A stretch of 64,000 bases of DNA, from NCBI GenBank assembly GCA_003151495.1, contig PLXR01000114.1, positions 49,121-113,120 on the forward strand. Direction: 5' to 3'. A model generated the notes under the pieces. The model saw nothing but the letters and a program-made list of their open reading frames with translations. It did not search any database and was not told the DNA's origin. The translations under genes were made by a program, and so were the position numbers. How positions within the stretch are numbered: the stretch's first letter is position 1; each line of letters starts with the position of its first letter. Of this stretch, positions 1 through 64,000 are shown one piece after another. This DNA comes from Opitutaceae bacterium. Its GTDB lineage: Bacteria > Verrucomicrobiota > Verrucomicrobiia > Opitutales > Opitutaceae.

Positions 1-104
1 ACGAGGCGAAGCTCGAGCAGGCGCTCGAGTACTTCAAGAACGCCTACCGCCTCGCGCCGAAGCGCCCGACGCCGCCCCCGGCCATCGTCGAGCGCGTCGC
101 CTGA
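1..104 (+). CDS. C-terminal end of a CDS truncated by the window (TPR-like: ...EAKLEQALEYFKNAYRLAPKRP...)
   Basis: Open frame from the window edge to TGA at 102-104; A/L/Y pattern resembles a terminal TPR helix pair; next gene starts at 107. Confidence 0.5.
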   Translation, partial: EAKLEQALEYFKNAYRLAPKRPTPPPAIVERVA

Positions 105-106
105 GC

Positions 107-1300
107 GTGGTCGACCGCTCGTCCTGGCCGCGGCCTTGGGCCCAGCTCAAGTACGTCACCTTCCAGCCCGCCATATTCCCGCGCCTGCTCGGCGAGGTCT
201 CCGACGGCGCGCGCCCGGGCGACTGGGTCTCGGTCTATGACAAGAACGGCGAGCCTGTCGGCGCGGGCCTCTACAACCCCCGGGCCAAGATCCCGCTGCG
301 GGTCGTGGCGCACGGCGCCCAGCCGATAGGGGAGGACTACCTCGAAGGCGCGATCCGCCGGGCCGTGGCCCTGCGCAGGGACGTGTTCAAGCTGGACGCT
401 GCGACCGAGGCCTACCGCCTGGTGAACTCCGACGGGGACGGGCTGAGCGGCCTTACGATTGACCGCTACGGCGACGTGCTCCTGTGCGAGGTGGTGAGCC
501 TCGGGATGGCCCAGCGGCTCCCGGCGTGGCTCCCGCTGCTGCACGAGCTGGCGGGCACCAAGTTCGCCCGGGTGCACGTGGACCACGACCTGGGGAGCCT
601 GGAGGGCATCAAGCCCTCCCTCTTCAACGAGACGAACGCGGCGGCGCCGCGCACCGTGAAGATACGGGAGAACGGGGTCCGCTTCGAGGTCGACTTCGCC
701 GAGGGCCACAAGACCGGGTTCTTCTGCGACCAGCGCGACAACCGCCGGCGCCTGGCGCAGTTCTCGGCGGGCGCCCGCGTGCTCGACCTGTGCTGCTACA
801 CGGGCGGGTTCTCGCTCTACGCGAAGGTGCTGGGCGGCGCCGGAGAGGTGACGAGCGTCGACCTGGACGAGGTGTCGATCGCCCAGGCCAGGCGCAACGC
901 GAACCTCAACCAGGTGCGGCTCTCCTTCGTGCACGCCGACGCCTTCGCCTACGCGCGGCAGATGTACCAGAACAAGGAGTCCTGGGACCTGGTCGTCCTG
1001 GACCCGCCGAAGTTCATCTTCACGCGCGACGCGCACGGCAACTGGGAGGGCCGCCAGAAGTACGAGGACCTGAACCAGCTCTCGATCGGGCTCGTCAGGC
1101 AGGGCGGCATCTTCGTCACGTGCTCGTGCTCGGGGCTCCTGAGCCTGGAGGACTTCGAGCAGCACGTGATCAAGGCCGCGCACCGGCTCGGCCGCCGGCT
1201 CCAGTTCCTGGACCGCACGGGACCCGGGCCCGACCACCCGGTGTATTCGAATTGCCTCGAGGGACGCTACCTTAAGGTCCTCTGGGCCAGGGTAGCTTGA
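107..1300 (+). CDS. Class I SAM-dependent rRNA methyltransferase, RlmI-like (PUA + methyltransferase)
   Basis: 397 aa, GTG start; VLDLCCYTGGFSLYA SAM motif, VVLDPPKF and CSCSG motifs of the RlmI/RlmK family. Confidence 0.85.
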   Translation: MVDRSSWPRPWAQLKYVTFQPAIFPRLLGEVSDGARPGDWVSVYDKNGEPVGAGLYNPRAKIPLRVVAHGAQPIGEDYLEGAIRRAVALRRDVFKLDAATEAYRLVNSDGDGLSGLTIDRYGDVLLCEVVSLGMAQRLPAWLPLLHELAGTKFARVHVDHDLGSLEGIKPSLFNETNAAAPRTVKIRENGVRFEVDFAEGHKTGFFCDQRDNRRRLAQFSAGARVLDLCCYTGGFSLYAKVLGGAGEVTSVDLDEVSIAQARRNANLNQVRLSFVHADAFAYARQMYQNKESWDLVVLDPPKFIFTRDAHGNWEGRQKYEDLNQLSIGLVRQGGIFVTCSCSGLLSLEDFEQHVIKAAHRLGRRLQFLDRTGPGPDHPVYSNCLEGRYLKVLWARVA

Positions 1301-1319
1301 GGCCCCGGCCGCCCGGGGG

Positions 1320-1877
1320 CTAGGCGCGCCCCAGGTAGCTGCCGTCGGCCGTGCCGACCCGCACGAGCTCGCCTTCCTTGACGAAGAGAGGGACCTGGAT
1401 CACCAGGCCGGTCTCAAGCTTGGCGGGCTTCTGCACGTTGCTCGTCGTGTCCCCGCGGATCCCGTCGGCGGACTCGATGACCTTCAGGTTGACGGCCGAG
1501 GGGAGCTCGACCGTGAGCGGCTTGTCGTTGACGAAGAGGACGTCCACCTTTCCGCCCGCGGTGAGGTAGTTCTTCACGTCGCCGAGGGTCTCCGCGGAGA
1601 TCTCGATCTGGTCGAAGGTCGTCGGGTCGATGAAGGCGAAGGCATCGCGGTCGGCGTAGCTGAATTCCAGCGTGCGGCGATCGGTGGGAAGCACCTCGAT
1701 CGTGTCGGTCGAGGCAAAGCGCTGGTCCAGGGCCTTGCCGTATCGCAGGTTACGCATCTTCACCTGGACGAACGCCCTGAGGTTCCCGGGGGTGCGGTGC
1801 TGGGTCTCCATGACGAGGTGGGGCTCGCCATTGTGTTTGATTACCTGGCCTTTGCGGATGTCGTTTGCTGCGGGCAT
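1320..1877 (-). CDS. efp: Elongation factor P
   Basis: 185 aa; N-terminal KOW-like domain and C-terminal ...[39 protein letters not shown]... signature; apical loop reads RTPGNLRAF. Confidence 0.93.
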
Positions 1878-2022
1878 GGCGTCTGTGCGTGTCGGGAGGG
1901 TCTATTTGTTTGCTGGAAGGTTCACTCCTAAGCACCCAGCCTTTCCTGTCAAGGCCGGCCCGGCGGACTCTCCGCTCTTGCGCTGGCCTGCTCGCCCTGC
2001 CGAAACTCACCGCCCTATACCC

Positions 2023-3357
2023 ATGAAACAACGCACCTTGACGCGTCCCGTGACAATAAAGGGTAACGCGCTGCACACCGGCGAGGCCGTCACCCTCACC
2101 CTGAGGCCGGCGCCCGTGAACCACGGGGTTGTCTTCAGGCGGGTGGACCTGAGCGGGTCCCCGGAGATCCAGCCCCGGGTGGACCACATCACGGACCTCG
2201 TCCGCGCGACGACGATCCAGTCCGGCCACGTCAAGATCCACACCGTCGAGCACGTGCTCAGCGCGCTCGCCGGGTGCTCGATCGACAACGTCCTGGTCGA
2301 GATGAACGCGTCCGAGGCGCCGATCATGGACGGGTCGGCGCGGCCCTTCGTGAACCTGATCGTCGAGGGGGAGCCGGTCGAGCAGGACAGGGACCGGGAG
2401 TACTACACGCTCGACGCCCCCGTCTCCGTGTCTCGGGGCAACTCATCGATCATCGCGATCCCCCACGACGGCCTGAAGATCTCGTGCACCTCGGCGGACG
2501 ACCGCGGGATCCACACCCAGCATCTCTCGCTCTCGGTGGACCCCGAGACCTACGTCGCCCAGATCGCCCCGGCGCGAACCTTCACGATCTACGAGGACAT
2601 CGAGGAGCTCCTGAAGCTCGGCAAGATCCGCGGCGGCTCCCTCGACTGCGCCGTCGTCATCAAGGGCGACAAGGTGATGTCCAAGGAGCCGCTCAGGTTC
2701 AAGGACGAGTTCGTCCGCCACAAGATCCTGGACATCGTCGGGGACATCTCGCTGCTCGGCATGCCGCTGAAGGCCCACATCGTGGCGACGCGACCCGGCC
2801 ACGCGATAAACGCCGAGCTCACCAAGGCCCTCTTCGACCGCCTCCAGGAGGGGAAGAAGGGGGGCGCCAGGAGGAAGGGGGCGCTGCGACCCACGCCCGC
2901 CGTCGACGTGAAGAGCCTCGATATCAGGAGCATCCTGGACATCCTGCCGCACCGCTACCCGTTCGTGATGATCGACCGCGTGGTGGAGATCAAGGGCTCC
3001 GACGAGCTGGTCGCCATCAAGAACGTCACCTTCAACGAGCCGTACTTCAACGGGCATTTCCCGGGCAACCCGGTCATGCCGGGCGTCCTCCAGCTCGAGG
3101 CGATGGCCCAGGCCGCCGGGGTGCTGATCGTGCGCTGGAACAACTGGGTTCCCAAGCCCGCGTTCTTCATGAGCGCCGACAAGGTCAAGTTCCGCAAGCC
3201 GGTGAGGCCGGGCGACCAGCTTCAGATCCACGCGAAGCTCACCAAGGTGCGAAGCGGCAAGATCGCCGTGGCCGAGGTGAGCTGCTCGGTCGACGGACAG
3301 GTCGTGTCCAGCGCCGACCTGATGATCACGATCCTCGACGAGTCCGAGGCCGAGTGA
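2023..3357 (+). CDS. Bifunctional UDP-3-O-acyl-N-acetylglucosamine deacetylase / 3-hydroxyacyl-ACP dehydratase (LpxC-FabZ fusion)
   Basis: LpxC motifs ([25 protein letters not shown]) followed in frame by FabZ ([35 protein letters not shown]). Confidence 0.92.
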
Positions 3358-3361
3358 CCCG

Positions 3362-3826
3362 CTACCTCTTCTTGTAGACCTCGGCCGGGTCGAAGGCCCT
3401 CTCGGCGGCGAACTCGAGCGTGAGCGACTCCCGGCGCCCGGGGTCGGCCCCGGCCGAGAGCCTCCGGTAGAAACAGGAGGGATAGCCGTTGTGGCAGGCG
3501 CCCTTGCCGGCGTTCTCGACCCTGAGGAGGAGCACATCCTGGTCGCAGTCGACGTAGAGGTCGACCACCTTGAGCACGTTGCCCGACTCCTCCCCCTTCA
3601 CCCAGAGCTTCGCCCGCGATCGGCTCCAGTAGGTCGCCTTCCGGGTGCGGATCGTATGGGCCAGCGACTCGGCGTTCATGAACGCGAACATGAGCACCGC
3701 GCCCGTGGCGTGGTCGACCGTGATGCAGGGGATCATCCCGTCCGGGCCGAACTTCGGCTGGAGCAGCTTTCCGAGCTCGATCTCGGGGGTTGTCGTGCGT
3801 GCGGGGAAGGTGACGGGATCTGGCAT
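3362..3826 (-). CDS. hisI: Phosphoribosyl-AMP cyclohydrolase
   Basis: 154 aa; MFAFMNAESL, TRKATYWSRSRAKLWVKGEESGN, DCDQDVLLLRV...ACHNGYPSCFYR. Confidence 0.92.
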   Translation of the reverse strand: MPDPVTFPARTTTPEIELGKLLQPKFGPDGMIPCITVDHATGAVLMFAFMNAESLAHTIRTRKATYWSRSRAKLWVKGEESGNVLKVVDLYVDCDQDVLLLRVENAGKGACHNGYPSCFYRRLSAGADPGRRESLTLEFAAERAFDPAEVYKKR

Positions 3827-3837
3827 GGGAGGGGAGG

Positions 3838-4146
3838 TTAGGCCGGCGGAAGGTCGCCCAGTCTCCTCAGGTAGTCGAACGTGTAAAGCCCGCTTCCGTG
3901 CCCGTCGCTGAAGTCGAAGCGGATGGCGTAGTTGCCGATGCGCTGCCAGCCGACGACCTTGACGCCGGTGTAGTCGGCCCTGGATTCGCCGCCGTACTTG
4001 TTGCCGAAGACGTCGTGCTCACCCTGGGTCGAGGCGCTCGGCGAGGCCCTGCGCAGGAGGTCCTGGCGGATGAAGGACTCCGAGCCGTCGCTCCAGGCAA
4101 TGGCGATCTCCTCGCCGATGGACTGGATGTTGGAGGGGGTCTGCAT
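3838..4146 (-). CDS. DUF971 domain-containing protein
   Basis: 102 aa; ...VVGWQRIGNYAIRFDFSDGHGSGLYTFDYLRRL... typical of DUF971/GBBH-like N-terminal domain. Confidence 0.75.
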   Translation of the reverse strand: MQTPSNIQSIGEEIAIAWSDGSESFIRQDLLRRASPSASTQGEHDVFGNKYGGESRADYTGVKVVGWQRIGNYAIRFDFSDGHGSGLYTFDYLRRLGDLPPA

Positions 4147-4221
4147 GGGTGCGCTCCCCCTTGCCGGGGGCGCGGAACCCTTGCCGCGGAACCCGGCGAT
4201 CGCAAACCCGTTCTCCCTGGA

Positions 4222-5361
4222 CTAGGGCGTGCGCGTGCGAAGGCCCAGGGCCCCGAGGCAGGCGGGGTCCATGGCTCGTTTGCCGGCCGCGTCGGTGTCC
4301 GCCACCTTGAAGCCGCCCGCGTAGTCCCACATGGTCCAGCCGGCGCCCCCCTCCTCGCAGAGCTCCCTTACGTCCCGGATCCAGCGGGCGCGGCTGTCCG
4401 GCGGGGAAACCCGGGTGTAGACGCCGAACTCATTGCACGTGAGGGGCACGTGGTGCTCCTTGCCCCAGGCCAGGGCGATCGAGATCCGGGAGGCGATCCA
4501 TGCCCTGTTCGCGTGGTATTCCCCGAGTTCCGAGCGCGCCGCAGGGTCGGTGAGGGAGGCGAGCTGGGCCGCCTTGGCCGCCTCGTCGACGGGGTAGGCT
4601 ATCCCCGAAAGCGCCTTCTCTCCGGGGCCCGCCCATGAGGCACCCTGGTGGGTCTCCGCCATCGGCTCGTAGAAGTGGAAGTTGTACACGACGTTCCCAT
4701 CGTCCAGCGGCGCCAGCTTCGCCAGCTCGTCGACGCCGCTCCAGCGGTTGGACGTCACGATGATCGTGTGGAGCGGCGCGCCCGCCCGCATCGCGGCGAA
4801 GAGGCCCCTCTGGACCCAGCTCCAGCGCTCCAGGGACATCTTCCCCGCGGGCTCGTTCATGGTCTCGAGGAACACGCGCTCGGGGCTGCGCGCCGCGAGG
4901 TGGCGCGCCATTGCGCCCCAGAGGGCGGCCGCCTTCAGGGCCAGGGTGTCGTCGGTGCGGAGCCGGTCCTTCGTGTCCTCGCGGGCGTGCCAGTCGACGA
5001 TCACGGCCAGCCCGGTCGAGAGGATGTGGTCAAGCGCGGCGTCGAAATCGGGGAGGAACTCCCCGCGAAGGACGTCGGGATTCGCCTCGTCGAGGAACAT
5101 CTCGAACTCGACGGGATAGCGCACGTGGGTGAAGCCTGCGTTGGCGATCAGGGCGAAGTCCTCTGGCCTGTCGTAGGAGGAGAACCACTCGTGGGAGTAG
5201 GCACCCTTGTTCCTCGGGATCTGGGAGAACCAGTGCGAGAGGTTGACACCCCGGGAGAGGGCCGTGATCCGGCCGGAGGGCACCTGCGCGTGCGCGGGGC
5301 CGGCCAGGGTAAGGAGGGCGCACAGCGCCCAGGGGAGCGAGCGGGGGATCGCGGGGTTCAT
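4222..5361 (-). CDS. Secreted glycoside hydrolase family 5 (cellulase-like)
   Basis: 379 aa from ATG at 5361 with signal peptide (MNPAIPRSLPWALCALLTLAGPAHAQ); ETMNEPAG and FNEFGVY-type acid/base motifs. Confidence 0.82.
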   Translation of the reverse strand: MNPAIPRSLPWALCALLTLAGPAHAQVPSGRITALSRGVNLSHWFSQIPRNKGAYSHEWFSSYDRPEDFALIANAGFTHVRYPVEFEMFLDEANPDVLRGEFLPDFDAALDHILSTGLAVIVDWHAREDTKDRLRTDDTLALKAAALWGAMARHLAARSPERVFLETMNEPAGKMSLERWSWVQRGLFAAMRAGAPLHTIIVTSNRWSGVDELAKLAPLDDGNVVYNFHFYEPMAETHQGASWAGPGEKALSGIAYPVDEAAKAAQLASLTDPAARSELGEYHANRAWIASRISIALAWGKEHHVPLTCNEFGVYTRVSPPDSRARWIRDVRELCEEGGAGWTMWDYAGGFKVADTDAAGKRAMDPACLGALGLRTRTP

Positions 5362-5448
5362 GGACGCGGAGCCTACACCCCCCCCTGGAGGAATCCAGAA
5401 CGTTTGCAATTGCCCCAGTGCTACCGGGATGCTAACCCCTTCCTTCTC

Positions 5449-6180
5449 ATGGGACGTCAATGGCTTCACGCGAAACGGGCGATCGTCAATTTGAAGAAGG
5501 GGCAGGTCGTGGGGAAGGTGGTGAAGGAGATAACGGTGGCGGCGAAGCTCGGCGGCCCGGACCCGGCGTCCAACGCGCGGCTCTTCGCGGTCCTCGAGAA
5601 GGCCCGCAAGGCGAGCGTGACCCGTGATGTCATCGAGCGGGCGATCAAGAAGGGTTCGGGCGGCGGCGACGACAAGCACCAGCTTGAGCATGTCGTCTTC
5701 GAGGGGTATGCGCCGCACAAGGTCCCCGTGATCGTGGAGGTCTACACCGACAACCACCAGCGGACCGCCCCCGAGATGAGGTTCATCTTCAGGCGGGGAG
5801 TCCTCGGCAACGCGGGGAGCAACAAGTTCCTTTTCGACCACGTCGGGATCGTCGAGGCCCACCACGCGGACCCCGCGACGGACCTCGAGGCGGCGGCGAT
5901 CGAGGCCGGGGCGAACGACGTCGAGGTGCTGACCCACCATCAGAACGACGACATCCCCGAGGGGCGCGCGGGCGCGCGGTTCACGACCGACAGGACCGCC
6001 GTGCATGCGGCTTCGGTGTGGCTGGCCCAGCACGGGTGGTCGGTCGTGACGAGCGAGCTCGGCTACCTCGCCAAGGTGTTTCCGGAGTTGGACGACACGG
6101 CGCGGGCCGAGGTGGGGGAGTTCCTGCAGGAGCTTGAGGACCACGAGGATGTTCAGAGGGTCTGGGCGGCCGTTAAATGA
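5449..6180 (+). CDS. YebC/PmpR family DNA-binding regulatory protein
   Basis: 243 aa; MGRQWLHAKRA, NARLFAVLEKARKASVTRDVIERAIKKGSG, YTDNHQRTAPEMRFIFRR...GNAGS. Confidence 0.92.
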   Translation: MGRQWLHAKRAIVNLKKGQVVGKVVKEITVAAKLGGPDPASNARLFAVLEKARKASVTRDVIERAIKKGSGGGDDKHQLEHVVFEGYAPHKVPVIVEVYTDNHQRTAPEMRFIFRRGVLGNAGSNKFLFDHVGIVEAHHADPATDLEAAAIEAGANDVEVLTHHQNDDIPEGRAGARFTTDRTAVHAASVWLAQHGWSVVTSELGYLAKVFPELDDTARAEVGEFLQELEDHEDVQRVWAAVK

Positions 6181-6255
6181 GGCCCGTCGCAAATTGCTGG
6201 CTACAGTTGACACGGCGTCCCGTTTTTCTGAAATGAAAGTCGCCCTTTTCCAGCC

Positions 6256-7011
6256 TTGAATATCCTGATCGTCGAAGACGAAGCCACTTCGCGGGAGATG
6301 CTCCTGAACATCCTCAAGTCCGAGGGGGACCACCGTATTCTGACGGCCTCGGACGGCGACGACGCGCTGAAGCTGATGGAGGACCCGCGCCACCCCTTTG
6401 ACGTCGTCTTCCTGGACCTGATGCTGCCCTCCATCTCCGGGCTCGACCTGCTGGAGCGCGTGAGGGCGACCCCGGCCTGCCGGTACGTGAGGGTCATCAT
6501 CTGCACGACCTCGACCGACAGCGCCACGGTCGTCCGGGCCGCCCGCCTGGGCGTCCGCCACTACATGGTGAAGCCGGCGGACAAGATCCGGGTCTTCGAG
6601 CAGATCGGCATAATCAAGGCGGAGATCGCTGGCCTGCAGAAGATCGAGAAGCCCGAGGAGGCCGCCGGGCGGCTCGGGATCGACCTGCCCACCTACAAGT
6701 CGAAGGTGAGCTCGACCCTCGAGAACATGGAGCGCTGGCTCACCCACGCGAAGGCCGGCGCCCAGTCCTCCGACCGCAGGCAGCTCGCGTCGGACTCGGG
6801 CCGCCTCAAGTCCGAGGCGCTCGACCTGGGCCTGCGCGAGGTCGGCCGCCGCTTCTCGACCCTCGAGACCCGGCTCTCAATCGAGCCGAAGGGCGATGTC
6901 CCGGACTCGAGGGCGATCGAGATCGCCTTCATCATGAGCCACCTCCACGGCGAGCTCAACCGGGTGCGCTCGGTCCTCAAGATCATCGTCCCGGACAAGG
7001 TGGGGCCGTAG
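6256..7011 (+). CDS. Response regulator: CheY-like receiver + C-terminal helical (possibly Hpt-like) region
   Basis: 251 aa, TTG start; NILIVEDE, FLDLMLPSISGL, VKPAD; no recognisable DNA-binding output domain. Confidence 0.8.
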   Translation: MNILIVEDEATSREMLLNILKSEGDHRILTASDGDDALKLMEDPRHPFDVVFLDLMLPSISGLDLLERVRATPACRYVRVIICTTSTDSATVVRAARLGVRHYMVKPADKIRVFEQIGIIKAEIAGLQKIEKPEEAAGRLGIDLPTYKSKVSSTLENMERWLTHAKAGAQSSDRRQLASDSGRLKSEALDLGLREVGRRFSTLETRLSIEPKGDVPDSRAIEIAFIMSHLHGELNRVRSVLKIIVPDKVGP

Positions 7012-7028
7012 GCCCCCGCCCCGGGGCC

Positions 7029-9077
7029 CTAGGGGCCCGGCTGCGGCGCGCGCTTCCAGAGGCCGACCCTGCGGCCGTCCTCGTCCTGGTAGGTGAGGAT
7101 GTCGCACCACACATACTCGGGGGCGACCTCCTTGTTCATCCGCTCCCAGAGCTCGGGCGTGTCGCCCGGACGGTACCAGAGCACGTAGTCGATGCCCTGG
7201 GCGACGAGCCACTTGCCCGCGTCGGGCATCCCCCCGGCATAGAAGCGCATGAGGACGTCGTGGCGCCGGCGCACGTCCTCGCTGTTGGCGCGCCACAGCA
7301 GCTCGTGGCCCCACCATCCCAGCCACATCCTCTGGCCCGCGAAGAGGGGGATGCAGGCGGAGTTCGTGAAGCCGCCCTTCTCCTCCGGCCGCTCGACCAC
7401 GACCCCGGGCTTCTCGACCTTGAGGCGCCCGAGCATGAGCCTTGGGAACTCCTCCTTCGTGAGGAAGTAGTGGCCCTCGATCTTGCCCATGGAATCCTTC
7501 GGCCATGCCATCAGGGTCTTCGAGAGGTCGTAGGCGTAGTAGCAGGGGTAGAGGCAGAAGAAGCACGCGGCGACCCTCACCCACCGGCGCTTGGCCTGCT
7601 CGATGACGACCGGGGCGAGCGTCATGAGGGTACCCGCCATCACCCAGGGCCACCACTTCAGCGTCGTGTTGAAGCGGTCGAAGTGCCCCGAGTACTCGTC
7701 GTCGACGTAGAAGAACTCCGTGAAGAGGAGGAGCGTGAGCCACAGGAGCGCGAGCCTGCGGGCCGTGGGGCTGCCCGAGATCCACCCGAGGAGGATGAAG
7801 GCGATCGTGGGCAGGAAGAAGAGCGCGAAGAGGATGGGGGGCGTGTGCTCGATCCACGGCACAAGGCGGACGGCCGTGTCGTAGCCGGAGGCCGAGGACG
7901 TGAAGGCGGAGAGGTAGACCCAGGCGGCGAGCCAGACGGCCGCGGCCCCCGCCGCCACGGCGGGCACCAGGCGCCTCCCGTCCCGCCAGTTGACGGCGAG
8001 CCACAGGACGATGGCGAGCCCCTGCAGGGGGAGGACCCACGTGTTCGCGAGCAGCGTCCACGTGAGGGTGCACCCGACGACCGCCGCGTAGCGGCTCATG
8101 CGGCTGCGCGTCCAGAGCAGCATCCCCATCGCGCACAGGCCGAGGAGGTAGTAGCCCGAGAGGGGGGCGTGGTAGTCGCCGAGGAAGACGACGTAGGAGT
8201 AGATCTCCCCGGGGAGCTCCATGACGAACGTCTTCACCTCGGCCTCGGGCATCGGGTACTTCGCGTTGTAGGCCCTGAGCCAGGTGCCGAGGGGGGCCTT
8301 GTCCATCTGCGCGCTCCCTATGTAGCGCATGGTGGTCCACGGCGTGACGTCGTTGTCGGTGAAGTGGTCGATGATCGTCACCCCCGTGCCCCCGATGACG
8401 AAGCACGCGATCACGATCGCCCGGGTCCAGGCCCTTCGCGCCACAAGGAACACGGCGCCCGCGAAGGCGGTGCCGCCGAGCGCCACGAGCAGGCAGTACC
8501 CGATGTTGTACGCGGAGCCGGGGGGGAGCAGGAGGACCCGGCCCATCAGCGCGGCGGCGTAGTGCTGGAAGCTGTAGTACTGCGTCGAGGGGTACGGGCT
8601 GAACCAGGCGTCGGGCACCGGTATCGTCGCCCCCGAGTAGTAGCTGCAGATGTAGGAGAAGTCGGCGATCTTCTCGGAGCCGCCGTCCACGTCGGGGAAG
8701 GTGAAGCGCCACACCATCGCGTAGAGGAACACGCCGATGCACACCCCGAAGCACCCGAGGAGCCGGCGCGGGGCGAACTCGTCGCGCCACTGCCGGGCGA
8801 CGCTCCTGCCCCGCTCCCCGAGCCACCGGGGCTCCCACCCGACCGCGGCGGCCGCGATCATGGCCAGGGACATGACGGTCGAGAAGAGCTCAAGGCCCGG
8901 GAGCGTCCGCCCGAGGCCGTGGTGGCACTCGACCGCGTAGACGAGCGTCACGGCGAGGATCGGGCCGAGCGCCAGCGCGAACCACCGGTTCCGCCAGTAG
9001 AGGCCCGCGACCAGCATCAGGCCCCACAGGTTCACCGCCAAGAGCGTCAGGGTGAACAACAGTCCAAGGTATTGCAT
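7029..9077 (-). CDS. DUF2298 (YYY)-type polytopic membrane protein
   Basis: 682 aa from ATG at 9077; many TM segments, SYYSGATIPVPDAWFSPYPSTQYYSFQHYAAALMGRV and YWSP/NTWVLPLQ-like motifs of the DUF2298 family. Confidence 0.75.
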   Translation of the reverse strand: MQYLGLLFTLTLLAVNLWGLMLVAGLYWRNRWFALALGPILAVTLVYAVECHHGLGRTLPGLELFSTVMSLAMIAAAAVGWEPRWLGERGRSVARQWRDEFAPRRLLGCFGVCIGVFLYAMVWRFTFPDVDGGSEKIADFSYICSYYSGATIPVPDAWFSPYPSTQYYSFQHYAAALMGRVLLLPPGSAYNIGYCLLVALGGTAFAGAVFLVARRAWTRAIVIACFVIGGTGVTIIDHFTDNDVTPWTTMRYIGSAQMDKAPLGTWLRAYNAKYPMPEAEVKTFVMELPGEIYSYVVFLGDYHAPLSGYYLLGLCAMGMLLWTRSRMSRYAAVVGCTLTWTLLANTWVLPLQGLAIVLWLAVNWRDGRRLVPAVAAGAAAVWLAAWVYLSAFTSSASGYDTAVRLVPWIEHTPPILFALFFLPTIAFILLGWISGSPTARRLALLWLTLLLFTEFFYVDDEYSGHFDRFNTTLKWWPWVMAGTLMTLAPVVIEQAKRRWVRVAACFFCLYPCYYAYDLSKTLMAWPKDSMGKIEGHYFLTKEEFPRLMLGRLKVEKPGVVVERPEEKGGFTNSACIPLFAGQRMWLGWWGHELLWRANSEDVRRRHDVLMRFYAGGMPDAGKWLVAQGIDYVLWYRPGDTPELWERMNKEVAPEYVWCDILTYQDEDGRRVGLWKRAPQPGP

Positions 9078-9128
9078 TCGTCGGGTCGGGGTTGCTTGTG
9101 GGCCCCGGCAAATGAAGCGCTTCGGCCG

Positions 9129-9154
9129 GCCCCGGGCAAGATATTGTCCGGGGC
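9129..9154. other. Near-perfect inverted repeat (11-bp arms, GATA loop) between the ROK kinase 3' end and the DUF2298 gene
   Basis: gccccgggcaa-gata-ttgtccggggc; one mismatched arm position. Confidence 0.6.
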
Positions 9155-9207
9155 GGGCGGGTTTTAGCCAGATTTTGAGCCCTGCCCCCGGGCTCCCCGC
9201 CGCGGCC

Positions 9208-10242
9208 CTACTTCGAGGTGTAGAGCGCGACCAGCGCGGCCCCGATGGACTGCGAGAGCTCGCCAAGCTCGGAGGCCGCGAACTTGATCGTCGAGCGCTG
9301 GGCCGGCCAGAGGAAGGGCATGGCCGATTCCCTGACGATGTTGATGTAGCGCTCGCGGAACTCGGGGGTCGTGGACTCGTGGTCCATGAGCCCCCCTCCC
9401 ACGACGACGAAACCGGGGTCCAGGGCGAGGCAGAGCGAGGCCGCGTGGATCCCGAGCGCCCGCGCCTGGAAGTCGAAGATCTCGACCGCGAGGGGGTCGC
9501 CCTTCTGGGCCAGGCCCCGGATCGACATCGCCTTCTCCTTGGGCGAGAGAGCCGACTTTGCGAGCTCGTGGTCGGGATGCCTCCTGAGCATCTCCTCCAC
9601 CAGGTGCGGCATTCCGGAGAGCGTCGTGTAGGCCTCCATGCATCCCCACGAGCGGCCGCACCCGCACGGCAGGGGCCTCATGCCGAGCAGCTGGAGCGGG
9701 GCGGGCATGTGCGCCGCCTCCATCCCCGCGAGCGTCTCGCCGTCGAGCGGGAGGCCGTTCTGGTCGATGTACGCGCATCCCAGCCCAGATCCCGGGGCGA
9801 GCATCAGCACGGAGGACTTCTTGCCCGCTCGGACGAGCTTCGCCTCGGCGACGCCGCCGAACTTGCCGTCATTGCCCACGACGAGCGGGACGGCCCTGCC
9901 GGCCGCCGCCGAAAGCGCGCGGCTGTAGTCGTCATGGAAGTTCCACCCGTCGAACCCGGCTGGGAGGTTCGCGGTGCGCCCGAGCACGCCGTAGCGCTGG
10001 TAGGGCCCCGGTATCGCCAGGCCCACGCCGCGCACCTGGGCCCAGCCGATCTCGTTCTGCGCCAGGAAATCGACGACGCCCTTAACCCATCCCCGGACGA
10101 CGGCCTCGGTCCCGGCCTGGGAGTTGGTCGAGCTCTGCATGAGCTTCATGGAAACCATGGAACCATCCGCCCACACGCCCCCCGTCTTCGACGTCGTGGC
10201 GCCGCTGTCGGTTCCTATGTAAACAAGCCGTGGTGATGTCAT
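9208..10242 (-). CDS. ROK family sugar kinase (glucokinase-like)
   Basis: 344 aa; N-terminal IGTDSGATTSKTGG phosphate loop, CGCGRSWGCMEAY ROK zinc motif, GGGLMDH. Confidence 0.82.
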   Translation of the reverse strand: MTSPRLVYIGTDSGATTSKTGGVWADGSMVSMKLMQSSTNSQAGTEAVVRGWVKGVVDFLAQNEIGWAQVRGVGLAIPGPYQRYGVLGRTANLPAGFDGWNFHDDYSRALSAAAGRAVPLVVGNDGKFGGVAEAKLVRAGKKSSVLMLAPGSGLGCAYIDQNGLPLDGETLAGMEAAHMPAPLQLLGMRPLPCGCGRSWGCMEAYTTLSGMPHLVEEMLRRHPDHELAKSALSPKEKAMSIRGLAQKGDPLAVEIFDFQARALGIHAASLCLALDPGFVVVGGGLMDHESTTPEFRERYINIVRESAMPFLWPAQRSTIKFAASELGELSQSIGAALVALYTSK

Positions 10243-10355
10243 TGGGGCTCCCGGGATCAGAACACTCCCTGCGTCAACTGCAAGTCCACACGAATCGGGG
10301 CCGAAGAATTGAAACCGTTTGCCAGAAAACCGATTGCGGGCAACCCTTGGGGACC

Positions 10356-11279
10356 ATGGAGCCAAAACCCGTGCCCGCGCACTTGGAGCTCACCGTTCGG
10401 GTGGGGTGCAGCCTCGTCTACGAGGTGACGGGGACCGCGTCCGTGCTCCTCAACGTGAAGGCCGGCGCCGACGCGCGGCACCAGGTCCTTGCCGAGGCCC
10501 TGACACTTGGGGACAACCTCCGCTCGGACCAGTTCACGGACAGCCATGGAAACGCCTGCTACCGCGTGGCGCTCGCCCCGGGCAGCAACTACTTCCGGCA
10601 TGACGCAATCGTGGCGGTGTCCTCGAAGCCGGACGACTACGGGGTCGCGATCCCGGCCCCCCAGGAGCCCGGCGCGCTGCCCCTGGAATTCCTGCGCTAC
10701 ACGCTCCCCAGCCGCTACTGCGACTCGGACAAGCTGGTCAACTTCGCGTGGGAGAAGTTCGGGGCGGTGGAGCACGGGTGGGTGCGGGTCCAGGCGATAA
10801 GCAAGTGGATCCACGAGAACATCGAGTACCGCTACCTCTCGGGCCGGTCGGACCTGTCGGCCTGGGACATCCTCAGCCGCGGCTACGGGGTGTGCCGCGA
10901 CTTCGCCCACCTCGCCGTGGCGCTCAACCGCACCTTCAACGTCCCGTCCCGCTACGTGACCGGGCACCTCCCCGACATCGGCTTCCCGGACCCCGAGGGG
11001 CACATGGACTTCCACGCCTACGCGGAGGTCTACCTCGGGGGCAGGTGGTTCACGACGGACGCGCGCTTCCACGAGCCGCGCATCGGCCGAATCACCGTGT
11101 CCCGGGGGATGGACGCCGTCGACGGGGCGTTCTCGACGATCTACGGCGGCGCGACGCTCTCCTATTTCCAGGTCTGGGCGTACCAGGTGTCCCGGGGTCG
11201 CGTCGGGGTCGGCGACCCGCTGGACCTGACCAAGAGGCTCGACAACCAGTGGGCGGTGCAGATGGACAGGGGGGCCTGA
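10356..11279 (+). CDS. Transglutaminase-like domain protein
   Basis: ISKWIHENIEYRYLSG...GVCRDFAHLAVALNR (Cys), DFHAYAEVYLGGRWFTTDAR (His/Asp). Confidence 0.87.
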   Translation: MEPKPVPAHLELTVRVGCSLVYEVTGTASVLLNVKAGADARHQVLAEALTLGDNLRSDQFTDSHGNACYRVALAPGSNYFRHDAIVAVSSKPDDYGVAIPAPQEPGALPLEFLRYTLPSRYCDSDKLVNFAWEKFGAVEHGWVRVQAISKWIHENIEYRYLSGRSDLSAWDILSRGYGVCRDFAHLAVALNRTFNVPSRYVTGHLPDIGFPDPEGHMDFHAYAEVYLGGRWFTTDARFHEPRIGRITVSRGMDAVDGAFSTIYGGATLSYFQVWAYQVSRGRVGVGDPLDLTKRLDNQWAVQMDRGA

Positions 11280-11357
11280 GGGGACCATGCCGAGGCGGAA
11301 GGAAATCCTCTGGGCTGGGCCCGTTGGCCGGCCTCCTCCGGAGACCGATCCCGAGCA

Positions 11358-12431
11358 ATGAACATTGTCTACGGCGTCTCCGGCGAGGGCCTGGGGCACG
11401 TCTTCGAGGCCATAGAGATAGTCCAGCGCCTTAGGGGCGACGGGCACTCGGTCAAGGTGCTCACCTACGGGGACAGGGCGGTCGCGTCCCTCGAGGCGTT
11501 TGGCCCGACGCGAATCGAGGGAATACACCTCTTCTTCAACCAGAGGGGAATGTCGCTCGTGGACACGGTGTTCAAGAACCTGCGCTGCCTCCCCTTCTAC
11601 GCGAGGAACTGGGGGCGCCTCAAGAGGGAGCTCCTCGATTTCCGGCCCGATGTCTTCGTCACCGCTTACGAGCCCTTCAGCATGGTCGCCTCGCACGTCC
11701 TCGGAAGGCCGCTGATAAGCATGGATAACCAGAATGAGCTCCTCCACATGGACGCGCCCCCGGGCACGAGCATGCCGGCGTTCTGGCTGGCCCGCATGGC
11801 CACGCGGATCTGCACGTACGGCGCCGCATTCTACATCGTTAAATCCTTCGTGAAGCCGCAGAAGGGCACCCGGCGGGTGCGCTTCGTGTCACCGATCATC
11901 CAGCAGGAGATAAGGCGGCTCAGGCCGTCGAGCGGGCGGCACGTCCTTGTCTACCTGACCAAGCCGAACCCCGAGCTGATCGGAATCCTCAAGTCCATGG
12001 ACGGGAGCTTCGTCGTATACTGCAACAACAGGGTGGGTGAGGACGGGAACATCTCCTACCGGGCCCAGGGGGCGGCCTACCTGCGCGACCTGGAGGGATG
12101 CAGGGCGATCATCGGCACGACGGGATTCTCCCTCATAGCGGACTCGATCTACCTGAGGAAACCCTACTTTGGCGTGCCGCTCAGGAAGCAGTTCGAGCAG
12201 ACGCACAACGCCCACTTCCTGCGCGAGTCGGGCCTCGGGGAGTACTCGGAGGAGGTCTCGAGGGAGGTCCTCGTGCGGTTCCTGGGCGACCTGCCGACCT
12301 ATGAGGCGCGCCTCGCCCGCAGGGACCTGGACCCCGACGAGCAGGCGCAGACGCTCCTCTCGCTGCTCAGGCAGATCCAATCGGAGCCTCAGGGGCCCGG
12401 CGCGACCGGGATCACTCCTCTGCGGCGATGA
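11358..12431 (+). CDS. MJ1255/VC2487-type glycosyltransferase-like protein
   Basis: 357 aa; MNIVYGVSGEGLGHVFEAIEI N-terminus and GCRAIIGTTGFSLIADSIYLRKPYFGVPL...FEQTHNAHFLRE C-terminal UDPGT-like motif. Confidence 0.78.
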   Translation: MNIVYGVSGEGLGHVFEAIEIVQRLRGDGHSVKVLTYGDRAVASLEAFGPTRIEGIHLFFNQRGMSLVDTVFKNLRCLPFYARNWGRLKRELLDFRPDVFVTAYEPFSMVASHVLGRPLISMDNQNELLHMDAPPGTSMPAFWLARMATRICTYGAAFYIVKSFVKPQKGTRRVRFVSPIIQQEIRRLRPSSGRHVLVYLTKPNPELIGILKSMDGSFVVYCNNRVGEDGNISYRAQGAAYLRDLEGCRAIIGTTGFSLIADSIYLRKPYFGVPLRKQFEQTHNAHFLRESGLGEYSEEVSREVLVRFLGDLPTYEARLARRDLDPDEQAQTLLSLLRQIQSEPQGPGATGITPLRR

Positions 12432-13968
12432 AGTGGCAGCCCTTGCTCACCGGGTTCAGCGCCGCCGCATGCACCACCAGGAGCGCCGTCTGCACGGCGT
12501 TTCGCAGCTCGATCAGCTCGCGGGTGAGGCCGCATCCCCGGTAGAAGCTCTGGATCTCCTCCCGGAGCTCGAGCAGGATCCTGCGCGCGCGGGTGAGCCG
12601 CCTGGGTGAGCGCACGACTCCCGCGTAGTTCCACATGGTCAGCTGAATCTGGAGCATGTCCTGGCGGATGAGCACGGGGTCGGCCCTGCGGGTGGGGCTC
12701 TCCCACGGGTTCGGGTCGGGCAGGTGGAACGCGTTCCCGGCGATGTCCGACACGTCGGCGTCGGCCGTGAACTTCGCGCCGGTGAGGCACTCGAGGAGGG
12801 ATGTGCTCGCTAGCCGGTTGGCGCCGTGCAGGCCCGTGCAGGCCGTCTCTCCGATCGCCCCGAGGTTCCGGATGTTCGTCCGGCCGCGGAGGTCGGTGTG
12901 GACGCCCCCGCACGCGAAATGCGCCGCCGGGACTACCGGGATGGGTTCGCGCTCTATGTCGACCCCGTGGGCGAGGCACCGTTCGTGGATGTTGGGAAAA
13001 CGCTCGCGCACGAAGCCGGGCGGGATCGACGAGAGGTCCAGGAAGACGCAGGGTTCGCCGCTCGCGGCGAGCTCGTTCCGGATGGCGCGCGCGACGACGT
13101 CGCGCGGGGCCAGGGAGCCCTGGGGATGCGCGGCGTCCATGAAGCGCTCGCCCCTGGAGTTCACGAGCACGGCCCCCTCGCCGCGCAGGGCCTCCGTGAT
13201 CAGGAAGGGCGGGGCGTTCTTCTTCGCGAACACGGTGGGGTGGAACTGCACGTACTCCAGGTCGATGAGACGGGCACCGACCCGGTACGCCATCGCGACC
13301 CCGTGTCCGACGCTCCCCGGCTGGTTTGTCGAGTGCTGGAAGATCTGGCCCAGGCCCCCGCAGGCAAGGACGGTCTTCTTCGCGACGATGGCCGCTACCC
13401 GGCCGGTTGCCGTGTCCAGGACATAGGCCCCGAAGCAGGTCAGCGGGTGGTACTTGTCGGCGGGGTTGGACGAGTTGTGGGAGAGGGTGAGCAGGTCGAT
13501 CGCCACCCACCCGGTGCGCCGCGTGATCAAGCGCGCCGAATCCACCCGGCCCGCGACGGCCGAGAGGATGGCGTGGCCCGTGGCGTCCTTCGAGTGGATG
13601 ATCCTGCGCTCGGCGTGGCCCCCCTCCCGGGTGAAGTCGAGTTTCCCGGAGGAGTCCCTGTCGAAGGCGACGCCGGCCTCCTCGATCAGCATCTGCCTGA
13701 CGACCGCGGGCCCCTCCCGCACGAGCTGCTCGACGGCCGCCGGGTTGGACATGTGGTCGCCCGCCTCGATGATGTCGCGCGCGAGGGCGGCGGGGTCCGG
13801 GCTCGTGTCGTAGATGATCCCTCCCTGGGCCCAGTCGCTGTTCGCCCTGAGCGGGTCCGAGAGCGAGAGGAGTTCGCACGAGAGCCCGGCCTTCGCCGCG
13901 CGCAGCGCGTAGGCCGAGCCGGCGAGCCCGGCGCCAATCACGAGGCAGTCTGTGCGGTAGATCTGCAT
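12412..13968 (-). CDS. nadB: L-aspartate oxidase
   Basis: 518 aa; FAD-binding DCLVIGAGLAGSAYALRAA, GGL-QIFQHSTNQPGSVGHGVAMAYR, HFACGGVHTDLRGRTNIRNLGAIGETACTGLHGANRLASTSLLE. Confidence 0.95.
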   Translation of the reverse strand: MQIYRTDCLVIGAGLAGSAYALRAAKAGLSCELLSLSDPLRANSDWAQGGIIYDTSPDPAALARDIIEAGDHMSNPAAVEQLVREGPAVVRQMLIEEAGVAFDRDSSGKLDFTREGGHAERRIIHSKDATGHAILSAVAGRVDSARLITRRTGWVAIDLLTLSHNSSNPADKYHPLTCFGAYVLDTATGRVAAIVAKKTVLACGGLGQIFQHSTNQPGSVGHGVAMAYRVGARLIDLEYVQFHPTVFAKKNAPPFLITEALRGEGAVLVNSRGERFMDAAHPQGSLAPRDVVARAIRNELAASGEPCVFLDLSSIPPGFVRERFPNIHERCLAHGVDIEREPIPVVPAAHFACGGVHTDLRGRTNIRNLGAIGETACTGLHGANRLASTSLLECLTGAKFTADADVSDIAGNAFHLPDPNPWESPTRRADPVLIRQDMLQIQLTMWNYAGVVRSPRRLTRARRILLELREEIQSFYRGCGLTRELIELRNAVQTALLVVHAAALNPVSKGCHFIAAEE

Positions 13969-13972
13969 GCCC

Positions 13973-14830
13973 CTAGCGGCCCCTGGGGAGAATCGAGAGG
14001 CTCAGGTCGGCGGCGGGAGCCGAGTGGGTGAGGGCCCCGACGCTGATCACGTCGACCCCCGGCTGGGCGTAGTCCCGCAGGGTCTCAAGGCGCACGCCGC
14101 CGGACACCTCGACGATCGCCGCGCCCCCTATGACGGCCACGGCCGCTGCGACCTGCGGGGGCGTCATGTTGTCGAGCAGGACCGCGTCGGCGCCCGAGCG
14201 GACCGCCGCGCGGACCTCCGCCAGGGTCTTTGCCTCCACCTCGACCCGGGAGAGGTGGGGCGCCGCCTCCCTCGCGAGCCTGACCGCCTTCGCGAGCGAG
14301 CCGGCCGCCGCGATGTGGTTGTCCTTGATGAGGACGTGCTCCCCGAGGGATCCGCGGTGGTTGCGGCAGCCGCCGCAGCGCACGGCGTATTTCTCGAGGG
14401 CCCGGTACCCCGGCGTCGTCTTGCGGGTGTCGACGATCCTGACCCGCGTGCCCTTCACGGCGTCCGCGAACCGCCGGGAGAAGGTCGCGATCCCCGAGAG
14501 CCGCTGCATGAAATTGAGAGCCGTCCGCTCGGCCAGGAGGATCGAGGCCGTGGAACCCGAGGCTTCCAGGACCCGCTTGCCCCTGCGGACAAGGTCCCCG
14601 TCGCGCGCGGTCACACGCACCCTGACCGAGGGGTCGACCCGCGCGAAGACCCGCGCCGCGACCTCGACGCCGCAGAGCACGAGGTCCTGGCCCGCCGAGA
14701 TGTGCGCCCGCGAAACGTGGCCCTCCGGGAAGATCGCGCGGCTCGTGAGGTCGCCCTGGCCCGCATCCTCGTCCAGCGCCAGGTCGATCAGGTGGTCAGT
14801 CCGTGGGTGCAAGTTCGAACATCCTTTCAA
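13973..14830 (-). CDS. nadC: Nicotinate-nucleotide pyrophosphorylase (carboxylating)
   Basis: 285 aa; DEDAGQGDLTS, LNFMQRLSGIAT, TRKTTPGYRALEKYAVRCGGCRNHR, VLIKDNHI. Confidence 0.95.
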   Translation of the reverse strand: MKGCSNLHPRTDHLIDLALDEDAGQGDLTSRAIFPEGHVSRAHISAGQDLVLCGVEVAARVFARVDPSVRVRVTARDGDLVRRGKRVLEASGSTASILLAERTALNFMQRLSGIATFSRRFADAVKGTRVRIVDTRKTTPGYRALEKYAVRCGGCRNHRGSLGEHVLIKDNHIAAAGSLAKAVRLAREAAPHLSRVEVEAKTLAEVRAAVRSGADAVLLDNMTPPQVAAAVAVIGGAAIVEVSGGVRLETLRDYAQPGVDVISVGALTHSAPAADLSLSILPRGR

Positions 14831-15860
14831 TGCAGCGGCCGGCCCGGCCGCGGAGGGTCTCGTCGAGGGTGACGATCTGGTCGTCGCGCGGCGCGCGCAG
14901 GGCGTCGAGGACCTTGTCCAGCGAATTGAGCTTCATGTACGGGCAGAGCCGGCAGCCGCCGATGAACCTCTTCTCAGGGGCCTCCACCTCGAGCCTTCCC
15001 ACGAGCCCGCACTCGGTCAGCATCAGGAAATAGGGGGCCGTGGTCTCCTTCACGTACCTCATCATCGCGCCCGTGCTTCCCACGAAGTCTGCCGCGGCGG
15101 CGATCTCCGCCGGGCATTCCGGGTGCGCGACGACCCTCAGTCCGGGGAACTGCTCGCGGGCCGCCTCGACCTGGCCCAGCGTGAACTCGTCGTGGACGAT
15201 GCAGGTGCCGTCGGAGGAGACGACCTGCTTGTCCACGCCCCGGCGCCGGAGCTCGACCCTGAGGTTCTCCGCCATGAGCCTGTCGGGCACGAAGATGATC
15301 CGGGAGGCGGGAAGCGCCGCGACGATGCCGTAGACGTTGCCCGAGGTCACGCAGACGTCGGACTCCGCCTTCACCTCCGCGGTGCTGTTGATGTAGCAGA
15401 CGACCGTCGCATCCGGGTGGAGGGCCCGCAGCTTCCGGACGTCCTCACCGGTTATCGAGTCGGCAAGGGAGCAGCCCGACCCGCGATCGGGCACGACCAC
15501 CGTCGCGCCGGGCGACAGGATCTTGGCCGTCTCGGCCATGAAGACGACCCCGGCAAAAATGATCACCTTGGCCCTCGACTCCCTCGCCTTGACGCTCAGG
15601 TGGAAGGAATCGCCCATGAAGTCGGCGACCCCGTAGATGATCTCGGGCTCCACATAGGAGTGGGCGAGGACGACGGCATCCTTCTCCTTCTTCAACCGAT
15701 TGATTTCGAGGGTGATGGGCGCTATGTCCCGGCAGGAGCCAAGATTCCAGGAGCGTCCCCGCGGATCGCAGTCCACGTGCATGAGCTTTCCCAGGAGGCG
15801 TTCGGCCTCCTTCTCGATGGCCAGGGCTTCGTGGCGCATAGGGTTACAGCCTATCCGCAT
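14796..15860 (-). CDS. nadA: Quinolinate synthase
   Basis: 354 aa; DAVVLAHSYVEPEI, DFMGDS, GCSLADSIT, CIVHDEFT, HPECP, C-terminal CPYMKLNSL. Confidence 0.95.
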   Translation of the reverse strand: MRIGCNPMRHEALAIEKEAERLLGKLMHVDCDPRGRSWNLGSCRDIAPITLEINRLKKEKDAVVLAHSYVEPEIIYGVADFMGDSFHLSVKARESRAKVIIFAGVVFMAETAKILSPGATVVVPDRGSGCSLADSITGEDVRKLRALHPDATVVCYINSTAEVKAESDVCVTSGNVYGIVAALPASRIIFVPDRLMAENLRVELRRRGVDKQVVSSDGTCIVHDEFTLGQVEAAREQFPGLRVVAHPECPAEIAAAADFVGSTGAMMRYVKETTAPYFLMLTECGLVGRLEVEAPEKRFIGGCRLCPYMKLNSLDKVLDALRAPRDDQIVTLDETLRGRAGRCIERMFELAPTD

Positions 15861-15896
15861 GCGCCCGGGTGTAAAGACCCGCCGCAGCGGCCGTCG

Positions 15897-16907
15897 CTAT
15901 ACTTCCACGAATCCCCGGCCCCTGCCCAGCCCGAGGCACTCCGCAAGGGGGAGCACTCCCCCGGAGCAGGTCGGATGGAGGAGGGAGGCCGCGGCGGCAC
16001 ACGCCCCAAGCTCAAGCGAGCGCTCGATCGGCCAGCCCTCGTGCACCCCGTACAGGATCCCGGCCGCAAGGGCGTCGCCCGCCCCGACGGCGCTCGCGAT
16101 CTCGTGGGTCTCGACCCGGACCGAGGGCTGCCAGACGACCCTCCCTCCGCCCGAGCAGGCGCATGCCCCCTCCGGGGAATGCACGACGGCCCAGGAGCGC
16201 ACGCCGAGCCCGGCCAGCGCCCGGGCGCCGGCCTCGGCCGCCCCCCGGTCAAAGGAGGCTCCGCTTCCGATGCGCAGCCCGGTGATCTGCCCGGCCTCGA
16301 ACTCGTTGGCGAAGAGCACGTCGACCTCGGGAAGGACGGGGGCCGCCACGGCGCGAAACCCGCTGCTCGCGGAGCTGACGCAGTCGAGCGCCGTGACCAG
16401 GCCGGCCTCCCGTGCGCGCCGAAGGACGTCCCGGGCCCCCGGGGCGCCGTCCGGCCCCGGGGCGTCGAGCCGGTCGAGCAGAAGCAGGTACCCGAGGTAG
16501 AGGATCCGCTCGCCCGCGGCGGCGAAGTCGAAGTGCTCCGGGCCCAGGCGGGCGTTCGAGCCCCGGTTGTGGAAGAACGTTCGCCGGCCGGTCCCCCGGA
16601 CCGCCATGACGTCGGTGTAGCTCGTGCTCATCCCGGGCGCCACCCTCAGGCGCCGGGTGTTGATTCCCGATGCCGCGCAGTCGGCCAGGATCGCCCGGCC
16701 GTCGTCGTCGTCACCCACGAGCCCGAGGGCCGAAAGCGGGAACGGCGCGCCCATCCGGGAGAGGTCCTTGAGCAGGTTGTACGGCCCCCCGCCGTTGCCC
16801 ACCTCCTGGTCCAGGATGTTGGAGAGCCCGTCCTGGTCCGGCCAGGCGTCGACCGTCTTCACGTGGTCCCGAATCCAGTTGCCTGAGGCGAGAATCCCGG
16901 AGCGCAT
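15897..16907 (-). CDS. PfkB family carbohydrate kinase
   Basis: 336 aa; GNGGGPYNLLKDLSRMG N-terminus and ASAVGAGDALAAGILYG PfkB signature 2. Confidence 0.87.
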   Translation of the reverse strand: MRSGILASGNWIRDHVKTVDAWPDQDGLSNILDQEVGNGGGPYNLLKDLSRMGAPFPLSALGLVGDDDDGRAILADCAASGINTRRLRVAPGMSTSYTDVMAVRGTGRRTFFHNRGSNARLGPEHFDFAAAGERILYLGYLLLLDRLDAPGPDGAPGARDVLRRAREAGLVTALDCVSSASSGFRAVAAPVLPEVDVLFANEFEAGQITGLRIGSGASFDRGAAEAGARALAGLGVRSWAVVHSPEGACACSGGGRVVWQPSVRVETHEIASAVGAGDALAAGILYGVHEGWPIERSLELGACAAAASLLHPTCSGGVLPLAECLGLGRGRGFVEV

Positions 16908-16913
16908 GCGCGG

Positions 16914-17480
16914 CTATTCGCCCACCAGCCTCACGGCGGCGGGCTCGTCCTCCTCGATGCCGGGAAAGCGCCCTACCATCGGGTCGAGGAAGAAGTTGTC
17001 GGCGACGTCGTCGTTGGCGGTCGAGACCTCGCCGATGATGCAGTCGCCTCCGGTCGCGACAAACATATGCCAGACGCCGGGGGGGAGCGTGACCCGCGAG
17101 CCCGCGGCGAGCAACAGGGGTTCGCCCGAGCCGACCTCCGCCGCCGCGCCGTCCACGCTCAGGTTGAGGCGCGGGGGAAGGCCGGGGCCGGGCTTCCCGG
17201 GCCAGAGGCGCAGGGTCAGCTCCCCCGACCGGCAGATGATGTCCTCCTTCTTCCTCGCGTGGGCGTGGCAGGGCGTCGTCTGCCCCTCCCGGGCGAACAT
17301 CAGCTTCTCGCAGTACTCGGGCTCGGTCGCCAGGTTGACCAGGGTCAGGCCGCACCGGTCGAAGGCGCCCAGCCCGAAGTCGGTGATGTCCCACCTGGGG
17401 TGGGGCGGCAGGGCCCAATGGTGGAGCGAGAAGCACGCGACGGCGTCGCGGTAGGCGCGGTTGATTGCGGAGCGCTTCAT
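16914..17480 (-). CDS. Cupin-type D-lyxose ketol-isomerase-like protein
   Basis: 188 aa; CEKLMFAREGQTTPCHAHARKKEDIICRSGEL and LPPGVWHMFVA...EVSTANDDVADNFF. Confidence 0.75.
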   Translation of the reverse strand: MKRSAINRAYRDAVACFSLHHWALPPHPRWDITDFGLGAFDRCGLTLVNLATEPEYCEKLMFAREGQTTPCHAHARKKEDIICRSGELTLRLWPGKPGPGLPPRLNLSVDGAAAEVGSGEPLLLAAGSRVTLPPGVWHMFVATGGDCIIGEVSTANDDVADNFFLDPMVGRFPGIEEDEPAAVRLVGE

Positions 17481-17514
17481 CGTGTGTCGTCCTGGGGACC
17501 CGCGTGCCCGCCGC

Positions 17515-20097
17515 TCAGGCCCTTGCCGGTGCGGGCACGTACCGCAGCTCCCTGACCTTGATCTCGCCCGAGACCACGCGGACAAAGGGCTTGCCGTCGG
17601 CCACCCCGACCGTGCCGTAGCCGGTCGCCGTCGAGATGAAGCTCCTGAAGTCGCCCGGCTCCGGCGGCTGGAGGTGGAGCACCCCGTCGACCGCGTCAAA
17701 CCGGGCGCCGCTGAGCGCCTGGAGGAGCGCGTAGGAGGCCAGGGCCCTCGCGTACCAGTGGCCCCACTCATACTCGTCGAAGGGGTTCCGCGCCTTGCCG
17801 TCGTAGCGGGCCCTGCAGGCCCGGACGACGTCGAGGCCCTCGTTCACGAGCCCCATCATGATCATGTGCGAGGCCGCCTGGTACTCGATCCCGGTCCACA
17901 CCTCGTTGGAATAGACGAAGGGCAGGGAGGGCATCCCCCCGCGGGGCCAGGAGCAGAGCAGCAGGCCCCCCTCGCTTCCGTTCGCGTAGGTCGGGCGCTG
18001 GGGATTGGCGTGCGCCGAGAGGTCCGCCTTGAAGTTGTGCCGGTAGACGGACTTGAGGTGGCTTCGGACCTTTTCCTGGTCGAGAACCGGCCCCGACCCG
18101 CAGGCCGTGGAGAGCCACGCCCCCATCACCCCGTCCGAGAGGCAGCCCGCCCCGTACTGGTACTTCGGCCCCTCACGCTCCATGAGCTCCGTGGCCTCGC
18201 TGGAATAGTGCCCGCCGTAGGATTTGCTGTTCTTCTCGTCGACCTTCGCCCGCAGGGTCTTCCACTCCGTGCGCTGGTAGAAGTACTCGCCGTTGAAGAG
18301 CTCCTGGTTGACCCGCGCGGTCCCCCGGGCGAGAAGGTCCGCATAGCCGGAGACATCGTCCCCGAGCGCCCGCCCCATGGCCACCGCGGCGCCGAGTGCC
18401 CCCACGTAGAAGCTCGAGATCATGCTGCACGGTCCCCAGAACTCGATGTCGTAGGTGTTGTGCTGGGGCTCCTCCGGCCATCCCTTTCGGTCGGGGTCCC
18501 ACGTCGCTATGCCGAAGTCGAGGCTCGCCCGCACCCTCGGCCAGAGGCCCTTGAGCCAGGCCGTGTCGCCGCTCACCCGCCATTCGCGGTGGACCTTCAT
18601 GATTCCGCCGAGCTGCCCGTCGGCGGCGGCGTAGAAGTCGTGCGCCGACGGCTGGATCGGGAGCGCCACCCTGAAGTTCTGGTGGCCGTGCTCGTCCTGG
18701 CCCGCCGTGAACTCGGTCTCGCGGAGCGTGCGCTCGAGCGAGGGGAAGAGGTGGGCGATCGCCTGGGCGTAGTTCCAGACATGCGTGCAGGTCCCCGGGC
18801 CCTGGGCCTTGTCGTCGTCGCAGCCCTCCCAGCCCCACAGGCGGCCGTCCGCCTGCCGCAGGATCGTCGGTGACTTCAGGATGCTCAGGTTGGCGGCGAC
18901 CGCCTCGACCGCCTCGGGCGCCAGGCTGCTGTCGAAGAAGCAGGTGGAGAAACGCTCGGTCCGGCGCCTGAGATCCATGTAGTTCGCTTCCCAGTAGGAT
19001 GAGAGATCCTCCATGCTCGCGAAGCGGCCCGCGTACCAGGGCCTGTGGAAGTCCCCCGGGGCTCCCGCCCCCTCGACCGGAGGCACGACCTCCCGGAGCC
19101 GCGTCTTCGGGCAGTACCAGGCGAGGCGCAGCCGTATGGTCCGGGTCGCGCCGGGGAGAAGGTGGAACGGCACGAAGAGCGTCGCCCCTGTCGCCGGCTT
19201 GCCCTCGGAAGGTGCCGGGCGGTCGAATGCCGCCCCCTGCTCGATGTCGCGCCAGACCATGGTGAGAGGGTCGAACCACCCGCCGCGGAACCAGGCGAGG
19301 TTGACCTTGGCCGAGGGCTCGTCGACCGCCGCAGAGAACCACGCCTCCTCCTGGCCCTTGTCCGGCCAGGCGCCGCCGTAGAGGGTGAAGCCGCCGGGCG
19401 CCGCATGGGCGGCGCGCTCCGGCTCGGGACCCCCTTGCCACTCGTCCATGAGCGCGGGCAGGAAATTGCGGGCGTTGAAGGAGAACACGGCGTCGATCTC
19501 CTCGTGGCCGTTGTGGGTGAAGGTGTACTCGAGACCCGCGACCGGGAGGCTCGAGATGTCGGGGTCGCCGGGCTCAAACGGGCTCCACCCCGTGACACGC
19601 GCGGAGACGGGGATCGCAGGGTCGGCCAGCTCGACGCGGGCAAACGGAAAGCTGGCCCTGAAGGTCGCCGAGCGGAAGCGGGGAAGCCCTGCGCCAATCG
19701 GCGCGCTCCCCGTCGCCGCATGGCCCCTCTCAAAGAGCTTCCACTTGGGAACAGGGCCCTCGAGGACGCGCGCGACCTTTTCCGGGCCCCCCAGGGAGAT
19801 GGCCGCGAAAATCCCGGGCTGGTTCTGCACGGCCGGCTGGTGGCGCACGGAGACGTTGGTGAGCGCCCCGGTGCCCTCCAGGCAGATCATCCCGGCGCCG
19901 ATGCCGCCCATCGGAAAGGCAATCTGGTCGATGTTCTCTCCCTTGTACGTGAAATCGGGGCCCCTCGGCTGGGCGGGCCCCCGGGGGACCTCGGCCTCGG
20001 CGCCGGCGCGCGAGAGCGACGCCCCGGCGGCGAGCGCGCCCAGCGTGGCGGCGGAGTTTCGGAAGAATTCGCGGCGGGCTATGAGTTTCTGGGGCAT
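17515..20097 (-). CDS. Glycoside hydrolase family 116 (GBA2-like) with Tat-type signal
   Basis: ARREFFRNSAATLGALAAGASL export signal; IAFPMGGIGAGMICLEGTGALTNVS, AQAIAHLFPSLERTLRETEF, PHNTYDIEFWGPCSMISSFYVGAL, EVWTGIEYQAASHMI. Confidence 0.9.
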   Translation of the reverse strand: MPQKLIARREFFRNSAATLGALAAGASLSRAGAEAEVPRGPAQPRGPDFTYKGENIDQIAFPMGGIGAGMICLEGTGALTNVSVRHQPAVQNQPGIFAAISLGGPEKVARVLEGPVPKWKLFERGHAATGSAPIGAGLPRFRSATFRASFPFARVELADPAIPVSARVTGWSPFEPGDPDISSLPVAGLEYTFTHNGHEEIDAVFSFNARNFLPALMDEWQGGPEPERAAHAAPGGFTLYGGAWPDKGQEEAWFSAAVDEPSAKVNLAWFRGGWFDPLTMVWRDIEQGAAFDRPAPSEGKPATGATLFVPFHLLPGATRTIRLRLAWYCPKTRLREVVPPVEGAGAPGDFHRPWYAGRFASMEDLSSYWEANYMDLRRRTERFSTCFFDSSLAPEAVEAVAANLSILKSPTILRQADGRLWGWEGCDDDKAQGPGTCTHVWNYAQAIAHLFPSLERTLRETEFTAGQDEHGHQNFRVALPIQPSAHDFYAAADGQLGGIMKVHREWRVSGDTAWLKGLWPRVRASLDFGIATWDPDRKGWPEEPQHNTYDIEFWGPCSMISSFYVGALGAAVAMGRALGDDVSGYADLLARGTARVNQELFNGEYFYQRTEWKTLRAKVDEKNSKSYGGHYSSEATELMEREGPKYQYGAGCLSDGVMGAWLSTACGSGPVLDQEKVRSHLKSVYRHNFKADLSAHANPQRPTYANGSEGGLLLCSWPRGGMPSLPFVYSNEVWTGIEYQAASHMIMMGLVNEGLDVVRACRARYDGKARNPFDEYEWGHWYARALASYALLQALSGARFDAVDGVLHLQPPEPGDFRSFISTATGYGTVGVADGKPFVRVVSGEIKVRELRYVPAPARA

Positions 20098-20224
20098 GGT
20101 TTCATGGGGTTCCACGGATAGGATCTGCCGTCCCTTCCGTGGCGGGGCCGACGAGCCCTATCTCTGCGGAGCCCCGGCCCGATGGCAAACGCAATGGGCG
20201 GCGCCGGGGCCGGCCCCCGGAAGG

Positions 20225-21475
20225 CTACGCCACCTCGGCCACCGGCCCCTCGTGGAGCGTCTCGTGCACCATGCTTAGGAGCGCCTGCACCTTGAAAGGC
20301 TTGTAGAGGAATGCATTCCCGAATCGCTCCGCCCTCACGTTCTTGCCCGCGCTGGAGAGCCCGCTCATGGCCATGATCTTCGTCCGCGGATTGAGGTGCT
20401 GGACGATGCCCGCCAGGGCGGATCCGTCCAGGTTGGGCATGATCAGGTCGGTGATCAGCAGGCTGATCTCGGTGCTGCGCGTTGCGAAGATCGCGACGGC
20501 CTCGGTGCCGTCCCCGGCGGTCACGACCCGGTAGCCGTTGCGCGAGAGCATCGAAGCGATCATCTCGCGGATGTGGGGCTCGTCATCGACGATCAGGATG
20601 AGCTCCCCCCGCCCGAGATGTCGCTTCGCCTGGACGGCGTCGCTGATCCGCTCCTTGGCCGAGATGTCGGCCGCGGGAAGGAAGACCCTGAAGGTCGTGC
20701 CCCTGCCGGCCTGGGTGTTCAAGCTGATGAATCCGTGGTGGTTCTCGACGATGCTGCGCACCGTCGACAGGCCGAGCCCCGTTCCCTTTCCCGCCTCCTT
20801 GGTGGTGAAGAACGGCTCCCAGATGCGGGAAAGCACATCCGGCGGGATTCCCGAGCCGGTGTCCTCGACCTTAAGGACGACCCATGGTCCCGGGCGGGCC
20901 CCGTCCATCGCCGCCGCGCCCTTCTCGTCGAGGAGGCAGTTCTCGGCGCCGAGGCTAAGCGTGCCCCCCTCCGGCATCGCATCCCTCGCGTTGACGCAGA
21001 GGTTGAGCAACACCTGGTGCATCTGGGTGGGATCCGCCATGATCGGCCAGAGGTCGTCCGGGAAACTGAACTCGACGGCAATGTTCCTCGGGTAGGTCTC
21101 CTTCGTCATCGCGAGCGTCTCCCTGAGGAGGTGCTTGATCTGGACAAGCTGCTGCACGCTCGCCGCGCCGTGTGCGAAGGAAAGGATCTGGCGCACGAGC
21201 TCGACCCCGCGCTCCGCGCTCTTCTCCAGCGAGGTGATGATGCGCAGATCGTCGGCATTGGTGGCATGCTCCCGCAGCACGGGCGCCGCGAGGATGATGG
21301 GAGAGAGGACGTTGTTGAGGTCGTGCGCGATGCCCGACGCTAGCATCCCGATGCTCTCCAGGCGCTGGGCCCGCAGGAATTTCTCCTCGGTGGGACTCTT
21401 GTGGCCCGGGTCCATGCCCGGGGCCGGCTTGGGCTGCGCCTCGCGGCCCTCGTCGCATATCGCCGTCGCGCTCAT
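20225..21475 (-). CDS. Hybrid histidine kinase (HisKA-HATPase-REC) lacking an obvious sensor domain
   Basis: LESIGMLASGIAHDLNNVLSPI, NLCVNARDAMPEGG, DTGSGIP, ILIVDDEPHIREM...LLITDLIMPNLDG. Confidence 0.88.
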   Translation of the reverse strand: MSATAICDEGREAQPKPAPGMDPGHKSPTEEKFLRAQRLESIGMLASGIAHDLNNVLSPIILAAPVLREHATNADDLRIITSLEKSAERGVELVRQILSFAHGAASVQQLVQIKHLLRETLAMTKETYPRNIAVEFSFPDDLWPIMADPTQMHQVLLNLCVNARDAMPEGGTLSLGAENCLLDEKGAAAMDGARPGPWVVLKVEDTGSGIPPDVLSRIWEPFFTTKEAGKGTGLGLSTVRSIVENHHGFISLNTQAGRGTTFRVFLPAADISAKERISDAVQAKRHLGRGELILIVDDEPHIREMIASMLSRNGYRVVTAGDGTEAVAIFATRSTEISLLITDLIMPNLDGSALAGIVQHLNPRTKIMAMSGLSSAGKNVRAERFGNAFLYKPFKVQALLSMVHETLHEGPVAEVA

Positions 21476-21750
21476 GCTCTGGATGCGGGGGGTCCCCGTC
21501 GGGCGGTGCACCCCTCCGGAGGGACCGTCGTGCCCTGGAAAACTTTACGCGGAAAAGGGACCCCCATGATTCGCGTCTGGAGCTCAGTCTGGAGGCCGAA
21601 GTCTTCCATATGGGCAAGCTGGGTGCGTCCGTCAGCACCCTCCACGTCGAATTCTACGTCTTTTTACGTAATTATGACGGAATTTCATCGGACCCGACGG
21701 TTTACCGAACCAAGCTTGAGGTCGATCCGCATCCTTTCTAATTTCCCCAC

Positions 21751-22413
21751 GTGAACATCGTAATCGTCGAAGACCATTTGATGATTCGGGACGTCATTCG
21801 GAAAGTGTGCAGCTCCGATTTCGGATATGACGTGGTGGGGGAGACGGATTCGGGAGTGCAGGCGGTGGAGCTGATCCTCAAGCACCGCCCCGACGCGGTG
21901 ATCCTGGACCTCTCGCTTCCCGACATGGACGGCTTCAACGTGGCCGACCGCGTGCTCAAGGTCATACCCAACCTTCGGATACTGATGCTCTCCTCGCACT
22001 GCGATGACTACACGCTCTTCCGGGTGGAGAAGTCCGGCGTGCACGGGTTCATCGACAAGAACTCGAACACGATCGAGATCCTGCGCGACGCGCTGAAGGC
22101 GATCTCCGAGGGCAGGATTTATTTCTCCCAGGCCTTCCAGACGGCGAGGATGGCTCGACGCTCGGATCCCCGCTCCTTCATCAAGGTCCTCTCTGACTGG
22201 GAACGCGCGATCCTTTCCCTGATAGGGCAGGGGCTCACGGATGAGGAGATCGGCGAGCGCCTCAACCTGTCGCCGCGAACCGTCCAGACCCACCGCAGCA
22301 ACATACTCAGGAAGCTCGACCTAAAGGGCACGCCCAAGCTGATCGCCTTCGCCGTGGAGAACGGGTTCACACAAATCCAGTCGAGGCACGGATCGATTCC
22401 AGTTTATACCTGA
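21751..22413 (+). CDS. NarL/LuxR-family response regulator
   Basis: REC ([26 protein letters not shown]) + LuxR HTH ([43 protein letters not shown]). Confidence 0.9.
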
Positions 22414-25400
22414 AGGACGAGAACTCCGCCTCGAAATCGGCGAACATCCGCTGGAGCTCCTTCGGGCTCGCGGTCGCCGCGGAGGACTGGAGGTCCTTGG
22501 CTATGCGGCTCAAGGCCTCGTATTTCACGACGCTGCAGTGCGAGAGCAGTCGGTGCGCGATCCTATGGACCTCCTCCGGGTCGCCGCCGGCGATGATCCT
22601 CCGCGCGCTGACGCGGTCGGTGTCGAACGACGCGAGAAACCGGTCGATCTGCCCGTCTAGACCCTCGAGCGTCTCGTTTCCCAGGAAGGTGAGCATCTCG
22701 AGGTCGATCTCCCCGGGCGGCTCGAAGGTGATGTTCTGGGAGCGGACCTCGATTGAGGCGGCGGTGCGCATCGGACCTCCGAGGTCGCGGAGGGCGGCGG
22801 CTATTTTTCCCGGCGTGATGGGCTTGGCGATGAAGGCGTCCATCCCGGCCTGCAGGCACCTCTCCTTATTGAGGTCGGAAGAGTGGGCCGTGGTGGCGAT
22901 GATGATGGTGCGCCGGGTAGACGGCTCGACCGCACGGTAGCGCGAGGCGACCTCGGTGCCGATCATACCCGGGAGATTCCAGTCAAGGAAGGCGACGTCG
23001 TAGTGCGAGCTTTGGAGCCGGGCCAGGGCCTCGATCCCGTCGTTCACGACATCGGACTGAATATCGAGCTTCCGCAGCACGGCCTGCATGGCGATCACAT
23101 TGTAGTCGATGTCCTCGACGATCAGCGCCTTGAGGGGAGCATGCGGGGCCGCGAGCTGGGTCGCTCCGGCGCGTCCCGTTTCGTTCGCGGCCAGGAACGG
23201 GAGCTCTGCCCAGAAGCATGAGCCCTCTCCCGGGACTGAATCCACGCCGACACGGCCCCCCATCCTCGTCGCAAGCAGCCGGCACACCGCCAGGCCAAGG
23301 CCCGTCCCCCGGATGTTGCCCGTCCGCGCAGACTCGAGGCGTGTGAACTTCGTGAATAGGGTCGCAATCTCAGCCTTCGTCATTCCTGCACCCTGGTCGC
23401 GGACGAAGAACCTCACGCGCTCGTGGTGGGAGGGATTGGCGCCGATCACGATCGGTTTTCCCGCCCCGAATTTGAGGGCGTTCGTGAGGTAGTTGAGGAC
23501 GATCTGCTGGACGCGGGCCGAGTCCCCGACCAGCTGCTCCGGAAGTGCGGGATCGAGATCCACCGAAATGCTCGCCCCGGCGGTGCGGGCATTCTCCTCC
23601 ATCATGGCTGCGCACTGCTCTAGGAGGACCCTCAGTGAGAACTGCGCCGAGCGAAGCTCAATCTTCCCCGCCTCGATCTTGGAGAAATCGAGGACGTCGT
23701 CGACCAGCGCCGCCAGCAGAGTGGCGCAGCTGTTGATCGAGTCCACGAGCTGGCGCTGGCGTTTGTCGAGGGAGGTGGCCTCGAAGGCCAGTGAAAGCCC
23801 CAGTATGCCGGATATGGGGTTCCTTATTTCATGGCTCATGTTGGCCAGGAATTCTGATTTCGCCTCGTTGGCCTTCTCCAGCTGCTCGGTCTTCCTCTTG
23901 ACCAGGATCTCAAGCCGGGCGTTCTGGCGCTTTAAGAACGCAAGGCGCCACCTGAAGGCGCCGAACACGCCCGCCGCGACGAGGAGCGTGAAGGCGAGGA
24001 TCGCCGGAAGAGTCCTATACCACGGGGGCAGCACGGTGAATGTCCACGTCGACTTTGGGCCCTCCACGCCGGCGTCGTTGATTGTTCGAACTGAGAACTC
24101 GTAGCTGCCGTCCTGGAGCCCGGCGAGGTCGAGGTGGTTGTTGTTCGTGGGCGCCGACCATTCGTTTGAGCCCCCGGAGAGATGAGTCTGAAACCTCACG
24201 GACTCGCGGCGGACGTACTCGACGGCGGAAAAGTCGAAGCTGACGGAATTCCTCCTGGAGGAAAGCCTCTCGCCGGCGCCCACGCTTGCGCGGATGACCG
24301 GCTGGCGGGGTGTTTCCACGGGGTTCAGCTCGTTCGGCACCAGGCGAAGCATGCCGTCCATCCCGCCAAGCCAGACCACTCCGCGGCGGTCGACGAAAAG
24401 CGATGTGACCTGACCAACTTTATCAAGGCCTGGAACGGCAAATGGAGTCCAAGCCGAGTCCTCTCCAGGCTTGATCAAGAGGCGACCGATCACGGGTATT
24501 CTGGGGCCGTCCGCAAAGGGACTCTCAAAAGCCGCCCAGATTTCGCCGGATGGGCCGGAATTTGAAACGGCCATCGCGGGCGCCTTCGGAGGAGACGGGA
24601 TTGAAAGAGGCATGGCGTCGGCGGAGGTGTATATCTCGACGCCTCTTGAGGTGAACACCGCCGTCGCGCCGCCGACCGCGACTACAAATGACCTGCCGCT
24701 GATAGCTGGCCCATCGGCTGACTTTGGACGGATGGGCTCCACAAGCTCGCCCAACGATCGCGGCAACACGAATACGCCTCGGATGATCGTTCCGACCCAA
24801 ATATTGCCCGATCTGTCCTCGGCCACACTTGAGGGCAGGTCTGGCAGGTGTGCCAGGGTCGCTCCGGCCGGGTCCGCGCCCTGGGAGCCGCCCAGGCGGC
24901 GGACATCAAATCCCTCGAAGGCGATGAAGGTGCCCGGGAACCCGGATGACGGGCGGAAGAAAAACATGTCCGACTTCGTCGAATAGACGGTGGTCACCGA
25001 GTCCCTGTCGATCCGGTAGACATGCTTGAATCCCGAGGCGTAGACGGAATCGTCCAAGCCGGCATCCAGGGTATTGAAAACGGTTTCAAGTGATGGAATG
25101 GGTGAGAAGCGTGCCGCGCCGCTCCCGTCGATGGGAAGGCCAAACACCCCGCCCTTTGTTGCGACGAGTATCTTCGAACGGCTCTGGCTGGCGCTCATGC
25201 AGGGCTTGCCAATCAGGCCCTCCGAGGAATCGTACAGGCTGGTCCCTGAATGGAATCCGATCCGTGCAATTCCTATTGCCGACGTTACCCAGAGCGCCCC
25301 GTCCTGAGACTCAAGCAGCGAGAATACACCGCGTTCCGGCAGCCCGTTATCCTTCGTTATCACACTCTCGATCACGGTTCCCGCCGGATTGAGGACAGCT

Positions 25401-26218
25401 AGGCCGCCATACAATGTTCCGAGCAGCAACTCGCCGTGCCGCGAACGCACTGCGGAAATGAGAATATTCTTCAGTATGAACTCCGACACCTCGCGCGAAC
25501 CTGCGCTCGAAATGGCACCATTCTGAAACCGAAACATCCCGAAGTTGGTCGCCAGCAGCCATCCGTCCCCGGACTTCTCGGCCCAAAAGATACCGGCATC
25601 CCCAATGTCCTTGGTGGAAATGAAAAGCCTGGGACCATCGGGCTCCAGCGTCCATACGCCGGTCGGCTGGTGGGAGACGAAGATCCGCCCATCGGCCCTG
25701 CAAGCGATCAAACGGCGGGCGCCGGGAAGCCTATGGATTTGAAACTTCACCCCATCCCAAACGAGAACCGAATTATCGGTAACAAAGACGGCGCCCGCAC
25801 CTTGTGTGATTACCTGCCACACATCGCCGATATTCCTCTCGGATTCGGGAAGCTCCGTGATGAGCGAGTGGTAGGCGGACAGCCGTGATCCCTCCTTGTC
25901 GAAAAACCCGACCTCGTTGACGGCCGCGACCCACAGGCGGCCGGACGGGCCGAATGCGAGTCCGCGCACGGCGTAGCTGCCGGGAATGGGATATTTCGAC
26001 CAGCGCTCTCCGTCGAAGGAGAGGACCTGGTCGCTCCCGAAATATATGACGCCCTGTTGGTCCTGCACGACCACCCAACACTCCGAGCCGCCACCGGTAT
26101 CCCGTGCCGAAAACGAGGCCACAATTGGGCGCCCTTCCTCGGCGCAACCCACATGCGCCAATGAGGCGGCCGCCAGCAGGCCGGAGGCAAGGCGTAGAGT
26201 TTGCAGTCCTATTTTCAA
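22367..26218 (-). CDS. Large hybrid sensor kinase: beta-propeller (Reg_prop/Y_Y_Y)-TM-HisKA-HATPase-REC-Hpt
   Basis: 1283 aa; Reg_prop-like repeats ([36 protein letters not shown]), [32 protein letters not shown], Hpt [14 protein letters not shown]. Confidence 0.9.
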
Positions 26219-26355
26219 ACGGTTGGCAAATTAGATACGAAGCGCCGTCTGGGTGCATCGCAGATTACTACGGGAAAAGACGTACCGACCGGCCTAGAAA
26301 TAGGCGATCTAAGAACTCGGCGGGCGGCCTGGATCGGACTTGTTTCATCACCGAC

Positions 26356-26541
26356 ATGAAAAACATAAATCGCATGACACTAGGTACAATCTCAAGCCTG
26401 TTGCTTTCGGCAGGCCTGGCCCGAGCCGCGCAGAGGCTTGACCCGCTCACCAACTCGATCGTCAATCGCAACCTCCAGTCCGGTTCCGCTGAATCACCGG
26501 CAAATTCGTGCGTCGTCCCTTGCCTTTTTGACGCCGAGTGA
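26356..26541 (+). CDS. Small secreted-type peptide, candidate precursor for the adjacent YcaO protein
   Basis: 61 aa MKNINRMTLGTISSLLLSAGLARAAQRLDPLTNSIVNRNLQSGSAESPANSCVVPCLFDAE; Sec-like leader; stop TGA 26539-26541 overlaps GTG start 26538-26540 of the YcaO frame. Confidence 0.5.
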   Translation: MKNINRMTLGTISSLLLSAGLARAAQRLDPLTNSIVNRNLQSGSAESPANSCVVPCLFDAE

Positions 26542-27479
26542 ACCTCGGTCTGCAGCGATCTAAAGTTGGGTTTCCGAAAAGGACCATGATCAGCGTCGCA
26601 GGGTATCGCTACCGCAACATACTCGAGACCGAAGGTGGGCCCGTTAGCCGGGTCTCCCTGCGCGAGTTTCCTGTGTACGGCCGGCAGATGTACCAGGCCA
26701 ACGCCTGGCTTTCGGACAAGGTCGTGTCGCGCAGGAAGAAGTTCGCCCTGTACAGCGACGCGGACGGAACCGGGGCGTCGGAGTCACCGATGGTCGCCCG
26801 CTACATGGCGATCTCGGAGGCCATGGAACGATGGGCTTATCGGGTCAAGGTGCGCGCAAACGACCGGGAGCTATACGGGTTTGACATCGACGAATCCTCC
26901 AACGGCATGGCCGCGTTCCCGGGGATCTTCAACACCGAGGCCCGCCGGCGCGCGCAGCTTGAGGCGGTCGAGCGGGCGAGCATCATCGCTTGGTGGGAGG
27001 GCGCCCTCGATGGAGAGGTGCGCGCAACCGAATGGCCCGGGATTAACGCAATCGTCCTTCCAAGCCCGATTGGGGTCGGGGTCACGGTGATAGCGTTCCG
27101 CGAGGTCCGGTCCGACTGCTTCGCCTACGGCCAGGGGGCGGCGACGGACTTCTTCGGGGCGTGCGAGCGGGCGGTCATGGAGCTTGCGCGAAACGAATAC
27201 GTCCTCGGGCTCCGGCGGGTCTCGCTGGGCCTGGCAGTGCAGGATGCACCCTCCGACCTGTTTGAGCGGCGCTGCCTGTTCTTCTCGTCCGCGGAAGGCC
27301 ATGCGCTCTTCCAGGAACGCCTCGCCAGGAAGGTAGTGGGGCCCAAGTTCAGTTCCGCCATCATCTGCGACACTGAGATCGAGGGCCCTTGGTCGGAGTA
27401 TGCGACGGTGTGGCGCGTCCTCATCAAGCCCTCGTCGACGGAGTTCCTGGTCAATTCAGAGCGGTATTTCTTCTGGTAA
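26538..27479 (+). CDS. YcaO-family protein (divergent, stand-alone)
   Basis: Motifs DADGTGASESPMVARYMAISEAMERWAYR and SSNGMAAFPGIFNTEARRRAQLEAVERASIIAWWEG, GQGAATDFFGACERAVMELARNE match the YcaO ATP-binding signature blocks; alternative ATG at 26586. Confidence 0.78.
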   Translation: MNLGLQRSKVGFPKRTMISVAGYRYRNILETEGGPVSRVSLREFPVYGRQMYQANAWLSDKVVSRRKKFALYSDADGTGASESPMVARYMAISEAMERWAYRVKVRANDRELYGFDIDESSNGMAAFPGIFNTEARRRAQLEAVERASIIAWWEGALDGEVRATEWPGINAIVLPSPIGVGVTVIAFREVRSDCFAYGQGAATDFFGACERAVMELARNEYVLGLRRVSLGLAVQDAPSDLFERRCLFFSSAEGHALFQERLARKVVGPKFSSAIICDTEIEGPWSEYATVWRVLIKPSSTEFLVNSERYFFW

Positions 27480-27487
27480 GACAGCCG

Positions 27488-29620
27488 CTACGGGGCGGAG
27501 CGGATCAGGCCCAGCATCTTCAGCGCCGAGGGATCGCCAGGTCGCAGCTCTAGGACCTTCTCGAATTCCGCGGTGGCCTCGTCCTTCCTGCCCATCTGGA
27601 GGAGGGCGAGGCCCCTAAGAAAATGGGCCGGGACGAATCCGGGCTTCGAGCGGATGGCAGCCTCAATGTGCGCAAGGCCCTCGGGAATCCTGCCCGACCT
27701 GCATAGGATCATGCCCAGGTTGCTGTTGGCCTCGGCGAGCTCGGGATCGATGCGGAGGGCCTCCTCGAATTGCCCGGCCGCCTCGGCGACCCGGCCGGTC
27801 TGCACCAGCGCATTTCCCAGGTCGAAGTGGGCCTTGGCGAAACCCGGCTTGAGCCGAAGGGCGGCCTCGATCCGCTCGATCCCCTCGGGGGCGCGCCCCG
27901 AGGCGCACAGGGCCACACCGAGGCCTTCGCTTGCCTCCGCGAAGTCGGGCCGCAGGCGGAGCGCCTGCTCATAGCGGCCCATGGCCTCGTCGGACCGGCC
28001 GGGGACGGCCTGGAGCGCGTCGCCCAGGCCCTTGTAGGCGTCTGCATAGTCGGGCTGGGCCCGTATCGCCGACTCGTATTCGGAGACCGAAGGTGCGAAC
28101 TGCCCCGTCTCGTAGAGGGCCTTCGCCAGGTTGTAGAGCGCGGGCGCGAAGTCCGGCTGCAGCTGGAGCGCCGCGCGGTACTGCGCAATCGCCTCGGTGG
28201 GCCTGCCGGCCCGGTCCAGCGCATTCCCCAGGTTGCTGTGGGTCGCCTGGTCGGCGGGCTGGATCCTTAGCGACGCCTCAAATTCCGCCACGGCCTCGGG
28301 GATCCGCCCCGCCTGCGAGAGTGCCATTCCCAGGTTGTTGTGGGCGCGGGCGTTCCCCGGCCTCTCCCGGGCGGTGTCCCCCCAGAGGGAGAGAGGGCTC
28401 TTGTAGACCTCGTTCCTCGCCGAGGTCAGGAATCCAAGGATCAGCGCGACCCCCGCCAGCGGAACGAGACAACGGCGGCCGGCAAGGGCATAGGCGCCGG
28501 TCACAAGCGCAACGGCTGCGGCTGCCAAGGGTAGGTAGATCCTGTGCTCGGCCATCGTCTGGGTGGCGACGGGGACCGCGCTGCTCGGGGCAAGGATCAG
28601 CAGGAACCAGGCGCCGAGGAAGCCGAGCGCGGGGCGGCGCCAGACCGCCACTGCGGTGGCCGAAGCGAGGGACAGGACCACCAGGGCGCAGAAGGCTGCC
28701 TCGCCCGGCCCCCCGGCGAGATGGACCCCGTAGTCGAACACGAGGGGGTGGGGCCACGCGGAGAGCCTCAGGTAGTGGGCCACGGCCTCGACCTGGGTGA
28801 GCCAGTAGGCCACCGGCGAGGCCGAGCCAAACCCCGCCGAGCCGCCGCGGTTCCAGCCCGTGCTCGCCACGAGGACGGCGAGCAGAAGCCACGTGGAGGC
28901 GAGGGCCCCGTAGAGTCCCCTGCGGATTCGCAAGGCGCCCCCAAATGAGCCCGCGAGAAACGTCCTGTCGTAGAGGAGCAGCATCACAGGCGCCGTCACC
29001 ATGACCTCCTTCGTCGCCATTCCCAGGACGCACGCGGCCACGGTGAGCGCCCTCCATAGGGCGGGTCTCGCCGAATCCGACGAGCGGACGAGGCAGTAGA
29101 ACGTCGCCAGGTAGAACAGTCCGACCATCGACTCGACCCGCTGGACGACATAGGTGACGGACTCGGTCTGGAGCGGATGGAGGGTCCAAATGAGGGCTGC
29201 GGCAAGGGAGAGCGGAAGGGCGTCGCTTCCGAAACGCGCCCTAAGCCGCGGCAAGAGGAGCGTTCGCCGCACGACGCCCAAGAGCGCGAGCCCGGCAAGG
29301 ACGTGAACCAGGACGTTGAACGCGTGGTAGCTCCACACGTCCGTGCCGCTCACCGCGTAGTTGAGCGCGAGCGTGAGGTTCGCCAGGGGACGCCCTCCCA
29401 TGGTGGTCGCCTCCGCGGGGGGGAAGAACGCGCCCCAGACGGGCCACAGCGACCGGATGCTCGGGTTTTCCAGCACTGCGGTCGTGTCGTCGAAAACAAA
29501 GGGGACCCTGAAGCATCCATGATATGCCGCGAGCGTGCACGCGGCCAGCGCGGCCGCCGCCAGGAGCGAGAGCGACCGGGTTGCCGTCCGTGACGGCCGG
29601 GGGGACTCGGCGGCGCTCAT
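27488..29620 (-). CDS. Polytopic membrane protein with C-terminal TPR array (TMTC/DUF1736-like)
   Basis: 710 aa; PFVFDD...GRPLANLTLALNYAVSG...HAFNVLVHVLAGL...WTLHPLQTESVTYVVQRVESM, then about 8 TPRs. Confidence 0.82.
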   Translation of the reverse strand: MSAAESPRPSRTATRSLSLLAAAALAACTLAAYHGCFRVPFVFDDTTAVLENPSIRSLWPVWGAFFPPAEATTMGGRPLANLTLALNYAVSGTDVWSYHAFNVLVHVLAGLALLGVVRRTLLLPRLRARFGSDALPLSLAAALIWTLHPLQTESVTYVVQRVESMVGLFYLATFYCLVRSSDSARPALWRALTVAACVLGMATKEVMVTAPVMLLLYDRTFLAGSFGGALRIRRGLYGALASTWLLLAVLVASTGWNRGGSAGFGSASPVAYWLTQVEAVAHYLRLSAWPHPLVFDYGVHLAGGPGEAAFCALVVLSLASATAVAVWRRPALGFLGAWFLLILAPSSAVPVATQTMAEHRIYLPLAAAAVALVTGAYALAGRRCLVPLAGVALILGFLTSARNEVYKSPLSLWGDTARERPGNARAHNNLGMALSQAGRIPEAVAEFEASLRIQPADQATHSNLGNALDRAGRPTEAIAQYRAALQLQPDFAPALYNLAKALYETGQFAPSVSEYESAIRAQPDYADAYKGLGDALQAVPGRSDEAMGRYEQALRLRPDFAEASEGLGVALCASGRAPEGIERIEAALRLKPGFAKAHFDLGNALVQTGRVAEAAGQFEEALRIDPELAEANSNLGMILCRSGRIPEGLAHIEAAIRSKPGFVPAHFLRGLALLQMGRKDEATAEFEKVLELRPGDPSALKMLGLIRSAP

Positions 29621-29773
29621 GCGGGCTCTGGGCCTCGGTATGACCGGCTCTGTCGGGTCCGGGTTTGTCGTGGGGTCATCTTTTGCGGTCGGCAGCCTCC
29701 CTGTCTGACGCCCCGCAAACCCGCGTTCAATCCCAATGGTGGCGTGCCCCCCTGAGCATGCCGGCCAGGGAGG

Positions 29774-31180
29774 TCACGCGGTCGCCGAAAGCGGCAGCCT
29801 CACGACGAACCTCGCTCCGCCCCCCGGGGCCGCGCACGCCAACACCGTGCCGTTGTGCGACTCGACGATAGCCTTCACCAGGCTCAGCCCTAGGCCGAGG
29901 CCCCGTTGCGACCTGCTGGCGTCGCCCCTGTAGAGCCTCCGGAAGATGGCCTCGCTCTCGGATGCGGGGACGCCTGGGCCGTCGTCCGTGACGCAAAGCT
30001 CCGCATGGGACGAGTCCGCGCGAACGGAAAGGGTCACGTGGCCCCCGGCCGGCGTGTACTTGAGGGCGTTGTCCACGAGGTTGTTGACCGCCTGGCCCAG
30101 GCGCACGCCGTCGGCGTCCGTCTCCACGGGGACCGGCAGGTCCAGCCTCAGCTCGATGCCCTTCTCCTCGGCCACCTCCCTGTAGAGGTCCGCCGCGCGA
30201 ACGACGAGCGACCGGAGGTCAATCCTCGTCCGGTTCAGGCTCAGGGCGCCCCCCTCGGCCGCGGAGATGTCGAGCAGGGTGTCGACCACGTGCAGCAGTC
30301 GGTCCGTCTCGTCGATGCAGCTCGCGAGCGCGCTTCGCGCCTCCTCGTGGTCCTGCCCGTCGTGAAGCGCCAGCTCGGCGGTCCCGCGGAGGCGGGTGAG
30401 CGGCGTCCTCAGGTCGTGGGAGAGGCTGTCTAGGGTGCTCCTTAGGACCTGGACGTGCGCGGCGTTGCGCTCGAGGAGCGTGTTGAACTGGCCGACGAGC
30501 AGCGCGAGCTCGTCGCTCCCGGGCGGGCCCGCGACCCGCGCGCTCATGTCCCCGGTCTCCAGGATCCGGCGCGCGGTGTCGGAGACCAGGCGCAGGGGAC
30601 GGGTGGCGCGCCATGCCAGGAGCGTTCCCACGGCGATCGAGAGGAGGAGCGCGGCGGCACCGACCCAGGCGAAGGCCCGCCGGAAGGGCCGGAGGAGGAC
30701 CGCCAGGCTGTCGGTGCTGCGGCCGACCTGCAGGGCCCCTCCGTAGGCGAGCCTCGCCGACGCGACCGCGTAGTCGCGCAGGGCGTTCTGGGGGATCCTC
30801 ACCGACCGGATCTGGCGGGTCTCGGAGATTCCCCAGTCCCCTGGGACGGGGATGTTCGTCACCTGGGTCTGGATCCAGTCCGGCGGCACGGACAGGAACA
30901 CGGTGTCGTTGGAGGGCGCCAGCACCCTGACGAAGAAGGAGCGCACCTCGGGCGCGGTGTTGGAGTTGATCTCGGCCCTGAGCGCGAGGGCGCCCCCCTC
31001 GTCAAAGATGCGGCCCAGGCGGGCGGCGAGCTGCTCGACGGCCGCCTGCTCGCGGGCCTCGAGGGCATTCGCAAGCACCCAGTAAAGCACAGCGAAGAGG
31101 AGCGCGGCGACCGTCGCGAAGACCGCCGTGTAGAGCCACGCCAGCCTCAGCGCCAGGGACCTGCGGAGGCGCTCAAACAT
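29774..31180 (-). CDS. Two-component sensor histidine kinase (TM-HAMP-HisKA-HATPase)
   Basis: 468 aa; LRSTLDSLSHDLRTPLTRLRG, NNLVDNALKYTPAGG, VTDDGPGVP, GLGLGLSLVKAIVESHNG. Confidence 0.92.
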   Translation of the reverse strand: MFERLRRSLALRLAWLYTAVFATVAALLFAVLYWVLANALEAREQAAVEQLAARLGRIFDEGGALALRAEINSNTAPEVRSFFVRVLAPSNDTVFLSVPPDWIQTQVTNIPVPGDWGISETRQIRSVRIPQNALRDYAVASARLAYGGALQVGRSTDSLAVLLRPFRRAFAWVGAAALLLSIAVGTLLAWRATRPLRLVSDTARRILETGDMSARVAGPPGSDELALLVGQFNTLLERNAAHVQVLRSTLDSLSHDLRTPLTRLRGTAELALHDGQDHEEARSALASCIDETDRLLHVVDTLLDISAAEGGALSLNRTRIDLRSLVVRAADLYREVAEEKGIELRLDLPVPVETDADGVRLGQAVNNLVDNALKYTPAGGHVTLSVRADSSHAELCVTDDGPGVPASESEAIFRRLYRGDASRSQRGLGLGLSLVKAIVESHNGTVLACAAPGGGARFVVRLPLSATA

Positions 31181-31844
31181 GGGGCCTGAAGATGTAGCCC
31201 ACGCGCCTGACGGTCTCGATGCGCGTGCGGTCCGGGTCGACCTTCGCCCTGAGGCGGGAGACGACGACGTCGACGACGTTGGTCTGGGGATCGAAGCTGT
31301 AGTCCCAAACGTGCTCGAGGATCATCGTCTTGCTCACCGGTCGCCCCGCGTGGCGCAGGAAAAAGGCGAGGAGCGAGAATTCCCTGGGCTGGAGCTCGAC
31401 CCGGGAGCCCCCGAGGGTCACCTCGCGCGAGACGAGGTCGAGCTCGACGTCGCCCGCGGCAAGTCGCGTCGCCTCCGGCGACTGCGAGGCGCGGCGGATC
31501 AGCGCATGGACGCGGGCCAGGAGCTCCGAGAATGCGAACGGCTTGGTCATGTAGTCGTCACCGCCGCTCTGAAGGCCCCGGACCCTGTCGTCCACGGAGG
31601 TCCTCGCGCTCAGAAAGAGCACCGGAACGGTGCTTCGGGCGGAGCGCAGTCGCCTCACGAGGCTTATCCCGTCAAGCTTCGGCAGCATGATGTCCACAAC
31701 GGCAGCGTCATAGTCCGTGCTCTGGGCGAAATCCAGCCCGGCCTCGCCGTCGGGGGCATGGTCGACCGCGAAGCCGGCCTGCTTTAGGCCGCGCACGACG
31801 AACGAGGCGATCTTATCATCATCCTCAACTACGAGCACTCGCAT
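31173..31844 (-). CDS. OmpR-family response regulator
   Basis: 223 aa; MRVLVVEDDDKIASFV, VVDIMLPKLDGISLV, winged-helix C-term (LQPREFSLLAFFLRHAGRPVSKTMILEHVWDYSFDPQTNVVDVVVSRLRAKVD); 8-bp overlap with the kinase. Confidence 0.94.
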   Translation of the reverse strand: MRVLVVEDDDKIASFVVRGLKQAGFAVDHAPDGEAGLDFAQSTDYDAAVVDIMLPKLDGISLVRRLRSARSTVPVLFLSARTSVDDRVRGLQSGGDDYMTKPFAFSELLARVHALIRRASQSPEATRLAAGDVELDLVSREVTLGGSRVELQPREFSLLAFFLRHAGRPVSKTMILEHVWDYSFDPQTNVVDVVVSRLRAKVDPDRTRIETVRRVGYIFRPHV

Positions 31845-31967
31845 GCGGGCGATTGTGGCGGGCGTCGCGGTTTTTTAAAGGGGCAAAGCGACCCGGGGGC
31901 CAATTCTGTCCAAACTGTAATCATTGCGACAGGATGGGGCAACCGGGGTGGTGTACGCTGGGGCACC

Positions 31968-33482
31968 ATGACAAGACTCACCCTTCACACGCCCCGCTTG
32001 CGCAGGGCGGTTCAGCTGGCCTCTGCGCTCGCCCTTGCGGGCGCCTTCGTCGCGATCCGCGCCGAGAAATCCGACCCGACGATCTCCATCAAGCGTGACG
32101 ACCGCCCCGTCCCGCGGAGCGAGTCCGACCGCGTCAGCTACTCCGACGTCGTCAGCCGCGTCTCGCCGAGCGTCGTCAAGATCACGGTCCAGTCCAAGGC
32201 GAAGCGGGTCGAGGCGAAGGAGGGCGACATGCCCGGGCTCGGCGACCCGATGCTCCGGCAGTTCTTTGGCGGGCGCATGCCCGAACTTCGCCAGGAGCCT
32301 ATGAATGGGCTCGGATCCGGAGTCATCATAAGCGCGGACGGCTACATCGTGACCAACAACCACGTGGTGGACGGCGCCGACACCGTCACGGTCGCTCTCT
32401 CCGACGGCCGCGAGCTCCCGGCGAAGGTGGTGGGGCGGGATCCGCTCACGGACATAGCCGTCGTAAAGGTCGAGGCAAAGGACCTCCCCTCTATAACCAT
32501 GGCCGACAGCTCGAAGATCCTCGCGGGCGACCGCGTGCTCGCGATCGGCAACCCCTTCGGCATCGGCGAGACCGTGACCAGCGGCATCGTGAGCGCCACG
32601 GGCCGCAGGGTCGGGATACTCAACGACGTCCACGGCTACGAGGACTTCATCCAGACGGACGCCGCGATCAACCCCGGCAACTCGGGTGGCGCCCTGGTCG
32701 ACGTGAACGGCCGCCTGGTCGGCATCAACACGGCGATCCTGAGCCGCAGTGGCGGCTTCCAGGGCGTCGGCCTGGCGGTGCCCTCGAACTTGGTCGGCCA
32801 GGTGGCCGACAGCCTGGTCAGGACGGGCCGGGTGGTGCGCGGCTTCCTTGGGATCAACATCCAGAACATCACGCCGGCCCTGGTCGACTCCTTCAACCTG
32901 AAGACCCGCGAGGGGGCCCTCGTCGCCGAGGTGACACCCGACAGCCCCGCGGCCCAGGCGGGAATCAAGAGCGGCGACGTCATCACCCGCGTCAACGGGC
33001 AGCCCGTGACCGACTCGGGCAACCTTGCGCTCACGGTGAGCGGACAGGGGCCGGGCAAGAAGCTTGCCTTCGACATCCTTCGCGACGGCAAGGAGGTGAA
33101 GCTCGATGCCACGACCGGCGAGCGACCTGGATCCCCGGGCGCCCCGGGAGGCGCGCTTGCCGCGGACGACGACCAGGGCGTCCTGAACGGGGTGACGGTG
33201 GACGACCTCAACGTCGACACCCGCCAGCAGTTCAACCTGCCTCCCCATGTCCATGGCGCCCTGGTGACGAACGTCGAGGCGGACTCGGCCGCGGCCCGGG
33301 CGGGGATCAGCGCGGGGGACGTCATCCTCGAGATCAACCGGCACCCCGTGAAGTCATCCCAGGACGCGGTGAGCCTCAGCGCCAAGACCGAGAGCAAGAA
33401 GACCCTCCTTCGCCTTTGGTCGCGGGGCTCAACCCTGTTCCTGGTCGTGGACGAATCGGCGCAGGACAAGCCCACCTCTTAG
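31968..33482 (+). CDS. DegP/HtrA-type periplasmic serine protease (trypsin + two PDZ)
   Basis: 504 aa; NNHVVDGA (His), LTDIAVVKV (Asp), AAINPGNSGGALVD (Ser), two PDZ-like domains. Confidence 0.93.
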   Translation: MTRLTLHTPRLRRAVQLASALALAGAFVAIRAEKSDPTISIKRDDRPVPRSESDRVSYSDVVSRVSPSVVKITVQSKAKRVEAKEGDMPGLGDPMLRQFFGGRMPELRQEPMNGLGSGVIISADGYIVTNNHVVDGADTVTVALSDGRELPAKVVGRDPLTDIAVVKVEAKDLPSITMADSSKILAGDRVLAIGNPFGIGETVTSGIVSATGRRVGILNDVHGYEDFIQTDAAINPGNSGGALVDVNGRLVGINTAILSRSGGFQGVGLAVPSNLVGQVADSLVRTGRVVRGFLGINIQNITPALVDSFNLKTREGALVAEVTPDSPAAQAGIKSGDVITRVNGQPVTDSGNLALTVSGQGPGKKLAFDILRDGKEVKLDATTGERPGSPGAPGGALAADDDQGVLNGVTVDDLNVDTRQQFNLPPHVHGALVTNVEADSAAARAGISAGDVILEINRHPVKSSQDAVSLSAKTESKKTLLRLWSRGSTLFLVVDESAQDKPTS

Positions 33483-33489
33483 GTAGCGG

Positions 33490-33529
33490 GGCCCGGCGGG
33501 CACCCCGGCCCCGGGGCGCCCGCCGGGCC
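33490..33529 (+). terminator. 40-nt GC-rich hairpin immediately downstream of the HtrA gene
   Basis: GGCCCGGCGGGC-A-CCCCGG-CC-CCGGGG-C-GCCCGCCGGGCC: 12-bp and 6-bp perfect stems; no clear T-tract follows. Confidence 0.45.
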
Positions 33530-33701
33530 ATTGGGCTGGGGGGGGGACCGAAGCGGGTAACCCTGCCTATATATATGTTGAGGATCGCCGGGGCATGGGT
33601 ACGTTGGGATTGTATCGGGAAAGGGCCGCGGGGGCCATTCCCGTCCCCCCGTTCGGGGTTCACCCTCGGACGCCCCCCAACCAAGCCCAAAGAAGCGCGC
33701 C

Positions 33702-34079
33702 GTGCCCCGAATCCTCCTAGTCGACGACGATGACGCCGTGCGCAGTACCCTGCGGCGGGCGCTCACCAGGCTGGGATACGAGGTCCGGGAGGCCTCGAAC
33801 GGCAAGGAGGCGATGAAGCTCTGCGCCCAGGAGACGCCCGACTTGGTCATGACGGACATCATCATGCCCGAGCAGGAGGGCCTTGAGACCATCCGCGCGA
33901 TCCGTCGCCTGCACCCGGGATTGAAGGTGGTCGCCATGTCGGGGGGCGGCAGGATTGTGGCGACCGACTACCTGAAGACCGCGGCGACGCTCGGGGCCGA
34001 CGCGGTGCTCGCCAAACCGTTCTCGACGGAGGAGATGGCGTCGGCCTTGGCATTGCTTCTGGAAGCCCCGAAGGCCTGA
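33702..34079 (+). CDS. Single-domain response regulator (CheY-like)
   Basis: 125 aa, GTG start; RILLVDDDDAVRSTL, VMTDIIMPEQEGL, LAKPFSTEEM. Confidence 0.9.
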   Translation: MPRILLVDDDDAVRSTLRRALTRLGYEVREASNGKEAMKLCAQETPDLVMTDIIMPEQEGLETIRAIRRLHPGLKVVAMSGGGRIVATDYLKTAATLGADAVLAKPFSTEEMASALALLLEAPKA

Positions 34080-34229
34080 GCAAGGCCCGGCAAAGGCGGC
34101 GGCACGGGGATTTTTTCCCACATGCTCGGTTTTTCGGTTTCCAAGTCCGGGGATGTTACCTTCAATGCGCCGCCCCCTGAACTGCGCAGGCTTTCGCGGC
34201 CCGGCGTTCCAGCCCCTTCCCAACCCACG

Positions 34230-36371
34230 ATGACCATGCCCCTTTCCCCCGTCCAGACCCGCTGGCTAGCAACGACGGCGGCCCTGCTCGTTCCGCTGAC
34301 CGACCTGTATCCGGCGGCAGGCCGGGACTGGCCCGCGTACCTCGGGGACAAGGCGGCGAGCCATTACTCCACCCTGGACCAGATTACGCCCGGCAACGTG
34401 AAGGGGCTCGAGGTGGCGTGGACCTGGCATGCGGGCGACGCGCGGCCGGACAGCTCGCAGATCCAGTGCAACCCGCTTGTCATTGACGGCGTGATCTATG
34501 CCACGACGCCGGCGATGAAGCTGGTGGCGCTCGACGCTCGAACCGGGACGGAGCTCTGGCGCTTCGAGCCGCTGGAGCCGAACGGGGTCAACCGGGGGCT
34601 CACGTTCTGGGGGGAGGGCGCCGAGCGCCGGATCCTCTACGGCAACGGCCACTGGCTCCACGCGGTCGAGGCCAGGACGGGGAAGCTCATCGAGAGCTTC
34701 GGCGACCACGGGAGGGTGGACCTTTCCGAGGGGCTGGGGCGGGACGTCACGGGGCTTGCTATCCAGATGAACACCCCGGGCGTGATCTTCCACGACCTGA
34801 TCATCCTTTCGATGAGGGTGGGCGAGGGGCCCGGGCCCGCGGCCCCGGGGCATGTCCGCGCCTTCGACGTGAGGACCGGAAAGCAGGTGTGGATCTTTCA
34901 CGCGATACCTTACCCCGGGGAGCCCGGATACGAGGCCTGGCCTCCCGATGCCTGGCAGCGCATCGGCGGCGTGAACGCGTGGCCCGGCATGACCGTTGAC
35001 GACGAGCACGGCCTCGTTTTCTGCCCGATCGGATCGGCGACCTATGACTTCTGGGGGGGCGCCAGGATAGGCGACGACCTTTATGCCGACAGCCTCGTCG
35101 TGCTCGACGCAGCCACCGGCCGCCATGTCTGGCACTACCAGTTCACCCATCACGACCTCTGGGACCGAGATCCTCCGGCTCCCCCGACGCTCCTCACGGT
35201 GCACAGGGACGGCCGGGACATCCCTGCGGTCGCCCAGGTCACCAAGAGCGGCCATGTCTGGGTCTTCAACCGCGTGACCGGCGAGCACCTCTTTCCCTTC
35301 GAGGAGATCGCGGTGCCCAGCTCCGACCTTGCAGGGGAGGTTGCCTCTCCGACGCAGCCGCTGCCGCTCAAGCCCGCGCCGTTCGCCCGCCAGCGTTTCA
35401 CGGTCGACGAGATCACAGACCGGACCCCCGGGGCGCACAAGGCCGTGCTCGAGCGCTTCTTTCACGTCAGGCCGCACGTCCCGTTCGGGCCCCCGAGCCG
35501 GGAGGGAACGATCATCTTCCCTGGCTTCGACGGCGGGGCGGAATGGGGCGGCGCCGCCGCCGACCCGCAGGGCGTCCTTTACGTCAACTCCTCCGACATG
35601 CCCTGGATCCTCAGCATGATCGACTCCGGCGGGGCGACCTCGCTCGGCCAGCAGGTCTACCTGCAGAACTGCACGGGCTGCCACGGTGCGGACCGCCAGG
35701 GCAACAAGGCGGGGAACATCCCCTCGCTCGTCGACGTCAAGCAGCGCCTTACGCGCGAGCAGACGATCGAGGTCATCACGAAGGGTCGCGCGGTCATGCC
35801 CTCATGGGGATTCCTCACGCAGGTGCAGCGCGAGTCCGTGGCATCCTTCCTTCGCGGGGAGGCTCCCCCCGAGGAGGCGGTCCGGGCCGGGGCGTGGGAC
35901 ACCTATCTCACCGATCACGTCACCTCGGGGTTTGTGCCCCCTCCCTACACGGGCACGGGCTACAACCGGTGGCTCGACCCCGACGGATATCCTGCCGTCA
36001 AGCCGCCGTGGGGCACGCTAAACGCCATCGACCTGAACACGGGCGAATACCTCTGGAAGATCCCGCTCGGGATCTATCCCGAGCTGATCGCCAAGGGACT
36101 CCCCCCGACGGGCACTGAGAATTACGGCGGTCCCCTGGTCACCAAGGGGGGCATTGTCTTCATCGGGGCGACGAGGGACGAGATGTTCAGGGCATTCGAC
36201 AAGCGGACCGGCAGGGAGCTTTGGAGCACCAAGCTGCCTGCGGCGGGCTACGCGACCCCTGCGACTTACGAGGTCGATGGCCGGCAGTTCGTCGTGATCG
36301 CCTGCGGCGGGGGAAAGTCGGGAACGAAGAGTGGCGACAGCTATGTCGCCTTCGCGCTCCCCAAGGACTGA
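34230..36371 (+). CDS. PQQ-dependent dehydrogenase with internal cytochrome c domain
   Basis: WPAYLGDKAASHYSTLDQITPGNVKGLEVAWTW, DLWDRDPPAPPTLLTV, C-terminal GGPLVTKGGIVFIGATRDEMFRAFDKRTGRELW; CTGCHG in an inserted block; longer start possible at 34122. Confidence 0.92.
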   Translation: MTMPLSPVQTRWLATTAALLVPLTDLYPAAGRDWPAYLGDKAASHYSTLDQITPGNVKGLEVAWTWHAGDARPDSSQIQCNPLVIDGVIYATTPAMKLVALDARTGTELWRFEPLEPNGVNRGLTFWGEGAERRILYGNGHWLHAVEARTGKLIESFGDHGRVDLSEGLGRDVTGLAIQMNTPGVIFHDLIILSMRVGEGPGPAAPGHVRAFDVRTGKQVWIFHAIPYPGEPGYEAWPPDAWQRIGGVNAWPGMTVDDEHGLVFCPIGSATYDFWGGARIGDDLYADSLVVLDAATGRHVWHYQFTHHDLWDRDPPAPPTLLTVHRDGRDIPAVAQVTKSGHVWVFNRVTGEHLFPFEEIAVPSSDLAGEVASPTQPLPLKPAPFARQRFTVDEITDRTPGAHKAVLERFFHVRPHVPFGPPSREGTIIFPGFDGGAEWGGAAADPQGVLYVNSSDMPWILSMIDSGGATSLGQQVYLQNCTGCHGADRQGNKAGNIPSLVDVKQRLTREQTIEVITKGRAVMPSWGFLTQVQRESVASFLRGEAPPEEAVRAGAWDTYLTDHVTSGFVPPPYTGTGYNRWLDPDGYPAVKPPWGTLNAIDLNTGEYLWKIPLGIYPELIAKGLPPTGTENYGGPLVTKGGIVFIGATRDEMFRAFDKRTGRELWSTKLPAAGYATPATYEVDGRQFVVIACGGGKSGTKSGDSYVAFALPKD

Positions 36372-36544
36372 CGCGCGGCGCTCGGGAGCAAGGTTGGCCC
36401 CTTCAAGGAGCGGGCGGGCCGCCGCGTGCGCCGACGCCGACCGCAAGATATGCGCAGTTTTGCTGCAAAATCGCGCGAGTGATTCGAGGGGGTCGAGCGT
36501 ATCACCTGCTGACCGCACAAATAGACGATCAACAACCCTCAGAA

Positions 36545-36946
36545 ATGACTCCCATGAATGTAAAGATTCAGACCCTCAGGCTCCTCGGGCTGGGCTCCCT
36601 CCTGGCCCTCGCCCTCGGCATCACATCGACGGCCCTTCGCGCTGTCCCCACCCAGCCGTTGCCGAACCGCGTGGCGACCACGGTCGCCGCCGGCGATTCC
36701 AATGCGACGGCTATGGCTTGCACCGCGTGCAGGACCATTTCCGTCACGCAGCGCGGGTCCCTTCAGGGAACAAAGGCGGGCACGGCCCTCTTCACGGTCG
36801 GCACAACGCACGAATGCGCGATGTGCGGCGGCCAGATCTCGAGGGTGGGCGGAAACATGACGGAGACGATGCAGCAAAACTGCCCCATCTGCGGCAAGTC
36901 CCACCCATCCTGCTGCGAGGCAGCTTCCGCCGGGAACAGCGGCTAG
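36545..36946 (+). CDS. Exported cysteine-rich small protein, function unknown
   Basis: 133 aa; signal-peptide-like N-term, then CTAC, CAMC, CPIC, CC clusters. Confidence 0.65.
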   Translation: MTPMNVKIQTLRLLGLGSLLALALGITSTALRAVPTQPLPNRVATTVAAGDSNATAMACTACRTISVTQRGSLQGTKAGTALFTVGTTHECAMCGGQISRVGGNMTETMQQNCPICGKSHPSCCEAASAGNSG

Positions 36947-37173
36947 TCGGCCGGGGGCGCCTTCCGATACCCGCTCCAGGATGATCGCCCCCTTAACCCG
37001 ACCTTCCAGTCACGCAGTCCAAGGAGGCAGTGTCTTCAATTGCCGACATCTTGCCCTTTCTTGCTCCAGCGGAGGCCGCTTGGGCGAAAACTCCCTGAAG
37101 GAGTCACCCCGGCGCACCGGAAACTTGATGTTCGGACGAGGTCCGAGCTGACTTCTGCAGGTTCGACTCGAAA

Positions 37174-38370
37174 ATGCCCGCATTTCGCTCAAATCATGAA
37201 TTCAAATGGGAGATCCCGGCCAAGATGGTCCGGGCCCTTCCAATGGCCCTGGGATTTCTATCCGCGGCCCTTGCTTCGCCGGAGCGGTTGCGGCCGATCG
37301 AGCCGGGAGCGCGATGGGTGGATGACCAGGGCATCGCCATCAACGCGCACGGGGGTGGATTTCTTTTGCACTCCGGCCGTTTTTACTGGTACGGCCAGCA
37401 CATGGTTGCAGGGGACGCAGGCAACTCGGCGCAAGTCGGTGTTCATGCCTATTCCTCTGTGGACTTATGCGAATGGCACGACGAGGGGATAGCGCTTGCC
37501 GTTTCACCTGACCCCAAGAGCGAGATAGTCAAGGGGTGCCTCATTGAGAGGCCCAAGGTGATCTTCAATTCCCAAACAGGGGAATTTGTCATGTGGTTTC
37601 ACTTGGAGGAGAAGGGAAGGGGCTACTCCGCGGCCGAGGTCGGCATCGCCGTTGCGGAGGAGCCGGCCGGTCCTTTCCGGTTCGTCAAAGGCCTCAGGCC
37701 TAACGCGGGCCACTGGCCGAGGAATGTGCCCGAGAATTCGAAGAGGCCCCTAAGCCCCGGCGAGCGTGCGCGCCTTTCTGGGATTGCGATGAGCGGAGGC
37801 CCGATCGCCGACTTTCCCATCGACCTGGTTTATCGGCGCGATTTCGAGTCCGGGCAGATGTCGCGCGACTTGACCCTGTTCGTGGACGATGACGGCGCCG
37901 CGTACCTGGTCACCGCCTCCGAGGAGAATGCCACACTCCAGATCTCCCGCCTGACGGGTGATTTCCTGAACGTGACCGGGGACTTTGTCCGCGTCTTCCC
38001 AAACGGGTTCAATGAGGCCCCCGCAATCTTCAAGAGAAGGGGTCGCTATTTCATGTTTACCTCGGGGACGACGGGCTGGGCCCCCAATGCGTGCCGCCTT
38101 GCCGTGGCTGACTCGATTTGGGGGCCATGGAAACCGGTTGGGAACCCGTGCGTTGGAACGGCCGAACAGAAGGGCACGACGTTTGGTGCGCAGTCGACCT
38201 ATGTCCTCACCGTCCCCGGCCGAGCCAACCGATACGTTTTCATGGCCGATCGCTGGAAGCCGGAGAACCCAATCGATGGACGCTACATATGGCTTCCGCT
38301 GCGGTGGCGAGACGACCTGCCCGTTCTGGAATGGACGGATTCCTGGATCCCCACCCTAGGGCCAGACTGA
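37174..38370 (+). CDS. Glycoside hydrolase family 43-like secreted enzyme
   Basis: 398 aa (alternative ATG 37225 gives a clean signal peptide); five-bladed propeller-like motifs: FYWYGQH, RPKVIFNSQTGEFVMWFH, SRDLTLFVDDDGAAYLV, EAPAIFKRRGRYFMFTSGTTGW. Confidence 0.8.
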   Translation: MPAFRSNHEFKWEIPAKMVRALPMALGFLSAALASPERLRPIEPGARWVDDQGIAINAHGGGFLLHSGRFYWYGQHMVAGDAGNSAQVGVHAYSSVDLCEWHDEGIALAVSPDPKSEIVKGCLIERPKVIFNSQTGEFVMWFHLEEKGRGYSAAEVGIAVAEEPAGPFRFVKGLRPNAGHWPRNVPENSKRPLSPGERARLSGIAMSGGPIADFPIDLVYRRDFESGQMSRDLTLFVDDDGAAYLVTASEENATLQISRLTGDFLNVTGDFVRVFPNGFNEAPAIFKRRGRYFMFTSGTTGWAPNACRLAVADSIWGPWKPVGNPCVGTAEQKGTTFGAQSTYVLTVPGRANRYVFMADRWKPENPIDGRYIWLPLRWRDDLPVLEWTDSWIPTLGPD

Positions 38371-38933
38371 TTGCCGCTGGCTCAGATGGAGGCTCATATG
38401 GGCAGAGACTGCAGCTCATTCCACAAGTGGGTGGCAGCAATTTCTGCCGTCAGTCCATCGGTTCGTCCGATTTGACCCTGTCGACGTTTTGAGGCGGAGG
38501 ATAATTCAGCTTCTCACACACAACGGGATCGATTTCCGTGAACGAAATTGGCAACTCCTCCTCAAAGGCTTCTCTAATGGGGAGCGATCCGCCAGAGGCA
38601 TGGAAGCTCCTGGCGAAGCCGGAATTTGAAGGACCAGGAGGGATGACTGGCTTGCCGGTTCTGCGGCCTAATGGACCCGACGAACGGCGCCCAAAAACTT
38701 TGGGTCAGGCGGGCGCGTCTTCCGCGAGAGGGCCATGTCTTGCGGTGCGCCCGCCGTCCGGCTCTAATCCATGTCACACCACTTCGACCCAAAGAGGTGA
38801 ACCTTTGGGGGGAGCCGGCACCACGCGGCATCCCGGAGTCCTCCCGAATCACCTGGCTGGAGGAATCTACAGCGGAAACAACGCAGTGGGCACCCGAGCC
38901 AAGATCCGCTTCTTGGCTGGATCCGATCCCGCC

Positions 38934-40223
38934 CTAGGGAACGAACTGCACTCTGAAGTGTCGCTCCACCGGAATCGCTCCTTTTGAACGCAAAGCCTGG
39001 TCCGACTCATCCTTTGCCAGCAGAAAGTCGGCGGCGGCCACTGCGCCTTGATCGCCGGCTGCGCCGTGCCTCAGGTTGCGTTCGAGGAGCTGCACATTGC
39101 GACCCTCCTCACTGCCCCAAACCACCGGGTACGCCTTCCAGCGCATGGGCGTGTCGAGCAGGGCAAGATTGACGCCGCGGGCCAGCTCGGAGCCGGAGAA
39201 CGAGCCGATGACCTTGTCGTCGACCTGGACCTCGTAACGCCCCTTGGGAAGTCCACGCACAACGAGTTCTTCGGAATCCAAAGACTCGAGATCCGCTCCC
39301 GCAATCTGCGCAAGTTCCACGTTTGCATCCTTGAAGTTCAGCGGAAGGGGCGATGACTGGTCCAGTTCGTTCCACGTGATCAGGCCAGCCGACACCTTCA
39401 GGTCGCTCAGTTTCGCGTTCTCCGCCTTGGCCAACTTCGCCTCCTCTGCATCGATTTCCACGCGGCTGACCACCGCCGAAGCACCCAACGCCCGCAACAG
39501 CGTTGCGCCCATCAAGATATGTCCTGCCGGGCTTGGATGGACGCGATCGGGGAGCAGGTGGTGGGCGCGCTCCGGATCGTTGTGAACCGCGAGCTTGAGC
39601 CCCTCCGCCACCGAACCGCCGAAATCGACGACCGTGGCGTTCTGCTCGCGAGCTATCTCGGCAACGGCTTCGCCCATCTTCCGAAGCACATCCATGTAGC
39701 CGGGCTCAAAGTCAGGCGGACGCGCAACGTCATCGAACGGAGAGGAGCGGATCAGATAGATGCGGGCCCCTGGCAGCGCCTGCCTCACCTTTGCGACGAT
39801 CGCCCGGTAGCCGTCCGTGAACGATGCGAGGGTTGCAGGCTCGAGCCTCCTGTAATGCCCGTCGTTCATCCCAAGCATTATGGTGACGATGCTGGGCTTG
39901 TGGCGGATGACGTCGCGGTCGAGCCTCACGCGGACTTCCCCGGCGCCTCCTCCCTGAACGGTGTCTCCGCCGACGCCCGCGTTGTAGAAGCGGACGTCAA
40001 GTCCGGGGAAGCGGGTCCTACAATATTCCTCCACAAAACAGGCATACCCTCCGTCCTGGGTGATACTGTCGCCGTAAAACACCACGCGGTCCCCGTCGTG
40101 AATGGCGAATCCTGACTTCGGCTCATCGGCGGCGCATCGGGTGCCGGCGGCGAGGACTAGGGCGGCGGCGGCACACGCGAATTGGACGATCCTCTGGAAC
40201 TGGGCGGGTCTTTGGGGGTGCAT
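38934..40223 (-). CDS. Secreted SGNH/GDSL hydrolase
   Basis: 429 aa from ATG 40223 with signal peptide; VVFYGDSITQDGGY, GVGGDTVQGG, IMLGMNDGHY, DRVHPSPAGH. Confidence 0.88.
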   Translation of the reverse strand: MHPQRPAQFQRIVQFACAAAALVLAAGTRCAADEPKSGFAIHDGDRVVFYGDSITQDGGYACFVEEYCRTRFPGLDVRFYNAGVGGDTVQGGGAGEVRVRLDRDVIRHKPSIVTIMLGMNDGHYRRLEPATLASFTDGYRAIVAKVRQALPGARIYLIRSSPFDDVARPPDFEPGYMDVLRKMGEAVAEIAREQNATVVDFGGSVAEGLKLAVHNDPERAHHLLPDRVHPSPAGHILMGATLLRALGASAVVSRVEIDAEEAKLAKAENAKLSDLKVSAGLITWNELDQSSPLPLNFKDANVELAQIAGADLESLDSEELVVRGLPKGRYEVQVDDKVIGSFSGSELARGVNLALLDTPMRWKAYPVVWGSEEGRNVQLLERNLRHGAAGDQGAVAAADFLLAKDESDQALRSKGAIPVERHFRVQFVP

Positions 40224-40523
40224 AGGTAAAGCTCTGAACGCGTCGTCAATGGCAAGTCCTGGGGCGGCGGTCACGGCTCCGGGATGTCGTGAACCCCATA
40301 GTTCCCAATTCCGGCAGATTCGCAACGCCGGGGTTCGAAGCGCCAAGGGGAATTTCAATGCAGGTGCGCACAGCGTAGCTCGGCAGCTCCAGCCGACGAG
40401 CCTGCGGCTCCATTAGCCGAGGATGGCCGCCAGGTGCAGCTATCCCTCGGGAGTCTGCTTGAACGTGATGTCGGTCAGTCAGGATCGACCAGGTCCGGTC
40501 GGATCGGGACGAAGGGCATGATG

Positions 40524-40705
40524 GCATGAGTCGTAGTCCGTCGGGGTGGCTTCCGATTTCCCACAGTCCTGTTAGAAATCACAACTCCTGCCGACGGGGA
40601 GGCCTGATTTTGGGGGCGAACGCAACGACTCATGCCAGAGGCGTGTCGAACTCATACCGACCACCTTACAGGCCTGCGCGATTAATCATTCCAACGGATT
40701 TACAC
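40524..40705. repeat. Unclassified dispersed repeat, copy A
   Basis: ggcatgagtcg...gtcggggtggcttccgatttcccaca...gttagaaa...attccaacggatttac; shared in order with copy B. Confidence 0.6.
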
Positions 40706-40816
40706 GTGCAAACTGGCTGATCATGGCTTCGCAAGGGGGAATAGGTCATTACTTCGGATTTCCTGTCACCTTTCCTCTCGTTTCGGGCACTTGTTCAAAG
40801 CCATGATGAACGAACG

Positions 40817-42298
40817 ATGAGCGAGACAGAAGACAGCGATGCGATGTTAGTCATGGAGAGTCGGAAAGGGAGTCGCGGCGCATTCCGTCAGATTGTCGAA
40901 CGCTACCAGAACTTGGTTTGCTCCATTGCCTACAGTGGAACCGGGAGCGTGAGCCGCAGCGAGGATGTTGCTCAGGAGACCTTCCTGGCCGCGTGGACAC
41001 AGATCGATTCCCTGAAGGAACCTGAAAGGCTGCGGGGGTGGCTGTGTGGCATCGTGCGCAACCGCCTACACCGTGACCGCCGCGAAGGCCTCAATGAACC
41101 GGTACGCCGCGCCGTTGAACTTGAGTACGCACCCGATACTCCGACTCCTGAGGCAATGCCCTCCGATCAGGCGGTGAGCAGTGAGGAAGAGGCACTCCTC
41201 TGGCGCTCGGTCGAAAACATCCCGCCGCTCTATCGGGAGCCGCTCATCCTTTATTACCGGGAACACTGCTCGATCGAGAAGTTGGCGGCTTCCCTGGGGC
41301 TTTCTGAGGAAACGGCGAGGCAGCGGTTGTCGCGAGGCCGCAAGTTGCTGCAGGAGGAGGTGCAGTCCCAGGTTGAAAGCACCCTGCGCCGGACCGCCCC
41401 CGGCCGGGTCTTTTCCATGGCCGTCATCAACGCTCTTCCGATCGGCTCGGTTGCGGCCGCCGGAGCCGGGTTGGGCAAGGGCTCGGCACTAGCCAAATCC
41501 GGCCTAGCGGGAGGATTCTTCCTCATTTTGGCACCTTTTCTCGGAATCGTCGCCGGGTTGGCGGCGTACTGTATGGTTATCTGCGATGGCACGGCCAACC
41601 CAGTCCTGCGTCGTCGACGCATCGTTCCAATCCTCCTGGCCTGGGCCATCTACATTGGATTGGCGGTTATCGGTGAATGGTCCGTCCATCGGACGGTGAG
41701 GTATTTTGGGGGAGGGGACCGGGTCCATTTCGTGTCCTTGGCGTTCTTCTGGTGGCTCTTTGTGGCGGCCACGATCACTGTTCTGGTGGTCTATTTCCGC
41801 GGTCGCCTTGCGAACGGAGCGCGGGCAGGAGAAGCTGCGTTGGAACCCGCGCAACCGTTGCGGCGACGGACCCTGGTGGCGTTGGTGGTTGGATCCCACT
41901 TGGCCATGTTTTCCTGGCTGATCGTCCTCGCTTGGCGCTGCGCCGATCGCACTGGGGTGGCGCTCGCTTTGTGTGTCATGCTCGTGCTCGCATTTTTTGC
42001 CTATTTTCAGGGCCGGGGAAAATCGGGCGCCGCTTTGGGGCGCGCTGCGAGCATTCAATCCGGCTTGATGGCGGCTGCCCTCCTGCTGCTTCTAAACGGG
42101 CGCCTGAATGTCTGGATGGCTGTTAGGCACGCCGTCGAGGGCGCGGAGGCCGATCATGCTTTGCCGACTTGGCTCGTTCCCGTCCTCACCGTGGCGCTGG
42201 TGCTCTGGGTTGCGTTTCTCTTTGTCCTATTCCGGCCCAGCAGGCGCCAGACCTCGACCATTTTTGGTTGGTTGTCTGGCCTTGGATCGCGGCATTAG
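40817..42298 (+). CDS. ECF-type sigma factor fused to a polytopic membrane domain
   Basis: 493 aa; sigma r2 (SRSEDVAQETFLAAWTQI...RLRGWLCGIVRNR), r4 (IPPLYREPLILYYREHCSIEKLAASLGLSEETARQRLSRGR), then multiple hydrophobic segments. Confidence 0.87.
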   Translation: MSETEDSDAMLVMESRKGSRGAFRQIVERYQNLVCSIAYSGTGSVSRSEDVAQETFLAAWTQIDSLKEPERLRGWLCGIVRNRLHRDRREGLNEPVRRAVELEYAPDTPTPEAMPSDQAVSSEEEALLWRSVENIPPLYREPLILYYREHCSIEKLAASLGLSEETARQRLSRGRKLLQEEVQSQVESTLRRTAPGRVFSMAVINALPIGSVAAAGAGLGKGSALAKSGLAGGFFLILAPFLGIVAGLAAYCMVICDGTANPVLRRRRIVPILLAWAIYIGLAVIGEWSVHRTVRYFGGGDRVHFVSLAFFWWLFVAATITVLVVYFRGRLANGARAGEAALEPAQPLRRRTLVALVVGSHLAMFSWLIVLAWRCADRTGVALALCVMLVLAFFAYFQGRGKSGAALGRAASIQSGLMAAALLLLLNGRLNVWMAVRHAVEGAEADHALPTWLVPVLTVALVLWVAFLFVLFRPSRRQTSTIFGWLSGLGSRH

Positions 42299-42374
42299 GA
42301 GCTGCGAAACCGTGCTGTAAGAGAATAGCGATGCGATAGCCGATTGCACGAAGTTCGAAAGAAACTAATCCCTC

Positions 42375-43208
42375 ATGAAAACACCCTCAATCATGCGCAT
42401 GACCTGCTTCACCTGGGTCATGTTTATGGCAGTCGACTTCGTCGTCGGAGTCTTGTTTCCCATGAAGCAGATTGCCGGACATAATGTTCTGGCATGGTCG
42501 TCTGGGGCAAACGCGATTGTGGCGGTCTCGGTTGGCTTCCTTGCCTCGAGCGCCCCGTGGCGCAGGCTGCAACTGGCGTTGGCGCTTTCAGCCGTCCCGT
42601 TGGCCATACAAGTCGTCAATGTCATCGAGGGCGTAATCTTCCTTAAGGTAGACACGGTGATATTGTGGAGTCTCGCAGCATCTCCCCTGAAATACGCGCT
42701 CATCGTACCGCTCTGGGCCGCTATCTTCCGTCCGGCGGCAGATTCTCCGCCGCGTTATCCTGTGCTTCCCACACGCACCATCGGCGGTATGCTCTGGCGT
42801 TTCGTTCTTTGCGATTTCATCTATTTGATCATCTATTTCGTCGCCGGCATTTTTGTGATCAGCCTGCCGTTCGTACGGGATTTTTATGCAACCCAAACCA
42901 TGCCATCGCTCGGTCAGGTCGTAGCCTTGCAACTGCTCCTGCGTGGTCCGGTATTCGTCGGCGTCTGCGCTCTGCTGGCGCGTATGATGGGCCGACCCGG
43001 ACTCTTTGCGGCCGTCACCGTCGGCCTATCCTTCACCCTAATCAGCGGGGTGGCTCCTTTGATCCAGCCCAGCCCTTTCTTCCCCGACCCGGTTCGTTGG
43101 GTTCATTTTTGCGAAGTCACCGGTTCCAATTTGTTGTTTGGCATCGTGGTCGCCTTAATATGGCCGAAAAGACCGGCCGCCGAACTACCCGAGTCCGCTG
43201 CCGCCTGA
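42375..43208 (+). CDS. Polytopic membrane protein, unknown
   Basis: 277 aa ORF with several hydrophobic segments, spaced directly after the sigma gene on the same strand. Confidence 0.65.
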   Translation: MKTPSIMRMTCFTWVMFMAVDFVVGVLFPMKQIAGHNVLAWSSGANAIVAVSVGFLASSAPWRRLQLALALSAVPLAIQVVNVIEGVIFLKVDTVILWSLAASPLKYALIVPLWAAIFRPAADSPPRYPVLPTRTIGGMLWRFVLCDFIYLIIYFVAGIFVISLPFVRDFYATQTMPSLGQVVALQLLLRGPVFVGVCALLARMMGRPGLFAAVTVGLSFTLISGVAPLIQPSPFFPDPVRWVHFCEVTGSNLLFGIVVALIWPKRPAAELPESAAA

Positions 43209-43276
43209 CCCGGAGCTTTTCTGGTTCCTCCACTATCGCCTAGACCGTTCGACGGATCCAATTTCTAACAAAGACG

Positions 43277-43798
43277 ATGAACGCTTTCGCCGAATTGCTC
43301 AAAGGTTGGGAATCCTTCTATCTGGCGGTTGCCACGGCCGCTGCGACGCTAATGGGGCTGCTTTTCGTTGCGCTTTCGATCAATATGCAGCTCCTGCGTG
43401 GGCCAGACGGCACACATCATCGCGAGACCGCCGTCCGTACCTTTGGGGATTTTCTGTTCGTACTGATGCTTTCCTTGGTTTTTTTGATTCCGAATCAGGA
43501 GCCCATCGGATTTGCCGTCTCGCCATTTGTTCTAGGCATTGTTCGCGGGGCATCTCTAGTCCGGCAAGCCTTGAAAGCTCGCCGCGCCGCCACAAACCGG
43601 CCCAGCACCGCCCTCGTTGTCCGGGAATACGCGCTGCCTCTATTGGCCTCGGTCGGTTTGATTGTGGCGACCATTCGGATTCTTAGTGGGCACTTCAACG
43701 CGGTGTTCCTTTTGGTAGGAGTAGTCTCTGTTATGCTTGTCACCGCATGCTTGAACGCCTGGTCTCTACTTCTGCAGCAATCGGGTGCGGAGGAATAG
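43277..43798 (+). CDS. Small membrane protein, unknown
   Basis: 173 aa with about four hydrophobic segments; same strand as upstream genes. Confidence 0.65.
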   Translation: MNAFAELLKGWESFYLAVATAAATLMGLLFVALSINMQLLRGPDGTHHRETAVRTFGDFLFVLMLSLVFLIPNQEPIGFAVSPFVLGIVRGASLVRQALKARRAATNRPSTALVVREYALPLLASVGLIVATIRILSGHFNAVFLLVGVVSVMLVTACLNAWSLLLQQSGAEE

Positions 43799-44023
43799 GT
43801 CGCGCCAATTGACCTTAACCCTTCCGCTGAATAGCTAGTGGCCAGGACAAAGCGGGCATTGAGAACATGTGTTCGAACGAGCGTGCCTTTCGCAACGGGT
43901 GGTCGAAAACCCACCCATCTCTAGACACTGCATCGAAGGTAACCGGCCCGGCGGGCTGCGCACCCTATGTCTCAGGGCTGTCGAGACGAAGCGGGATCTT
44001 GTACGGTATCATTGACCGGCAGT

Positions 44024-44809
44024 TCATCCTTTTTCCTTTTTCGCGGCGAAAAGCCAATATCCAGCGACGGTAAATAGAAGGAAATAGCCAATCGCTATAG
44101 CGTGGAGATTGATGTCAGGGATTGCCACTTTTCCCCCGGAGCTGTCCTTCAGGAAATCGACCATACAATAGGTGTAGGGAACGAGAAAATTGTATCTCCA
44201 GGAGAGCGCCGCAAGAGCTCCCACCCAGATCACGAATCCGACGCCGACCGGTACCAGGAAATTCCTGAACCTTAAGCTGATGAGATACTGGAGCGCGACT
44301 ATGGGAAGGCAGTCGATAAAGAACATCCCGTCCTCGTTGAGGAAACTCCCAAATGGGATAGGTGCTCGTGGGTAGGGTACACCGGCGACAAGTAGGTAGG
44401 GAATGACCGCCGACAAATAGATCCCTAGGTTAAAGAGGACTAGGAATTGCACCAACAGCAGGAGAATGACTGCGAATTTGGAAAAAAAGATTGTCGCAGT
44501 GCTCATTGGAAGCGCGTGCACCTGCTTCCAAGCGTTGTTCTTGTACTCGATCTGAGTTATCAAGCTCGTGGCTAGGACCGCGCCCATGGGCAGAAAGAAG
44601 ATGGCCATTGATTCCCATGAATTTTTCCACAGCAGGGTCCAGAAGCCCTCGGCGGCATAGATTTCATGGAGTTTTTCGCGGCGCACGAGGCGCGCGATGA
44701 TGACAATCGACGGCGTGAACAATCCCCCAACCACGACGAGCCATGAAGAAAGGCTGCGTCGGCTCTTTAGCCACTCGCTTTGAAAACTGTTAGTGAAGGG
44801 TAGATTCAC
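44024..44809 (-). CDS. ABC-2 type transporter permease (BcrB/lantibiotic-immunity-like)
   Basis: 261 aa with six-ish hydrophobic segments; 5 bp downstream of the ATPase gene; FQSEWLKSRRSLSSWLV N-terminus. Confidence 0.78.
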   Translation of the reverse strand: MNLPFTNSFQSEWLKSRRSLSSWLVVVGGLFTPSIVIIARLVRREKLHEIYAAEGFWTLLWKNSWESMAIFFLPMGAVLATSLITQIEYKNNAWKQVHALPMSTATIFFSKFAVILLLLVQFLVLFNLGIYLSAVIPYLLVAGVPYPRAPIPFGSFLNEDGMFFIDCLPIVALQYLISLRFRNFLVPVGVGFVIWVGALAALSWRYNFLVPYTYCMVDFLKDSSGGKVAIPDINLHAIAIGYFLLFTVAGYWLFAAKKEKG

Positions 44810-44814
44810 GGGCG

Positions 44815-45717
44815 CTAGGACACCAAATTCATAAAAATCTTCTCTAGATCATTCTTCACGACCTCGATCTCGCAAACGTCCACTCCCTGAATAATTAGAC
44901 TGCGATTGATCATAGCTATGGCTTCGCCCGAAATGGCAGGCAGGATTACCCTCCCGCCGTGGGAATGCGCCTTAGGATAGAGCTGGGATACGATCTGAAG
45001 GGTCTTGGCGATATCACTTACACACAGTGAAACCGACAAAACCTGTAGTTGCCGTCTCTTCAACTCCTCGAGCTCGCCTTGGAAAACCAGCCTTCCCTTG
45101 GCGATAATTCCCAGATGGGTAACAACCTTTTCGACCTCAGAAAGCACGTGGCTAGATACGATAATGGTGATTCCGTTGTTCCGGTTCAGCGTCCGCAGAA
45201 GCTCACGAATCTCGATGATTCCATTGGGATCCAGCCCATTGGTCGGTTCGTCCAGAAAGACCAGGGACGGCGTGTGGAGGAGAGCCATTGCGATGCCCAG
45301 TCTCTGTTTCATTCCCAGCGAAAAGCGGCCTGAATTCTTGTTTCCCGTGTTAGATAAGCCGACCAATCCCAGCACGTGATGAATGTTGTTCTTTGGGCAC
45401 TGATACACCTTTTGGAGCAACGCCAGATTTTCGGTCGCGGTAAGATGCTCGTAGAGTGAAGGGCTTTCCACCAACGAACCCACACTCCTCAGGATGTCGA
45501 CTCGCTGAGCTTCAAAATCCTTCCCGAAGATCGATATCGAGCCTTTCTGTTTTCTGAGGAGTCCCAGCAGCAATCTCAATGTGGTGGTCTTGCCTGCGCC
45601 ATTCGGCCCCAGAAAGCCGTATATGCACCCCTCTGGTACCTGAAGATTGATCCCGTTGAGGACGGACTCATCGTTCGTATATCTGTGGACTAAGTCCGCT
45701 GTTTCTACGCAGTACAT
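44815..45717 (-). CDS. ABC transporter ATP-binding protein (BcrA-like)
   Basis: 300 aa; Walker A GPNGAGKTTTL, FSLGMKQRLGIAMALL, Walker B LVFLDEPTNGLDPNG. Confidence 0.93.
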   Translation of the reverse strand: MYCVETADLVHRYTNDESVLNGINLQVPEGCIYGFLGPNGAGKTTTLRLLLGLLRKQKGSISIFGKDFEAQRVDILRSVGSLVESPSLYEHLTATENLALLQKVYQCPKNNIHHVLGLVGLSNTGNKNSGRFSLGMKQRLGIAMALLHTPSLVFLDEPTNGLDPNGIIEIRELLRTLNRNNGITIIVSSHVLSEVEKVVTHLGIIAKGRLVFQGELEELKRRQLQVLSVSLCVSDIAKTLQIVSQLYPKAHSHGGRVILPAISGEAIAMINRSLIIQGVDVCEIEVVKNDLEKIFMNLVS

Positions 45718-45959
45718 GTGATGAGGATTCCTAAGAGGAGACCACGTTGTCTATTCCACAACTGGATTGAGTGAGAATTGTGAAGGGCGGCTGTACGCAC
45801 TGAGGAGCGGTTGTATCAGACAGAGCAGGGGCGACGTTAGCCAAGTCGAATGATAGCGGGCCGACTATTATCGATTCGTCTTCAAACAACGAGGACCACA
45901 CAGGGAAATCAAAAGGCTGTTACTTTTCAGTCAGGTTAGGAGCATGGTTCCGGTGTGAG

Positions 45960-45979
45960 CCCAAAAGGACCCTTTTGGG
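45960..45979. other. Perfect 9-bp inverted repeat (CCCAAAAGG-AC-CCTTTTGGG)
   Basis: Direct reading, in the gap between the divergent ABC and GNAT genes. Confidence 0.6.
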
Positions 45980-46058
45980 AACGCTAGGAGAGTCTGATTC
46001 GCCTTTCAGTTTGGGATGCCATGCCCAACATCCTGCGGAAGGATAGAGCGACTGCACT

Positions 46059-46538
46059 ATGACCATCAGTTACCTTTCCGACCAACCGGCTTTTGCCTCG
46101 GTTTTGGCACCCGAAATTGCTGCGCATTGGCAGCCATACCTTCCGGACGAGACGCTCGAAAATCGCTTGGCGAAACTTCATGCGCACATGAGTACCGATA
46201 CACTTCCAATAGCGTGGGTAGCCCACAATGGTGGTGAGGTATTGGGAACCGCGGCCCTCAGGATTCATGACTTGGAGGGTCGCGAGGATCTAACGCCATG
46301 GCTTGGCGGCGTTTTTGTTCGGCGCCAATTTCGTAGACTTGGAGTTGCTTCAGCGTTGTGCCGCGTGGCTGAAGAGAAAGCTTGGGCTCTAGGGTTCGAT
46401 CGATTGTTTCTGTTTACCCTAGACCACCAGTCGCTCTACGGGCGCCTTGGGTGGTCATATTTTAAACCGGCTGTTTGGCGAGGTCACAAAAGCGAAATCA
46501 TGGTCAAACGTCCCGAGGCGGCCAACCGCAGTGCCTAA
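46059..46538 (+). CDS. GNAT family N-acetyltransferase
   Basis: 159 aa; LTPWLGGVFVRRQFRRLGVASALCRVAEEKAWALGFDRLFLFT...LYGRLGW. Confidence 0.88.
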   Translation: MTISYLSDQPAFASVLAPEIAAHWQPYLPDETLENRLAKLHAHMSTDTLPIAWVAHNGGEVLGTAALRIHDLEGREDLTPWLGGVFVRRQFRRLGVASALCRVAEEKAWALGFDRLFLFTLDHQSLYGRLGWSYFKPAVWRGHKSEIMVKRPEAANRSA

Positions 46539-46591
46539 AGTGGTCGATTCTGCTCCGACGCACCGGATTCTAGAGGGCCTAAGTGAGTTCA

Positions 46592-46670
46592 GGGGACAGG
46601 GATCCAATTCGATTGATCCGGTCAAGGGGCAACAATATTTAACCTTGGTCGTATTGGACACCATTGTCCC
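46592..46670. repeat. Imperfect inverted repeat, possibly a REP/Y1-transposase-associated remnant
   Basis: Arms ggggacagggatccaat (46592-46608) and attggacaccattgtccc (46653-46670). Confidence 0.4.
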
Positions 46671-46750
46671 GGCGTTTAACCCGGACTTGAGACCACCGGC
46701 AATTCTCCCGAATTAACAACCAAGCCGAGCATCAGTCCTGTAATACCCCC

Positions 46751-47746
46751 ATGACGACCCAAGTTGCCTCCGAATATAGCGATCGCAAAACCGGCCTCGT
46801 TCTTTTTGGAGTCCTCGAAGTCGCGATCGGGTGTGTGTGCGCCCTGGCGATGCTGGCCGTCCTGCTCGGTCTGGCGGTATCCAAGGGCAGCTCCGGTCCA
46901 GCACCGTCGCCGTACGCGTTCGCTCCAGCGATTGCGATGTATGGGGTGTTTGCCGTTGCGTTTATCTGGCTTGGAATTGGCTCGATCAACGCCCGACGCT
47001 GGGCTCGCGCAATACTGCTGTGTGGCTCCGCGGTGGCGCTCATCGGCGGAATCTTCTCGTGCGCCAGCATGTCCTTCGTCCTGCCGCATATGTTCGACGT
47101 AATGACCCAGCAAGGCCAGCCGACGCTCCAGCCCACAGTGTTGCGGATCGTGAAGATCTTCACTGCGGTGTTCATGCTCATCGTCTACATCGTCATTCCG
47201 GGTGCGTTGTTTCTCTTTTATCGCAGCCCCCATGTGAAACGCACCTGTGAGGTTCGCGATCCGGTCGAGCGGTGGACCGATCGCTGCCCCCTCCCGGTTC
47301 TCGCCCTCAGTTTACCGATGGGAATCGGTGGATTCGGCGTTCTTTGCGTGATGGCGTGGTTCCATGTCGTTCCAGTTTTTGGAGTATTCCTCGCCGGCGG
47401 GGCGGGCCTGCTCGCAACGGGACTCATCGGTGGATTGCTTCTCTACTTAGCAAGAGGGTTTTACCGGCTCCAGGTCCAAGCGTGGTGGATCGCGCTGGGG
47501 ATGCTGGTTCTGGGTGAGATCTCAGCTCTAGTGACTTTTTTGCGAGCTGATCTCGGGGAAATGTACCTCAAGATGGGCCTCGATCAGCGAGCTGCCGCCA
47601 TGTCTGGGCAGCTGGTGGCGCAACCGGCATTCAAGTGGATGACGCTGCTATCGATTTTGCCCTGGCTACTGTGGCTACTATGTATCCGCCATTATTTTTA
47701 CGGAGTTGTGATTGCTCGGGTGTCTAAGCAAAGAGAGCACCTGTGA
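46751..47746 (+). CDS. Polytopic membrane protein, unknown
   Basis: 331 aa ORF with multiple hydrophobic segments. Confidence 0.65.
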   Translation: MTTQVASEYSDRKTGLVLFGVLEVAIGCVCALAMLAVLLGLAVSKGSSGPAPSPYAFAPAIAMYGVFAVAFIWLGIGSINARRWARAILLCGSAVALIGGIFSCASMSFVLPHMFDVMTQQGQPTLQPTVLRIVKIFTAVFMLIVYIVIPGALFLFYRSPHVKRTCEVRDPVERWTDRCPLPVLALSLPMGIGGFGVLCVMAWFHVVPVFGVFLAGGAGLLATGLIGGLLLYLARGFYRLQVQAWWIALGMLVLGEISALVTFLRADLGEMYLKMGLDQRAAAMSGQLVAQPAFKWMTLLSILPWLLWLLCIRHYFYGVVIARVSKQREHL

Positions 47747-47807
47747 AGGCGCACTCGATCTGCTAATCTCGGTTGGACGCGGTCATGGTTTCTGCCATAA
47801 GGCGTGA

Positions 47808-48428
47808 GTGGATACGCCTACCGAATACGCCGACATCTGGCAGAAGCGTTATACCGAACTCCTCGGGCATGGCGTGCCGGATGAAAAGGCGAGGCTCCTG
47901 GCTTCCGAGTTGGCCGCAGCCGCGGTGCTGACCTCGGTTCGGAGTCGCCAGGGCGAGCCGCCGTGCGTCCAGGGCGCTGCGACTGCGATCCCGGTGCTCA
48001 GGATGGCGAAGTTTGACGGTTACGGGCTCCTGGTGATGGGGGTTCCCTCCATGATCCTGGCCATCTTCTCCATTAGTGTCGGCGGTTTCCTTATCGGCGC
48101 TGCCGTGGCTGCGTGCGGATGGTGCGAACTCGACGGCTACCGCCGTTACATCGGCCGGTTGCCCGGCGCCCGCCTGAGGCTCATGGGCAGCCAGCTCCTT
48201 CTTGTGGCGGGAGCGTGGGCCTACGCCGGATGGACCCTCCTACACCCGGAGCCCCTATCCGCTGAAATCTCGGACTTAATCAAGGAGTCCGGCGACCAGG
48301 CGTCCGAAGTGCTGGGAATGGCCGCCAACCTGCGCCTGATCATCGCGGCGGCGATCTGCAGCGTCACCCTTCTCTACCAAGGGAGCCTTGCCTTCTACTA
48401 TTGGTCGAAGACCCGGCGTCCAATGTAG
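47808..48428 (+). CDS. Membrane protein, unknown
   Basis: 206 aa, GTG start; N-terminal soluble helix then hydrophobic segments. Confidence 0.55.
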   Translation: MDTPTEYADIWQKRYTELLGHGVPDEKARLLASELAAAAVLTSVRSRQGEPPCVQGAATAIPVLRMAKFDGYGLLVMGVPSMILAIFSISVGGFLIGAAVAACGWCELDGYRRYIGRLPGARLRLMGSQLLLVAGAWAYAGWTLLHPEPLSAEISDLIKESGDQASEVLGMAANLRLIIAAAICSVTLLYQGSLAFYYWSKTRRPM

Positions 48429-48520
48429 CATCCGAGGTGCAACGCAATACAGATAACGTCGCACAGTTGCCTTGGTTGACGGGCTGGGTTCCAGATCTCT
48501 CTGAGAGCGGAGTGAAGCGC

Positions 48521-49249
48521 TCAGCCGTTTAAGCGCGTAAACGATTCCGCGGGGTTGGCGAACAGGTTCTTAGCGTTAGCCACGTGGATCTCCTCGGATC
48601 CCGAATTCAGGGCTTCCATGGCTTCGCGAACAAATTCATCGAGCGGAATTCCGATTTCCCGTCCTTTAGGGCCCATGTAGTCGTGAAGCTCGGTCGAGAC
48701 CGCCGGCGGCGATAGCTCGATTACGCGGACAGAAGTCGTCCTAAGTTGATGGCGCAGAGAAAGGGTGAACGACCGGAGCGCTGCCTTCGTTGCGCAGTAC
48801 ACGGGCATCACTGTATAGGGAACATACGCTAGTCCGCTTGTAATGTTCACAATCCGAGCGCTCGGCTGGGCGAGAAGGTGAGGTAGAAACGCCGCCGTGC
48901 AGGACATTAGCGCGCGAAGGTTCGTGTCGATCTCGAGATCGCAGAAGTCGACCGGAGTGGACGTCTTCAGGTCGTGCTGTCGCTGAACTCCGGCATTGTT
49001 GAAGAGGCAATCCAAGGCACCAAACTTGTCGGGTACCTCTTTCGCGGCGCGCTCGAGAGCTGATCTGTCGGTGATATCGAGGGCGTAGGCTTCGATGCCA
49101 GGGTTAGCCTTGCAGACTTCCTGAAGAGCTTCGACGCGCCGCCCCGCTATGATGACTCGGGTACCTTGGGCGGCGAGCGCCACTGCAAGCCCTCGGCCAA
49201 TGCCGGAACCGCCACCAGTGATGAAGCAGCGTTTGCTTGGAAATGTCAT
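48521..49249 (-). CDS. SDR-family oxidoreductase (DltE-like)
   Basis: FITGGGSGIGRGLAVALAAQG, LFNNAGVQ, YCATKAALRSF (YxxxK). Confidence 0.9.
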   Translation of the reverse strand: MTFPSKRCFITGGGSGIGRGLAVALAAQGTRVIIAGRRVEALQEVCKANPGIEAYALDITDRSALERAAKEVPDKFGALDCLFNNAGVQRQHDLKTSTPVDFCDLEIDTNLRALMSCTAAFLPHLLAQPSARIVNITSGLAYVPYTVMPVYCATKAALRSFTLSLRHQLRTTSVRVIELSPPAVSTELHDYMGPKGREIGIPLDEFVREAMEALNSGSEEIHVANAKNLFANPAESFTRLNG

Positions 49250-49710
49250 GGTTCCAGATTGACGGTCCACTGGAGATTCACAAGCACCCTGCCCGGAAAG
49301 ACGGAAGGGATCGTCGCAATAAGAGTCCCATCCCGGTCAATCTCCCCCCGAACCCCGACCATGCCCAGGCAGCCTTCCTCTATGATGCGAAACGGGAAGG
49401 TGGGGTATTTGAAATTCCACCATCAAAGGTACGCTGGGCACCGGGAATCGGAATTACCTGCGGTGCGGGTTATCGGCTTGATTTCCTTGCGGTAATTTTC
49501 AGGCGCCTCGCCAGATAGGCCGTCGGCATGGGTTGCCCGGTCTGGAGGTCGAGAAATGGCCCAAATCTTCCAAGTGTGCACCAATCGCCCGGGAATTTGT
49601 GAATTGCTTGATGGCGCAGCTGTGAGGCCATCGGCATGGCTAAGTCCGATCTAAACCGCATCCGATAGCACAAGAGGGACGAGCGATTTCGCGCGGGTTT
49701 GTGCCATCGG

Positions 49711-49900
49711 TTTGGGTCCTACCTCGTCGGGGTGACTTCCGATTTCTTACATTTCCTGCCGTTTTGTTAGAAACTGCATCTCATGCCGATGAAATGGGCG
49801 ATCAAGTGTAAAAACTGCAGGGACTCTTGCCGTTTCGGATGTGAACACATGCCAACGGATTTACGGGGCGGCGCGGGAACTCATTCCGACGGATTTGAAC
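49711..49900. repeat. Unclassified dispersed repeat, copy B
   Basis: gtcggggtgacttccgatttcttacat (49726), gttagaaa (49766), ccaacggattta (49851), cattccgacggattt (49882): same blocks and order as copy A. Confidence 0.6.
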
Positions 49901-49969
49901 AACCTACTTTTAACACCCCATAGCGGTCAAACGGCTTTCGGGATAGCCTGCGCCAACCAAGGCAATCGG

Positions 49970-50659
49970 ATGAAGCATACTGAAAAACACCGCACCCACC
50001 GCATTGGCTGGCTTCGTGCCGCAGTGTTGGGCGCAAATGACGGCATCGTCTCCACCGCCAGTTTGATTGTCGGAGTGGCCGCGGCTGAAGCGAGCCGCAA
50101 CAGCGTGCTGGTTGCCGGCATGGCCGGATTGGTCGCAGGCGCAATGTCGATGGCGGCCGGCGAATACGTGTCGGTCAGTTCCCAAGCGGACACGGAGCGA
50201 GCGGATTTGGACCGGGAACGAATAGAGCTGGCCACGGACTCTGATGGCGAACACGCCGAACTGACCGCCATCTATGTTGCCCGCGGACTCGACGAGAAGC
50301 TGGCCCACCAAGTCGCGGTGCAATTGACGGCCAAGGATGCCATCGGGGCTCACGCCCGTGATGAACTCGGCATCTCTGACACCCTGAGCGCCCGTCCGAT
50401 CCAAGCGGCCTTCGCGTCGGCGGGAAGTTTCACGGTCGGCGCATTTTTACCGCTGGGGCTCGTTCTCCTGGTGCCGCTACCGGCCTTGGTCTGGACGGTG
50501 TCCGGCAGCTCGCTCCTGTTTCTCGCCCTTTTGGGTTCTTTGGCGGCCCGGGTCGGTGGTTCACCCGTGGGGGTTTCAGTCGCCCGGGTAACTTTCTGGG
50601 GCGCGTTCGCCATGGCCTTGACTGCCGGGGTGGGAGCGTGGTTTGGAGCGACCCTTTGA
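49970..50659 (+). CDS. VIT1/CCC1 family membrane transporter
   Basis: 229 aa; AAVLGANDGIVSTASLIVGVAAA, AGLVAGAMSMAAGEYVSVSSQADTE. Confidence 0.9.
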   Translation: MKHTEKHRTHRIGWLRAAVLGANDGIVSTASLIVGVAAAEASRNSVLVAGMAGLVAGAMSMAAGEYVSVSSQADTERADLDRERIELATDSDGEHAELTAIYVARGLDEKLAHQVAVQLTAKDAIGAHARDELGISDTLSARPIQAAFASAGSFTVGAFLPLGLVLLVPLPALVWTVSGSSLLFLALLGSLAARVGGSPVGVSVARVTFWGAFAMALTAGVGAWFGATL

Positions 50660-51690
50660 GCATGCAGCTAGAATCGGCCGCAGAAACCGCGGCGGCATTC
50701 CGGATCCGGTCATTGCGATTCGCCTCGGATCTGTTGCTCGCCACCCAAGGTCAACACGGCATCAAGTAGGACTGCACCCCACTGAGTATGTTGGGACAAA
50801 CGGTTAAGGCGGCGTCCCATTTGGCACTTATGCTCGCATCTTTATTCTGATGGAAGCTGCAGCACACCAAACTTACCAAGCGTCAGAATACTTCCGTGGG
50901 CCGTCTGGACGCCTTGACTACGATCAATTGGTATTGTTCGCCCAAATGAAGGTAATGCGGACGAGATTCTTCGACTAATCGGTGTCGATTCAGTCAGGAA
51001 CCATGCATCCCAACCTGGATGAGCGTCCGTGATCGAGGCATTTCTAAAATTCATCAGCAAGGATGACATCGTCTGCCGAATAGTCATGCTGCTGATTGAG
51101 GAGGACACCCGGCGATTCAATGTGGCGCCCGTCTCAGCCGCCATCCGCGATGCCGAGCTCTCGAAGCATGCCGTAATTGCAGTATTCTCCGATCGACGGA
51201 ATGTACGTTGCTGGCGGGAAAACCGAACCAAGACCGATGGCCGTTGGTTGGAGTCCACGCAGCCCGTCTCCGAGGACAGCATCGTGTACCCTGGGGAAGA
51301 GGGTCCGACTTGGAAGCCAACCTTGGAGCCCATACCTTTCCGCATTCCAAGGCCAACGAGGAAGCCGAACTGTTCGAATTGGCATCGCCGCTCGATGACG
51401 ATGGACTCTGGCTCTCCCTGCTCTGGGCGCCTTCCTATTGAGGGCGAGGGTGGGGCGCCGTCTGGTTGAGACCTTGACTGCGCCCGTTGAGTCGCTGCGT
51501 TGCAGGGGTGAGTAGTGACCTCTCCCGGGGAAGGCGCCTGCCAAATCTTTACAGACCGCACCGTTCAGACGGAAGTCAGTAAAGATTACGCCGGTCGAGC
51601 TTGGAAATCCATCTGCAGTAGTAGGCAACGGTTTATCCCTTAAGTCGCCCAGCCCATGGATCTGCGCAAGCACCCTTACCCTGCGGAGTC

Positions 51691-51742
51691 GGTATGAGTC
51701 GCTGAACGTCGGGGTGGGTTTCGATTCCTTACACTGCCGTTT
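51691..51742. repeat. Unclassified dispersed repeat, copy C (5' block only)
   Basis: ggtatgagtcgctgaacgtcggggtgggtttcgattccttacactgccgttt; matches copies A and B. Confidence 0.55.
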
Positions 51743-51799
51743 CTGGCTCAAAGGCCCGTGAAAAAGTGATCCCAAAGGGTAGTCTAAGCTTGACCAAGG

Positions 51800-51835
51800 T
51801 GGGTTAAAATGGGTTGAAATGGGGTATTGTGGGGC
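51800..51835 (+). promoter_or_regulatory. MraZ-box: four TGGG repeats with exact 10-bp phasing
   Basis: TGGGTTaaaaTGGGTTgaaaTGGGGTattgTGGGGC at 51800, 51810, 51820, 51830, just upstream of mraZ. Confidence 0.85.
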
Positions 51836-51857
51836 GGGTCCTCTCTCCGCTTTCCCC

Positions 51858-52310
51858 ATGGCACATCCCGGCAAAGCATTTTTCACGGGCCTATTCAGGC
51901 ACTCCCTAGACGAAAAGGGTCGCGTCACGATCCCTTCGGCATGGCGCGCGGCGCACTCGGACGGGGACGCCTTCCTCGCGACGCCGCATCCGGACGGCTA
52001 CGTGGCCGTGCTGCCGCCCTCCGAGGTCGAGAAGCTTCACGCGAAGATTGCGCAGATGGCGCTGAGCGACGGCGCGGGCCAGGACTTCGCATCGCGCTTC
52101 TTTGCCCAGACCCAGTCTTTCTCGTTCGACAAGCAAGGGCGCGTCGGCCTCACGGCCGATTTGCTGGAGCACGCCGGGATCGCGAAGGAAGCGGTCCTCG
52201 TGGGCTCCCTCACCAAGTTCAACATGTATTCGCCTTCCCGGTGGCAGAAGGTTGAGGCGCGCACGTCCGGGGAGAACTTCGGCGACATTATGCGACGCCT
52301 TGGGATCTGA
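51858..52310 (+). CDS. mraZ: Division/cell wall cluster transcriptional repressor MraZ
   Basis: FFTGLFRHSLDEKGRVTIPSAWR and SFSFDKQGRVGLTADLLEHAGI SpoVT/AbrB-like duplicate motifs; heads the dcw cluster. Confidence 0.93.
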   Translation: MAHPGKAFFTGLFRHSLDEKGRVTIPSAWRAAHSDGDAFLATPHPDGYVAVLPPSEVEKLHAKIAQMALSDGAGQDFASRFFAQTQSFSFDKQGRVGLTADLLEHAGIAKEAVLVGSLTKFNMYSPSRWQKVEARTSGENFGDIMRRLGI

Positions 52311-52312
52311 CC

Positions 52313-52534
52313 ATGAACCAACCTGCGAAGATTTCATCCACCCGTGCTCTATTGAACAAGGCGGCCACGATGGCCGTCTCTCATGCCTTCCCGGCATGGA
52401 TCGATGCCAACGACTTTGCCGTTGCGCACTCAAGCGCCATTCCCCGCGTCCGCGACGGCCTCGTCCTTCGGCTGGTGGCGGGCAGGCGGCAGGAACGCGC
52501 GAAGCCCCTCATCCATGCGACTGGCTCCACCTGA
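52313..52534 (+). CDS. Small ORF between mraZ and rsmH
   Basis: 73 aa, ATG 2 nt after the mraZ stop, 20-nt overlap with rsmH. Confidence 0.5.
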   Translation: MNQPAKISSTRALLNKAATMAVSHAFPAWIDANDFAVAHSSAIPRVRDGLVLRLVAGRRQERAKPLIHATGST

Positions 52535-53471
52535 GTTCGCGGTCGCGCGCATGACCCCCGGACACAAACCCGTCCTCGTCGGCGAGGTCCTGGGATTCCT
52601 TTCGCCTGTCGTCGGGGGACGGTATCTCGACTGCACCTTCGGGGGCGGCGGGCACTCAAGGGCCGTCCTCGAGGCGGCCGAGGGCGTGAGCGTCGTGGCT
52701 CTCGACCGCGACCCGGAGGCGGCGTCGAGGGCCGAGGTGCTGTCGGCCGACTTCCCGGGCAGGTTCACCCTCATCGACAGGGACTTCGGGAAGCTGGCCA
52801 TGGTGGCCGAGTCGGGCTTCCACGGCATCCTCTTCGACTTTGGCCTGTCATCATTCCAGCTCGACGATCCCGAGAGGGGATTCTCGTTCCGCACCGATGC
52901 GCCAGCCGACATGCGGATGGACCCGAGGACCGGAGTTCCTGCATCCCTCTGGCTGGAGACGGCGACCGAGGAAATGCTCGTGTGCGCCATCCGCAACTTT
53001 GGCGAGGAGACCCACTGGCGCCGCGTGGTCCGCGCCGTCGTCGGGGCGCGGGGCACGGGGGCGCTCGGGAGGACGTCGTCGCTCGCCTCGCTGATCAGCG
53101 AGGCAATACCGGCGCGCGACCGGCACACCTCGAGGATACACCCGGCAACGCGGGCGTTCCAGGGTATCAGGATAGCTGTCAATGACGAGATAGGCGCCAT
53201 CGAGCGCGCCCTTCCGGCGGCTTTTGAGAAGCTGCTCCCCGCGGGCGTCCTCTGCGCGATCAGCTTTCACTCCCTGGAGGACCGCCCGGTGAAGCAGTTC
53301 TTCAGGCGGATGTGTGGCATGCCCGAGAACGCGGACGACTCGACCCCGAACGACCTGCGGACACGAAGCGCCGAGGCCCTCACCCGCCGGCCCGTGGTGC
53401 CGTCCGAGGCCGAGGTTGGGGAAAATCCGCGAAGCCGCTCGGCCAAGTTGCGGGCAATCAGGAAGTTGTAA
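52515..53471 (+). CDS. rsmH: 16S rRNA (cytosine1402-N4)-methyltransferase
   Basis: HKPVLVGEVLGFL, DCTFGGGGHSRAVLEA, GILFDFGLSSFQLDDPERGFSF, AISFHSLEDRPVKQFFR; start may be 52551. Confidence 0.95.
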   Translation: MRLAPPEFAVARMTPGHKPVLVGEVLGFLSPVVGGRYLDCTFGGGGHSRAVLEAAEGVSVVALDRDPEAASRAEVLSADFPGRFTLIDRDFGKLAMVAESGFHGILFDFGLSSFQLDDPERGFSFRTDAPADMRMDPRTGVPASLWLETATEEMLVCAIRNFGEETHWRRVVRAVVGARGTGALGRTSSLASLISEAIPARDRHTSRIHPATRAFQGIRIAVNDEIGAIERALPAAFEKLLPAGVLCAISFHSLEDRPVKQFFRRMCGMPENADDSTPNDLRTRSAEALTRRPVVPSEAEVGENPRSRSAKLRAIRKL

Positions 53472-53869
53472 TGCGAACAATGAAGAAGGCGAGCTCCCAG
53501 GCTTTCGTTAACCAGTTTCTGGTCTATGCGCTCGTGGCGATCTGCGGGAGCGCATCGATAGGCCTTGGCACCGTCTGGATGCGCCACCAGATCTCCGTGG
53601 TCGCCAATGAGAACAAGCTCCTCGAGTCCTCGATAGCGGACCTGGAGCGCCGCATCGAGGAGACCGATGCCGCGATCGCCGCCGAGCAGGACCCCGCCGT
53701 GCTCAACCAGAGAAACACCGAGTGGCGCATAGGCCTGGTGCCCCCCGGCGAGACCCAGGTTCACCGTGTCTCCGAGGACCCGGTCATGCGCCTGGCGTCA
53801 CTCCACAATCGCAAACTCTTCGGAGAAGGGCCGGCGACGATAAGCCTGCGCGTCGCACTTGCGCACTGA
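53471..53869 (+). CDS. FtsL-like small bitopic protein
   Basis: 132 aa, TAATG overlap with rsmH; one TM then coiled-coil-like ENKLLESSIADLERRIEETDAAI; FtsL position in the dcw cluster. Confidence 0.65.
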   Translation: MRTMKKASSQAFVNQFLVYALVAICGSASIGLGTVWMRHQISVVANENKLLESSIADLERRIEETDAAIAAEQDPAVLNQRNTEWRIGLVPPGETQVHRVSEDPVMRLASLHNRKLFGEGPATISLRVALAH

Positions 53870-53885
53870 CGCCGCCTGACTCCCC

Positions 53886-55868
53886 ATGTCGAAGGGCTTC
53901 ACTTCCAGCTACAGAATCGCCCTTCTAGCGAGCCTGGTGCTGGCCATGTTCGCGGGCCTTGAGGCCCGGCTGGTCTGGCTGCACGTTATCGACCGCGACG
54001 AGCTCCTTCGCTCGGTCGACGAGGCCCGCCGGCAGCTGATCGTGGACAACGCCCGCAGGGGCGACATCGTGGATGCGCACGGGGCGCTCCTGGCGACCAG
54101 CCGGTCGGTCGTTGTCCTAGGGGTCGACCCCCAGTTCGTGAGGAGCGAGGACAGGGCGAAATGGCCGGAGCTTGCCACCCTGATCGGGATGCCGCTGGCC
54201 GATCTGGAGAGAGCCTGCATGACAAAGACGCGCCCGGCGTCGGTGAAGTCGGGAATCCGGGCCGTTAGCCTGCCCCAGGCGGCGGTAATCACCCTTGGCC
54301 CATTGCCGACGGCTGCGCCTGCCCAGCCGGGGCTGGACGCGGACGACGACGATCAGAAGGCCGACGACACCCGGCTCGACGAGCCTGATACCGATGGCAA
54401 CAGACCGATCCGCTGGGCGAAGCTTAGCGACAAGGTTCCGGAGTCGGTCTACACCCAGATCACGAAGTTGGGTGTAAAGGGGGTGTACGGGAGCCGGGTC
54501 TACCGGCGCGACTACCCACACAATGAAATGGCGGCCCACATTATCGGTTACGTGGACGGGCATGAACGGCCCGTGGCTGGAATGGAGCACTATGCCGATT
54601 TCTACCTGAGGGGGGAGAACGGGTGGCTTGAGTCGGAGAAGGACGGAAAGAGCCGCGAGCTCGCCCAGTTTCGCACCCGCGAAGTGCCCGCGGTCGATGG
54701 GTTCAACGTGTCCCTCTCGATCGATGGGACGGTACAGAACATCGTGGAGGACGAGCTGGCCAAGCTTGCGCAGGAGTATTCGCCGCAGAAAGCCACGATC
54801 ATCGTGAGCGACCCCCAGACTGGGTTCATTCTTGCCCTCGCAAACTACCCGTCTTTCGACCTGAACCGGTTCAACAAGCTCACCCGGGACGAGCAGGGCA
54901 GAATGCGCAATGTCGCCGTGGCCGACGAATACGAGCCCGGATCGGTATTCAAGATCGTTGCTGCGTCCGGGGCCCTCAACGAGAGACTGGTGACTCCCCG
55001 CACCGAGTTCGACTGCACGCTCGAGAAGATCGACTACAACGGGATTGTCAGGAGCTTGCCGAGGGAAGACGTGGGAGACCACTTCGACCACCCGTTAAGC
55101 GTTGCCGAGATCATCGCCAAGTCCTCCAACAAGGGCGCCGCGCAGTTGGCCATGCGACTGGGAGACCGGCGGTTCTACGACTACGCGCGCGCATTTGGAT
55201 TTGGTCAGCACACGGGGTTCCCGGTGGGGGGCGAAGTGACGGGCAACCTGAAGGCCCCGGAAAAATGGGACAACATGACGATAACGCGCATCCCCATGGG
55301 CCAGTCCGTGACCGCGACTGCGCTCCAGATGCAGCAGGCGATGATGGTCATCGCTTCGGGGGGGGTGCTTCTGAAGCCCCAGGTCATCCGGCAGATCCGG
55401 GACTCCCACGGCGAGCTCGTGTACACGTTCGGGCGGGTTGAGGAGCGCAGGGTGATCTCGCTTGAGACCGCGCACATCATGGCTCGGCTCCTCGAAAACG
55501 TCGTATCGACCCAGGGGACAGCTCGTCTAGCGGCCATACCTGGATTCGAGTGCGCGGGGAAAACAGGCACGGCGCAAAAACTCATGCCGGTCACGCTGGC
55601 CGACGGTTCAACGGCCCTGCGCTACTCCATGACGAACCACGTGGCCTCGTTCATAGGGTTTTTCCCGGCGTCTCATCCCCAAGTCTCGATAGCCGTCATT
55701 GTTGACGATGCCGACGCGCATTGTCCCGGGGGGGTCGCCAAGGGTGCTAAGGTGGCGGCACCCGTGTTTAAACGCCTAGGGGAAAGGCTGATACCCTACC
55801 TGGATATCCGTCCGACCATCCACGATTCCGACACGAAGCAGGCCTATGCGATGGGAGGGGACCGGTGA
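53886..55868 (+). CDS. ftsI: Peptidoglycan transpeptidase, FtsI/PBP3-type
   Basis: 660 aa; EPGSVFKIVAASGALN (SxxK), SSN (AKSSNKGAAQLA), KTGTAQK. Confidence 0.93.
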   Translation: MSKGFTSSYRIALLASLVLAMFAGLEARLVWLHVIDRDELLRSVDEARRQLIVDNARRGDIVDAHGALLATSRSVVVLGVDPQFVRSEDRAKWPELATLIGMPLADLERACMTKTRPASVKSGIRAVSLPQAAVITLGPLPTAAPAQPGLDADDDDQKADDTRLDEPDTDGNRPIRWAKLSDKVPESVYTQITKLGVKGVYGSRVYRRDYPHNEMAAHIIGYVDGHERPVAGMEHYADFYLRGENGWLESEKDGKSRELAQFRTREVPAVDGFNVSLSIDGTVQNIVEDELAKLAQEYSPQKATIIVSDPQTGFILALANYPSFDLNRFNKLTRDEQGRMRNVAVADEYEPGSVFKIVAASGALNERLVTPRTEFDCTLEKIDYNGIVRSLPREDVGDHFDHPLSVAEIIAKSSNKGAAQLAMRLGDRRFYDYARAFGFGQHTGFPVGGEVTGNLKAPEKWDNMTITRIPMGQSVTATALQMQQAMMVIASGGVLLKPQVIRQIRDSHGELVYTFGRVEERRVISLETAHIMARLLENVVSTQGTARLAAIPGFECAGKTGTAQKLMPVTLADGSTALRYSMTNHVASFIGFFPASHPQVSIAVIVDDADAHCPGGVAKGAKVAAPVFKRLGERLIPYLDIRPTIHDSDTKQAYAMGGDR

Positions 55869-57459
55869 TCGGTTACCTCGTCCAGAACCACGCGCTTGTG
55901 CGCGCATTCCGGGACAAGCCCTTGCGCCGCAGGTCCGCTGAGTACCTTGAATACAACAGAGCGTTCAAAATGGCACCCATACTCTCAGACTACATCAACG
56001 AAGGGGAGATCGTCGCGATCAAGGGAAGCCTTGAGCGACCCATCTCGGGCCTGGTCATGGACAGCCGCAGGGTCGTCCCCGGGAACCTGTTTTTCGCGCT
56101 GCCCGGCCTGCGCTCAGACGGGCTTTCGTTCGTGGACGAGGCGGTGAGCAGGGGAGCCTCCGCGATCATCGCGCAGAAGATCCCCGTGCATCCGCCTGCC
56201 AAGGTCACGTTCGTGCAGGTGGCCGACGCCCGGGCCATGCTGGCGCGCGTCTCGCAGCGCTTCTACAAGTTCCCGGACCGCTCCCTTTCGGTGGTAGGGG
56301 TCACCGGGACGAATGGAAAGACGACCGTCACGCACCTGGTGCGCCACTTCCTGAACGGGAACGAGCGGGTGGGGCTCCTCGGCACGATCAGCTACGACCT
56401 CGGCGCCCGCACGGTCCCCTCGTTCCGCACCACGCCCGAGTCGCTCGACATCTTCGGCATGCTTGCCCAGATGCGCGAAGCGGGCTGCCGGAACGCCGTG
56501 ATGGAGGTGAGTTCGCACGGCATCGCGCAGCAGCGTGTGCTCGGGCTCGAGTTCGCGGTCGCCGTCTTCACGAACCTGACCCGCGACCACCTAGACTTCC
56601 ACAGGACGCTCGAGTCCTACTTCGAGGTGAAGTCCAGGCTCTTCACGGGGGGGGTCGGACCCGTCCCGCGGGTGGCCGTGGTCAACCTCGACGACCCGTA
56701 CGGGGAGATCCTTGCGTCGAGGATAGCTGCCGAGGTGCCCGACGCGCGGCTTGTGACCTTTGGGGAGAACCCGAGGGCGGACGTGCGGGCGGAGAACGTG
56801 GTGCTCAATTTCCGTGACACGAGGCTGAGGCTTGCTTGGCCGGCCGGCGCCGCGGAGATCGAATCGCCGCTCCTGGGGCGCTACAACGTCTCAAATTTCC
56901 TGGCCGCGGCCGCGACCGCCTGGGCGCTCGGCCGCGACCCGGGCGTGTTTGCGCCGAGGATGCGCGAGTTCAAGGGAGTGCCCGGAAGGATGGAGCGCAT
57001 CGAGGAGGGGCAGCCGTTCAACGTCCTCGTCGACTATGCGCACACCGACGACGCCCTGCGCAACGCGCTCGGCATGCTCAGGGCGATCACGCCCGGGCGC
57101 CTTCTGGTCGTGTTCGGCTGCGGCGGGAACCGCGACCGCACCAAGAGGCCGAGGATGGTGGCGGCGGTGCAGGAGTTCGCCGACTTCGCCTATGCGACGG
57201 CCGACAACCCGCGCACGGAGAAGGTCGAGGGGATATTCGATGACATGCGGGCGGGCGTGAGCGACCCGTCCCGGATCGCGTGGATCGACGACAGGCGCCG
57301 TGCCATCAGCATCGCCCTGGACGGGGCCAAGCCCGGCGACAGCCTGCTGATCGCCGGCAAGGGGCACGAGGGCTACCAGGAATTCGCCGACACGGTCATC
57401 CCCTTCGACGACAGGCAGGTGGTGAGGGAGCTGATAGCGATCAAGGCGCTGCGAACCTG

Positions 57460-57460
<1 letters not shown>
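55865..57460 (+). CDS. murE: UDP-N-acetylmuramoyl-tripeptide synthase
   Basis: VVGVTGTNGKTTVTHLVRHFL, MEVSSHGIAQQRV, NLTRDHLDFH, DYAHTDDALRNAL; GTG start coupled to ftsI stop, alternative ATG 55970. Confidence 0.95.
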
Positions 57461-58852
<1,392 letters not shown>

Positions 58853-58860
<8 letters not shown>

Positions 58861-59965
58861 CCTCCTTTCAAACTACGACGACCTGTTCGGCCCGCTGCGC
58901 GTGCTGCGCTACATCAGCACGCGCACGCTCCTGGCCGCGGGCACCGCGGCCCTGATCGGATTCATCATCGGCCCTTGGCTGATCGGGCACATGCGCCGCC
59001 TGAAGTTCGGCCAGCACTACGACGACGACAGGACCGGGGACCTCGCGAGCCGGTTCGACAAGAAGAACACCCCCACGATGGGCGGCCTGCTGATCTTCGC
59101 GTGCGTGCTGGGGAGCTCCCTGCTCTGGGCCGCGCCGAACGTTTGGGTGGTCGTCGCGCTCTTCGTCTACACGGGGCTGACGGCGGTGGGGTTCAGGGAC
59201 GACTACCTCAAGGTCGTGCGCAAGAACAGGGACGGCATCTCCTCCTGGGCGAAGATCTTCTGGCAGACGGTGATCACGCTGCTGGCGCTCGCGGCGCTGC
59301 TCATGCAGCCGTCGAGCTCCGAGAAGATCCGCGAGCTGTGGGTTCCCTTCGTCAAGCACCCCATGATTGCCGCGATGCCGATCGCGATGCTGGTCGTGTT
59401 CGTCTACTTCTGGATCGTCGGGTTCTCGAACGCGATCAACCTGACCGACGGGCTGGACGGACTGGCCATGGGCTGCACGGTCACGGTGGCGCTCACCTAC
59501 GGGATCTTCGCCTACGCCGCGGGCAACGCCAAGATGGCGGACTACCTCCTCATCAGCTTCGTCCCGGGGACCGGGGAGCTGGCGGTCGTCTGCGGGGCGC
59601 TGGTCGGGGCGGGTGTGGCCTTCCTCTGGTACAACTCGCATCCCGCCGAGATCTTCATGGGCGACACGGGGTCGCTCGCCCTTGGGGGCCTGCTCGGGAT
59701 CATCGCCTTCATGGTCCAGCAGCCGCTGACCCTCATCATCGTCGGCGGCGTCTTTGTCTGGGAGGCCGCCTCGGTCGTGATCCAGGTGGGCTTTTTCAAG
59801 CTCACCCGGAGGCGCGAGGGGCAGGGCAGGCGCTTCTTCCTGATGGCGCCCATCCACCATCATTTCCAGAAGCGGGGCTGGCCCGAGACGAAGGTGGTGC
59901 TGCGCTTCTGGATCCTCTCGCTCATCTTCGCCCTGGTCGGGCTCGGCACCCTCAAGATCCGCTAG
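58853..59965 (+). CDS. mraY: Phospho-N-acetylmuramoyl-pentapeptide-transferase
   Basis: KKNTPTMGGLLI, FRDDYLKVV, NAINLTDGLDGLAMG, GDTGSLALGG, PIHHHFQKRGWPETKVVLRFW. Confidence 0.96.
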
Positions 59966-59968
59966 AGC

Positions 59969-61246
59969 ATGACCCTCCTTATCCCGGAATTCATCAGCAT
60001 GCGCCTGGCGCGGCCCGCGGCCGTGCTCGGCGGGGGCGTGAGCGGGGACGGGGCCGCGCACCTGCTCTCAAAGCTGGGCGCGGCCGCGGTCGTCTACGAC
60101 CGCAATGGGACGGAGTTCACCCCGGACCGCGCCCGCGGACATGGGCTGGTGATCTTCTCCCCGGGCTTCGCGCCGGGCCATCCCTGGCTCGCCATTGCGC
60201 GCGAATCCGGCTGCCTCTGCATGGCGGAGCTCGACTTCGCCTCCCATTTTTGGAGCGGCCGGATCGTCGCCGTGACCGGCACGAACGGCAAGACGACCCT
60301 GACCGAATTCCTGGCGCACGCGCTCGGCGGGTCCGGGCTCCGCGCCGCGGCGACAGGCAACATCGGGCTGGCGTTCACTCGGCTTGTCGCGGACGAGGAG
60401 GGCGGCGGTCCCGAGGTGACGGCCGTCTGCGAGGTGAGCAGCTACCAGGCGGAGCAGCTCGGCCATTTCTGCCCGGACGGCCTGTTGTGGACGAACCTGG
60501 CGGAGGACCACCTTGAGCGGCACAAGGCGATGGAAGCCTACTTCGCCGCCAAGTGGGAGCTCGTGATCCGCACGGCCCCGGGCCGGTTCTTTGCCGGGAC
60601 CTCGGTCCAGCGGTTCGCGGTGCAGTTTGGCCGCGCGATCGCCCCGGCCGCGTGCGTGGCGACCGAGGGGCAGCCGCCCGATCCCCGCCTGTCGGGGACG
60701 CCCTTCGCGGCCTACCCGCAGAGGGAGAACTTCATCCTGGCGGCGGCATGGTGGCGCTCGCAGGGCCTCGCCGAGGCGGCGCTCTACTCGGCGGCTTCCT
60801 CCTTCAGGCTCGGTCGGCACCGGCTTTCCAGGGTCGGCACGGTCGACGGCGTCACCTACTGGAATGACTCAAAGGGGACGAACTTCCACGCGGTTGAGGC
60901 GGCCCTCTCCGGCTTCCAGAGGCCCGTCGTCCTCATAGCGGGCGGCCGCTCCAAGGGCGGCGACCTGGCGGGCTTCGTCCGCCGCATCGCCCCGCGGGTC
61001 GCGTTCGCCGCGCTGATCGGGGAGACGGGCGAGGCGCTGGCGGGGGCCTGCGAGGCGGTCAATGTCCCCCACTCGGTGTTCCCGACCCTGGAGCAGGCGG
61101 TCCGCGCATGCGCGTCGGCGGCGCAGCCGTCCGGGGACGTCCTTCTCAGCCCGGGCTTCTCAAGCTTCGACATGTTCCTCAACTACGAGGAAAGGGGCGA
61201 GCGCTTCGAGAGGGCGGTCCAGGAACTGCACGCCGCCCGAGTTTAA
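59969..61246 (+). CDS. murD: UDP-N-acetylmuramoylalanine--D-glutamate ligase
   Basis: VTGTNGKTTLTEFLAHAL, CEVSSYQAEQL, NDSKGTNFHAVEAAL, LLSPGFSSFDMFLNYEERGERF. Confidence 0.94.
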   Translation: MTLLIPEFISMRLARPAAVLGGGVSGDGAAHLLSKLGAAAVVYDRNGTEFTPDRARGHGLVIFSPGFAPGHPWLAIARESGCLCMAELDFASHFWSGRIVAVTGTNGKTTLTEFLAHALGGSGLRAAATGNIGLAFTRLVADEEGGGPEVTAVCEVSSYQAEQLGHFCPDGLLWTNLAEDHLERHKAMEAYFAAKWELVIRTAPGRFFAGTSVQRFAVQFGRAIAPAACVATEGQPPDPRLSGTPFAAYPQRENFILAAAWWRSQGLAEAALYSAASSFRLGRHRLSRVGTVDGVTYWNDSKGTNFHAVEAALSGFQRPVVLIAGGRSKGGDLAGFVRRIAPRVAFAALIGETGEALAGACEAVNVPHSVFPTLEQAVRACASAAQPSGDVLLSPGFSSFDMFLNYEERGERFERAVQELHAARV

Positions 61247-61308
61247 ATTGGCGTTGGCGCCCACAACCGACAACCTCACACCCAGGCCAAACCAGAATAA
61301 TTTCTCAC

Positions 61309-62112
61309 ATGAAAATACTAAAGATACTTGGAATTGCGGCGGGCATACACGCGCTCGCCCTCATCCTCATTTTCGCCAACCCGGGCTGCAGCTACTCCAA
61401 GGCGGCCGCCCCGGAGGCCTCGCCGATCTCGTCGGCGCCCGGCGACGCCGGCGCGCAGCCGAGCGCGGTGATCACGGCACCTGACACGGTCGGGATCCGC
61501 TACAGCCCCACGCGGCCAGGCACCACCGTGGCGTCGGCCCTCGCGTCGCAGCCCGTGTCGGATGTGACGCCCGCGACGACCTACACGGTGGGCAGGGGGG
61601 ACAGCCTCTCGAGCATCGCCAAGAAGAACCACCTCTCGAAGACCGACCTGGCGTCGGCCAACAACCTCAAGGGAGGCGCCGTCCTGCACACGGGGCAGAA
61701 GCTGATCATTCCCTCCAAGCCGGGCGTGGCGTCGGCCGCCGAGGCCCCCGTCCCGGCCCCCAAGCAGGAGGCCGCGCCCGCCGAGAAGGTGGCTGCGGAC
61801 TCCACCAAGCACATCGTCAAGTCGGGAGAGACACTCGGGGCGATCGCGCGGAAATACGGCGTCAAGCAGGGCGAGATCGCCGTGGCGAACAACATCACCG
61901 ATCCCAGGAAGATCCAGCCCGGGCAGGAGCTGGTCATTCCCGCGCACTCGGTCTCGGGGACGGGCAAGCAGCCCAAGGGCGCGAAGCAGGCCGAGGCCGC
62001 CAAGGCGCCGCCGGCGGACCAGGACCTGGACGCGGGGCTCAAGCCCCCGAGCGCCACTGAGGTCCCCGTGGTCAAGATCGACGATCCCTCGGCCCGCCCG
62101 AAGAGCCCCTGA
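61309..62112 (+). CDS. LysM-repeat protein (two LysM domains), membrane-anchored or exported
   Basis: TYTVGRGDSLSSIAKKNHLSKTDLASANNLKGGAVLHTGQKLIIP and HIVKSGETLGAIARKYGVKQGEIAVANNITDPRKIQPGQELVIP. Confidence 0.9.
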   Translation: MKILKILGIAAGIHALALILIFANPGCSYSKAAAPEASPISSAPGDAGAQPSAVITAPDTVGIRYSPTRPGTTVASALASQPVSDVTPATTYTVGRGDSLSSIAKKNHLSKTDLASANNLKGGAVLHTGQKLIIPSKPGVASAAEAPVPAPKQEAAPAEKVAADSTKHIVKSGETLGAIARKYGVKQGEIAVANNITDPRKIQPGQELVIPAHSVSGTGKQPKGAKQAEAAKAPPADQDLDAGLKPPSATEVPVVKIDDPSARPKSP

Positions 62113-62123
62113 GGACGAACGCC

Positions 62124-63287
62124 ATGGAAAGCGAAAGGCCCGCAGCCCCGGTGCACACGTGGTCAATGGCGAACCCCGTGGCCGTCATCGTCGTCTGCGC
62201 GGTCGGGCTCACCTTCCTCGGGCTGACGATCCTCTTCAGCGCAAGCGTGTCGCTCAAGCAGGACCCGTATTTCTACCTGGACAAGCAGGTCGTTGGCGTA
62301 GTTGCAGCGGGGATACTCTGCTTCCTCGCGAGCCGGATCAACCTGGACTACGCCCGGAGGGCGTGCGTCTGGATCGCCGCCCTGGCGCTCGTCCTCCTGG
62401 CGCTCGTCCTGGTTCCGCACCTCGGGGTCGCGGTGAAGGGCAGCCGGCGGTGGCTCGGCTACGGGGCGGCCCGCCTGCAGGTCTCGGAGTTTGCGAAGCT
62501 GGCGATGGTGTTCTGCCTCGCGCACTATCTCGCGCTCAACCAGACCCGGATCGGGGACCTGAAGCGCGGCTACCTCTATCCGCTCGGCATCATAGGGGCG
62601 TTCAGCGGCCTCATCCTCCTCGAGCCCGACTTTGGGACCGCGGCGCTTGCCCTGTCGGTGGGGCTCATCCTGCTGTTCCTTTCGGGTGCGAAATGGCGCT
62701 ACATCCTGCCGACGATCGCCCTCTCGGCGGCTGCGTTTGCCACGCTTGTCGCCCACAATGCGAACCGCCTGAGGCGTTTCACGGCGTTCATGGACGTAGA
62801 GGGCAACAAGCAGGGGGGAACCTACCAGCTCTACCAGTCGCTTGAGGCGTTTGCCGCGGGGGGGACCTCGGGGGCGGGGCTCGGACAGGGGCGCCAGCAG
62901 ATCAATTTTCTGCCCGAGGCCCACACGGACTTCATCTTCGCGGTCGTGGGCGAGGAGCTCGGGCTCTGGTTCACCCTGGGGGTCGTCGGGGTGTTCGCGG
63001 TCATGTTCGTCGCGGGCCTCGCGCACCTGAGGCGTGCCCCGAACCTCTTCCATTTCCTGCTCGCGGCGGGATGCCTGCTGCTGATGTGCCTGCAGTCGAT
63101 CATCAACCTGGGTGTCGTCACGGGTGTCCTTCCGACAAAGGGGATGTCGCTGCCGTTCATAAGCGCGGGCCTCTCCAACCTCCTCCTGATGGGGCTTCTC
63201 GTGGGAATACTCGTGAACACCCAGCGCACCTGGGGCAGGGCGGCGCTGCCTGCGGGGGCGGGCTCGATGCGCGAGGTCCTGGCATGA
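62124..63287 (+). CDS. ftsW: SEDS-family cell division glycosyltransferase FtsW
   Basis: KGSRRWLGYGAARLQVSEFAKLAMV, LEPDFGTAAL, GAGLGQGRQQINFLPEAHTDFIFAVVGEELG, LPTKGMSLPFISAGLSNLL. Confidence 0.94.
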   Translation: MESERPAAPVHTWSMANPVAVIVVCAVGLTFLGLTILFSASVSLKQDPYFYLDKQVVGVVAAGILCFLASRINLDYARRACVWIAALALVLLALVLVPHLGVAVKGSRRWLGYGAARLQVSEFAKLAMVFCLAHYLALNQTRIGDLKRGYLYPLGIIGAFSGLILLEPDFGTAALALSVGLILLFLSGAKWRYILPTIALSAAAFATLVAHNANRLRRFTAFMDVEGNKQGGTYQLYQSLEAFAAGGTSGAGLGQGRQQINFLPEAHTDFIFAVVGEELGLWFTLGVVGVFAVMFVAGLAHLRRAPNLFHFLLAAGCLLLMCLQSIINLGVVTGVLPTKGMSLPFISAGLSNLLLMGLLVGILVNTQRTWGRAALPAGAGSMREVLA

Positions 63288-64000
63288 GCCGGTTTCTCAT
63301 CTCGTGCGGGGGCACCGGCGGGCACCTCTCGCCCGGGATATCCCTGGCGGAGGGGCTGGTCGCGAGGGGCCATTCCGTCACGCTCCTCATCAGCATGAAG
63401 AAGGTGGACGCCCGGCTCATCGAGAAGTACCCGAAACTCAGCTTCGAGAGGATGCCGGGCACCGGATTCTCGTGGCATCCCGTCGGGATGGCCCGCTTCG
63501 TGTTCTCCCAGGCCGCGGCGCTCAGGTTCTGCATGGGGATCATCCGCTCGGCCCCGCCGGACGTCGTCGTCGGATTCGGCGGATTCACCTCGGCGCCCGC
63601 CGTCCTTGCGGGGCGCATGCGCAGGATACCGGTGGCGCTCCACGAGGCCAACCGGGTCCCCGGGCTGGCGATCCGCGCCCTTGGGCGCCTTGCGGAGAGG
63701 GTGTACGCGCCGCTCGGTATACGCGTCCCCGGGGTGCGGGCCTCGGTCACCCGCCACGCAGGGCTGCCCGTCAGGGGGGAGTTCGTCCGGACCCAGGCGG
63801 CCGCAGCGAGGCAGTCGCTAGGCCTCGACCCCAAGCAGAAGGTGGTCGTGATCCTCGGGGGCAGCCAGGGCGCCTCCTCCCTCAATTCCTGGGCCCGGGC
63901 GAAGCTGGAGGCCCTGGCGCTCGAGGGCATCCAGGTCTACTGCGTCACGGGCCTTGGGAAGGGGGAGGCCGAGTCGATCGCGCTCCGCTCAAGGACCGGC
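63284..64000 (+). CDS. murG: UDP-N-acetylglucosamine transferase MurG (truncated by window end)
   Basis: MSRFLISCGGTGGHLSPGISLAEGL, VVGFGGFTSAPAVLAGRM, ILGGSQGASSLN; ATGA overlap with ftsW; no stop in the window. Confidence 0.94.
   Translation, partial: MSRFLISCGGTGGHLSPGISLAEGLVARGHSVTLLISMKKVDARLIEKYPKLSFERMPGTGFSWHPVGMARFVFSQAAALRFCMGIIRSAPPDVVVGFGGFTSAPAVLAGRMRRIPVALHEANRVPGLAIRALGRLAERVYAPLGIRVPGVRASVTRHAGLPVRGEFVRTQAAAARQSLGLDPKQKVVVILGGSQGASSLNSWARAKLEALALEGIQVYCVTGLGKGEAESIALRSRTG

Follow-up and report, generated by a model that had tools for sequence, protein, structure and literature searches.

Within a 64,000-nucleotide stretch of an Opitutaceae genome (hereafter the window), a 61-aa open reading frame and the stand-alone YcaO gene that follows it form part of a conserved module, and a role for this module in RiPP biosynthesis is strongly supported by sequence comparison. 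A divergently oriented hybrid sensor histidine kinase and a LuxR-type response regulator belong to the same module (Table 1). We lean, modestly, towards reading it as a system that makes, secretes and senses its own YcaO-modified peptide and regulates itself in doing so. The bolder proposition is that it represents a new class of cell–cell signal, namely a YcaO-modified, Sec-exported RiPP pheromone with an HTCS-type hybrid kinase as its receptor, in a self-contained Opitutales circuit with species-specific cores and receptors. To this we give a little less than even credence. We regard the module as a RiPP variant with a real chance of being a new kind of signalling system.

A preliminary description of this DNA had proposed a minimal, possibly undescribed system of two genes. 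The peptide and enzyme were borne out, the YcaO being stand-alone and accompanied by a precursor in 85 of 86 loci. None of the outcomes that the description had named as refuting it was seen: the YcaO match is significant, the peptide is conserved with homologous YcaO genes, and its frame is under purifying selection. The divergent kinase and the regulator had been overlooked, and it is these that change the interpretation most. The open literature, searched for YcaO in combination with Opitutaceae or Verrucomicrobia, pheromones or kinases, yielded no account of a system like this one; subscription and bioRxiv-only work lay outside the scope of that search.

Table 1. Features of the module and its surroundings, in window coordinates
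Feature	Position	Strand	Basis or remark
Soluble histidine kinase with receiver domain, possible accessory	20225..21511	-	Pfam; divergent from response regulator
LuxR/NarL-type response regulator	21751..22413	+	Pfam REC + GerE; tail-to-tail with kinase
Hybrid sensor histidine kinase, 1283 aa	22367..26218	-	Pfam, AF2 sensor model, divergent adjacency
Conserved site ACTACGGGAAAAGACGTA, candidate regulator-binding	26267..26284		About 89 nt upstream of peptide start
Precursor peptide, 61 aa	26356..26541	+	Leader residues 1-31, linker, C-terminal core region
Stand-alone divergent YcaO, 297 aa	26586..27479	+	PF02624, hhalign, conserved residues; start ATG 26586

A precursor peptide conserved with its enzyme

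Judged by its sequence and conservation, the 61-aa frame is a genuine RiPP precursor. Its leader contains a signal-peptide-like helix (..SSLLLSAGLARAAQRLDPL) and is followed by a variable linker and a core region that, as first described, ends in SCVVPCLFDAE. Among relatives, the leader follows a consensus of roughly MKTxxRxxLGxxSSLLLAxGFxRAAxRLDP, and a hypervariable stretch separates it from a conserved Cys motif (CxxPC) at the C-terminus. Column entropy in the precursor alignment averages 1.77 bits in the leader versus 3.12 beyond it, and Cys52 and Cys56 hardly vary (0.64 and 0.00, counting the sequences that have a residue in those columns). The leader has been kept in dozens of genomes, which places the peptide far beyond chance. 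Purifying selection acts on the frame (leader dN/dS 0.04 against L032), while the core is for the most part quicker to change than either leader or enzyme (dN/dS, ten pairs). No NCBIfam or PHROGs model fits the window's peptide.

The preliminary description had asked whether a comparable peptide precedes homologous YcaO genes, and it does so almost without exception. The count of 85 in 86 combines 82 of 83 loci, some of them called by eye where the profile failed, with three loci that a blind search had missed and that were fetched afterwards. That blind search, a six-frame scan of 150 genomes made independently of YcaO (E<=0.001), matched the peptide profile in 48/52 YcaO-positive and 0/98 YcaO-negative genomes (Fisher p ~6e-35, a value that ignores relatedness). 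The four positive genomes that it missed have divergent precursors or candidates. Only L098 lacks a precursor; it is one of two YcaO copies in its genome, and the other copy is accompanied by one. The weakest call is at L099, where a signal-peptide-like ORF is tied to the others solely by the PPP..GD.III(R) tail that it has in common with L219/L220. The gap between peptide and YcaO genes ranges in relatives from -5 to about 250 nt. Two precursors occur in L064, L059 and L222, the second one of L222 (G032) being encoded downstream of YcaO.

A minimal and divergent YcaO

The YcaO blocks noted in the preliminary description are present, and the window's protein matches Pfam PF02624 with E=8.4e-7 to 1.2e-6, above the gathering score. 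The same model was matched individually by 38 of 41 diverse relatives, and a profile of the clade aligns with E. coli YcaO at 90% probability (hhalign, E=1.4e-6), pairing E126/E129/R130 with E. coli E199/E202/R203. Residues S77, E78, E81, E199, R229 and R277 are invariant in the clade, while E126 and E129 are 98% conserved; by eye, E78/E81 correspond to E. coli E75/E78. The replacement of the usual GKG-type motif by GTG, already remarked upon, is real and clade-wide: the GxG motif reads DGTG rather than NGKG, with consensus DGTGT and its two Gly at 100% and 98%. The enzyme is apparently intact, if short and divergent.

Its start needed correction. The preliminary description had the YcaO gene begin at GTG 26538, giving a 313-aa protein whose start codon overlapped the peptide stop as GTGA. 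Relatives do not use this GTG, so the overlap is a coincidence. Conservation instead begins at ATG 26586, which is Met in 93% of 63 relatives and from which they align from residue 1, leaving the two genes 44 nt apart. The sequence AAAAGGACC lies just upstream of this ATG.

YcaO genes of this kind were found in 67/200 genomes of the same family, and a profile of 41 members recovered them in other families of the order Opitutales. Outside that order there were none among 388 genomes sampled across the phylum. As far as these comparisons reach, the clade is divergent, minimal and limited to Opitutales. At the genome level, PF02624 matched just four family genomes in the sample and missed known carriers, G006, G015, G034 and G071 among them. 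Standard mining can therefore overlook a clade so divergent, and this may be why it has escaped notice. The SagD model reached only E=0.11 against the window's YcaO, a profile search of PDB sequences matched no YcaO, and an AF2 model built from a shallow alignment of 9 close sequences (pLDDT 54) gave no meaningful Foldseek match.

The lack of a partner protein, also noted earlier, extends well beyond the window. TfuA was absent from all 80 family genomes searched, and the neighbourhoods of about 60 loci held no conserved E1-like, ThiF, dehydrogenase or SagC/SagB-like gene. The absence of TfuA led us to reject TfuA-type thioamidation.

A paired and rapidly diverging sensor kinase

The hybrid kinase is composed of a propeller and Y_Y_Y periplasmic sensor, a transmembrane segment, HisKA, HATPase and REC domains and a weak HPt (the Pfam matches to Y_Y_Y and HPt fall slightly under curated cut-offs). 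It lies divergently adjacent to the peptide–YcaO pair in 74 of the 75 loci with enough upstream sequence for the comparison, L096 being the exception. The response regulator occupies the same position in most family loci. Its gene overlaps that of the kinase tail-to-tail by 47 nt (22367-22413), stops included, and the same overlap occurs in 11 loci.

In a comparison of six genomes from the genus, the module kinase keeps 38-58% identity in its sensor, versus 67-82% in the kinase part. A control paralogue of the same architecture and genus, which has no accompanying peptide, shows 51-77% in the sensor versus 59-81% in the kinase part (five of the six genomes are common to both comparisons). The module's sensor is therefore unusually fast-changing for its protein, as would be expected of a receptor tracking a changing ligand. 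We set aside family-wide co-evolution of core and sensor as main evidence. With kinase and YcaO distances controlled, the partial correlation between core and sensor is weak (r=0.22), and that between leader and sensor is higher (0.45). Being weak and not specific to the core, it falls short of proving that cores and receptors are matched.

The chief rival to self-sensing is a kinase that responds to an environmental glycan or stress by turning on production of an antibacterial peptide modified by YcaO, with no sensing of the product. Many YcaO RiPPs are antibiotics, and the hypervariable cores would also suit an arms race. In an AF2 model (pLDDT 75), the sensor matches its solved relatives, the periplasmic domains of BT3049 and BT4663 (Bacteroides HTCS sensors), and BT4663 senses heparin/heparan sulphate. 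This likeness counts against self-sensing. Nevertheless, we consider an antimicrobial of this kind unlikely, given that no immunity gene or exporter is conserved nearby at about 60 loci, that the pairing with one kinase is near-obligate and one-to-one, and that the sensor diverges so much faster than that of the paralogue.

A conserved site upstream of the operon

In 10/10 loci of the window's genus and the nearest one, the peptide start is preceded at 86-90 nt by a block like ACTACRGRAAAANNCGTA. In other clades, CTACCGGAATTCCGGTAG and similar palindromes occur ~65 nt before the peptide start, with 7-10 paired bases, a number that shuffled sequences rarely or never reach. For the genus of the window itself, dinucleotide shuffles lend a palindrome no support, and the site there is defined by conservation only. 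We infer that the upstream site is a candidate binding site of the regulator.

An exact site occurs once in the window's genome, in the module itself, and genomes with the palindrome have a handful each, against almost none for a reversed control. Sites elsewhere are often 67-73 nt from an ORF start, and searching with the site as a guide to a regulon returned scattered sites with no coherent function. Some palindromes lie far from the module, and a CTACCGGAAATCCGGTAG palindrome at L227:3445 adjoins a gene resembling a REP-associated tyrosine transposase. Not all may therefore be regulator sites, and some copies may be mobile.

Repeated cores and a Cys/Thr position

In several genera the core is repeated, in two to four copies. 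The precursor of L088 ends in four copies of AFCDTVCNF, and L146 ends in three of DTCTWPCE. L134 and L141 each have three copies of a unit containing GCAQLPCYHRDF, L047 has two of ACTAACH(F/Y)S, and L219 has two of AWEQPPGVPP(C/R)PGGGIIIK. Multi-core precursors are a hallmark of RiPPs, as in the cyanobactins, and together with the conserved leader, the variable core and the adjacent enzyme they give the module the features expected of one.

Cysteine occurs in the tails of 77/85 precursors, often as CxxPC or CxxxC. At least one of the eight loci with a Cys-free tail, L064, has a tandem Cys-bearing precursor (..GPSCVVLQ before ..GGSAASRLS). Single-Cys cores are numerous, and other cores have no Cys but Thr at that place. 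Within a clade of 39-40-aa precursors, one position is either Cys or Thr (YPCEV, WPCEV, FPTEV, YPTEV), and L143/L145 display the swap between YPCEV and FPTEV. Such an exchange at one position fits a YcaO that forms azolines. A further core type, found beside the same YcaO clade in L219, L220 and L099, is proline-rich, ends in (G)G(x)III(K/R) and has no conserved Cys.

The frequency of Cys also raises the prospect of a metal-binding RiPP, chalkophore- or bufferin-like, whose modified core would bind copper or another metal while the kinase responded to the metal or the metallopeptide. A methanobactin model matched the fourfold repeat, very weakly and below cut-off (E=0.011), and Sec-type leaders are known for bufferins (PMC12452194). 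We hold this reading to be improbable in view of the many single-Cys cores, those with Thr instead, and the want of any recurrent metal-uptake or TonB-receptor gene at about 60 loci.

A leader resembling a signal peptide

Export is suggested by the N-terminus. A simple hydrophobicity cut-off is exceeded by 70/85 precursors, and 66 of those have an AxA-like pattern after the helix; the window's own peptide, at 1.65, falls just below the cut-off of 1.8. In the clade of short precursors (L132, L140, L143, L145, L147) the N-terminus is hydrophobic only to a slight degree, which means that not all of the peptides can be exported by Sec. An unsecreted peptide that stays in the membrane and regulates the neighbouring kinase, while YcaO adjusts this contact by modifying the peptide's C-terminus, would agree with the helix being the best-conserved part and with sensor distance tracking leader distance better than core distance, but it is a poor prospect given the tandem cores, which it can hardly account for, the AxA-like pattern and the weak helix of that clade. 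A gene for an HtrA/DegP-like periplasmic protease, so judged by sequence, lies a few kb downstream at 31968-33482; it is not a conserved neighbour of the module.

A proposed circuit

We propose that a self-sensed peptide would be made and perceived as follows. YcaO would bind the conserved leader of the precursor and, in an ATP-dependent reaction, activate the backbone amide at the C-terminal Cys/Thr to form an azoline, with the loss of 18 Da. Azoline chemistry at these conserved residues is our tentative prediction, to which we assign not quite an even chance. An amidine or thioamide is less likely, the thioamide because TfuA is absent from the genomes searched. The hydrophobic, AxA-ending segment of the leader would then route the peptide into Sec, where signal peptidase, perhaps with other general proteases, would free the core. 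Such a route would account for the lack of a dedicated exporter or protease gene.

In the periplasm, the divergent hybrid kinase would bind the mature peptide with its double-propeller/Y_Y_Y sensor, initiating a phosphorelay from HisKA to REC to HPt and on to the LuxR-type regulator. Acting at the conserved site upstream of the peptide–ycaO operon, the regulator would close a positive feedback loop. The product would be made and sensed by the same cell, and bacteria could possibly communicate with each other through it.

Relationship to known systems

It is mainly in Gram-positive bacteria that modified peptide pheromones are known to have kinases of their own. The agr and ComQXPA systems and lantibiotic autoinduction likewise place a precursor, a modifying enzyme, a fast-diverging kinase and a regulator in one compact locus, with probable self-regulation as a further point in common. 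Kinase and regulator are linked to peptide and enzyme as in peptide quorum sensing, and the sensor evolves faster than the kinase part. The present module differs in belonging to a Gram-negative order, in using YcaO instead of AgrB, ComQ or LanBC, and in having a propeller HTCS-type sensor rather than a membrane-helix receptor; self-sensing itself we infer. BT3049 and BT4663 similarly fuse a double propeller and Y_Y_Y periplasmic sensor to HisKA, HATPase and REC, whereas the module kinase adds a C-terminal HPt, works with a separate LuxR regulator and neighbours a RiPP operon, not a polysaccharide locus. A conserved cassette of peptide, enzyme, receptor and regulator in a Gram-negative order would bring peptide signalling within reach in bacteria that have received little study, and specificity could be tested on more than 80 precursor–sensor pairs matched by nature.

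Among YcaO systems, this module is one of the smallest, and it would couple a Sec-type leader to YcaO chemistry. In bottromycin and the ItfB amidine peptides, too, the YcaO acts without TfuA or an E1-like protein and its gene neighbours that of the precursor, but their clusters include exporters, proteases and tailoring enzymes (PMC10352776); the YcaO described here is shorter (about 297 aa), distantly related and paired with a sensor kinase. The bufferins and oxazolins, which are MNIO RiPPs, likewise have a signal-peptide-like N-terminus instead of a classical leader and a Cys-containing core, but here a YcaO takes the place of the MNIO and its partner protein, copper genes were not seen nearby and the cores are repeated (PMC12452194). 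The catalytic core residues of YcaO are held in common with TfuA/YcaO thioamide systems and SagCD-type LAPs, from which the module is set apart by the absence of TfuA in the genomes searched and of a conserved SagC/SagB-like neighbour. The E1-like/ocin-ThiF partner that marks a LAP/TOMM, joined by a dehydrogenase where azoles are made, was likewise no conserved neighbour at about 60 loci.

Accessory and paralogous kinases

Further kinases accompany the module. The soluble kinase of Table 1, encoded next to the response regulator in the genus of the window, is a HisKA-HATPase-REC relative, and in several genera a soluble REC-PAS-HisKA-HATPase-REC kinase is found directly downstream of YcaO (in L058 and L065, from +884 of the YcaO start). 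The window's own genome (C23) also encodes a paralogous propeller hybrid kinase without an adjacent peptide (L167:1457-5203). This is possibly a second receptor, or may reflect mere shared ancestry; close orthologues occur in the nine genomes of the genus that have the module and in none of its four YcaO-negative genomes.
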